Positions 1 through 35,197 of a stretch of DNA of 35,197 bases are shown here, one piece after another. Both the position numbers and the translations under genes were made by a program. The notes below the pieces were generated by a model, which was given only the letters and a program-made list of their open reading frames with translations, was not told the DNA's origin and ran no database searches. The first letter of the stretch is position 1, and every line of letters starts with the position of its first letter. This DNA comes from Archaeoglobus sp. Lineage in GTDB: Archaea; Halobacteriota; Archaeoglobi; Archaeoglobales; Archaeoglobaceae. The stretch is from the NCBI GenBank assembly GCA_017656505.1, contig JACDNU010000027.1:1-35197 (forward strand), in the 5' to 3' direction.

Positions 1-119
1 AGAAAACGATTCAGAGCGGGATCGTAACCTATGACATCCACCGACACGTTGGCGGAAAGAAGGTCGGAACGAGGGGGTTTGCGGAGGAGGTTGTGAGGAA
101 TTTGGATTCGATGAGGTGA
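1..119 (+). CDS. leuB: 3-isopropylmalate/isocitrate dehydrogenase family protein, C-terminal end (partial)
   Basis: Only the last 38 or so codons are in the window, read in the frame that stops with TGA at 117-119. The peptide contains TYDIHRHVGG and VGTRGFAEEVV, the usual C-terminal signature of archaeal isopropylmalate/isocitrate-type beta-decarboxylating dehydrogenases. It ends five bases before the start of the hydro-lyase large subunit, so the two are very likely co-transcribed. That context favours the leucine-type enzyme (3-isopropylmalate to 2-oxoisocaproate, NAD-dependent), but a homoisocitrate or methylmalate-pathway role cannot be excluded from this fragment. The rest of the gene lies to the left of the window. 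Confidence 0.8.
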   Translation, partial: KTIQSGIVTYDIHRHVGGKKVGTRGFAEEVVRNLDSMR

Positions 120-123
120 CCCC

Positions 124-1371
124 ATGCCAACACTAACGGAAAAAATCTTATCTGAAAAAAGCGGGAGAGAGGTGAGGGCTGGAGATATAGTAATCGCGAG
201 GATAGATCAGATAGCATTGCAGGATGGGACCGCACCCCTTGCGATAAAGCAGATAAGAGATGTTGAGGTTGAGATTAAGGCTTGCCATATTACCCACTTT
301 TTTGTGGATCACGCTTCTCCTTCTCCGAGAAAGGAATTAAGTAACGATCAAAAGCTAATAAGGGAGTTCGCTGAAGAGTGCGAGGCGGACTTCAATCCGC
401 CGGGTGAAGGAATAATCCACCAGATAATGGTGGAGAGGTATATAAAGCCAGGAGACCTCGCTGTTGGAGCGGACTCACATACATGCACATACGGTGGGCT
501 TGGAGCTTTCTCAACTGGGATGGGGTCAACGGATGTTGCTGTCGCGATCATGCTCGGGAAGAACTGGTTTAGAGTTCCGGAATCTTTCAGGTTCGAAATA
601 GATGGGGAGTTTTCCAAAGGTGTTTACGCCAAAGACCTGATTCTTAAGATAATTGGCGATCTTGGAGTTGATGGAGCGACATACAAGGCAATGGAGTTTG
701 CGGGAGAGGGAGTCCGGAAAATGGATGTGGAGAGCAGACTAACGATAGCGAACATGGCTGTGGAGTGTGGAGCAAAAGCGGGGATATTCCCCTCTGATGA
801 GAGGACGAGAGAGTATCTCTCTAAACTCGGAAGAGGAGAGGATTTCAGGGAAATCATAGCTGATGAGTCTGCGGAATACGAAAAGGAATTTTATTATGAT
901 CTTAACGATGTCGTGCCGATGGTTGCTAAGCCCCACAATGTGGATAATGTGGTTAGTGTGGAAGAGCTTGAAGGAGTAAGAGTGGATCAGGTATACATTG
1001 GAACATGTACGAACGGGAGAATATCTGACTTGAGGGTTGTTGCGGAGATCCTTAAAGGCAGGGATGTAAGGAGAGGTGTAAGGCTTCTGGTAGCTCCCGC
1101 AAGCAGAAGGGTGTACCTAAGAGCGCTGGAAGAGGGAATAATAAAGAGGGTTGTTGAGGCTGGAGGAGTTATCCTCCCGCCGGGATGTGGTCCGTGCGTA
1201 GGTATACATCAGGGTGTTTTAGCGGATGGAGAAGTTTGTCTTTCCACCCAGAATAGGAACTTCAAGGGCAGAATGGGTAATCCTGAGGCGGAAATATATT
1301 TGGCTTCCCCAGTAACAGCGGTAGCCTCAGCGTTAAGGGGAGAGATTGCAGATCCAAAGGAGGTTTTATAG
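124..1371 (+). CDS. leuC: 3-isopropylmalate dehydratase / homoaconitase-type large subunit
   Basis: Large (catalytic) subunit of a two-subunit aconitase-superfamily hydro-lyase that isomerises 2-isopropylmalate, or a related 2-hydroxyacid, by dehydration and rehydration. The 415-residue length fits the short archaeal LeuC class. GADSHTCTYG (residues 115-124) and the three [4Fe-4S] cysteines are visible: C295 in GTCTNGR, and C355 and C358 in PPGCGPCVG. The ATG at 124 follows GAGGTGA at 113-119, which overlaps the stop of the upstream dehydrogenase. The small subunit begins directly after its stop codon, so the three genes form one operon. Leucine biosynthesis is most likely from the neighbours; the same fold also serves homoaconitate and methylmalate, so the exact substrate is inferred. 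Confidence 0.9.
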   Translation: MPTLTEKILSEKSGREVRAGDIVIARIDQIALQDGTAPLAIKQIRDVEVEIKACHITHFFVDHASPSPRKELSNDQKLIREFAEECEADFNPPGEGIIHQIMVERYIKPGDLAVGADSHTCTYGGLGAFSTGMGSTDVAVAIMLGKNWFRVPESFRFEIDGEFSKGVYAKDLILKIIGDLGVDGATYKAMEFAGEGVRKMDVESRLTIANMAVECGAKAGIFPSDERTREYLSKLGRGEDFREIIADESAEYEKEFYYDLNDVVPMVAKPHNVDNVVSVEELEGVRVDQVYIGTCTNGRISDLRVVAEILKGRDVRRGVRLLVAPASRRVYLRALEEGIIKRVVEAGGVILPPGCGPCVGIHQGVLADGEVCLSTQNRNFKGRMGNPEAEIYLASPVTAVASALRGEIADPKEVL

Positions 1372-1863
1372 ATGGGAAAGGCCTGGAAATTTGGAGAAAA
1401 TATCTCTACGGACCACATAATTCCGGGAAGGTATTACCACCTCAGGAGCAATCTTGCCGAACTTGCCAAGCATGTCATGGAGGATGCAAATCCTGATTTT
1501 GCGAAGAAGGTGAGGCCCGGCGATTTCATAGTGGCCGGGAACAACTTCGGAATGGGGAGTAGCAGAGAGCACGCACCGCTTGTGATAAAGCTGACAGGAA
1601 TCTCGGCTGTGATAGCAAAGTCCTTCGCAAGGATTTTTTACAGGAATTCCATAAACGTTGGATTACCGCTGCTCATTGCAGACACAGATTCTATCGACAC
1701 CGGAGACGAGCTGAAGGTGGATTTCGAGAACGCAAAGATAAAAAATCTGACAAAAAACTTTGAGATCGAACTCACTCCGATTCCTGAATTCATGAGAAGG
1801 ATACTGGAACAGGGTGGCATACTAAACTACCTCAAAGAGGTCGGAGACCTGAAAGGGACTTGA
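1372..1863 (+). CDS. leuD: 3-isopropylmalate dehydratase / homoaconitase-type small subunit
   Basis: Swivelling-domain partner of the preceding large subunit, 163 residues. It has the family motif NFGMGSSREHAP at residues 58-69 and a DHIIPGRY segment at 14-21. The loop just after, residues 21-26 (YYHLRS), sits where methanogen isopropylmalate isomerases carry YLVY and homoaconitases carry YLRT. It matches neither and appears one residue longer, so it does not by itself fix the substrate. The ATG directly abuts the leuC stop (TAG then ATG), implying tight translational coupling; AAAGGAGG at about 1355-1362 is the ribosome binding site. No cysteine cluster is expected in this subunit. Confidence 0.9.
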   Translation: MGKAWKFGENISTDHIIPGRYYHLRSNLAELAKHVMEDANPDFAKKVRPGDFIVAGNNFGMGSSREHAPLVIKLTGISAVIAKSFARIFYRNSINVGLPLLIADTDSIDTGDELKVDFENAKIKNLTKNFEIELTPIPEFMRRILEQGGILNYLKEVGDLKGT

Positions 1864-1908
1864 AAGGGGAGCTGAAGGGGGTCGAGCACCTAACTTCGCC
1901 CAAAAGCC

Positions 1909-2490
1909 ATGACAAAACTTTATTTTAGTGCCACTTTTGTTTCAGGGAAGGCAGCTTATGCTTACGTTCTACCTAGAATTGCAGATAGGGGTATCATAAA
2001 TGGAACCAGAATCGTGGCAGAATACCTAGCGCTTGTAAGGGGTCTGAAAAAAGCTATTGACAATGACAGAACGAAACTAACCGTGTTGGGACCAAAACTC
2101 GTGATCAATCAGCTGAACGGAGTTACCCCAGTTAAATCTCGAAAAGTCCTTCCCCTGTACCAAGAGGCAAGGGAATTGCTTTCAAGTTTCAGAAAGATCG
2201 AGCTAGCCGCAGTTCAGTGGAAAAGAAACAAAGCATTCTCCATTTCTACCCGTGCGTTAATAGACTTTTTCGAAAAGGGGGCGATTGCGAGAAGTAAAAA
2301 GATATCCGACAGACACATACACAGAACCGGGGGCCTGAAGTTCGACGTGAAGGGATATACGGTTGACTTGGGAAAAGAGACGTGCAACTGCCCTTTTTTC
2401 ATCAAAACAAATGACACGGATATTAGAAAGAGCGGGATACAGATAAGATGCGAGCACATATTTGCAGCCGAGAGGTACATTTCGAGGTGA
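1909..2490 (+). CDS. Degenerate RNase H-like domain fused to a SWIM zinc finger
   Basis: The first 120 or so residues follow the archaeal/bacterial RNase HI pattern: VAEYLALVRGL at 36-46 (E38 matches a catalytic acid) and LVINQLNG at 64-71. The first catalytic Asp (usual YFDGA) is replaced in LYFSAT, S7. The second (usual GDSQLV) is replaced in LGPKLV, P62. The last acidic residue is not apparent around 108-114. The C-terminal part has a SWIM zinc finger: C159, C161, C181 and H183 in a CxC...CxH arrangement. SWIM fingers bind DNA or protein. It is followed with a five-base gap by the AbrB-PhoU regulator. No clear ribosome binding site precedes the ATG. It probably binds nucleic acid without cleaving it; the function is unknown. 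Confidence 0.7.
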   Translation: MTKLYFSATFVSGKAAYAYVLPRIADRGIINGTRIVAEYLALVRGLKKAIDNDRTKLTVLGPKLVINQLNGVTPVKSRKVLPLYQEARELLSSFRKIELAAVQWKRNKAFSISTRALIDFFEKGAIARSKKISDRHIHRTGGLKFDVKGYTVDLGKETCNCPFFIKTNDTDIRKSGIQIRCEHIFAAERYISR

Positions 2491-2495
2491 GGCTT

Positions 2496-3461
2496 ATGAA
2501 GGTAAGAAAGCTCCAGCTCGTGGGTAGAACGAGTTACATGGTTTCAATTCCCAAAGAATGGATTTCAAAATACAGACTGAAACAGGGAGACGAAATTATC
2601 CTACAAGAGCATGAGGAATTCGTAATCATTAAACCCTCTCAAAAGGAGAGGGAGGAGATCAGGGTAGAGGTCGATAGGATTCCAAGCTATGATAAAACCT
2701 CGCTCAAGAGGCTCCTAAGTTCCGTTTACTCGCTGGGTGTTGACAGGGTTGTACTCCAGCACGAAAACATCGGGAAACATATAACCGAAGTTTCTGAAAT
2801 TTCCCACAAGTTCATCGGAATGGAGGTTCTTGACCATACAAACAACAGCATAGTCCTCCACATCTTCACGATACCGGATTTTGATGTAGTCACCATAATA
2901 AAAAGGATGCACCAGATCCTCTCCGGAATTTTAAATGAGATAAAAAGAAATTTATTTACAAGGGAACTGGAAACCGTAGAGATCGTAAACGACAAGATAA
3001 ACAGATACAAGGAAGATTTTAACAGGTTTTATCTGCTAGCCATCAGGCTGGTAAACAGGCGCATGAGAGAAATACCAATATCTGAATGGGATGAACTCCG
3101 TTTTATGCTCGGCGCCAGAATGATTGCCAAATTTTATGAGGAGATTGCAGACACGCTCCGCGTACTTTCATACTATCTATGGGAACACAGCATCGATGTA
3201 AGAAAAGAGATCCACGGATTCATCGTAGAGCTTGGAGAGGCACTCGATCAAGGGTTTGAAGCTTTTATGAAATCAGACATAGCCCAGTCTCAGAACTACA
3301 TTTCGTTTGTTGAGGGAATACTCGATGAGATACAGAAATCAATCAAAACGGATCAGGAAGGGGCAATTTTGAAAGAACTCCTAATCCAGATATACAGAAT
3401 GCTTGAATCCATTGGAGATGTATCCTTCACAAAAAACATTCGGGAGATTCTAAAACCCTGA
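2496..3461 (+). CDS. AbrB/SpoVT domain plus PhoU-domain regulator (phosphate uptake regulator family)
   Basis: Product of 321 residues. The N-terminal 45 or so form an AbrB/MraZ-like swapped-hairpin DNA-binding domain (KVRKLQLVGRTSYMVSIPKEW, followed by LKQGDEIIL). The remainder is helical and resembles archaeal PhoU-repeat proteins annotated as phosphate uptake regulators. The ATG at 2496 is chosen because GAGGTGAG lies just upstream (2484-2491), overlapping the stop of the RNase H-like gene, and because family members begin near MKVRKLQ; an in-frame ATG at 2448 would lie inside the preceding gene. Family knowledge suggests control of phosphate transport, but no pst genes are in this window. 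Confidence 0.8.
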   Translation: MKVRKLQLVGRTSYMVSIPKEWISKYRLKQGDEIILQEHEEFVIIKPSQKEREEIRVEVDRIPSYDKTSLKRLLSSVYSLGVDRVVLQHENIGKHITEVSEISHKFIGMEVLDHTNNSIVLHIFTIPDFDVVTIIKRMHQILSGILNEIKRNLFTRELETVEIVNDKINRYKEDFNRFYLLAIRLVNRRMREIPISEWDELRFMLGARMIAKFYEEIADTLRVLSYYLWEHSIDVRKEIHGFIVELGEALDQGFEAFMKSDIAQSQNYISFVEGILDEIQKSIKTDQEGAILKELLIQIYRMLESIGDVSFTKNIREILKP

Positions 3462-3488
3462 ATTAGGATAAAATCAACGATCGGAAAT

Positions 3489-3497
3489 CTTAAATAT
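3489..3497 (+). promoter_or_regulatory. TATA box for the L21e-rpoF operon
   Basis: CTTAAATAT preceded by a purine-rich BRE-like CGGAAA at 3482-3487. It would start transcription near 3520, about 25 bases before the ribosome binding site AAGGAGGA (about 3534-3541) of L21e. Confidence 0.5.
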
Positions 3498-3545
3498 CCT
3501 CCATCTGTGATTACTGAAGCTGTAAAAGGATTAAGGAGGATAATT

Positions 3546-3845
3546 ATGGGCTGGAAATCTCATGGTTTTCGATTCAAGTCAGGCAGGAAGCTCAGGAAAA
3601 GGGTAAGGGAGAGAGGATTAAAGATAAGAAAAACTCTCCAGCAGTTTGAAGTAGGCGACAAGGTTCATGTGGAGATAGAGCCTGCCATGCAGAAGGGCAT
3701 GCCCCATCCAAGATTCCATGGCAGAACCGGAGAGGTTGTTGGAATAAGGGGCAAAGCTTATCTCGTTAAAGTGAGAGATGGGGGAAAGTACAAAACCCTC
3801 ATCGTTAGACCCGAGCACCTTAAAAGCCCCGGAGGTTCCTCATGA
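3546..3845 (+). CDS. rpl21e: 50S ribosomal protein L21e
   Basis: Archaeal/eukaryotic ribosomal protein L21e, 99 residues. It begins MGWKSHGFRFKSG and contains FEVGDKVHVEIEPAMQKGMPHPRFHGRTG, split here as the SH3-like core motifs GDKVHVEI and HPRFHGRTGEV. The start at 3546 is supported by AAGGAGGATAATT upstream and by the usual family N-terminus MG(R/W)xHGFR; an in-frame ATT/ATG-like extension back to 3507 would not match the family. The TGA stop overlaps the ATG of rpoF (ATGA), a gene pair conserved across Euryarchaeota. It is a component of the large ribosomal subunit. Confidence 0.95.
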   Translation: MGWKSHGFRFKSGRKLRKRVRERGLKIRKTLQQFEVGDKVHVEIEPAMQKGMPHPRFHGRTGEVVGIRGKAYLVKVRDGGKYKTLIVRPEHLKSPGGSS

Positions 3846-4192
3846 CGTTTAAAGAAGTTATAGAATTTGATTACATCACAATTTCCGAAGCAAAAGAGAT
3901 TATGGAAGAAATCGCTAAAAAAAGGCAAGAAAAGGCTGATTTGCTTTACGAAACCCGAAGGGGCTTGAGACATTTGAGGAACTTTGCTAAGCTTCCTCCT
4001 GAGCAGGCAAAGGAGTTAGTTGAAGAGCTTGAAAAGCTCCCGCAGGTCGGCAGAAAGGACCTCGCGGTAAAAATAACCGATTTAATGCCTGAGATACCCG
4101 ATGAAATACGGACTATTTTCGCTAAGGAGAGGTACAACATAACCGCTGAAGAGATCGAGGAAATTCTCGAAATCGTGGACAAATACAGATGA
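3842..4192 (+). CDS. rpoF: DNA-directed RNA polymerase subunit Rpo4 (RpoF)
   Basis: Archaeal counterpart of eukaryotic Rpb4, 116 residues, forming the Rpo4/Rpo7 stalk of RNA polymerase. The sequence shows the Rpb4 pattern: an N-terminal tip (TISEAKEIMEEI), a central helical region (ETRRGLRHLRNFAKL, then ELVEELEKL), and a C-terminal HRDC-like helical part with PEIPDEIRTIFAKER and EEIEEILEIVDKYR. It is translationally coupled to L21e through the ATGA overlap. The downstream DUF655 gene has its own TATA box. Confidence 0.93.
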   Translation: MTFKEVIEFDYITISEAKEIMEEIAKKRQEKADLLYETRRGLRHLRNFAKLPPEQAKELVEELEKLPQVGRKDLAVKITDLMPEIPDEIRTIFAKERYNITAEEIEEILEIVDKYR

Positions 4193-4206
4193 ATGTTTGA
4201 AAAAAA

Positions 4207-4214
4207 TTATATAG
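4207..4214 (+). promoter_or_regulatory. TATA box upstream of the DUF655 gene
   Basis: TTATATAG preceded by an A-rich BRE-like stretch. The predicted transcription start is near 4236, just before GAAGGAGAG (about 4242-4250), which serves the ATG at 4257. Confidence 0.55.
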
Positions 4215-4256
4215 TTATCTTACTATTTAATCCTATCAAATGAAGGAGAGAAGGCT

Positions 4257-4898
4257 ATGGAGGCAGGAGATACCAGAATTGAACAGGGATATCCAAGAGC
4301 AAGAAGATACGACGAGAGAAGGCATGAGAGGAGGAGGGAGATAGATAAATCGAAGATGGAAGATTATGCGTACATAATCGACTTCATGCCTTACGGACAT
4401 CCCGACGATAAGCGACCGATTCATAAAAGGGAACCTCTCGCTCAGGTAGTTGGGGAGAAAAGGTTCACCCTTCTTGAAGTCAGCATAAGAAAGGGTGAGA
4501 ATCCCCTCGTGATGGATAGGGTTTTCATAGGCAAGGGGGAGAGGGATGTTGTTTACAAGATAAAGAAGAGATTGAGGTATGAAGATCTCACTCCAGCCGC
4601 GAAATCCGAGCTTCCTTACGTTATCGAATACATCATAAAACAGAATGAGGACAGATTCGTGGAGATCTTTAACAAAGCAGAACCGATCACGACGAAGTTC
4701 CACCAGCTGGAGCTTCTTCCGGGTGTGGGGAAGAAAACGATGTGGGCCATAATAGATGAGAGGAAGAAGGAACCCTTCAAGAGCTTCAAGGATTTGGCTG
4801 ATAGAGTTAAAGGATTGCAGCATCCTGAAAAACTTATTCTGAACAGAATACTTTACGAGATTAAGAATCCTGGTACGAAATACAGAATCTTTACTTAA
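4257..4898 (+). CDS. DUF655 protein with helix-hairpin-helix motif
   Basis: Conserved archaeal DUF655 protein, 213 residues. Residues 10-32 are very rich in Arg and Glu. A beta-rich central region (YAYIIDFMPYGHP at 38-50) is followed by a helix-hairpin-helix signature LPGVGKKTMWAII at 154-166, typical of nucleic-acid binding. It sits in the conserved archaeal order L21e, rpoF, DUF655, ksgA, hemK-like, which points to a role linked to ribosome or RNA maturation; the exact activity is not known. It has its own promoter and a good ribosome binding site, and ends 18 bases before ksgA. Confidence 0.88.
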   Translation: MEAGDTRIEQGYPRARRYDERRHERRREIDKSKMEDYAYIIDFMPYGHPDDKRPIHKREPLAQVVGEKRFTLLEVSIRKGENPLVMDRVFIGKGERDVVYKIKKRLRYEDLTPAAKSELPYVIEYIIKQNEDRFVEIFNKAEPITTKFHQLELLPGVGKKTMWAIIDERKKEPFKSFKDLADRVKGLQHPEKLILNRILYEIKNPGTKYRIFT

Positions 4899-4916
4899 AT
4901 TAAACTAATCTTCCAG

Positions 4917-5699
4917 ATGAGACTTTTGAAGCAGAAAGACCAGCATATTTTGATGGATAAGGTTGTTTTAAGAAGAGTAGTTGAGTATGCCGAAATATCG
5001 GATGATGAAGTCGTGCTTGAGGTGGGAAGCGGGCCCGGAAATCTTACTTTCGAGCTTTTGAAGAGGGCAAAGAAAGTTATTGGGATAGAGAAGGATCACA
5101 GAATGGTTGGAATGCTTAGAAGAAAGTTCAGCAGGGAAATCCAAGAAAGGAGGTTTGAGCTGATTCAGGGGGATGCACTGAAGATTAGCTTCCCAGAGTT
5201 TGACAAGTTCGTTGCTAACATCCCGTACAGCATCTCTTCTCCTTTAACATTTAAGCTTCTCGATCATAAATTTAAGCTAGCCATAGTTATGTACCAGAAG
5301 GAGTTTGCGGAAAGACTTACTGCCAATGCTGGCACGAAAAAGTACGGTCGGCTAAGCGTGATGGCAAAGGCGCTTTGCAAGGCTGAGATAATGGAGATCG
5401 TTAGCAGAAGAGCATTCAAACCAATTCCAAAAGTTGATTCTGCTATAGTTAAGCTGATTCCCACAAAAAATTTCGATGTCGAAGACTTGCAGCTTTTTGG
5501 GGAGCTTGTGAGGAAAGCATTTTCCATGAGACGGAAGAAATTCGGGAAGGCTATTGAGGAGTGGTGCGAGGAGAACGGGGTTGATCTGGCTATTCTGGGA
5601 AAATTTAAGGATTACTTCGATAAAAGGCCGGAAGAGATTGAGGCAGAGGTTTTTGCCTCGATGGCTAATGAGGTGAGCAGGTGGAAGTCTATCCGGTAG
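4917..5699 (+). CDS. ksgA: 16S rRNA (adenine-N6)-dimethyltransferase KsgA/Dim1
   Basis: SAM-dependent enzyme that dimethylates the two adjacent adenosines of the 3' terminal helix of 16S rRNA, 260 residues. Visible motifs are the SAM-binding loop VLEVGSGPGNLT (33-44), the acidic IGIEKD, and catalytic motif IV NIPYSISSPL (101-110). The short N-terminus (LLKQKDQHILMD) is the archaeal form of the usual QNFL element. The C-terminal helical domain is present. The ATG at 4917 lacks a clear ribosome binding site but lies 18 bases after the DUF655 stop. The 3' end overlaps the next gene by 19 bases. Confidence 0.93.
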   Translation: MRLLKQKDQHILMDKVVLRRVVEYAEISDDEVVLEVGSGPGNLTFELLKRAKKVIGIEKDHRMVGMLRRKFSREIQERRFELIQGDALKISFPEFDKFVANIPYSISSPLTFKLLDHKFKLAIVMYQKEFAERLTANAGTKKYGRLSVMAKALCKAEIMEIVSRRAFKPIPKVDSAIVKLIPTKNFDVEDLQLFGELVRKAFSMRRKKFGKAIEEWCEENGVDLAILGKFKDYFDKRPEEIEAEVFASMANEVSRWKSIR

Positions 5700-6214
5700 C
5701 TGAGGATACCCAACTACTGTTAGAAGCAAGCTTAGAGGAAGTTAGGAGTGAAGACCTAGTACTAGAAGTCGGAACGGGAAGCGGATTCGTGGCAAAGGAA
5801 ATATCCAAAAGATGCAGATTTCTGGTTGCCTCCGACATTAATCCGCATGCAGCAAAAAAAGCAAGGGAAGCTGGATTGAATGCCGTTATCGCGGACTTGC
5901 TCAGCTGCTTCAGGAAAAAATTCAGCCTGATTCTCTTCAATCCTCCCTATCTCGAGCTTGAAGAGTTTGAAAGAGAGGGAGACTGGCTGGAGAAGGCAAT
6001 AGATGGTGGTAAGAAAGGCATGGAAATAATTGAGAGATTTTTGGCTGAGCTGGACGATGCACTTGTTGAAAATGGGAGAGCAATTCTTATCCACTCATCG
6101 ATAAATCTGCCCGAAATTTATGAGGCTGTTTGGAGAGAAGGTTTTAAATATGAAATTTTGAGAGAGAAAAAGCTTTTCTTTGAGAAACTGTACGCTATTA
6201 AAATTTACAGGTGA
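5681..6214 (+). CDS. HemK/Mtq2-type class I methyltransferase
   Basis: Small SAM-dependent methyltransferase, 177 residues, of the archaeal HemK/Mtq2 class; relatives methylate the glutamine of the release-factor GGQ motif, acting with Trm112. Motif I LEVGTGSG is at 28-35 and the substrate-binding NPPY at 87-90. N-terminal VYPVAEDTQLLLEA is characteristic of this class. It starts at a GTG (5681) inside the end of ksgA, which supports coupled translation. Release-factor methylation is inferred from the family and not shown directly. Confidence 0.85.
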   Translation: MEVYPVAEDTQLLLEASLEEVRSEDLVLEVGTGSGFVAKEISKRCRFLVASDINPHAAKKAREAGLNAVIADLLSCFRKKFSLILFNPPYLELEEFEREGDWLEKAIDGGKKGMEIIERFLAELDDALVENGRAILIHSSINLPEIYEAVWREGFKYEILREKKLFFEKLYAIKIYR

Positions 6215-6218
6215 TTGG

Positions 6219-6926
6219 ATGAAATCTGATGCTAATACTGATGCTGATGCTAATGCCGATGCTAATGCTAATGTTAAGAAACTCAAGGTAGGTATCATTC
6301 TAAGAGGAAAAGAGAGAGAGAAGGATGTCGAGCTCATGGCAGAGCATTTCGATGTAAAATCATTCATGCTTCCTCAATTGCCGGAGCTAATTGACGAGCC
6401 CGAAACGTATCTTCCGGATGATGATTTCTACAATGTTGACATGATCGTTTCATATGCAGCCCACCCCGACATCAATCTTGGGTTGATCAGGAAAGCCTCG
6501 CAACACGGAGTGGGTTTGATAATCTTTTCTGGCGGCTCAAAAGCTGGCTCTCCAGTTCAGCTGAAAAAGGAGGCCGAAAAGCTTGGAATCAGGGTGATAT
6601 GGGAGGAGATATGCTGTGCAACCCCGCAGATCGAGGGTTATTCGGAATTCTTCAAATACTTCGGTGCTCCCGAGTTTGAGGTGAAAGTTGAAAATGGCAA
6701 AGTTGTCGATGTAAAGGTTAAAAGAACCGCCTTCTGCGGGGCGAGCTTTTTCGTGGCGGAGAAAATAAAAGGTCTGTCAATTGAGGAGGCCCCAACCAAA
6801 GCCGGCTACTTCACTCAAATCTTTCCATGCTACGCCACGAGGGGGATAGAGGGTGGAATTCACAGGGCGGCGAGAGTTCACAAGAGGGCGATTGAGAAGG
6901 CTATTGAAAAGGCTTTGCGGAAGTAG
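6219..6926 (+). CDS. DUF166 family protein
   Basis: Member of DUF166, an archaeal family found in methanogens and Archaeoglobales and once mislabelled as thymidylate synthase; 235 residues from the ATG at 6219, which follows AGGTGA. After the first 20 or so residues it reads as a conserved domain: VGIILRGK, VSYAAHPDIN, GLIIFSGGSKAGSP, an EEICCATP segment, KRTAFCGASFF, and FPCYATRGIEGGIHRAARVHKRAI. The conserved cysteines (CC in EEICCATP, C in AFCGAS, C in FPCYAT) could bind metal or act in redox; this is inference. Residues 3-17 are a low-complexity Asp/Ala/Asn repeat encoded by hexamers such as GATGCT and AATGCT, not typical of the family. Confidence 0.75.
   Translation: MKSDANTDADANADANANVKKLKVGIILRGKEREKDVELMAEHFDVKSFMLPQLPELIDEPETYLPDDDFYNVDMIVSYAAHPDINLGLIRKASQHGVGLIIFSGGSKAGSPVQLKKEAEKLGIRVIWEEICCATPQIEGYSEFFKYFGAPEFEVKVENGKVVDVKVKRTAFCGASFFVAEKIKGLSIEEAPTKAGYFTQIFPCYATRGIEGGIHRAARVHKRAIEKAIEKALRK
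6227..6276 (+). repeat. In-frame GATGCT/AATGCT hexamer repeat at the DUF166 N-terminus
   Basis: About eight imperfect hexamers (GATGCT, AATACT, GATGCT, GATGCT, AATGCC, GATGCT, AATGCT, AATGTT) encode an Asp-Ala-Asn-Ala tract. The unit length keeps frame, consistent with replication slippage. Confidence 0.85.
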
Positions 6927-6989
6927 AAGTAAATAAGAGAAAGGAAAAATAGGGAAAAGAGTAGGAAAAAAGAAAGAGGAAAGATTAAA

Positions 6990-8162
6990 ATGGGTTTCAG
7001 GCTTTTCAAGAAGGAGAAAAAGAAGGAAGTAGGATTGGAAGAGCTGGAAGAAATTCTGAAAGAGGAGATAGAGGCTCACAAAAGAGAAGTTGAAAGATTT
7101 GCTGAAGAAAACTATTCGAATTTAAAAGAGGCTGTAGAAGGCTTGCTCCACGAAATCGACTCGATTAAGGTTGAAGTTTTACCTCAAAGGCTCAAAGGCG
7201 TTACGAAAAACTTCATCTCGATGATGAGAAAGCAGTGGCAAGTGGAAGAAAAAAATCCTACCGAATTTTTCGAGGAGGTTAGCGGTAGAGCTGCCAAGCT
7301 TGCCGTATCGATGAGGAAAGCCTTTCGGATCATCTTTGCGATAAAGCTTCCAGAGTTTGAAGGGATAAATCAGAAGATTAAGGAGGTTACTTCCATACTG
7401 TCTGCCTACGAGGAAAAAAAGAGTGATCAGAGCATACTAATAAAGCAAGAAATTCTGGAGAAAATTGAGGAGTTAAAGGAGTTAGAACATCTCATCTCAA
7501 AAGCTAAGGATAAGATCGAGAGACTGGAGGTTGAAAAAGTTGAAGGAATTGGAGAGAGCGGAGGGATTGGAAAGACTGGATGGAGTGGAAAGGCTGGAGA
7601 TGCTGAGGAGACCGAGGAGACTGGGAAGACTAAGGGGGCTGAGGAATATCGAGAGAAGGAAGAAGAGTTAAAGAGAAAATTATCGAGGCTTGAAAGCGAT
7701 CTCCAAAAGAAACTTGGCATGGTCAGAAAGCCTCTGAGGATTTACGCCCATATGGTTGGGGAGAGATTGGAGATTGCATCATACAGGGATCTTGAAAGGA
7801 TGAGTTTCCAAAAATTGGCTGAAAAAGCAAGATCGGAAATACTGAAAGGAACTCTTGAGGTCAAAGACTCTCAGAAGGAAGGGATTCTTAAAAGCCTTGA
7901 GTTCATCGCAAGAGGAGAGACAAAGAGAGTTATTGAGGAAATAGATTCTTTGAAAAAAGAGATCTCGGCCTTACAAGCAAAAATAAAAACGATAGAATCA
8001 AAAAAGAGATCTGAGATTATCGGCAAAAAGCAGAAAGTTGAGAAGGAAATCACCTCACTTAGAAGGCAGCTGGAGAACTATGTTCAAAAAAGGAAAAAGC
8101 TCAAGGGCGAGATAAAGAAAATCACCGAATCTCTCCCTTATAATCTTCTCGAAGAAGACTAG
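6990..8162 (+). CDS. Coiled-coil protein of unknown function
   Basis: I do not recognise this 390-residue protein. It begins MGFRLFKKEKKKE and is rich in Glu, Lys, Leu and Ile. Long stretches are predicted coiled coil by heptad appearance (about 10-60, 125-180, 220-250 and 305-380). There is no signal peptide and no membrane segment. A Gly/Thr/Glu-rich low-complexity segment (about 185-215, with GIGESGGIGKTGW and EETEETGKT) interrupts the coils. It lies 63 bases after the DUF166 gene, separated by a purine-rich spacer, and may share its transcript. A structural or scaffold role is possible but not supported by specific evidence. Confidence 0.65.
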   Translation: MGFRLFKKEKKKEVGLEELEEILKEEIEAHKREVERFAEENYSNLKEAVEGLLHEIDSIKVEVLPQRLKGVTKNFISMMRKQWQVEEKNPTEFFEEVSGRAAKLAVSMRKAFRIIFAIKLPEFEGINQKIKEVTSILSAYEEKKSDQSILIKQEILEKIEELKELEHLISKAKDKIERLEVEKVEGIGESGGIGKTGWSGKAGDAEETEETGKTKGAEEYREKEEELKRKLSRLESDLQKKLGMVRKPLRIYAHMVGERLEIASYRDLERMSFQKLAEKARSEILKGTLEVKDSQKEGILKSLEFIARGETKRVIEEIDSLKKEISALQAKIKTIESKKRSEIIGKKQKVEKEITSLRRQLENYVQKRKKLKGEIKKITESLPYNLLEED

Positions 8163-8180
8163 AAAGACTAGACGAGGTAC

Positions 8181-8423
8181 TTAAACTAGATACACCTTGT
8201 CCTTCTTCCTCACCCTCTCTTTAACTTTTATTCCAACCATATCTCCTGGCATTGCAACATCAACGGGCTTTCGATCTATTTCCATAGATTCAACAACCTG
8301 CTCAAAATCGGTTGTTGCACCCTTTATCCTTATTTTATCTCCCTTTTTGAGGGTTTTCGTTAGTACGACAGCGGCAACTCCGACTTTGGAAAAGTAGTGC
8401 GTTACAGTTCCAACCTCTTCCAT
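8181..8423 (-). CDS. EF-Tu domain-2-like small translation-factor protein
   Basis: An 80-residue protein made of a single beta-barrel like domain 2 of EF-Tu/IF2 GTPases: GTVTHYFSKVGVAAVVL, then KKGDKIRIKG, then MPGDMVGIKVKERVRKKDKVYLV. There is no GTPase domain. Stand-alone copies are common in archaea and annotated as translation elongation factor-like proteins; their partner is not known. The ATG at 8423 lies about 25 bases from the shared A/T-rich element at 8445-8452, so the transcript is probably leaderless. It is convergent with the coiled-coil gene and divergent from the DapA-family gene. Confidence 0.8.
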   Translation of the reverse strand: MEEVGTVTHYFSKVGVAAVVLTKTLKKGDKIRIKGATTDFEQVVESMEIDRKPVDVAMPGDMVGIKVKERVRKKDKVYLV

Positions 8424-8444
8424 GGATTTATTCTATCGTAAACA

Positions 8445-8452
8445 TTTTTATT
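8445..8452. promoter_or_regulatory. Shared divergent TATA element between the EF-like and DapA-family genes
   Basis: TTTTTATT on the plus strand is centred about 25 bases upstream of the plus ATG at 8473. Read on the minus strand (AATAAAAA) it is centred about 25 bases upstream of the minus ATG at 8423. One element may serve both leaderless transcripts. Confidence 0.45.
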
Positions 8453-8472
8453 GTTATCGATGTGCTGGGCTT

Positions 8473-9363
8473 ATGAATCTGGTGATGGAAGGAATTTTTG
8501 TTCCTCATGTGACCCCTTTCAAAAGAGATGGTGAGATTGACTTTGATGCTTTGGAAGTTCTTATCCCTTTCTGGAAAAAAATGGGGATAGGGCTAGTTAG
8601 TTTGGGAAGCAATGGTGAAGCAGTTTTTTTATCCAGAGAGGAAAGACAGAAAGTCCTTGAATTCGTTGTGGAAAGGGCAGGAAAGGTAATAGCCGGAACC
8701 GGGGCGGCTGGAACGAAGGAGACGATAGATTTTACAAAGGATGCTGCTGACGTTGGGGCTGAAGCCGCCTTGATTGTAAGTCCCTACTACTTCAAACCCT
8801 CTCCTGAAGAAGTTTTTGAGCACTACTCAAGAATAATCGATGCAGTCGATATTCCAATCATCCTTTACAGCGTTCCAAAGTTTACCGGATATGAGATCGA
8901 TCTGCAAACCATCTCGAAGCTCGTCGATGAACACAGCCAGATAATCGGGATCAAGGATTCAAGCGGGTCGATTGGAAGGATAGCCGAGCTTGTCAGACTC
9001 GTTGGAGATAGAATTAAAATTCTGGCCGGAACGGGAGATCTGATTCTTCCCTCTTTAATTATGGGTGCGAGTGGCGCAATAGTTGCGATCGCTAACGTGG
9101 CTCCGGAAATCTGTGAGAGGCTCTGTGGAAGCTTTAGAAAAGGGGATCTAGAAACGGCAAAGGAGCTTCAGCTAAAGCTCACACATCTAAATGAGATTCT
9201 CGTAAAAAGATTCAATCAGCTGAGTACTATAAAGGAGGCGTTGAATCTCCTCGGCTTAAATGCTGGCTTTCCGCGTTTGCCGATGCTGCCTTTGGGAGAG
9301 AACGAGAGAAATGAGATTAGGAATGCACTTGTATCTTTAGGTTTGTTGGAGAGTGAGGATTAA
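8473..9363 (+). CDS. DapA/N-acetylneuraminate lyase superfamily protein
   Basis: Class I pyruvate-dependent aldolase family, 296 residues from the ATG at 8473; this start is chosen by the TATA element about 25 bases upstream and by the family N-terminus (GIFVPHVTPF). Schiff-base lysine K161 (GIKDSSG), catalytic Tyr132 (ILYSVP) and the GSNGE loop (45-49) are visible. In dihydrodipicolinate synthase the segment after the Tyr reads NVPSRTG with an Arg that binds the substrate carboxylate; here it is SVPKFTG, with Phe137 at that position. The enzyme may therefore be a 2-keto-3-deoxy sugar acid or 4-hydroxy-2-oxoglutarate type aldolase and not a lysine-pathway DapA. No lysine-pathway genes are adjacent. 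Confidence 0.82.
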   Translation: MNLVMEGIFVPHVTPFKRDGEIDFDALEVLIPFWKKMGIGLVSLGSNGEAVFLSREERQKVLEFVVERAGKVIAGTGAAGTKETIDFTKDAADVGAEAALIVSPYYFKPSPEEVFEHYSRIIDAVDIPIILYSVPKFTGYEIDLQTISKLVDEHSQIIGIKDSSGSIGRIAELVRLVGDRIKILAGTGDLILPSLIMGASGAIVAIANVAPEICERLCGSFRKGDLETAKELQLKLTHLNEILVKRFNQLSTIKEALNLLGLNAGFPRLPMLPLGENERNEIRNALVSLGLLESED

Positions 9364-9405
9364 TGGGGTTAGGAAGAATACTTTCCCAGATTGAAGGTGA
9401 ACTGG

Positions 9406-10914
9406 ATGAAAATTAAAAACCAAATCTTTGACGTGACAATCATCGGGGCAGGAGTTACAGGATGTTTTATCGCGAAAGAACTTTCAAAGTACAAGCTAAG
9501 GGTTTTGGTTGTCGAGAAGGAGCCGACCGTTGCGATGGGCCCTACAAAAGGATGTTCTGGCATAATTCATGCGTTTCAGCTCCCATTTGGGTCTCTTAAA
9601 GGAAAGCTATGCTTGGAAGGAAATAAACTAATGGATGAGGAGGCTAAAGAGCTCGGCTTCAGATTTAAGAGGGTCGGTTTACTCCTGATATGCAAATCGT
9701 TTCTTTCAAGCCTCGTAGCAAGAATCGTAAAGCCGTACTTCTCAAGGTATCTAGAAGTTAGATATCTCGGTGAGGAGGAGATAAAAGAGCTGGAACCGAA
9801 TGTCGAAGCTAAGGGTGGACTTCTCTTTCCGAGCGGTGGGGTTGTGAATCCAGTAGAGATGACATTTAAAGCAAAACTATTTGCTGAGCTCAATGGAGTT
9901 GAATTCAGATTTGAGAGTAAAGTTGTTGGTATAGATGTTATAGATGTTGTTGATGCCAGTGATATTGGCAATATTGGCGATGTTAGCGAAGTTGGCGAAG
10001 TTGGTGGTGTTACAGATTCGACGGATGCTATGGATACAACGATGGGTACAGTGATGGATACAACGGATACGAGGGATACGGCAGATGAAAACCCATATTT
10101 TGAGGTAACGCTTGAATCGGAGGAAGGAGAGGAGAAAATAATTTCTAGGTATGTCATCAACTGTGCCGGACTTTATGCGGATGAGATTGCCGCGATGGTC
10201 GGGGATAAGATAAAAATAATTCCCGGAAAAGGCTCACATGTCGTCTTTGAGGACAAGGATTTCTCATACCACCTCATAGCAGTCCTCCCTTTAATGCCAG
10301 AAAGAAAGACGAAGGGAGGAGGATCGCTTGTTACGATAGACGGCAATCTGATTTGGGGCCCGAATTTGGTGGATGTGGAGAACAAAGAAGACAGAAGCGT
10401 GAAAAAGGAGGAAGTTGATGCTTTAATCAAAAAGCATTCCAAGCCATTCAAAAAGCTACCTGAAAAGGCTGTAAGCGTTTACGCGGGAGTGAGGGCTATA
10501 GCTGGAAAGGATTTCATAATAAACTCACCAATTAAAAATTTCATAAACGTTGCCGGGATTCAATCTCCGGGCTTAACAGCAGCTCCAGCGATAGCAAGGC
10601 TTGTTGTAAGAATTTTAAAGGAAAGCTTGGAAAAGAAAGGTTTAAGGCTGGAGAAAAAGGAGGAAAAATCGCTAAAACTAATTTCTTCCAGAGAGCAAAA
10701 CGTAGAACCGATTTGCCACTGCAGAAACGTTTCCAGCGATGAGATATGCAGAATTATTTCCGATGGCGCGGGAACGCTAGATGACGTAAAGCATCTAACC
10801 GGTGCCACAATGGAGTGTGGAAGATGTTTGCCGGCGGTCCTTCAAATAATGGAGGAGAAGGGTTTACCTCTGAGAAAAGACACATGCAAGAGCTTTATCG
10901 CATGGAGGGATTGA
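9406..10914 (+). CDS. GlpA-like FAD-dependent dehydrogenase with C-terminal BFD [2Fe-2S] domain
   Basis: Product of 502 residues. The N-terminal Rossmann motif IIGAGVTG (12-19) and DAO-fold features (NCAGLYADEIA; PGKGSHVVFED; a C-terminal VAGIQSPGLTAAPAIARLV) place it with anaerobic glycerol-3-phosphate dehydrogenase / 2-hydroxyglutarate oxidase flavoproteins. The C-terminus has a bacterioferritin-associated-ferredoxin-like site: C437, C439, C471 and C474 (CHC...ECGRC). ATG at 9406 is preferred to the in-frame TTG at 9391 because AAGGTGA lies at 9394-9400. Residues about 176-227 are a Val/Asp/Gly then Thr/Asp-rich repeat insertion not expected in the family. It couples with the next FAD gene. 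Glycerol-3-phosphate oxidation is the best guess; no glpK is present here. Confidence 0.78.
   Translation: MKIKNQIFDVTIIGAGVTGCFIAKELSKYKLRVLVVEKEPTVAMGPTKGCSGIIHAFQLPFGSLKGKLCLEGNKLMDEEAKELGFRFKRVGLLLICKSFLSSLVARIVKPYFSRYLEVRYLGEEEIKELEPNVEAKGGLLFPSGGVVNPVEMTFKAKLFAELNGVEFRFESKVVGIDVIDVVDASDIGNIGDVSEVGEVGGVTDSTDAMDTTMGTVMDTTDTRDTADENPYFEVTLESEEGEEKIISRYVINCAGLYADEIAAMVGDKIKIIPGKGSHVVFEDKDFSYHLIAVLPLMPERKTKGGGSLVTIDGNLIWGPNLVDVENKEDRSVKKEEVDALIKKHSKPFKKLPEKAVSVYAGVRAIAGKDFIINSPIKNFINVAGIQSPGLTAAPAIARLVVRILKESLEKKGLRLEKKEEKSLKLISSREQNVEPICHCRNVSSDEICRIISDGAGTLDDVKHLTGATMECGRCLPAVLQIMEEKGLPLRKDTCKSFIAWRD
9931..10086 (+). repeat. Low-complexity in-frame repeat insertion within the GlpA-like gene
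   Basis: Imperfect 6- to 9-base units (GATGTT, ATTGGC, GAAGTTGGC, then ATGGATACAACG-like units) encode Val/Asp/Gly-rich then Asp/Thr-rich residues. It lies between strands of the substrate-binding domain, where the family normally has a short loop. Confidence 0.75.
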
Positions 10915-10915
10915 T

Positions 10916-11683
10916 TTGAGTTTGAAATCAATAGAAACTGAAGCTCTGGTTGTTGGAGCGGGCTATTCTGGAGTTTTACTCTCGAGCATTCTTGCTGAAA
11001 GGGGAGTCGATGTTTTAATCGCAAAGTCTTCGCTTGAAAGCGAGATAGAGGTATTTTTGAGGCTTGAAGTTCTGAGCTCTTACTACAGCGAATTCATTGA
11101 AGAATATAGAGAACTCCTCGCTCAACTTAGGCCCAGAGTTTTGAAAACTACAATTTTGAAAACGGAAAGAGAGAATGGGGAGGAGACGGAGAGGGCGAGA
11201 TGGAAGGTGGAGAGCCCTCACTACAGAATAACGGCTGACGAGGTTTTCATATGCACGGGGTGCTATGACAAGCGAGTGTTTCCCTGTGGAGTTCTGGGAA
11301 TGAGGCCAGCAGGAACTTTCTCCCTTCAGAACGCCTTAGAACTGATCTCGAAGGGATACAGAATTGGCAGAAGGGTTCTGCTTTTCGGAGAGAGAACGAA
11401 AATCTTTGAGATTGTTGAGGAGATGCTGAAGAAACTAAAGTATGAATGTGAATTCGTAGAAGGAGAGTACGCTGAGGTTTTGGGGAGGGAAAGGGTTGAG
11501 GGAGTGGTTGTAGAGGGAGAGAAATTCGAGAGGGAGAAATTCGAGTGCGACACCTTAATCTATTTCTGCGGAAGAGAAAGCTTCAATCCTTTCCGATTGG
11601 AGGGAGTTAAAGCGGGAAACATCAATGCGAAAACGTACGATTATGAGGAGGTTAGAAGGGATGTTCTAAGGTTGAAGTTTTAA
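10916..11683 (+). CDS. Small FAD-dependent oxidoreductase subunit paired with the GlpA-like protein
   Basis: Product of 255 residues with an N-terminal FAD motif VVGAGYSG (12-19) and a second-half segment FICTGCYDKRVFPCGVLGMRPAGTF, typical of the NAD(P)/FAD oxidoreductases that sit beside GlpA/BFD proteins in Thermotoga-like operons. It starts with TTG at 10916, one base after the upstream stop, with GGAGGGA (10904-10910) at proper spacing; no better ATG exists. Compared with the roughly 400-residue relatives it is short, and the middle region between the first FAD motif and the ATG/CTG motif is only about 80 residues. It may be a compact form or an eroded one. It is probably a subunit transferring electrons from the GlpA-like partner. 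Confidence 0.65.
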   Translation: MSLKSIETEALVVGAGYSGVLLSSILAERGVDVLIAKSSLESEIEVFLRLEVLSSYYSEFIEEYRELLAQLRPRVLKTTILKTERENGEETERARWKVESPHYRITADEVFICTGCYDKRVFPCGVLGMRPAGTFSLQNALELISKGYRIGRRVLLFGERTKIFEIVEEMLKKLKYECEFVEGEYAEVLGRERVEGVVVEGEKFEREKFECDTLIYFCGRESFNPFRLEGVKAGNINAKTYDYEEVRRDVLRLKF

Positions 11684-11740
11684 TGTTTTTAATGTTTAAT
11701 ACCTCTAACCTTAAACCTTAGTCCTTTAATCTTATTCCCT

Positions 11741-12739
11741 TCAATCTCCCCTCTGTATTTTCGCATGGCCACCAATGATCGAACTGTTCAGCTCGAGGTT
11801 TCTTATTTCGCATTGTTCGTCTATTATGCTCCTCCAGATCTTTCCCTTTCTGATAACGACTCCGTCAAAGATTACGGATTCGCTTACATCGGAGCTTTCG
11901 ATAATGCAGTTTCTTCCTATGTATGCATACGGCCCGATTATCGATCTCCCAGTGATCCTACTTCCATCCTCGATCACGACGGGCGGAATTATCTTCGAAT
12001 ACCTCTCGATCTCGACTTCGCCAGTGAAATTTTCGAGGTAGAACTTTATCGCTTCTATGTAAGAATCGGCATTTCCCACATCATACCAGTTCCCATTTGA
12101 GAATGGGAAGCCATAAAGCTCGGTTTTTCTGCACAGATACGCAATGAAATCGCCGAGGTTGTCATGCTTTTCTCCGGAGCTTACGTAGTCGATGAGTAGC
12201 TTCACAGCTTCTCTGTTGAGGGCGTAGATTCCTATTCCAACGAGGGTTGATGGTGGCTTTTCTGGCTTCTCGATGAAGCTAATTATCCTCTCACCATCAA
12301 CCTCTGCGACTCCATATCTCGCGGCAAGCTCTGGGTCGCCAACATCGTATAAAGCAGTAGCCGAAGCTCTCTTCTTTCTATAAAACTCCACGAATTCGTC
12401 GAGATCGAAGGAGAAGAGGTTATCGCCAGCAACAACGAAGAGTTCGTCATCGACAAGCTTTGCAATCTCTGCTAGGGCTTTGACGGCTCCCAGTTTCTCC
12501 TCTTCCTTCAGAGTACTTTCCACTATAAGCTCTACGTCTTTATCCTTTCCCCATTCCTTGAAATCTTCCTCAAAACGCTTGTTCGTGGAAACTATTATCG
12601 GAAAATCGAACTTCTTCACCTTTTCGTATATGTGGTCTATGATCTTTTTCCTCCCTATGGGAAGCAGAGGCTTTGGTTTCGTCTTCGTAATTGGCCATAG
12701 TCTCGTTGCATAGCCGCCCGCCATGATCACAGTCTTCAT
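11741..12739 (-). CDS. Sugar-1-phosphate nucleotidyltransferase with C-terminal left-handed beta-helix
   Basis: Product of 332 residues. The N-terminal nucleotidyltransferase domain (about 1-235) carries VIMAGGYATRLWPITKTKPKPLLPIG split as the signature GGYATRLWP...KPKPLLP, then VAGDNLF (metal-binding Asp) and IEKPEKPPS. The C-terminal quarter has hexapeptide-like repeats (VVIEDGSRITG, SIIGPYAYIGRNCII, SVIFDGVVIRKG). This is the layout of archaeal long-form glucose-1-phosphate thymidylyltransferases and related enzymes making NDP-sugars for glycosylation. A minus-strand TATA-like TATTATAC at about 12758-12766 lies some 24 bases from the ATG and suggests a leaderless transcript. No other sugar-nucleotide genes adjoin, so the sugar is unknown. 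Confidence 0.85.
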   Translation of the reverse strand: MKTVIMAGGYATRLWPITKTKPKPLLPIGRKKIIDHIYEKVKKFDFPIIVSTNKRFEEDFKEWGKDKDVELIVESTLKEEEKLGAVKALAEIAKLVDDELFVVAGDNLFSFDLDEFVEFYRKKRASATALYDVGDPELAARYGVAEVDGERIISFIEKPEKPPSTLVGIGIYALNREAVKLLIDYVSSGEKHDNLGDFIAYLCRKTELYGFPFSNGNWYDVGNADSYIEAIKFYLENFTGEVEIERYSKIIPPVVIEDGSRITGRSIIGPYAYIGRNCIIESSDVSESVIFDGVVIRKGKIWRSIIDEQCEIRNLELNSSIIGGHAKIQRGD

Positions 12740-12757
12740 AATCGAAAAAAAGAATCG

Positions 12758-12766
12758 TTGTATAAT
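12758..12766 (-). promoter_or_regulatory. TATA box for the nucleotidyltransferase gene
   Basis: On the minus strand the region reads ATTATTATACAACG, about 24 bases before the ATG at 12739. No ribosome binding site precedes the ATG, which fits a leaderless mRNA. Confidence 0.45.
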
Positions 12767-12896
12767 AATCTTTTCTAATCTTTTCGAATCAGTTTCTTAA
12801 GACTCAAAACCATCAAAACAATTCGAATATCGCAAATCCCAAAACATTTCGTCAAAGGTTCCAGCTAATCACTTTTCATAATAATTTCACCCCAAA

Positions 12897-12906
12897 TTAT
12901 TAAATA
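12897..12906 (+). promoter_or_regulatory. TATA box for the Lrp-aminotransferase pair
   Basis: TTATTAAATA preceded by CCCCAAA-like BRE sequence. The predicted start near 12928 leaves a very short leader holding AAGGTGA (12928-12934) before the ATG at 12939. The 158 bases before it, back to the divergent gene, show no further gene. Confidence 0.5.
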
Positions 12907-12938
12907 GACCTTCTCCTTCAGAACGATAAGGTGATCGG

Positions 12939-13445
12939 ATGGGTGATGAAAGTAAACCCAATCCAACGTTTGAAGTGCTAAAACTTCTCGAGGAAAATGC
13001 CCGATACACTTTCAGCGAGATAGCTGAAATAACCGGATTGGGAGAGGATGAAGTTAGGAAAATAATCAAGAAAAACGAGCAAGAAAAAGCAATCCTGAAG
13101 TACAAGGCAATCATCGACTGGGAGAAGCTTGGAGAGGAGTTTGTTGTTGCGGTAATCGATGTTAGGGTGAACCTCACTAGGGAGAAAAACTACGATGATA
13201 TAGCCAAGAGAATAGCCAAGTTCCCTGAAGTTCATGCTGTAAGGCTTATAAGTGGTGAATATGACTTCCAGGTTGTTGTTAAAGGAAAATCCCTCAAAGA
13301 AGTTTCGATCTTCATCTCCGAGAAGATATCCACTTTGCCTGAGGTTAGGGACACGAACACTCACTTCGTCCTTAAAACATATAAGGAAGAGGGGGTTTTC
13401 CTCTTCAGCGATGAGGAAGATAGAAGGCTTGCAATCGTTCCTTGA
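12939..13445 (+). CDS. Lrp/AsnC family transcriptional regulator
   Basis: Product of 168 residues. The N-terminal winged helix-turn-helix (about 8-55: FEVLKLLEENARYTFSEIAEITGLGEDEVRKII) is followed by an RAM/AsnC ligand-binding domain (AVIDVRVNL; VHAVRLISGEYDFQVVVKG; LPEVRDTNTHFVLKTYKEEG). It is immediately upstream of a class I aminotransferase, an arrangement common in archaea in which the regulator probably senses an amino acid and controls that gene. The ligand cannot be read from the sequence. Confidence 0.9.
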   Translation: MGDESKPNPTFEVLKLLEENARYTFSEIAEITGLGEDEVRKIIKKNEQEKAILKYKAIIDWEKLGEEFVVAVIDVRVNLTREKNYDDIAKRIAKFPEVHAVRLISGEYDFQVVVKGKSLKEVSIFISEKISTLPEVRDTNTHFVLKTYKEEGVFLFSDEEDRRLAIVP

Positions 13446-13479
13446 GGTAGGTGAAGCTTAAGGCAGGTGAAGTAGCTAA

Positions 13480-14652
13480 ATGAGGGTTGAGAGGATTAAT
13501 AGGATCAACAATAGGATTAACAAAAAGCTCTTAGAAATAAAACCTTCAGGCATAAGGAAATTTTTCGATTTAATCATAGGCAGAGATGATGTGATCAGCC
13601 TCGGTGTTGGGGAGCCAGACTTTCCAACTCCTTGGCGAATAAGAGAGGAGATGATATACTCCCTTGAAAGGGGAATAACCTCATACACCTCTAATCACGG
13701 CTTGGAGGAGCTGAGAGAGGAAATATGCAAATATTACACGAAATTCGGAGTTGAGAGCGATCCGTCAAACGTTGTAATAACGTCTGGAGTCAGTGAAGGC
13801 TTTGATATTGCGGTAAGATCGATCATAAACCCGGGAGATTTCGTTTTGATACCAGATCCATGCTATGTGAGCTATGAGCCATTAAGCTTGCTGGCAGGGG
13901 GGAGAGTTATATCCATCCCCACTTCTCCAAATTTCAGACTTACATACGAACTCATCATGGAGTACTCCAGCAAGATAGATCCGAAAGTTTTGATCCTAAA
14001 CTATCCGGCAAATCCCACAGGCGTGAGTTACAGCAAGAAGGAGCTTGAGGAGATCGCAGATGCGGTTATTGAAAGGGATATGGTAGTTCTTTCCGATGAG
14101 ATATATGCTGAACTCTCCTACAAATTCCCCCATCGCTCGATAGCCTCGCTTGAAGGAATGGATGACAGGACAATCATCCTCAACGGATTTTCAAAGTCGT
14201 TTGCAATGACCGGAATGAGAATAGGCTATGTAATAGCGCCGCCTGACATCACTGATGCTTTACTCAAAATTCACCAGTATTCGATGCTCTGCGCCCCAAC
14301 AACAGCTCAGATTGGAGCTATCGAAGCTTTAAGAAATGGTGAGGGGGAGCTAGAGCAAATGAGAGCAGAATATTTGCGCAGAAGGAATTTCTTTGTCAGG
14401 AAGCTCAGAAACTATCTTGGTGTGATGAAGCCTGAGGGAGCCTTTTACGCTTTCCCGAGTATTGCTGAAACAGGATTAACAAGCGAGGAGTTTGCTGAAA
14501 AGCTCTTGCTTGAAAAGAACGTTGCAGTCGTTCCAGGAAATGCATTTGGCGAATCTGGCGAAGGATTTGTTAGATGTGCTTATGCCGTAAGCATGGAGAA
14601 GCTTAGAGAAGCGGTTGAAAGGATAATAGATTTCGTAAATTCTTTGAAATAA
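13480..14652 (+). CDS. Class I/II PLP-dependent aminotransferase (aspartate/aromatic type)
   Basis: Fold-type I aminotransferase, 390 residues. PLP-binding Lys239 is in GFSKSFAMTG, Asp206 in VVLSDEIYA, Asn178 in NYPANPTG, and LGVGEPDFPTP marks the N-terminal substrate region. It transfers amino groups between an amino acid and 2-oxoglutarate; aspartate, aromatic and alanine enzymes share this sequence type, so specificity is open. The N-terminus has a short Arg/Ile/Asn repeat (RINRINNRINKK) encoded by AGGATTAAT-like 9-mers. It begins 34 bases after the Lrp stop, with AGGTGAAG upstream, so the pair is likely one transcript. Confidence 0.9.
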   Translation: MRVERINRINNRINKKLLEIKPSGIRKFFDLIIGRDDVISLGVGEPDFPTPWRIREEMIYSLERGITSYTSNHGLEELREEICKYYTKFGVESDPSNVVITSGVSEGFDIAVRSIINPGDFVLIPDPCYVSYEPLSLLAGGRVISIPTSPNFRLTYELIMEYSSKIDPKVLILNYPANPTGVSYSKKELEEIADAVIERDMVVLSDEIYAELSYKFPHRSIASLEGMDDRTIILNGFSKSFAMTGMRIGYVIAPPDITDALLKIHQYSMLCAPTTAQIGAIEALRNGEGELEQMRAEYLRRRNFFVRKLRNYLGVMKPEGAFYAFPSIAETGLTSEEFAEKLLLEKNVAVVPGNAFGESGEGFVRCAYAVSMEKLREAVERIIDFVNSLK

Positions 14653-14657
14653 GTTGA

Positions 14658-15329
14658 CTAAACTGTAAGCTTCTTTGTCATTCTTATCCACTTTCCGAAT
14701 GGGTCTTTCTCTTCAAAACCCAGCTTTTTGTAGAACTTCTGGGCTGAATAATTTTTGTGTCCAACCCAGAGTTCTGCAATCTTTCTACCTCTTAGCTTCA
14801 TGTATTCAAAGGCTTTAGAGACGAGAACGCTCCCAATACCTCTCTTTCTGAATTCTGGAAGAACAACCAGCTCGTGAATCTCGCCAACCCTCCTCATCTC
14901 GAATGGACTAAACCAGTTCGTGTCAACCATTATGTAACCGATTGCTTTAGCTGGGGGATTTGAAATCTTAGAATTTGAAATCTTAGAGTCTCCTGATTCA
15001 GTCTCTTTAATTTCAGTCTCTTTAATTTCCGCAACGAAAAAACCGTCCCTATCTCGGGAGAACATCCACTTGAAGTAGCTTTTTATCTGTCTGTTTTTGG
15101 TATAAGCATACTCTTCGAGCCCTTCGTATGATCTCCTGTAAACTCTCACAAAATCTCCGATGTCGTTGTGACAAACGTTTCTCAGGTTGATTTTCGAAAG
15201 AAAATCCTTTTCCAGAGTTTTGCTCTTGTGGAGATTGGATTGTAAGGGTTGTAAAATACCAATATCGGAATTATCTGTTTCGTGATCGCCATCCCGATTG
15301 CAATCCTCGTGGTCGCTATCTTCTTCCAT
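14658..15329 (-). CDS. GNAT family N-acetyltransferase with low-complexity extension
   Basis: Product of 223 residues. The GNAT core is in the C-terminal half: IHELVVLPEFRKRGIGSVLVSKAFEYM holds the acetyl-CoA loop (RKRGIG), and NYSAQKFYKKLGFEE is the terminal GNAT motif. The first 45 residues (MEEDSDHEDCNRDGDHETD) are acidic and repetitive. A central insertion (EIKETEIKETESGDSKISNSKISN, in two duplicated halves) is also repetitive; both are encoded by short tandem units. The substrate is unknown; RimI-like N-terminal acetylation is a guess. An upstream TTTTTAAG on the minus strand near 15355 fits a leaderless start at 15329. Confidence 0.75.
   Translation of the reverse strand: MEEDSDHEDCNRDGDHETDNSDIGILQPLQSNLHKSKTLEKDFLSKINLRNVCHNDIGDFVRVYRRSYEGLEEYAYTKNRQIKSYFKWMFSRDRDGFFVAEIKETEIKETESGDSKISNSKISNPPAKAIGYIMVDTNWFSPFEMRRVGEIHELVVLPEFRKRGIGSVLVSKAFEYMKLRGRKIAELWVGHKNYSAQKFYKKLGFEEKDPFGKWIRMTKKLTV
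14964..15030 (-). repeat. In-frame direct repeats within the GNAT gene
   Basis: Two adjacent pairs of near-identical units are visible: TCAGTCTCTTTAATTTC twice on the plus strand and GAAATCTTAGA(A/G)T-type units twice. They encode repeated Glu-Ile-Lys-Glu-Thr and Ser-Lys-Ile-Ser-Asn blocks. Confidence 0.8.
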
Positions 15330-15417
15330 GTTTTAGAAAGCTACCATCTGGAGGCTTAAAAAACTTTCAGGGATTTAGGGTTTGGGCTTGGTTTAGCCCA
15401 TCAAAATCAGCTTAGCA

Positions 15418-15753
15418 TTAACCTACTTCGAGATAGTACATCATATGCCTGTCGGGAACGACGACTTCAGGAAGCCCTTTCTTTATATACTCGTCGCTCA
15501 TATAAAGCCCACAATAGCATCTTCCATACTCCTTGATGTCTTCCTCGGCGTAAACGCACGGGCAGATGATTAGCTTGTCTATTTCCCTTTTACCAGTGGC
15601 GATTCTGCAAGGGCATATTGCGATGCTGAACCTCTCCTTGTTTTTTAGCAATCCCTCCGCAAAAGACCTCAAAAGCTCCTCATCGGGATTTACTTTCCAT
15701 CCCTTCTTTTCCGCAACCCTTCTGAAAACTCTCAAAAAATCCTCAACATCCAT
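15418..15753 (-). CDS. Ferredoxin-thioredoxin reductase catalytic (beta) subunit-like protein
   Basis: Product of 111 residues with three Cys-X-Cys motifs: C47-P-C49, C64-P-C66 and C79-Y-C81. This matches the FTR catalytic chain, in which a [4Fe-4S] cluster and a redox disulfide pass electrons from ferredoxin to a thiol protein. The spacings (14 and 12 residues) differ from plant FTR (16 and 8), and the last motif is CYC in place of CHC. Archaea usually lack the variable chain, and none is seen here. It follows the glutaredoxin-like gene after a four-base gap (GGTGATAGG serves its ATG), so the two probably form a ferredoxin-to-disulfide relay. Confidence 0.85.
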   Translation of the reverse strand: MDVEDFLRVFRRVAEKKGWKVNPDEELLRSFAEGLLKNKERFSIAICPCRIATGKREIDKLIICPCVYAEEDIKEYGRCYCGLYMSDEYIKKGLPEVVVPDRHMMYYLEVG

Positions 15754-15757
15754 CCTA

Positions 15758-16006
15758 TCACCCGGAAAGCAGCTCTTTCAATTTCTCGGGACTGTATCCA
15801 AGAACCCATTTTTCTCCTTTAACAACAACCGGCACAGCGTAACTTCCAGAGATTCTGTGAACCTCTTCGATTGCCCTCTTTCTTTCTTCTCCCTTGAGTT
15901 CGTCAAGCCAGATAACTTCAAACTCAACTTTAGACTTTTTAAGAAAATCGAGAACCCTTTTACAGTGAGGGCAGGTTGTGAGGCCGTACATTCTCACTTC
16001 ACTCAT
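15758..16006 (-). CDS. Glutaredoxin/thioredoxin-like protein (CPHC)
   Basis: Small thioredoxin-fold protein of 82 residues with the active site TTCPHCKRVLDFL (CPHC at 12-15) and the cis-proline segment SYAVPVVV. It resembles NrdH/archaeal glutaredoxin-like proteins. It directly precedes the FTR-like subunit, its probable reductant. The ATG at 16006 has a GAAGTG-like sequence in the coding start and only weak upstream Shine-Dalgarno sequence. Confidence 0.85.
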   Translation of the reverse strand: MSEVRMYGLTTCPHCKRVLDFLKKSKVEFEVIWLDELKGEERKRAIEEVHRISGSYAVPVVVKGEKWVLGYSPEKLKELLSG

Positions 16007-16094
16007 GAATTTAACTTCAAATCCACTCTATTAACTTTTTTGCCTAAGTTTTTGGATAAGACAGCTCAAAATAACAGCTCAAGTATTTCCCTTT

Positions 16095-16589
16095 TCAAAT
16101 TTCTTTTTCAAGATAGAGATAAAAAGCGTCTGAATTCACGACCTTAAATCCAATGTGCTTGTAAAGTTGAATAGCATGGACGTTTTCCCTTTCTGTAATC
16201 GCTTCCAACTTCTTAACTCCAAAATCCCTCAAGAAACTCTCCGCAAACCTGATGAGTTCTTGGCCTATCCATCTTCCCTCGTAATCTTGATGAACGAAAA
16301 CGGCAAACTCAGCCTTCTCGCCTTGCGGAACAACAACTATATGCCCTATAACCCTCCTCGCATGTTTTGCGATGAACATGTAACCTTTTTTGGATACATC
16401 ATCTATCCACCCCTCTATCAGCTCTCTTCTTGTTGGAGGTAGTCCACAGCATCTTTTTTCCGGGCTAAAGTCCTCGTACATCTTTATGAGATTCTCTCTC
16501 TCCTCGGGAACATAACTAGTGATGAAAATGATGTCTCCATCTTTTGAGGTGAAAAATTCAGATCGGAAAAATTGTTGGGGCACATCCAT
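16095..16589 (-). CDS. GNAT family N-acetyltransferase
   Basis: Product of 164 residues with GNAT elements: GHIVVVPQGEKAEFAVFVHQDYEGRWIGQELIRFAESF, in which YEGRWIGQEL is the acetyl-CoA pyrophosphate loop, and EAITERENVHAIQLYKHIGFKVV near the C-terminus. The N-terminus (FFRSEFFTSKDGD) and a RCCGLPP segment resemble acetyltransferase domains that accompany acetyl-CoA synthetase-like or regulatory proteins, but no such partner is fused. Substrate unknown. It lies 18 bases upstream of the TIM-barrel gene in minus orientation order (TIM-barrel gene first, then this gene). Confidence 0.8.
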   Translation of the reverse strand: MDVPQQFFRSEFFTSKDGDIIFITSYVPEERENLIKMYEDFSPEKRCCGLPPTRRELIEGWIDDVSKKGYMFIAKHARRVIGHIVVVPQGEKAEFAVFVHQDYEGRWIGQELIRFAESFLRDFGVKKLEAITERENVHAIQLYKHIGFKVVNSDAFYLYLEKEI

Positions 16590-16607
16590 TTTACTTAACC
16601 TTCCTAA

Positions 16608-17417
16608 CTACTTTCGTTTAACCTCTTTAACCTTCAGCTTTTCCAAGTAATCTTCAAGGTACTTCTTTGAATCCAGAATGGCTTTTTCGTCTCTCAGCTC
16701 TAGGGTTAGGTATCCCTTGTACTTTTTAAAAGGTATCACACTCAGATCCAGATTCCCTTTGCCAAGAGGGAGGTGGGTGTCGTAGTCTCCTTTGTTGTCA
16801 TGAAGGTGAATATTCGTAACCCTCTCGAAATGCTTTAGAAAGATGTCGTGACTCGATTTAACGTTCCAGTGACCAGCATCAAATGTCAGCCTCAGATCCG
16901 TCTCGCTAATCAAAGCATTTATCGCCTCCTTTGTCCTTTCATCTAGTTCTATCGTGTTCTCGAGGGAGAGAAAGCCAGCATCGACATCCTTCAGGAATCT
17001 CATCATTTCCGCTTTTATCACTTTGTAATTGTGCTCCGAATACCATTCTGGCTTGAAAACGAATCCCCTTGCTGTTATAAACCCGGGATTCCATCCGAGG
17101 TGGAAGGTTATCAGTTCTGCTTCACACCTATTCGCGAAGGAAATCGTTTTTCTGAGCTCCTCGTAGCTCGCTTTCCTCATCTCGGAACTTATAGAAATGA
17201 AATTTGTAGCCGTTGCGGATGCATGAATCAGCACGTCGAGATCGTAGCAACCCTTTAGCTCTAGAATCTCTGCATGGCTCAGGGTTTCGTGGTGGTAGCG
17301 AGGATGATCCATCAGAATTTCGACATGCTCGAATCCGCTCTCTTTTGCGAACTTAAATGCTTGACTTGGGGAGTGGTGGATATCGGGCTGGGTTCCAAGC
17401 TTAAAGCCAAAATTCAT
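16608..17417 (-). CDS. Sugar phosphate isomerase/epimerase family TIM-barrel (AP endonuclease 2 fold)
   Basis: Product of 269 residues of the xylose isomerase-like/AP endonuclease family 2 barrel. Metal-ligand segments are visible: HVEILMDHPRYH near the N-terminus, LITFHLGWNPG, LSLENTIE (Glu ligand), LTFDAGHWN (Asp and His ligands), and IHLHDNKGDYDTHLPLGKGNLD (His, Asp and Glu/His ligands), ending with LELRDE. Family members are epimerases, isomerases or endonuclease IV; the lack of the endonuclease IV signature blocks and the gene context give no clear choice. It overlaps no gene and follows argB in the same direction. Confidence 0.8.
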   Translation of the reverse strand: MNFGFKLGTQPDIHHSPSQAFKFAKESGFEHVEILMDHPRYHHETLSHAEILELKGCYDLDVLIHASATATNFISISSEMRKASYEELRKTISFANRCEAELITFHLGWNPGFITARGFVFKPEWYSEHNYKVIKAEMMRFLKDVDAGFLSLENTIELDERTKEAINALISETDLRLTFDAGHWNVKSSHDIFLKHFERVTNIHLHDNKGDYDTHLPLGKGNLDLSVIPFKKYKGYLTLELRDEKAILDSKKYLEDYLEKLKVKEVKRK

Positions 17418-17492
17418 TTTATCTTGCCTCTTACCTTGCCCGCTATTTCGGCTCTATCACTCATCTATCAGCTATTCAACCATCTGCCTTGG

Positions 17493-18392
17493 TTATCTCT
17501 CGACCATCGTTCCTATTCCTTCCTTTGTGAAAAGCTCGATAAGGATCGAATGTTCCTTAGAACCATCGATGATATGTGCCTTTTCAACGCCTTCTTTTAA
17601 AGCTGTGAGAACAGATTCAATCTTTGGGATCATGCCACCCTTGATTTTCCCCTCCTCAAGCATCTTTTCCAGCTCGGAGTATCCAATTCTTGAAATAAGC
17701 GATGAAGGATTGGAGGGATCGCTTAAAAGCCCAGGGACATCGGTGAGCATTATGAGCTTTTTTGCTTTTATAGCCCCGGCGATATGCCCAGCAACTATAT
17801 CTGCGTTAAGATTGAAGACATTTCCCTCTTTATCCGCTGCAATAGGAGATATTACGGGAATAAATTTGTTATCGACAAGGATCTTAAGGATGTCAGGATT
17901 TATCATCTCCGACTCGCCGACAAATCCAAGATCGAGTTCGATTTCCTCCTCGCCCACTCTTTTCCTTATCGTTTTCTTTCTTGCAACCACCAGCAAACCA
18001 TCTTTTGCAGAGATGCCAACAGCCTTCCCCCCATTCTTAATGAAGGTTGAAACTATCTTCGAATTTATCTTCCCATCAAGAACCATCTCGACAACTTCAA
18101 GCGTTTCTTTGTCCGTAACTCTAAGGCCATCAACAAATTTCGGTTTCAAGCCGAATTGTTCCATCTTTTCTGAGATCTCAGGCCCTCCTCCATGGATCAC
18201 TATCGGCTTTATGCCAACGAAGTAGAGAAGGAGAATGTCCTTAATCGTTTTCTCCATGATCCCCTCATCTACCATCGCGTGACCGCCCAATTTTATAACC
18301 ATGGTTGAACCGTGGAAATCCCTAATGTAGGGCAAAGCTTCTACGAGGACTTTTACATCTCTTACATCTTTTACGTCCTTTTCATCTTCCAT
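17493..18392 (-). CDS. argB: Acetylglutamate kinase
   Basis: Amino-acid kinase family enzyme that phosphorylates N-acetylglutamate with ATP in arginine biosynthesis, 299 residues. VIKLGGHAMVD and VIHGGGPEISEKM are the nucleotide/substrate glycine loops; FVDGLRVTDKETLEVVEMVL and NLNADIVAGHIAGAIKAKKLIMLTDVPGLL are diagnostic of ArgB; KGGMIPKIESVLTAL completes the set. Residues 2-14 (EDEKDVKDVRDVK) are a 9-base tandem repeat (GATGTAAAA-like) added before the usual start region. No other arg genes are nearby; the next genes in this direction are a TIM-barrel protein and a GNAT. Confidence 0.93.
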   Translation of the reverse strand: MEDEKDVKDVRDVKVLVEALPYIRDFHGSTMVIKLGGHAMVDEGIMEKTIKDILLLYFVGIKPIVIHGGGPEISEKMEQFGLKPKFVDGLRVTDKETLEVVEMVLDGKINSKIVSTFIKNGGKAVGISAKDGLLVVARKKTIRKRVGEEEIELDLGFVGESEMINPDILKILVDNKFIPVISPIAADKEGNVFNLNADIVAGHIAGAIKAKKLIMLTDVPGLLSDPSNPSSLISRIGYSELEKMLEEGKIKGGMIPKIESVLTALKEGVEKAHIIDGSKEHSILIELFTKEGIGTMVER

Positions 18393-18493
18393 GGACTCAG
18401 TAGGATAGCAGACTGAAAAATTTTTCCTATGGAATCGGAAGCAAAAATATTAAAATTTTTGAGAAGTTCAAAACGCAACCAAACACTTAACGA

Positions 18494-18503
18494 ATAATTT
18501 TTA
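18494..18503 (+). promoter_or_regulatory. TATA box for the peptide deformylase-like gene
   Basis: ATAATTTTTA centred about 30 bases before the ATG at 18529, with no ribosome binding site between them. This fits a leaderless or near-leaderless transcript. Confidence 0.45.
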
Positions 18504-18528
18504 ACAGTTCTCTTCAAAAATTAATTCA

Positions 18529-19047
18529 ATGCCAGTAAAAGAGCTTCTATTGTTGGGAAATCCGCTCCTTCGCAAGCGATCTACGGAGGTTCAACCTGAT
18601 AGCGATGAGGTTAGAGAAATTCTTGAAGATCTGAAGGATACCCTTGCCCACCTCCAGAAGGAGAAAGGAATTGGTAGAGCTCTTGCAGCACCACAGTTAG
18701 GCTATTTGAGGAAGGTAGTATTCGTTAATGTCCGGGATGAAAAGAATCCTGTAACTATGACCCTGATCAACCCAAGAATTGTGGAAAAGAGTAAAGAAAT
18801 GATTGAAGTTTGGGATAGCTGCTACAGTTTCAACATTGCTTTCTTCGTCAAAATAAAAAGACACAGGAAAATAAAAGTTGAATACTTAGATGAGAAAGGA
18901 AGAAAAATCGTGGAAGAATTCGAAGACGACCTTTCAGAAATTCTCCAGCATGAAATTGATCATCTGGAAGGCATTCTCGCCACAGACCATCTTAGAAGTG
19001 GGAAAGATATTATAATGAGGGAGGAGTGGGAGAAAATGTATCGGTAA
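18529..19047 (+). CDS. def: Peptide deformylase homologue (archaeal)
   Basis: Product of 172 residues with the deformylase fold. All three metal ligands are present: C98 in WDSCYSF, and H141 and H145 in QHEIDHLEG with catalytic E142. Motif 1 reads GIGRALAAPQLG (47-58), two residues longer than the usual GxGxAAPQ. Motif 2 has Ser in place of the Gly of EGCLS and Tyr after the Cys. Archaea start translation with unformylated methionine, so a normal deformylase role is not expected; the protein may act on another formyl or amide substrate or be a transferred gene. It stands alone between argB and the ferredoxin-FrhB pair. The family call is firm; the function is not. Confidence 0.8.
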   Translation: MPVKELLLLGNPLLRKRSTEVQPDSDEVREILEDLKDTLAHLQKEKGIGRALAAPQLGYLRKVVFVNVRDEKNPVTMTLINPRIVEKSKEMIEVWDSCYSFNIAFFVKIKRHRKIKVEYLDEKGRKIVEEFEDDLSEILQHEIDHLEGILATDHLRSGKDIIMREEWEKMYR

Positions 19048-19089
19048 ACACTAAGACAGCAAAATAAAAAATTAGGGGGTGCAAAAGCC

Positions 19090-20127
19090 TCAATCCTTAA
19101 AACCTTCAAGGTTTTTCTTGTTCTTCTTTATCTTGAAGTTAGCTAGCTTTTCGACGGTCGAAACGTCTGCCTCAGCGAATTCAGCGTAGCCATTTTCCCT
19201 TATGAAATCGATGATCTTCTTTCCAACTTCGCTTCTAACGATGACAGTTGAGAAACCATCTTCGCTCCCGACACTCCCGACGCTGATGTCGCTTTCGATT
19301 CCCGTAAAATCTATGCAGTGCTTGCATCCAGAAGGTACGATTTCTTCAAGCTCTTTAACCGGGAACTTCACTTCATTTCCATCCTCAAGTGAAACTATGA
19401 ACTTGCCCTTGGTTATGTCAGTCTTAACAGCTTTCGTCAAATCAACGCCCTTCTTTTCCAGAAATTCCTTTAGCTGGTGGTAGTAGAAGTTCTCTGTACA
19501 GAACAAAGCGATCGCAAGATTTACCTTCTCTTTGAAGCTTGCAACCTCCTGCTGAATCTTTCGCAAGCCTGAAACCATACATGGCGTGCCTATGAAGCCA
19601 AGACCCTTCTTTGCCCTGAAAACGGCCCTTCTCATCTCGGGCATAACGTCTGCGAAGCTGTATTTCGTTCCGCTTGCCGTTCCTTTTTCAAGCTGTTTTG
19701 GCTTTCTTATCGTAACAACCTTTGTCTGCCAATCTTCAGTTCGATCAACAAAGAGCGAAGCATCAATCAGCTCTATTTCTAAAGCTGAAGCGATAATCTC
19801 CGTAACCATTGCTCCATCCTGTCCTTTGTACCTCTTCGATTTTGCAGCCAGAATTTCTATGTAGTCACCAACACCGCTCAGAGGTTTGTAATCCCATCTC
19901 GGACAGACCCTGATACAGCTCCCGCAGTCAATGCACTCCTCCTCCCAGTTCGGGAAATCTATAGGTTTGTCTCCAGCGGTGATGCCATAAACCGGGCAGA
20001 TGGTTGTGCATGTGGCGCAGTGGCTGCATAAACCGGAGTCAATCACCCTCTCTTTGAGATTCCCGAAGTATTTGACGTCGATTGGTTTCTCTGGCAGTTC
20101 AACAACATTGGAAAACTTGGCCATCAT
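19090..20127 (-). CDS. FrhB/FpoF-family iron-sulfur oxidoreductase (F420-linked)
   Basis: Product of 345 residues. Two [4Fe-4S] ferredoxin motifs lie at the N-terminus (C34, C37, C40, C44 and C65, C68, C71, C75). The rest is the FrhB domain: KGQDGAMVTEII, KGTASGTKYSFADVMPEM, GFIGTPCMVSGLRKIQ and the C-terminal GCKHCIDFTGIESDISVGSVGS. FrhB-family proteins bind FAD and oxidise or reduce coenzyme F420. It overlaps the upstream ferredoxin gene by four bases (ATGA), so the pair likely forms an F420-ferredoxin electron-transfer module. It is not next to Fpo/Fqo genes, so an FqoF role is unlikely. Confidence 0.85.
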   Translation of the reverse strand: MMAKFSNVVELPEKPIDVKYFGNLKERVIDSGLCSHCATCTTICPVYGITAGDKPIDFPNWEEECIDCGSCIRVCPRWDYKPLSGVGDYIEILAAKSKRYKGQDGAMVTEIIASALEIELIDASLFVDRTEDWQTKVVTIRKPKQLEKGTASGTKYSFADVMPEMRRAVFRAKKGLGFIGTPCMVSGLRKIQQEVASFKEKVNLAIALFCTENFYYHQLKEFLEKKGVDLTKAVKTDITKGKFIVSLEDGNEVKFPVKELEEIVPSGCKHCIDFTGIESDISVGSVGSEDGFSTVIVRSEVGKKIIDFIRENGYAEFAEADVSTVEKLANFKIKKNKKNLEGFKD

Positions 20128-20651
20128 CCGCTCACCTCTCCCACTTCAACAAATCCTAACGCATAGGCAGGACAGTTTCTAATGCACTCCCCGCATCCAC
20201 CGCAAGTTTCTGGATCAATGGTTATCTCCACCTTTGAATCCAATCGATTAGCGGTAATAGCTTTTACCGGGCAAGTGAGGACGCAGAGCTCGCATCCAAT
20301 GCAATTCTCTGGTTTAACAAATCCGGCACGCTTGTATTCCCGAAGTTTGAGTTCTTTTTTCAGCTCCATGAATTTTGGTATATCGAAAACATCCTTGTCA
20401 ACCCTCTTCGACATCCCTTCAAAGTCTTCAACCATAACTATAACATCATTGGGACATTTTTCGGCGCACTTTCCGCAGAAATTACACTTCCCAAAATCGA
20501 GTTCGTAGCTTCTAAGCATCTTTCTGCCATCGGGCTTAGTTTCAACCTCAATTTTTATCGCTTCTTGCTTGCAGGCTCTCTGGCATGCCTTACATGAAGT
20601 GCAGTTCTCCAATGTGTATACAGGATGCCCAAAATAATTTTCTGGTTCCAA
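20124..20651 (-). CDS. Four-cluster polyferredoxin
   Basis: Product of 175 residues with four complete CxxCxxCxxxC motifs: C17/20/23/27, C56/59/62/66, C117/120/123/127 and C150/153/156/160. Each pair is arranged like a 2[4Fe-4S] ferredoxin, joined by a linker of about 45 residues. The start is TTG at 20651, supported by GGGGTGAT at 20655-20662 on the minus strand and a TATA box at 20689-20699. It is translationally coupled to the FrhB-family gene and would supply it with, or take from it, low-potential electrons. No redox enzyme core beyond the two genes is present. Confidence 0.87.
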   Translation of the reverse strand: MEPENYFGHPVYTLENCTSCKACQRACKQEAIKIEVETKPDGRKMLRSYELDFGKCNFCGKCAEKCPNDVIVMVEDFEGMSKRVDKDVFDIPKFMELKKELKLREYKRAGFVKPENCIGCELCVLTCPVKAITANRLDSKVEITIDPETCGGCGECIRNCPAYALGFVEVGEVSG

Positions 20652-20688
20652 ACTATCACCCCGACTTTTTATCCTCAGGATTTCCGGT

Positions 20689-20699
20689 ATTTAAATAAT
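20689..20699 (-). promoter_or_regulatory. TATA box for the polyferredoxin-FrhB operon
   Basis: On the minus strand the region reads AATTATTTAAATACC. Transcription would start near 20668, a few bases before GGGGTGAT. Confidence 0.55.
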
Positions 20700-20978
20700 T
20701 TGGATTTCAAGGATTTACTGTCGATTACTTCTAAATGAATTCCTTTTGAAGGCAAATAAGTTTTGATCTAAAACTTGTAATACTATCAGTGTCAAGTTAT
20801 TGTCGTGGCTGGAAATAGGCCTTTCTTCCCCCTATTGATTAAAACTGGGAGTTTTAAGGAGAGTTTTCAGGTTTTCTATTTAAAAACTAACAGTAATGAA
20901 AGCTTTAATCATCAAGATATTAGATCTAGGCTGGAATTATCCCGATTAATTCTCGGTTTATTGTAAAAATGACGAAAA

Positions 20979-20988
20979 ATTTAAAAAT
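20979..20988 (+). promoter_or_regulatory. TATA box for the AdoMet decarboxylase-BpsA operon
   Basis: ATTTAAAAAT preceded by CGAAAA (BRE-like). Transcription would start near 21010, ten bases before the leader ORF at 21020 and about 50 bases before the GTG of the decarboxylase. Confidence 0.55.
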
Positions 20989-21019
20989 CAATGGTCTAAA
21001 TAGATTTGCATCGGATTCC

Positions 21020-21064
21020 ATGATGATCGATCAAAAATTAGAAGGTGGTGAAAAAGATGGGTGA
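21020..21064 (+). CDS. Possible 14-codon leader ORF overlapping the AdoMet decarboxylase start
   Basis: ATGATG opens a frame encoding MMIDQKLEGGEKDG. Its TGA (21062-21064) overlaps the GTG start of the decarboxylase (21061-21063) as GTGA, the geometry of translational coupling. The predicted transcription start is about ten bases upstream, so the ORF would lie at the very 5' end of the mRNA. Coding status is unproven; the overlap may be chance. Confidence 0.3.
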   Translation: MMIDQKLEGGEKDG

Positions 21065-21408
21065 TAGCGATGATAGTGGGGAAACACATAATTGCGGAGT
21101 TTTATGGAGTACCAGCGGACATCATTTCCAAGGAGGACACTGTAAGGGCTATTATCGAGGAGGTGGTGGATAAGGCTGAGCTTACTCGAGTTGGCTCTGT
21201 CTACAAGCAATTTAATCCGCACGGCGTAACTGGGATTGTTTTGATAGCCGAATCACACGTTTCTATACATACATGGCCCGAATACGGGCTTGTTAATCTC
21301 GACATCTTCACATGTGGCGACACTTCTAAGGCTGAGAAGGCCTTTAAGCTTTTTATAGAGAAATTCAAGCCAAAATCGTATCGTCACTACGTTCTCGATA
21401 GGGGTTAA
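21061..21408 (+). CDS. speH: S-adenosylmethionine decarboxylase proenzyme (pyruvoyl type)
   Basis: Self-processing enzyme that converts SAM to decarboxylated SAM, the aminopropyl donor for polyamines; 115 residues, the bacterial/archaeal class 1b size. The cleavage site is E64-S65 in AESHVSIHTWPE, where S65 becomes the pyruvoyl group; H70 and C85 (DIFTCGD) are the catalytic residues. GTG at 21061 is used here; ATG at 21070 is the alternative. GGTGGTG (21044-21050) is ideally spaced for an out-of-frame ATG at 21057 but acceptable for the GTG. The next gene, a BpsA-type aminopropyltransferase, uses its product directly. Confidence 0.92.
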   Translation: MIAMIVGKHIIAEFYGVPADIISKEDTVRAIIEEVVDKAELTRVGSVYKQFNPHGVTGIVLIAESHVSIHTWPEYGLVNLDIFTCGDTSKAEKAFKLFIEKFKPKSYRHYVLDRG

Positions 21409-21422
21409 GTAACAGGGATAGC

Positions 21423-22454
21423 ATGGCCAAGATGGAAAGGATAAGGAAGCAGATACTCCAGAATCTCATCGAGCCTAGATCAGTTTACGAGCTGCTGTAC
21501 TTTCAGGACGCAAGTCTGCCAGAGATCTTCGAGTTGCTTAAAACACTGGAGAATGATGGGATAATAAGACTGAGCAATGGAAAAGTTGAGTTGACTGAGA
21601 AAGGGAGGAAAGAGGCGGAAGAAACTAAAGTGAAATACTTTGGCAACATCTACTGCGAGTTTTGTGAAGGAACGGGAATAAGTCTGACAGAGGAATTCTC
21701 CGAAGTTCTTGAAAAGTACAAGGAAATAGCAGCTAAAAGACCGGAGGCGATTGAGGAATACGATCAAGGATTCATCAGCACGAAAGGGGTCATTAGAAGG
21801 GTCGAATTTATCTACGAGCGGGGGGATCTCGCTAACTCGAAAATCTTTGTTGTTGGTGATGATGACCTGCTCAGCATCGCAGCCTCACTTACTGGCTTAC
21901 CATCGAAAATTTTTGTTGTGGATATCGATGAAAGGCTGATTGACTTCATAAACGAAACGGCAAAAGAGCTCAGCCTTCCACTTGAAGCTATGGTTTATGA
22001 TGTTCAGCAGGCTTTTCCAGTTGAGTTGAGGAAGAAGTTTGATGTTTTCGTAACCGATCCGGTTGAGACGATTCCCGGCTTGAAACTTTTCCTTTCTAGA
22101 GGGGTTTCAACGCTGAAAGGCGAGGGATGCTCTGGCTACTTCGGAATCACAACTCTTGAAGCCTCGCGAAAGAAATGGTACGAAATTCAGCGAATGATCC
22201 TTGAAATGGGCTTCGCTATTACAGACATAAGAAGGCACTTCAATGTTTATCCGGAAGAGGACAAGAACTTCTTCAGATTTCAAGAGAAGCTGCCCATAGT
22301 TAAGAAACTCGGTGCCAAAATCGACTTCAACTGGTATAATTCCTCTCTTTTCAGGATAGAAGCAATAACCGATCCAAAACCCCTCGTGGAAGGGGAGATG
22401 AGGATTGATGAGAAGGTTTACAAAGATAGTGAGAGCTGGGCAACTCCCTATTAA
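21423..22454 (+). CDS. bpsA: N4-bis(aminopropyl)spermidine synthase (branched polyamine synthase, BpsA/DUF43 family)
   Basis: Product of 343 residues. An N-terminal winged-helix-like part (about 1-65), a C78xxC81 pair, and a Rossmann-like aminopropyltransferase core follow. The family active-site motifs GDDD (145-148, in FVVGDDDLL) and DPVE (212-215, in VTDPVE) are visible, as is FVVDIDERLIDF (165-175). Known BpsA enzymes of hyperthermophiles add two aminopropyl groups to the central nitrogen of spermidine, making a branched polyamine that stabilises nucleic acids at high temperature. It starts 14 bases after speH, which supplies decarboxylated SAM. This pair implies a hyperthermophilic host. 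Confidence 0.9.
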   Translation: MAKMERIRKQILQNLIEPRSVYELLYFQDASLPEIFELLKTLENDGIIRLSNGKVELTEKGRKEAEETKVKYFGNIYCEFCEGTGISLTEEFSEVLEKYKEIAAKRPEAIEEYDQGFISTKGVIRRVEFIYERGDLANSKIFVVGDDDLLSIAASLTGLPSKIFVVDIDERLIDFINETAKELSLPLEAMVYDVQQAFPVELRKKFDVFVTDPVETIPGLKLFLSRGVSTLKGEGCSGYFGITTLEASRKKWYEIQRMILEMGFAITDIRRHFNVYPEEDKNFFRFQEKLPIVKKLGAKIDFNWYNSSLFRIEAITDPKPLVEGEMRIDEKVYKDSESWATPY

Positions 22455-22491
22455 ATTTTTCACAATTCCTTCTAAAATTTAGGTTATCCGA

Positions 22492-22501
22492 AAATTTAAT
22501 T
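22492..22501 (+). promoter_or_regulatory. TATA box for the NifX/MinD/Mrp cluster
   Basis: AAATTTAATT with CCGAAA (BRE-like) just before it. It is centred 28 bases upstream of the ATG at 22525 with no ribosome binding site between, so the first gene is probably leaderless. Confidence 0.55.
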
Positions 22502-22524
22502 TACAGCTCTGTTTTCTTAAGCCC

Positions 22525-22959
22525 ATGGAACAGAAAATTGCTTTTTCAACGGTAAATGGTGGGCTGGATGATATAGTAACGGAGATTTTCGGAAGATGTC
22601 CGAAATTCACGATTGTTACTGTAAAAGATGGAGATTTTGATGTTGAAATCATCGAAAATTCCTTTGCCACCCATGCAGGTGGAGTAGGGATAGCCGTATC
22701 GCAGGAGCTTGCAAGGAAAGGTGTGAAGGCTGTAGTCACTGGCAGAGTTGGATTCAACGCTATGGAAGTGCTAAAGAAGGCTGGCATCAAAGCTTACAAT
22801 GGAGCAAATCTAAGGGTTGAGGATGCTTTAAAAAAGCTACTCGACGGGAAGCTTCCTGAGATAACCGCAGGCGGGAAAGGCATGGGAGGTATGGGTGGCA
22901 TGGGAGGCAGAGGTATGGGTATGGGCAGAGGCATGGGAAGAGGCATGGGTAGATGGTAA
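22525..22959 (+). CDS. NifX/NifB-fold (dinitrogenase cofactor biosynthesis) protein with Gly/Met/Arg tail
   Basis: Product of 144 residues. The first 110 or so are a dinitrogenase iron-molybdenum cofactor biosynthesis domain (MTH1175/NifX fold): AFSTVNGGLDDIVTEIFGRCPKFTIV, ATHAGGVGIAVSQELARKGVKAVVTGRVG, and AYNGANLRVEDALKKLLDG. Residues 116-144 are a Gly/Met/Arg tail with seven Met, made of GMGG and GRGM repeats. The fold binds Fe-Mo or Mo-Cu sulfide clusters in related proteins. It is the first gene of a five-gene cluster with MinD-type ATPases, as in the ORP (orange protein) operons of sulfate reducers. The Met-rich tail may bind a soft metal such as Cu(I); that is inference. Confidence 0.88.
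   Translation: MEQKIAFSTVNGGLDDIVTEIFGRCPKFTIVTVKDGDFDVEIIENSFATHAGGVGIAVSQELARKGVKAVVTGRVGFNAMEVLKKAGIKAYNGANLRVEDALKKLLDGKLPEITAGGKGMGGMGGMGGRGMGMGRGMGRGMGRW
22870..22956 (+). repeat. GGCATG/GGTATG-type repeat encoding the Gly-Met-Arg tail
   Basis: About ten units of six or nine bases (GGCATGGGA, GGTATGGGT, AGAGGCATG) repeat to the end of the gene. The unit length keeps frame and gives GMG, GRG steps. Confidence 0.85.
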
Positions 22960-23015
22960 ATTTGATGGTGGATGATGGTAAATAGCCGATATTACTAAGA
23001 TACTAAGGGATCCGA

Positions 23016-23840
23016 ATGAGGATAGCAATTGCTTCTGGAAAAGGTGGTACGGGGAAAACGACTGTTGCGGTGAATCTGGCTTACTTCAATAGACTCGATC
23101 TTGTGGACTTGGACGTTGAAGAACCGAATGCATACATATTTTTCAAAAATAAGGATAATGAGGTCAACGAGATCAATGAGATTAGTGAAGACGTGTTCAC
23201 GTTTTTACCAGAGGTTTTGAAGGATAAATGTACCCTCTGCGGCGTGTGTAGGGATGTATGTGCCTTTCATGCCATAATAATCTTCGATGAGGTCGAAATT
23301 CTGAGTGATCTCTGCCACAGCTGTAAAGCCTGCATGTATCTCTGCCCGGAAAAGGCGATAGTCGAGGGAGCGAGAAAAATCGGAGAGATAAAAACGATTG
23401 AGAACGGAATAAAACTCACCTACGGGAGGCTGAGGGTTGGGGAAGCGTCAGCTGTTCCCCTCATCAAGAAAGTGAAGGAGAAAATTGATGCCTCCGGCGA
23501 TGTGATCATTGACTGCCCACCCGGAAATTCTTGTCCTGTTGTTGAATGCATCGAGGACTCAGACTTCGTTATTCTTGTGGCTGAGCCATCTCCTTTCAGT
23601 CTGCACGACATCAAGATCACGATGGAGATTGTGAAGAAAATTGGAGTTAGCTATGGTGTTGTGATAAACAAGCATGGCTTGCCTTTTGACATTGAAGAAA
23701 AGCTGAAAGGTGTTGAGATACTGGGAAAGATACCCTTTTCAATGGATGCTGCTGAAAAATACTCCAAGGGAGAGCTTATGATTGAGTATGAGGGAATATT
23801 TAGGGAGATCTACGACAGAGTTAGGGAGATGATGGGATGA
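23016..23840 (+). CDS. MinD-family P-loop ATPase with inserted 2[4Fe-4S] ferredoxin domain (first copy)
   Basis: Product of 274 residues. The deviant Walker A is ASGKGGTGKTT (6-16), followed by LVDLDVEEPN. Between about 70 and 115 a ferredoxin domain is inserted: C72, C75, C78, C82 and C100, C103, C106, C110. The ATPase resumes with VIIDCPPGNSCPVVECI and VAEPSPFSLHDIKITMEIVKKIG. Such proteins occur in pairs in many anaerobes; in Desulfovibrio they bind the ORP complex. A short Asn/Glu/Ile repeat (NEVNEINEIS, 48-57) interrupts the N-terminal part. It overlaps the second copy by four bases (ATGA). Confidence 0.9.
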   Translation: MRIAIASGKGGTGKTTVAVNLAYFNRLDLVDLDVEEPNAYIFFKNKDNEVNEINEISEDVFTFLPEVLKDKCTLCGVCRDVCAFHAIIIFDEVEILSDLCHSCKACMYLCPEKAIVEGARKIGEIKTIENGIKLTYGRLRVGEASAVPLIKKVKEKIDASGDVIIDCPPGNSCPVVECIEDSDFVILVAEPSPFSLHDIKITMEIVKKIGVSYGVVINKHGLPFDIEEKLKGVEILGKIPFSMDAAEKYSKGELMIEYEGIFREIYDRVREMMG

Positions 23841-24700
23841 GTTTGAAGAGAATCACGGTAATCAGCGGAAAAGGAGGGACAGGGAAAACGACGATAGCTG
23901 CGATGCTGGCATATCTTGCGTCGTTGGAAGGTAGGGTGGTGATATCGGATGCTGATGTGGATGCACCAAATCTACCCATCCTGCTGAAAGTTGAGAGAAT
24001 CGAGACGAAACCATACTACGGAATGCAGAAAGCAAGAATTGATCGGAATAGATGCACCGAATGCGGTCTTTGCGAGGAGATGTGTAGCTTTGATGCAATA
24101 AAAGAGCTAGAGGTCGATCTTAAAAAATGCGAGGGATGCAGACTTTGCTATGAAATTTGCCCAGCGAATGCGATAGAGCTAATTGACGCACAGGCGGGAG
24201 AACTTTACATATCAAATACGTTCATGGGAAAGATTGTTCATGGGCTTCTCTTCCCCGGGGAGGAGAACAGTGGAAAGCTCGTAACTGAGGTGAAGGAGAT
24301 CTCACAGAAAATCGCAGAAAGCGAGGAATGCGATTACCTAATAACCGACGGCCCACCGGGAATAGGCTGCCCTGTCATAGCATCACTAAATGGAACCGAC
24401 GTCGCTGTAGTTGTAGCAGAGCCAACTCTATCGGCAATCTCTGACTTTGAGAGGGTGGTGGAGCTGGCGAGGCGGATGAATATCGAGGTTAAAGCTTTGG
24501 TAAATAAATCCACGATAAATCCCGAACTTACCTTGAAAATCAAAGAATTCTGCGGGGAAGAGGAGATAGAAGTTATTGGAGAGATTCCTTACGATAAAAG
24601 CATAACTGAGCAGATATCAGCCCTTCAATTTCCTTTTAAGGGTAATGCTGCTGAAAAGATTGAAGAATCATGGAATAGGCTGAAGAATGGAATAGATTGA
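23837..24700 (+). CDS. MinD-family P-loop ATPase with inserted 2[4Fe-4S] ferredoxin domain (second copy)
   Basis: Product of 287 residues, paralogous to the preceding gene. Walker A ISGKGGTGKTT (9-19) and VVISDADVDAPN lie at the N-terminus. The inserted ferredoxin has C73, C76, C79, C83 and C98, C101, C104, C108. Then come YLITDGPPGIGCPVIASLNGTD and VAEPTLSAISDFERVVELARRM. The two ATPases share organisation but are diverged and are likely a heterodimer. The gene is translationally coupled to the first copy. No ribosome-independent promoter is evident inside. Confidence 0.9.
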   Translation: MSLKRITVISGKGGTGKTTIAAMLAYLASLEGRVVISDADVDAPNLPILLKVERIETKPYYGMQKARIDRNRCTECGLCEEMCSFDAIKELEVDLKKCEGCRLCYEICPANAIELIDAQAGELYISNTFMGKIVHGLLFPGEENSGKLVTEVKEISQKIAESEECDYLITDGPPGIGCPVIASLNGTDVAVVVAEPTLSAISDFERVVELARRMNIEVKALVNKSTINPELTLKIKEFCGEEEIEVIGEIPYDKSITEQISALQFPFKGNAAEKIEESWNRLKNGID

Positions 24701-24784
24701 GGTGTGGATTAGAATAATAAGTTAGGATAATAAAATAATAATAGATAAAAATATAAAATAACAAAAAAATTGGGAGGTGATTGG
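24701..24784. promoter_or_regulatory. A/T-rich low-complexity spacer before mrp, possible promoter
   Basis: Repeated AATAATA and GATAA units with ATATAAAATA near 24751-24760, ending in the strong ribosome binding site GGGAGGTGATT (about 24772-24782). The TATA-like sequence is too close to the start codon for a normal leader if it drives this gene, so the promoter call is weak. Confidence 0.35.
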
Positions 24785-25564
24785 ATGGCTAAAGGAAAGC
24801 CAGTTGAAATCGAAGAAAAAGAAAAAAGGATAATGGAGAAAATGAAGAAGATCGGAAAGAAAGTTGCGGTTATGAGCGGTAAAGGAGGAGTTGGTAAGTC
24901 GTCTGTGACAGCGATGCTTGCCGTTCATCTCGCGAAGAAGGGCAAGAGAGTTGGAGTATTCGATACCGATTTCCTTGGACCTAGCATTCCGAAACTTTTC
25001 GGACTTGAGGATGCAAGGCTAGGCTTTACTCAGGAGGGCATGGAGCCGGTGACGACGAAGCTTGGGATCAGGGTGATGTCGATTCACTTCATGCTCCCGA
25101 GCAAAGAACAGCCCGTCATATGGCGAGGCCCGATGATCGCGAAAGTTCTGCTTGAATTTCTTGAAAAGGTGCATTGGGGTGAGCTGGATTACTTGCTCTT
25201 CGATTTACCTCCTGGCACCGGTGATGTTCCACTCACGATAATGCAGAGCTCAAAGCCCGATGCAATAGTTGTCGTTACAACTCCCCAAGATCTTGCTAAA
25301 GAAATAGTGGAGAAGGGCGTGAACATGGCCATCCATCTTGGTGTGGATGAGATCCATCTCGTTGAGAACATGAGCTACTTCAAATGCCCGAATTGCGGGC
25401 ATATAAGCTACATTTTCGGAGAAAGTAAGGTAGGCGACCTCACATTAAAATACGGCCTGAATGCTGAGGCAAAGATCCCGATAAATCCGAAAATATCGGA
25501 GCTTGGAGATTCAGGAAAGATTGAAGATCTGAACGAAGATTATTTCGAGGGTATGAACCTTTAA
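24785..25564 (+). CDS. Mrp/NBP35-type iron-sulfur cluster carrier ATPase
   Basis: Product of 259 residues from the ATG at 24785; an in-frame TTG at 24770 would lie inside the ribosome binding site. Walker A is MSGKGGVGKSS (30-40), then GVFDTDFLGPSIP, the switch region DLPPGTGDVPLTIMQ (140-154), and the cluster-binding CPNC (C201, C204) in NMSYFKCPNCGHISYIFG. These proteins hold a bridging [4Fe-4S] cluster and pass it to apo-proteins. In this cluster it probably serves maturation of the neighbouring NifX-fold proteins, comparable with MrpORP in Desulfovibrio, in which both parts are fused. Confidence 0.9.
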   Translation: MAKGKPVEIEEKEKRIMEKMKKIGKKVAVMSGKGGVGKSSVTAMLAVHLAKKGKRVGVFDTDFLGPSIPKLFGLEDARLGFTQEGMEPVTTKLGIRVMSIHFMLPSKEQPVIWRGPMIAKVLLEFLEKVHWGELDYLLFDLPPGTGDVPLTIMQSSKPDAIVVVTTPQDLAKEIVEKGVNMAIHLGVDEIHLVENMSYFKCPNCGHISYIFGESKVGDLTLKYGLNAEAKIPINPKISELGDSGKIEDLNEDYFEGMNL

Positions 25565-25582
25565 ACTTAGGGGGTGGGAGAC

Positions 25583-25969
25583 ATGGCGATAAAAGTTGCA
25601 ATTCCGTGTATGGATGATAGGGGGTTGGATTCCTTCGTTTCCCAACATTTTGGAAGGGCGAGATACTTCTACATTGCCGAAATTGAGGACGGAGAGATTA
25701 GGGGGGAAGTCGTGGAACTTCCTTTCGAAGACCACATGCCGGGCGACATTCCGAGATTCCTTCAATCTTTGGGAGTTGACACGGTTCTTGCATATGGTCT
25801 AGGAATGAGGGCTCAGACTTTCTTCAACCAAATGGGGATCAGAGTTATCACGGGAGCGTATGGGAGTGTTAGGGAAGTTCTTGAGGGTTTCCTTAAGGGC
25901 AGCCTTGTTCTCGATGAGAGATGGGAGGAAAGGGAAGACTTTCGAAAGCACGAGGGTTGTAAAGATTAG
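25583..25969 (+). CDS. NifX/MTH1175-fold protein (ORP-like)
   Basis: Product of 128 residues. The dinitrogenase-cofactor fold shows as VAIPCMDDRGLDSFVSQHFGRARYFYIAEIEDG, PGDIPRFLQSLGVDTVLAYGLG and AYGSVREVLEGFLKGSL. It lacks the Met-rich tail of the first gene and has a charged tail ending KHEGCKD. The ATG at 25583 follows GGGGGTG (about 25570-25576); an in-frame GTG at 25574 would sit inside that site. It is the last gene of the cluster and convergent with the ABC-2 permease. By position next to mrp it is the better candidate for an ORP-like metal-cluster protein. Confidence 0.87.
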   Translation: MAIKVAIPCMDDRGLDSFVSQHFGRARYFYIAEIEDGEIRGEVVELPFEDHMPGDIPRFLQSLGVDTVLAYGLGMRAQTFFNQMGIRVITGAYGSVREVLEGFLKGSLVLDERWEEREDFRKHEGCKD

Positions 25970-25972
25970 AAA

Positions 25973-27010
25973 TTAAATTCTAACCATCTTTTTTGAGACG
26001 AAGAGCAGCAGGATTCCCAAAGCAAAATAAAGAGGCACAACTTCTATTCCAAATTCGGTTCCGGCTGCAAGCCTTGAGATTAGAGAAGATGGGGTCAGGG
26101 GATGGATGAAGAGAACAGGAATTATGCCGATGGTAACGAGTGAGAAAACGAGCTGGGATCTTTCTCTGTCTTTGAAGAAGGTGACTATGAAGGCTGAGAC
26201 TGAAATCATCAGGAAGGAAAAGGAGTAGGCTATCGATAATACCAGGAAAAAGTTGTGTATCTCTACGCCATTCAGCATCAGCAAAAGGAGCCAGAGTGGA
26301 GTAAGGATTACTGGCAGCAAAATTGCAGCCAAGATCTTTCCTGAAACTATTTCATCCTTTTTGCAAGCTGCAAGCAGCAAATCAATCGTTCCTGTCTCTT
26401 TTTCTTCCGTTATGAGATCGATGAAAAGACCCGAAGCAATAACTGCTGTTGTGATCATCATCAACGGGATCAGAACAACATAGATGAACTTGAACACCAT
26501 CGAAATGCCATTGGGGATTATGAGCTCCTCACCACTTGCAGAATAAACGAAAAGCTTTCCACCTGCCGGCATACCCCTTAGCTTTCTTAAGTAGTCTTGG
26601 TATTCGAGCAGCTTCTTCTTCAGGATTATCGATGCCTGAATCGATTTAACCTCATCTCTCGGGAGAAAAATTTTAACGTAGTTCGAACCCTTGGTGAGGT
26701 TTTCCTTTGGCAGCCACAGGATAACATCGATTTTTCCAGCGTAGAAGTCGTAAAAGGCATCGTTGAGCGAGGCATAGTGCTTTCCATCAAAGAAAGATTG
26801 TAGAATCGGTGCATCCCCGGCAACTCCTATCTTCAGCTCGTTCTCAAAAAGAATGTTCAGATAGGTGGGATTGTAGAGAATCAGGAGGCCGAAGGTAAGA
26901 ACGGAAGCGAAGGAGGCTACGAAGATTAAAAGAAGGATTACGCTCACAAAGGTTCTTTCCCTGAGCATACTTCCTAGGTCTTTCAGGGCTATGGCAACCG
27001 ATACCTTCAA
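25973..27010 (-). CDS. ABC-2 type transporter permease
   Basis: Product of 345 residues. One membrane segment is near the N-terminus (about 20-50: VSVILLLIFVASFASVLTFGLLI), followed by an extracytoplasmic domain of about 130 residues and a cluster of five or six membrane segments at the C-terminus with EEKETGTIDLLLAACKKDEIV, the ABC-2 intracellular coupling motif. It starts at TTG 27010, whose TTGA overlaps the stop of the upstream permease, with GGGAGGTG (about 27018-27025) as ribosome binding site. It forms an exporter with the fused permease and the divergent ATPase, similar to NatAB-type systems. Confidence 0.85.
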   Translation of the reverse strand: MKVSVAIALKDLGSMLRERTFVSVILLLIFVASFASVLTFGLLILYNPTYLNILFENELKIGVAGDAPILQSFFDGKHYASLNDAFYDFYAGKIDVILWLPKENLTKGSNYVKIFLPRDEVKSIQASIILKKKLLEYQDYLRKLRGMPAGGKLFVYSASGEELIIPNGISMVFKFIYVVLIPLMMITTAVIASGLFIDLITEEKETGTIDLLLAACKKDEIVSGKILAAILLPVILTPLWLLLLMLNGVEIHNFFLVLSIAYSFSFLMISVSAFIVTFFKDRERSQLVFSLVTIGIIPVLFIHPLTPSSLISRLAAGTEFGIEVVPLYFALGILLLFVSKKMVRI

Positions 27011-28713
27011 ATCCTCACACCTCCCAGAGCTAGCAGAATTCCATAGTCATAGATGAAATGCACTACCACAGCAGTGCTAAATGCAATGGCGTAGCTTCTT
27101 TTCCTTATCAGAAACGCAAAACAGAAGAGGGTTAGTAAGTGCAAAGCCAGAGGCAGGAGCAGATAGCTTGCAAGCAAGAGATCCATGTAGTTTCTTCCTA
27201 TTTCAATCAGCGCAAGAATCTTTTCTCCGGCAAAGAAGCCTACCGCAGTCAAAACGGAAGCTGCTAATATCCCGGAGTTCTTATAGGAGTTCTTGTAGGC
27301 AGCGTAAACTATGGATGTTTTGAAGAGCTCCTCCACCAAAGAAATTCCGAGGATGAAAACTGCTATGGATAGCTGTAAGGGCATCGTGAATATGATTGAA
27401 ATCAGCATGAATTCAGCGATGAAAACGAATGGTATTGATAGTATTGAAGCGAAAAGGCAGTGCAAAGGACTTTTTATCCATTTTCGGAGGGTGAGTAAGA
27501 CCTTCCTTTCGATTGAGTCCAGATACATAACTTCGGCATCCATCATCCTGATGGAAATGAAGGAAAGAACCGCAAAGAGAATGTAGAACTGGGAGGTTGA
27601 GAGAAGGTAGTCGCTTAAATCCAATTCTCCAGTCTCGAAAAGTATTAGCATGTTGGTGATCGGGGAGATCTTCGAAACGGGAATGGTGCCTGAGAATATG
27701 GCCGGAATAAAAAGATAGGCTGTTATGATGAAGGATGAGACCATAATGAGAAAAGTCATTTCCTTGTAACTCCTTGAGAGAAAGACTATGCAGGCTTGGA
27801 GTGAGAAGGCGAAGAGGATAAAGGGGAGGACAAAAAGAATAGCTAGTAAACTCTCTTTTAGCAAAAAAGAGGTTGAAATTATGAATAAAGAGGAGATAAC
27901 AAGGTAAGGAAGGAGTTTTCCGATGTAAATCTCAATTGGCTTTAGGGGAGTTGAAAGCAAAACGTCAAGCCTTCTCAGCGTTTTGTCTTCGAGCAAAGAA
28001 GCTGAGAAAAGCTGTATCGTAAAGTAGGAAGGAATTATGAAGAAGAAAGCAAGGACCATCTTGCTCAGCAAGCTCTGGGGGTTAAAGTCTTCCGGAATCG
28101 TGTAACCCGTTTTCTGCTTAATCGGGAGATTTGATTGAGGGGAGGTTAGCTTGTTCAGGGACTCTTTAATTATTTCCTCCCCTTTTCCGACCTTGCTTTC
28201 ACCTTCTGGGATCACATCATACTTTTTAATCTCAGGAATGGAGAGGTTTTTAATGCTTGGAACGCTCACTTTTTCCCTCTCCAGAAATTCTGCCTTCACA
28301 AAAACTGGAAAAGCTTCGGATCCAAATCTTTCGTAGAGCTGGAACTCATAGTTTTGCTTTACAAGCTTTCTCAACTCATCCACAGCCGCCAAAGACTTGT
28401 CCGTTCCAGTAATAATAGCCTTGTAATATCCATTGCTGTAGGTAAGATGCACGTCCGAATTCTTTGAGTTAAGGAATCTGTAGTCGTTGATCTGCATTCC
28501 AGAAACTTCATAGAGGTAGGAATCGGATCTCATGCCGAAACCAACGGAAAAGTAAAGCAAGGAGATTGATACTAGTGAGATCAGAATCAAAATGAGAAAT
28601 GAAGTTTTTGAGTATTTTTTCCTCGATTTTTTTAGTTCGATGGATGAAACCCTGAAAATTTTGAAAATTCTGGAAACTCTGGGTAGGTGCCTGCTGTGTT
28701 TACTCATCATCAT
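27007..28713 (-). CDS. ABC-2 permease fused to a PrsW-like intramembrane protease domain
   Basis: Product of about 568 residues. Residues about 40-390 are an ABC-2 permease: a first membrane segment, a large extracytoplasmic domain, then several membrane segments around LLEDKTLRRLDVLLSTPLKPIEIYIGK. The C-terminal 170 or so add further membrane segments with PrsW/CPBP-type signatures: E461-E462-x-x-K465 (VEELFK), GFFAGE (E497), a His at about 525 (ALHLLTLF), and HFIYD (H552, D556). These correspond to the catalytic set of glutamic-type intramembrane proteases. The ATG cluster at 28713/28710/28707 is chosen over an upstream in-frame TTG because it lies about 26 bases from a TATA box (28730-28737). 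Substrate unknown. Confidence 0.8.
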   Translation of the reverse strand: MMMSKHSRHLPRVSRIFKIFRVSSIELKKSRKKYSKTSFLILILISLVSISLLYFSVGFGMRSDSYLYEVSGMQINDYRFLNSKNSDVHLTYSNGYYKAIITGTDKSLAAVDELRKLVKQNYEFQLYERFGSEAFPVFVKAEFLEREKVSVPSIKNLSIPEIKKYDVIPEGESKVGKGEEIIKESLNKLTSPQSNLPIKQKTGYTIPEDFNPQSLLSKMVLAFFFIIPSYFTIQLFSASLLEDKTLRRLDVLLSTPLKPIEIYIGKLLPYLVISSLFIISTSFLLKESLLAILFVLPFILFAFSLQACIVFLSRSYKEMTFLIMVSSFIITAYLFIPAIFSGTIPVSKISPITNMLILFETGELDLSDYLLSTSQFYILFAVLSFISIRMMDAEVMYLDSIERKVLLTLRKWIKSPLHCLFASILSIPFVFIAEFMLISIIFTMPLQLSIAVFILGISLVEELFKTSIVYAAYKNSYKNSGILAASVLTAVGFFAGEKILALIEIGRNYMDLLLASYLLLPLALHLLTLFCFAFLIRKRSYAIAFSTAVVVHFIYDYGILLALGGVRI

Positions 28714-28729
28714 GATTTTCAGAAGTGTC

Positions 28730-28738
28730 AAATATATC
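28730..28738. promoter_or_regulatory. Shared divergent TATA box of the ABC exporter
   Basis: AAATATATC is centred about 25 bases from the minus-strand ATG cluster (28707-28713) and 22-25 bases from the plus-strand ATG pair (28755, 28758). One element seems to drive two leaderless divergent transcripts. Confidence 0.5.
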
Positions 28739-28754
28739 AGTATTCAAAAACCTC

Positions 28755-28808
28755 ATGATGAAGACCATGAAGACTACAATGAAGACACAGAAAACTACTG
28801 CGGTGTAA
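28755..28808 (+). CDS. Possible 17-codon leader ORF before the ABC ATPase
   Basis: Encodes MMKTMKTTMKTQKTTAV and stops (TAA 28806-28808) three bases before the ATG of the ATPase, in the same frame. GGTG (28802-28805) inside its end is the ATPase's ribosome binding site. The Met/Lys/Thr repeat looks like slippage-derived sequence. The TATA box position makes its first ATG the likely mRNA 5' end. Coding status is unproven. Confidence 0.35.
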   Translation: MMKTMKTTMKTQKTTAV

Positions 28809-28811
28809 ATT

Positions 28812-29654
28812 ATGCAAGCCGTGCACGCTTTGAAGGTTTCGGGAATCAAAAAGAGTTACGGAGACTTTCCCGCCCTTAAAGGCATGGATATGGAGTTAAA
28901 GAGAGGTGAAATTGTCGGCCTGATAGGGGAGAATGGGGCTGGAAAGTCGACTTTCCTTAAAATCCTTGCCGGACTGCTCGATCCAGATTCAGGTAGCGTC
29001 GAATACTTTGGAATGGATTTTTTCAAGAATAAAGACCAGATAAAGAAGAGAATCGGTTATCTGCCCGAAACCGACTCTCTCTATGGCAACATGAACGCCA
29101 TGGATTATCTTAGATTTTTCGCATCGCTTTATTCTGTTAATGAGTGGGAGAATAAGGCGTCATCCCTTTTGGAAATGCTGAATCTTCCAAAAGACAGGCT
29201 CATCGAGGGATTCTCAAAAGGAATGAAGCGGAAGCTGTCTATAGCCAGGAGCTTAATTCACGATCCAGATGTTCTGATCTACGATGAACCTACAGGCGGT
29301 TTGGACCCTTCCACTTCCCTCTTCATATCGAATTTTCTAAAGCAGCTGAAAGAGAAGGGCAAAAGTATCCTCTTCTCGGCCCACAACATGTATTACGTTG
29401 AATCAACATGCGACAGAATAATCATTCTTAAAAAAGGAGAGGTTCTATACAGCGGTGAAATCGAAGATCTAATGAAAATCTCAACGAAATATCTGATAAA
29501 CTACATGGAAAATGGAGTTAGAAAATCCATCAGGATTGAGGGTGAAGAGCTCAACCCCTTCATTCAAGAGCTGGCGGAGAAAAACGCAAAGGTTTTGGAT
29601 ATCATCAAGGAAGTTCCGAGGCTTGAGGAGGTTTACTTCAAAATAATCGGTTAA
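28812..29654 (+). CDS. ABC transporter ATP-binding protein
   Basis: Nucleotide-binding subunit of the exporter, 280 residues. Walker A is GENGAGKST, the signature motif is FSKGMKRKLSIARSL (an SKGM variant of LSGGQ common in ABC-2 exporters), and Walker B with catalytic Glu is VLIYDEPTGGLDP. The H-loop is in LFSAHNMYYVE. The C-terminal part (ISTKYLINYMENGVRKSIRIEG and so on) is the usual regulatory extension of drug/Na-type exporters. It is transcribed divergently from the two permease genes. The exported substrate is not evident. Confidence 0.92.
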   Translation: MQAVHALKVSGIKKSYGDFPALKGMDMELKRGEIVGLIGENGAGKSTFLKILAGLLDPDSGSVEYFGMDFFKNKDQIKKRIGYLPETDSLYGNMNAMDYLRFFASLYSVNEWENKASSLLEMLNLPKDRLIEGFSKGMKRKLSIARSLIHDPDVLIYDEPTGGLDPSTSLFISNFLKQLKEKGKSILFSAHNMYYVESTCDRIIILKKGEVLYSGEIEDLMKISTKYLINYMENGVRKSIRIEGEELNPFIQELAEKNAKVLDIIKEVPRLEEVYFKIIG

Positions 29655-29715
29655 AATTTAAGCCGGTCTCTTTCTTCAATCTCCTTATCTCTTTTTCCTC
29701 AATCCCCCAATCTTT
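29655..29715 (+). terminator. Pyrimidine-rich tract between convergent genes
   Basis: Runs such as TCTCTTTCTTC, TCTCTTTTTCC and CCCCCAATCTTTTC follow the ABC ATPase stop. U-rich tracts of this kind end archaeal transcripts; no hairpin is needed or seen. On the minus strand the same region would be purine-rich. Confidence 0.35.
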
Positions 29716-31980
29716 TCAATCACTATCCTCTTCATACGGTGTTGTGAGCACTTCCTTTATCTTTCTAGCCGTTTTCTTCCCAACCTTTGGAACCTTAACG
29801 AGATCCTCCTCACTTGCGTTAACGATGTTCTCAATCGTTTTGAAATGTTTTAGGAGATTTCTTGCAATGACAGGCCCGATGTTGGATATGGCAGAAACTA
29901 TATACTCTTGCTGCTCCTTTAAACTCCTCTTAGTTTTTCCAGAGTGCAGTGTAATTTCTCTCGATTTAATTTCCTGCTCCCTTTTGGCTATAGCGAGTAG
30001 AATTTCTGCCGTTTCCTGCTGCGATTTCGTTTGAATAACGGGAATGCCCAGATCGACTACTATCGCAGCCAAAGCACCTCTTATCGCGTTAGGGTGAATT
30101 CTGCCGTAGAGTTCGCCTTCTATGATCAGAAGCGGCCGGAGATAGCTCTTTCTCAAGCTTAGAAGCTGTGAAAAAAGATCTCTTTCTCCTTTGATAAGGC
30201 TGTTGATGAAATCTTCAGCAGTCTTCCTTTCTACAGCCACCCTATCGCTCAGAACGTAATCTGCAACCTCCAAATTCTTTATCTTCAGCTCTGCTTTGGA
30301 GTAGAGTTCCTTGACAACTCCGCTCTTCATCTCTCTAGAATCAACGTAAATCAAGAGGTTCTTCGTCTCTTTTGCCTCAGGTTTCTCAGACTTTTCGAAG
30401 TCGAAAAGGGTAACTTGCTCCCTTTTCCTAAGATTCTCTCTTATGCGATATATCTGGTCGTACATGAGCTTTTCCTTTCTCAGACTGCTCCAGTAGTATG
30501 CCTCATCTCTCGTTCCCTTCGTCATTAGAACGATTATCTTTCCCTTCCTCGTCCTCCCCGTCCTTCCCTTTCTCTGGATTGCTCTTATCTCTGATGGAAC
30601 AGCCTCGTAAAAAACCACAAGATCCGTGGCTGGGATGTCAAGCCCTTCCTCGCCGATTGATGTAGCGATCAAAACGTTGATTTGGCCCTCCCGAAACTTC
30701 GATACCACCTCTACCTGCTCCCTCTGCCTCATCCCTTTATCGTCAACCCTATTCGACTGCCCTATGAACTTCGAAGCTCTAACGCCGTCAATTTTGCCCA
30801 GCTCATTCACCAGCGTTTCAGCGGTGTCGCGATAGCTGCAGAAGACGATAATTCTTGTATCCTTCTTGATCTCCTTAGAAATTATTTCTTTCAGCTTTTC
30901 TAACTTGGGATGGTCAACTTTGCAGCTCAAAGCCTTCAGCATCGCTTCTCTGAAAACCGCATCACTCAAAAGATTTTTTGCTGCTTTACTCCCACCTCTT
31001 GCTTTTCCCTCCTTGATGAGTCTTCTCAGGTAGTTTTTTACCGCCTCGATCCCCTGCGTTTCGATCAGCTCTATACCATGGGAAATCTTCAGGATCTCGG
31101 CCATAACCGATATCGCTTCGAAAATGGAAGGATCCTTGCTTTCCATTGCCTCAGCATGCATAGCCTCTTGCAAGGCAAGAAGTTCCCGCTTCGAAAGCTC
31201 GGGACTTGCAGCAAAGCCCAAGCTTTCGAGTTTCTTGAATCGAAGCTTGATCGCTTTCTCGAATTTCTCCCTTACTTCCTTTAGTTCGGCAGGCATATCT
31301 ACTTTTATCCAGTCTATCTTCCTTTCGTGGATGTACGGCCTGACATCGCTGTCGTACTCAGTTCTAATTTCTATCTCCTCTATTCCGAGATTCTCCACAA
31401 CTTCGCTAATCCTCTCGATATCACTCCCGGGAGAAGCGGTTATTCCCAAAATAAGGGGATTTTCTACCTCCTCTAAATACCTCTTTGCGATGAAAACGTA
31501 GGAGTAATTCCCAACGGCTCTATGGGCTTCGTCGAAAGTTAAATGGATTACGTCTTTCAAGGAAAATCTTCTCGCCACGATGTCATTCTCTATCACTTGT
31601 GGAGTAGCAACGATAACCCTGGCTTTTTTGTAAAGTGCCTCCCTTTGTTCCGGCGGATTCTCACCGGAAAGAGCTATAATTTCCTCTTTATCGATTCTCA
31701 GGTTTTTTCTCAGAAAATCTGCATGCTGTTCAACCAGTGGTTTTGTGGGAGCGAGAAACAAAGCTTTTCCATCCAAGTTAAGCAGTCTTGATGCGATAAC
31801 GTATAAGGCGATTACAGTCTTCCCCAAACCGGTTGGAAGGACTACGAGGGTGTTCCTAATTAAGGCTGTTGCAGCGATTGAAACCTGATAGGCTCTTCGC
31901 TCTATCGCCTTTTCCTTGATAAAGGGGTGACTGATGTATTCGATGTCAGTGAGGGCGAAGCTTGAATCCAAACTCTCCAC
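29716..31980 (-). CDS. hef: Hef-type (FANCM/XPF family) helicase-nuclease
   Basis: Product of about 754 residues. The N-terminal SF2 helicase has the Walker A PTGLGKTVIALYV, DEAH box (FDEAHRAVG), and motif VI (AIQRKGRTGRTRKG). The ERCC4/XPF nuclease follows: DSREMKSG, then VAVERKTAEDFINSL, the catalytic ERKxxxD. A C-terminal helix-hairpin-helix pair reads NIGPVIARNLLKHF and VPKVGKKTARKIKEVL. Hef processes stalled forks and flap structures. The start is GTG at 31980 because a minus-strand TATA box lies 24 bases upstream; a longer in-frame reading to an ATG at 32076 adds 32 residues (MPSLSPFCVIIPNRL...) not seen in the family. Confidence 0.92.
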   Translation of the reverse strand: MESLDSSFALTDIEYISHPFIKEKAIERRAYQVSIAATALIRNTLVVLPTGLGKTVIALYVIASRLLNLDGKALFLAPTKPLVEQHADFLRKNLRIDKEEIIALSGENPPEQREALYKKARVIVATPQVIENDIVARRFSLKDVIHLTFDEAHRAVGNYSYVFIAKRYLEEVENPLILGITASPGSDIERISEVVENLGIEEIEIRTEYDSDVRPYIHERKIDWIKVDMPAELKEVREKFEKAIKLRFKKLESLGFAASPELSKRELLALQEAMHAEAMESKDPSIFEAISVMAEILKISHGIELIETQGIEAVKNYLRRLIKEGKARGGSKAAKNLLSDAVFREAMLKALSCKVDHPKLEKLKEIISKEIKKDTRIIVFCSYRDTAETLVNELGKIDGVRASKFIGQSNRVDDKGMRQREQVEVVSKFREGQINVLIATSIGEEGLDIPATDLVVFYEAVPSEIRAIQRKGRTGRTRKGKIIVLMTKGTRDEAYYWSSLRKEKLMYDQIYRIRENLRKREQVTLFDFEKSEKPEAKETKNLLIYVDSREMKSGVVKELYSKAELKIKNLEVADYVLSDRVAVERKTAEDFINSLIKGERDLFSQLLSLRKSYLRPLLIIEGELYGRIHPNAIRGALAAIVVDLGIPVIQTKSQQETAEILLAIAKREQEIKSREITLHSGKTKRSLKEQQEYIVSAISNIGPVIARNLLKHFKTIENIVNASEEDLVKVPKVGKKTARKIKEVLTTPYEEDSD

Positions 31981-31999
31981 GGATGAAGGAAGGCTGGAG

Positions 32000-32009
32000 A
32001 ATATAAAAG
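32000..32009 (-). promoter_or_regulatory. TATA box for hef
   Basis: On the minus strand the region reads CTTTTATATTC, centred about 24-26 bases from GTG 31980, without a ribosome binding site between. This indicates a leaderless GTG start. Confidence 0.55.
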
Positions 32010-32120
32010 GTTTAAGGGGTCTCTGAAAATGAAGACGATTAGGTATGATGACACAAAAAGGAGATAATGATGGCATTTCAGAACGGACTCACTTTCCTTT
32101 AGCCATGTAGACAAAGATGT

Positions 32121-32130
32121 TTTTTATTTT
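32121..32130 (+). promoter_or_regulatory. TATA box for the radical SAM gene
   Basis: TTTTTATTTT centred about 24 bases before the GTG at 32149, again without a ribosome binding site. Confidence 0.45.
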
Positions 32131-32148
32131 AGGGGTAACAAGGTACTT

Positions 32149-33165
32149 GTGCGCTGCAGTTTAGTAGATCAGGGATTTGAAAAGGGTGCATGTGATGTTA
32201 AGGTAAACGACAAAGTTAAACGCGCGTGTGAGGCTACTTTGAAGCGTAAAAGCTACTGGTATCGACTCATCAAATCAATCCATCTATCTCGCCCCGAAGA
32301 CTACCTCAGCATCTACCAGAGCGGTTGCAATCACAGTTGTTTGAAATGTCACTCCTGGTATTTTACGCAGGTTGCAACCGGATACTGGCTTTCAACCGCT
32401 CAAATCGCTGAAATTGCTAAAGAATACGAGAAAAGTGTTACAGTGAAAGAGCCGAGAAAAAGGGCTACGATGTGGCATGCGACCAGCTTATGCAGACATT
32501 GCGGCAGTTGTGTCTTAGTTGGAAAGAGAGGATCGCTATGCCCGGGTAAACTATCAGCTGAGCAGATAATATGGAGTCCCCAAGGATACGGGCCTGCGAG
32601 GAACATAGTCGCGTTCACTGGAGGGGATATCGTTTGCAGGGCTGAGTTTTACGCTGAGGCGGCCGAAAAAATAAAAGAAAAAACGAGGTTGTGGGTTCTG
32701 ATAGAAACCAACGGATACGGCTTAACCCCAAAAAATCTGGATCTGCTTTCGGCAGTTGACAGTTTCTGGCTGGACATCAAAGCCTATAACGAAGAGGTTT
32801 ACAGAAAGCTGTGCGGAACGACCAATCGCTGGATTCTAAAAGCTCCGGAATGGATAATCGAGAGGGGATTCGTTTTAGAGGTTTGCGTGCTTTACATCCC
32901 GGATTGGGTTGAAATCGATCAGATAAAAGCCATTGCAAAGTTGATTGCCGATATCGACGAGCAAATTCCGCTCACAATTCTCGCATACTTCCCAGAGTAT
33001 AAGATGAGGGTAAGGAGTCCGAACTTAATGGAAATGATTCAGGCTTGTCTGGCTGTGAAGGATGCAGGGATCAAAAACGTCAAGCTTGGAAACTTAGGCG
33101 TGTTTGCAAAGAGCGATGAAGATGTAAATCTTTTATTTGGTATTCTAGGGGATGAGATTCTGTAA
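32149..33165 (+). CDS. Radical SAM protein with an additional four-cysteine cluster site
   Basis: Product of 338 residues. The radical SAM CxxxCxxC is C60, C64, C67 (SGCNHSCLKCHSW). A second set, C115, C118, C121 and C131, lies about 50 residues later, where glycyl-radical activating enzymes carry inserted ferredoxin clusters. FTGGD (the GGE-like SAM-binding strand), LIETNGYG and FWLDIKAYNEEVYRKLCG follow the activase pattern. The N-terminus has three more cysteines (C3, C15, C27). It starts at a GTG placed by the TATA box. There is no glycyl-radical enzyme in the window, so the substrate is unknown. Confidence 0.82.
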   Translation: MRCSLVDQGFEKGACDVKVNDKVKRACEATLKRKSYWYRLIKSIHLSRPEDYLSIYQSGCNHSCLKCHSWYFTQVATGYWLSTAQIAEIAKEYEKSVTVKEPRKRATMWHATSLCRHCGSCVLVGKRGSLCPGKLSAEQIIWSPQGYGPARNIVAFTGGDIVCRAEFYAEAAEKIKEKTRLWVLIETNGYGLTPKNLDLLSAVDSFWLDIKAYNEEVYRKLCGTTNRWILKAPEWIIERGFVLEVCVLYIPDWVEIDQIKAIAKLIADIDEQIPLTILAYFPEYKMRVRSPNLMEMIQACLAVKDAGIKNVKLGNLGVFAKSDEDVNLLFGILGDEIL

Positions 33166-33188
33166 TTTAGAATTTATAATACTCTAAT

Positions 33189-33749
33189 TTAGGATACCGT
33201 CTTCATTTTCTGCATTTTCCTCACTGTATGGGCCATTCTGTGGACTGTAGTCAGAATTCCTAGGAAGGCTATCACCGCGAGCGTTGCGAAATACTGATGG
33301 AAGAGAAGTCCAACCATAATTATCGCCAACCTTGTGTCCCTGGTACCAATTCCAACTTTGCACTCAACATCGTAGGCTTCGGCCATAACTCTAGAGATGC
33401 TCACCCCAAACGAGCCAACCAAAGCGACCGTTCCGACAAGCCAAAGCTGTAACGGATTCAAAGCAACGATCCCGATGATAATTGCGGCATCCACAAACCT
33501 GTCAAAGATCCTGTCGAGGTATCCCCCCAAAGCGGTGACTCTGCCAGTTAATCTGGCCAAATCACCGTCTGTACAGTCTAAGATTTGCGATACAAAGATA
33601 ACTATTACTCCTTCTAAAATTTTTCCGTAGAATATAATTACTCCGGCCAAGATTCCAACTATCGTAGCTATGATGGTGATGAGATTGGGGCTGACATTAT
33701 ATTTTGAGAGGAAATTAGCAAGAGGCCGGGAAAACCTCCGATAGACCAT
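33189..33749 (-). CDS. CDP-alcohol phosphatidyltransferase family membrane enzyme
   Basis: Product of 186 residues from the ATG at 33749. The CDP-alcohol motif D-G-x2-A-R-x8-G-x3-D-x3-D is exact: D61, G62, A65, R66, G75, D79, D83. About six membrane segments follow or flank it. Enzymes of this family join a CDP-alcohol to a second alcohol: archaetidyl-inositol phosphate synthase, archaetidylserine synthase or di-inositol-phosphate-phosphate synthase. A strong GGAGGTGA (33781-33788, minus) lies 31 bases before this ATG, so translation may start earlier, possibly at a rare ATT (33776). It is divergent from a cytidylyltransferase-like gene that could make its CDP-alcohol. Confidence 0.85.
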   Translation of the reverse strand: MVYRRFSRPLANFLSKYNVSPNLITIIATIVGILAGVIIFYGKILEGVIVIFVSQILDCTDGDLARLTGRVTALGGYLDRIFDRFVDAAIIIGIVALNPLQLWLVGTVALVGSFGVSISRVMAEAYDVECKVGIGTRDTRLAIIMVGLLFHQYFATLAVIAFLGILTTVHRMAHTVRKMQKMKTVS

Positions 33750-33800
33750 TTCTGTCAGAAAATAATCCCATTTAATAAAATCACCTCCCTAATGGGTAAA

Positions 33801-33809
33801 TTTTAAATA
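33801..33809 (+). promoter_or_regulatory. TATA box for the cytidylyltransferase-like gene
   Basis: TTTTAAATA centred 26 bases before the ATG at 33831, leaderless. A second A/T palindrome, CATTTAAATG (33816-33825), may serve the minus-strand gene, which would leave its GGAGGTGA just inside the transcript. Confidence 0.5.
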
Positions 33810-33830
33810 ATCAGACATTTAAATGTTTTT

Positions 33831-34577
33831 ATGGAAGCTGTTATCCTGGCGGCAGGTTATGGTTCTAGGCTTGGCCATGTCACGGATGAAATTCCCAAGT
33901 CCCTCATCACCATTGGCGGTAAAACCCTGCTGGACAGGACTTTAAAAATACTCAGAAGAAATAACATAAGGGATGTTGTGATAGTAACTGGATATAGGCG
34001 GGATAAGATACTCGAGCATTTGAAAGAAAAGTATTATCTCAATATAAGGTTTGTTCACAACCAAGATTACGATACCACAAACAATATTTACAGCCTCTAT
34101 CTTGCAAAAAAAGCTCTTTCTGGAGGAGATTTTTATATAATAAATTCGGATGTGCTGTTTCATGAAAGAATCTTCCAGCATTTGCATGCGAGCAGGAGGA
34201 AGGGACTAATTCTTTCGGTTGATACGACCAAGGAGCTAACTGACGAGTCGATGAAGGTTGTGGCCATTGGAGAAAGACTGGTATGGATAAGCAAGAAGAT
34301 TCCGATCGAAGAGGCTAGTGGCGAGTATATAGGGCTTGCAAAAGTTACAGAGGAGGAACACTCAAAGCTCTTTAGATCTTTGAAATATGTTATGAAACAC
34401 AAAGGTGTTAATGTTTTTTACGAAGAGGCTTTTCAGCATATGATGGATACCGGAAGCGATGTTAGCTATGAGCCAACCCGCGGACTTCCATGGATTGAGA
34501 TAGACACCCTCGATGACTTAAGGCTAGCAAGAGAGAAGATATATCCCAGAATAGTGCGTGCGAGGTACCACTCTTAA
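33831..34577 (+). CDS. LicC/IPCT-like nucleotidyltransferase
   Basis: Product of 248 residues. AVILAAGYGSRLGHVTDEIPKSL is the nucleotidyltransferase signature (split: LAAGYGSRL, IPKSL), with IVTGYRRDKI, HNQDYDTTNNIYSLYLAKK and the metal-binding INSDVLFHE. The TTNNIYSLYLA segment is typical of phosphocholine- and inositol-1-phosphate-cytidylyltransferases. In A. fulgidus an IPCT domain of this type is fused to a CDP-alcohol transferase to make di-myo-inositol phosphate; here the two are separate divergent genes. It may make CDP-inositol, CDP-glycerol or another CDP-alcohol for lipid head groups or a compatible solute. Confidence 0.82.
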   Translation: MEAVILAAGYGSRLGHVTDEIPKSLITIGGKTLLDRTLKILRRNNIRDVVIVTGYRRDKILEHLKEKYYLNIRFVHNQDYDTTNNIYSLYLAKKALSGGDFYIINSDVLFHERIFQHLHASRRKGLILSVDTTKELTDESMKVVAIGERLVWISKKIPIEEASGEYIGLAKVTEEEHSKLFRSLKYVMKHKGVNVFYEEAFQHMMDTGSDVSYEPTRGLPWIEIDTLDDLRLAREKIYPRIVRARYHS

Positions 34578-34594
34578 GAAATTTAAAAAAGAGA

Positions 34595-34789
34595 TTAGGC
34601 CTTCGGTGAAAACAGGAACAGGAGTAAAATCAGGATTAGAAATCCGGCCATCATGAAAATTGTGAAGTTCCTTTGCTTTCTCTTTTCTTTTTCCAAAGTT
34701 TGCTGGCATTCTTCACTGCATGTAACCTGATCGGGCTCAATTGCTTTTCCGCAAATAACGCAATGGCGGTGGGGAATTATGCCGGGCAT
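34595..34789 (-). CDS. Small zinc-ribbon membrane protein (DUF2116 type)
   Basis: Product of 64 residues. C10, C13, C24 and C28 (HCVICGK...TCSEECQ) form a CxxC...CxxxC zinc ribbon. A basic stretch (EKEKRKQRN) and one C-terminal membrane segment (FTIFMMAGFLILILLLFLF, about 42-60) follow. Archaeal DUF2116 proteins share this layout; their role is unknown. GAGGTGATCTA precedes the ATG at 34789. It is convergent with the cytidylyltransferase-like gene. Confidence 0.82.
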   Translation of the reverse strand: MPGIIPHRHCVICGKAIEPDQVTCSEECQQTLEKEKRKQRNFTIFMMAGFLILILLLFLFSPKA

Positions 34790-35197
34790 TAGATCACCTC
34801 ACTAAACTTTGGCAGGAAATTAATAAACTTTTCTTAAATTTTTCTTGATTTTTTAGATTTTACTTCCGGCATCTATTTCCGAAATTATTTACTGGTCAGC
34901 TAACAGCTACGTGAAGTTTTAGAAGAAACCAGAAACAGCAGAAATAGAAGTCTCAACAGAGAGTAAATCAGATCTTCAAGTTTGATGTAGAGAAAGGGTT
35001 TAGTATCTTTGGAAAAGTGAATCATCCACAACCGAATGTGGAGATACGAGATAGCTGGATAGCTAGCTGGGTAGTTGTATGGAAACTTTTGGAGCTAAGA
35101 TGAGGTGTTGTGATATGATAATGAAGGTAGTGTCAAAATAACAAAAAATAAATAAAGAAGATACAAATTATGCAACCATCACTAACCCAACTAATAG
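34790..35197. other. 408-base region without a recognisable gene at the right edge
   Basis: The left 60 bases hold the A/T-rich promoter region of the zinc-ribbon gene. The remainder is A-rich with short repeats (GATAGCTG, TAGCTGG around 35048-35075; CAGAAA units around 34928-34948). No reading frame of usable length, tRNA or CRISPR unit is visible. It may be the spacer before a gene outside the window. Confidence 0.5.

Follow-up and report, generated by a model that had tools for sequence, protein, structure and literature searches.

What would an archaeal cell do with a single polypeptide that joins an exporter permease to an apparent intramembrane protease? This question is raised by the gene that we call permW, at 27007..28713 on the minus strand of the window, the whole 35,197-nucleotide stretch of Archaeoglobus sp. 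DNA analysed here. Read directly in the window, permW is one uninterrupted open frame of 568 amino acids beginning with ATG at 28713, and a further possible start, TTG, lies upstream at 28731. The original prediction, that an ABC-2 permease and a C-terminal set of protease signatures share this frame, describes a real fusion. An ABC-2 permease occupies residues ~11-390 and is followed by a five-helix PrsW-type domain at residues ~406-568. The permease half (27544..28683, minus strand) consists, in the AlphaFold2 model, of an elbow helix, TM1, an extracellular domain, and TM2-TM6, and its Pfam match to ABC2_membrane_3 is above the cut-off (E 4.7e-8, residues 188-361 of the 574-aa form). The PrsW-type domain, with its five TM helices (27010..27498, minus strand), is supported by hhalign, PF13367, and the model. 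The AlphaFold2 models of the whole permW (mean pLDDT 84.7, pTM 0.80) and of the protease domain (pLDDT 92.2, pTM 0.88) are both confident. In Foldseek, the ABC half finds its best PDB fold match in 8k1n, an ABC efflux pump from a mycobacterium (probability 1.00, E 4e-3), and the whole-permW model matched an ABC exporter alone, weakly. Solved structures searched by sequence with the profile of the full family gave no match at E 1. The nearest named relatives of permW are Archaeoglobales/Archaeoglobus sequences.

The family of the C-terminal domain had to be approached through the relatives of permW. The window sequence by itself falls below the PF13367 and PF02517 thresholds, with no Pfam or NCBIfam match in the C-terminal domain; because these single-sequence scans were empty, we used family-level tests. 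Across the 99 related genomes searched, the C-termini of six orthologues (in G092, G080, G061, G066, G088, and G002) passed the curated PF13367 cut-off, and 22 of the 59 C-terminal domains of the permW family matched PF13367, with a best E-value of 8.9e-8, so that the domain search proposed with the original prediction does yield a PF13367 match at the level of the family. Matches to PF02517 (CPBP) were weak and confined to 2 of the 59 members. When the family profile of the domain was aligned by hhalign with a profile of 27 standalone archaeal PrsW proteins, the probability was 97.6% (E 1.8e-11, 163 columns) with the motifs in register, in comparison with 2.0% against CPBP and 0.2% for a control with the ABC half. 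The CPBP identity is ruled out by this 2.0% and by EExxK, instead of EExxxR, in all copies. A PrsW-type rather than a CPBP domain, as originally suspected, is thus supported, an assignment that the window permW receives through the PF13367 matches of its orthologues and the agreement of the profile-profile comparison, and not through its own sequence.

Four motifs, given here in the 568-aa numbering, occupy four consecutive TM helices of permW, all on the minus strand. Motif 1 (E461-E462-x-x-K465, TM8, 27319..27333), motif 2 (F493-xxx-E497-K498, TM9, 27220..27237), and motif 3 (H525, TM10, 27139..27141) are invariant in both sets of sequences compared (49/49 and 59/59). In motif 4 (H552-xx-Y555-D556, TM11, 27046..27060), the His and Tyr are invariant and the last residue is Asp or Asn, reading HxxYD in the window and HxxYN in most relatives. 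In total, E461, E462, K465, F493, E497, K498, P521, H525, H552, and Y555 are identical in 49 of 49 permW orthologues. The motifs described for PrsW are EExxK, HxxxD, and one more active-site His, which type II CAAX proteases do not have (PMC4602095); H525 corresponds to this extra His. Shuffling the C-terminal 170 residues 200,000 times did not once reproduce the order and spacing of the motifs. Moreover, the motif pattern is carried by 119 of the 944 ORFs of at least 250 aa in the cassette loci, a number equal to that of the orthologues. In the model, helices 446-474, 479-508, 512-538, and 541-564 each carry one motif near the midpoint, which would place the motifs at the same depth in the membrane. 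This bears indirectly on the meeting of Glu and His that the original prediction proposed to check by structure prediction.

The seed of the public-genome survey of permW came from the ABC half (the pattern [SAY]RS[YF][KR]E...), which made the survey blind to the protease motifs. Nevertheless, the EE..K/F...E/H/H...[DN] pattern is intact in all surveyed relatives that are not cut by a contig end, and the stricter form, with EK and Y, is present in 30 of 30 loci checked from the phylum search. As the motifs are never lost in a survey of this kind, selection appears to act on catalysis and not just on the fold. After motif 2, the fused family always shows EK (FxxxEK) whereas standalone archaeal PrsW proteins mostly show EN (FxxxEN); EK is a subfamily signature of the fused family.

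The survey of other archaea proposed with the original prediction shows how widespread the fusion is. Of 394 Halobacteriota genomes, 201 have the permW protease domain (190 of the 322 good ones), nearly always as one copy, so that the fusion is not confined to this archaeon but reaches about half of the genomes sampled in the phylum. Among the matches listed, every intact copy of the domain is inside a long fused frame; the short frames with the domain in those matches comprise one decayed relic in G003, 169 aa long, and two frames that are truncated at or near contig ends. Since the intact copies listed are always fused, and usually one per genome, the two activities seem to be obligately coupled. 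In the 99 related genomes, permW orthologues were found in 50, in addition to one decayed copy. The carriers belong to Archaeoglobi, Methanophagales, Methanoperedens, Methanomicrobiales, and Halobacteria, include cultured methanogens and haloarchaea, and are separated in the tree largely along those groups. All 80 permW loci among the matches listed are from Halobacteriota, and 63 further relatives exist beyond those listed.

The permW gene forms a cassette with a second permease gene and an ATPase gene. The second ABC-2 permease, permB (25973..27010, minus strand; ABC2_membrane_3, E 3.7e-13), overlaps permW by 4 bases, and the ATPase subunit of the DrrA/NatA type (28812..29654, plus strand; ABC_tran, E 1.2e-31) diverges from permW across a common intergenic region of 98 bases (28714..28811), read directly in the sequence. 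PF12698 is above the cut-off in both permW and permB, as is PF00005 in the ATPase. The gene permB is directly downstream of permW in 120 loci, the two overlapping or touching in most of them, and the ATPase gene is divergent in 93 of 97 loci. An ATPase orthologue is present in 47 of the 50 genomes with permW and in 1 of the 49 without it (Fisher p 2e-23 with genomes counted as independent and shared ancestry ignored), and the exceptions are incomplete or contaminated assemblies. Where the ATPase gene is not adjacent, as for example in the genus of G035, G019, G008, and G028, the genome encodes an unmistakable orthologue elsewhere (54-56% identity), whereas genomes without permW have only ATPase paralogues of 39% identity or less. 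In that genus, which also includes G040 and G049, the ATPase gene is gone from the cassette and unrelated genes are in its old place. The family memberships and gene linkage suggest that permW and permB combine with the divergent ATPase into a single heterodimeric ABC-2 exporter, whose export would be ATP-driven as in the rest of the family.

No fourth gene, whether for a substrate, a regulator, a membrane-tethered transcription factor, or a small ORF, is conserved beside permW in the cassette loci, and the 98-base gap and the overlapping permease genes leave no room for a substrate gene within the cassette. In the window, MinD/NifH-like ATPases and NifX-like small proteins (22525-25969) are encoded between permB and a bpsA-like aminopropyltransferase gene (21423-22454), which directly adjoins permB in many Archaeoglobaceae. 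Polyamine genes (bpsA and S-adenosylmethionine decarboxylase-like) were considered as a clue to the cargo and rejected; they are beside permB in many Archaeoglobaceae but do not track the cassette outside the family. On the other side, a Hef-like helicase-nuclease gene (29716-32076) directly follows the ATPase gene on the opposite strand.

The computed features, namely the fusion, the family of its domain, its invariant motifs, and the linked subunits, are best fitted by a general machine that cleaves and extrudes membrane peptides, a tentative reading to which we give a probability of roughly 0.4. The obligate fusion, the invariant catalytic motifs, and the absence of a cargo gene lead to this choice. 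We infer that permW is proteolytic and that both of its halves act on one substrate: the protease domain would act inside the bilayer on membrane anchors or hydrophobic peptides, cutting them into fragments that the ATP-driven pair of permW and permB would remove or export. Spent signal peptides, TM stubs, and tails of surface proteins are the candidate substrates. The co-occurrence of the ATPase with permW, even when it is encoded elsewhere, counts for this reading, and a substrate gene that is not conserved near the cassette is as expected for a general substrate pool. The earlier idea of an exporter that cleaves its own substrate is plausible, but a dedicated leader peptide or anti-regulator is a less likely substrate, given that the neighbourhood of the cassette shows no conserved gene for either and that there is no room for one inside. 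Somewhat more doubtful is the fullest version of the proposal, in which one polypeptide, being both a subunit of an ATP-driven exporter and an intramembrane glutamic protease, couples cleavage to the extraction of fragments and provides Halobacteriota with a general route for membrane-peptide disposal or peptide signals.

A functional precedent for the cleave-and-extrude role exists in bacteria. In Staphylococcus aureus, the intramembrane protease Eep and the exporter EcsAB are both required for the processing and secretion of lipoprotein signal-peptide fragments (PMC7157817). The loss of EcsAB impairs intramembrane cleavage by RasP, for which a membrane "cleaning function" has been proposed (PMC2996298). 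The precedent is functional only, since Eep and RasP are S2P-type proteases and EcsAB belongs to a different permease family. Two points count against the reading. Of the 99 relatives, 90 have the signal peptide peptidase (PF06550) regardless of permW, so signal-peptide clearance has another candidate, and about half of the Halobacteriota genomes are without the cassette. A separate proposal, that permW substitutes for the signal peptide peptidase, is ruled out by the near-universal presence of the latter.

Transport-coupled signalling is an unlikely alternative: the protease domain would sense the state of the exporter, such as cargo, toxic peptide, or lipid stress, and make the first cut in a membrane-tethered regulator. 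The archetype, PrsW of Bacillus, acts in this manner as the site-1 protease that first cuts the anti-sigma factor RsiW in stress signalling. However, the cassette is accompanied across loci by neither a regulator gene nor a gene for a membrane-tethered transcription factor, and archaea are not known to have sigma/anti-sigma pairs. The fused exporter could itself serve as the sensor, and elsewhere in bacteria PrsW domains occur joined to sensor domains (PMC3482391).

It is less probable that the C-terminal domain is non-proteolytic, being a structural or substrate-presenting module like APH-1 or the CPBP-like LnsB, or a site of other chemistry. Both proteins are examples of a co-opted fold (PMC7387801). 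Within the superfamily, the permW protease domain is matched best in Foldseek by human APH-1 (5a63_C, probability 0.69, TM 0.55, E 1.8, not significant), chain C of 5a63 being APH-1A (PMC7387801); the match is compatible with the CPBP/PrsW/APH-1 fold but falls short of proof. The FxxxEK form of motif 2, set against the FxxxEN of most standalone archaeal PrsW proteins, would also suit a changed role. Yet APH-1 and LnsB have lost the catalytic motifs, which are intact in every complete permW copy examined.

Slightly less probable again is a dedicated processing exporter, in which a single peptide, bacteriocin, or surface protein loses its leader or tail to the protease and is secreted by the ABC part. 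CPBP relatives do handle such substrates, as in the cutting of C-terminal sorting tags by myxosortase (PMC11980579). Against this, neither a small ORF nor a cargo gene is conserved, the cassette is too tightly packed to hold one, the distribution looks housekeeping-like, and no association of permW with the presence of archaeosortases (PF09721) is visible across genomes. A chance fusion or assembly artefact without shared function, for which we found no supporting point, has a negligible probability, as the same fusion recurs in about 200 genomes from many families and independent assemblies.

Comparisons with known systems indicate what is particular to permW. The closest known architecture is the NCBIfam family NF041647 (ABC_perm_CPBP), in which an ABC-2-type permease likewise carries, at its C-terminus, a glutamic intramembrane protease from the CPBP/PrsW/APH-1 superfamily, but its protease is CPBP (EExxxR) and that of permW is PrsW-type (EExxK and the extra His). 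None of 60 genomes exceeded the curated NF041647 cut-off (435 bits), and the matches were to separate ABC or CPBP halves alone. With PrsW of Bacillus subtilis (PF13367, MEROPS M82), permW shares EExxK, FxxxE, the TM His, HxxxD/N, and probably a four-helix core; it differs in being fused to an exporter, in having five TM helices in the domain instead of about eight, and in the EK of motif 2 in place of EN. Published PrsW fusions involve toxins and PilZ, cyclic-nucleotide-binding, FHA, and Zn-ribbon domains (PMC3482391), and we found no description of a PrsW-ABC fusion in open-licence papers. In the Gram-positive Eep/RasP and EcsAB/PptAB systems, an intramembrane protease and an ABC exporter are likewise jointly needed and the substrate is absent from the operon, but these are separate proteins, with an S2P metalloprotease and a different permease family. 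NatAB/DrrAB-type ABC-2 exporters share the DrrA/NatA-related ATPase and ABC2_membrane_3 permeases, whereas the permW cassette has two different permeases, one with a protease, and in most loci a divergent ATPase gene.

Almost no substrates or partners are known for archaeal membrane proteases, and the function of the Haloferax PrsW-like protein was listed as unknown in a 2022 review (PMC9263693). With permW, about half of the Halobacteriota sampled have a protease in lasting physical union with an exporter, usually in single copy, so that the question of whether intramembrane cleavage and ATP-driven fragment removal are one process can be put to a specific genetic test. If the cleave-and-extrude reading is true, permW would be a one-chain solution to the task that bacteria give to Eep plus EcsAB. 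The fusion also accounts for a frame whose annotation, in a Haladaptatus homologue (the one annotated record examined), reads no more than "ABC transporter permease subunit".

Remnants of the cassette are preserved in two genomes of the same genus. In G003, a decayed second cassette (L066, contig C39, about 6755-7303) has lost ATPase residues 1-252 and permW residues 1-405, and what is left of it, the end of the ATPase, the protease domain, and a permB with a frameshift, shares 70-81% identity with the window; this genome also has an intact, more distant cassette (43%). In the single-contig genome G005, which is without an ATPase orthologue, small stop-interrupted remnants of permW and permB lie at about 793,000 of contig 1 (L082). 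The window genome itself also encodes a canonical standalone PrsW in a 225-aa frame (L001, G000:C36:28389-28889), located downstream of a mannose-phosphate guanylyltransferase-like gene.
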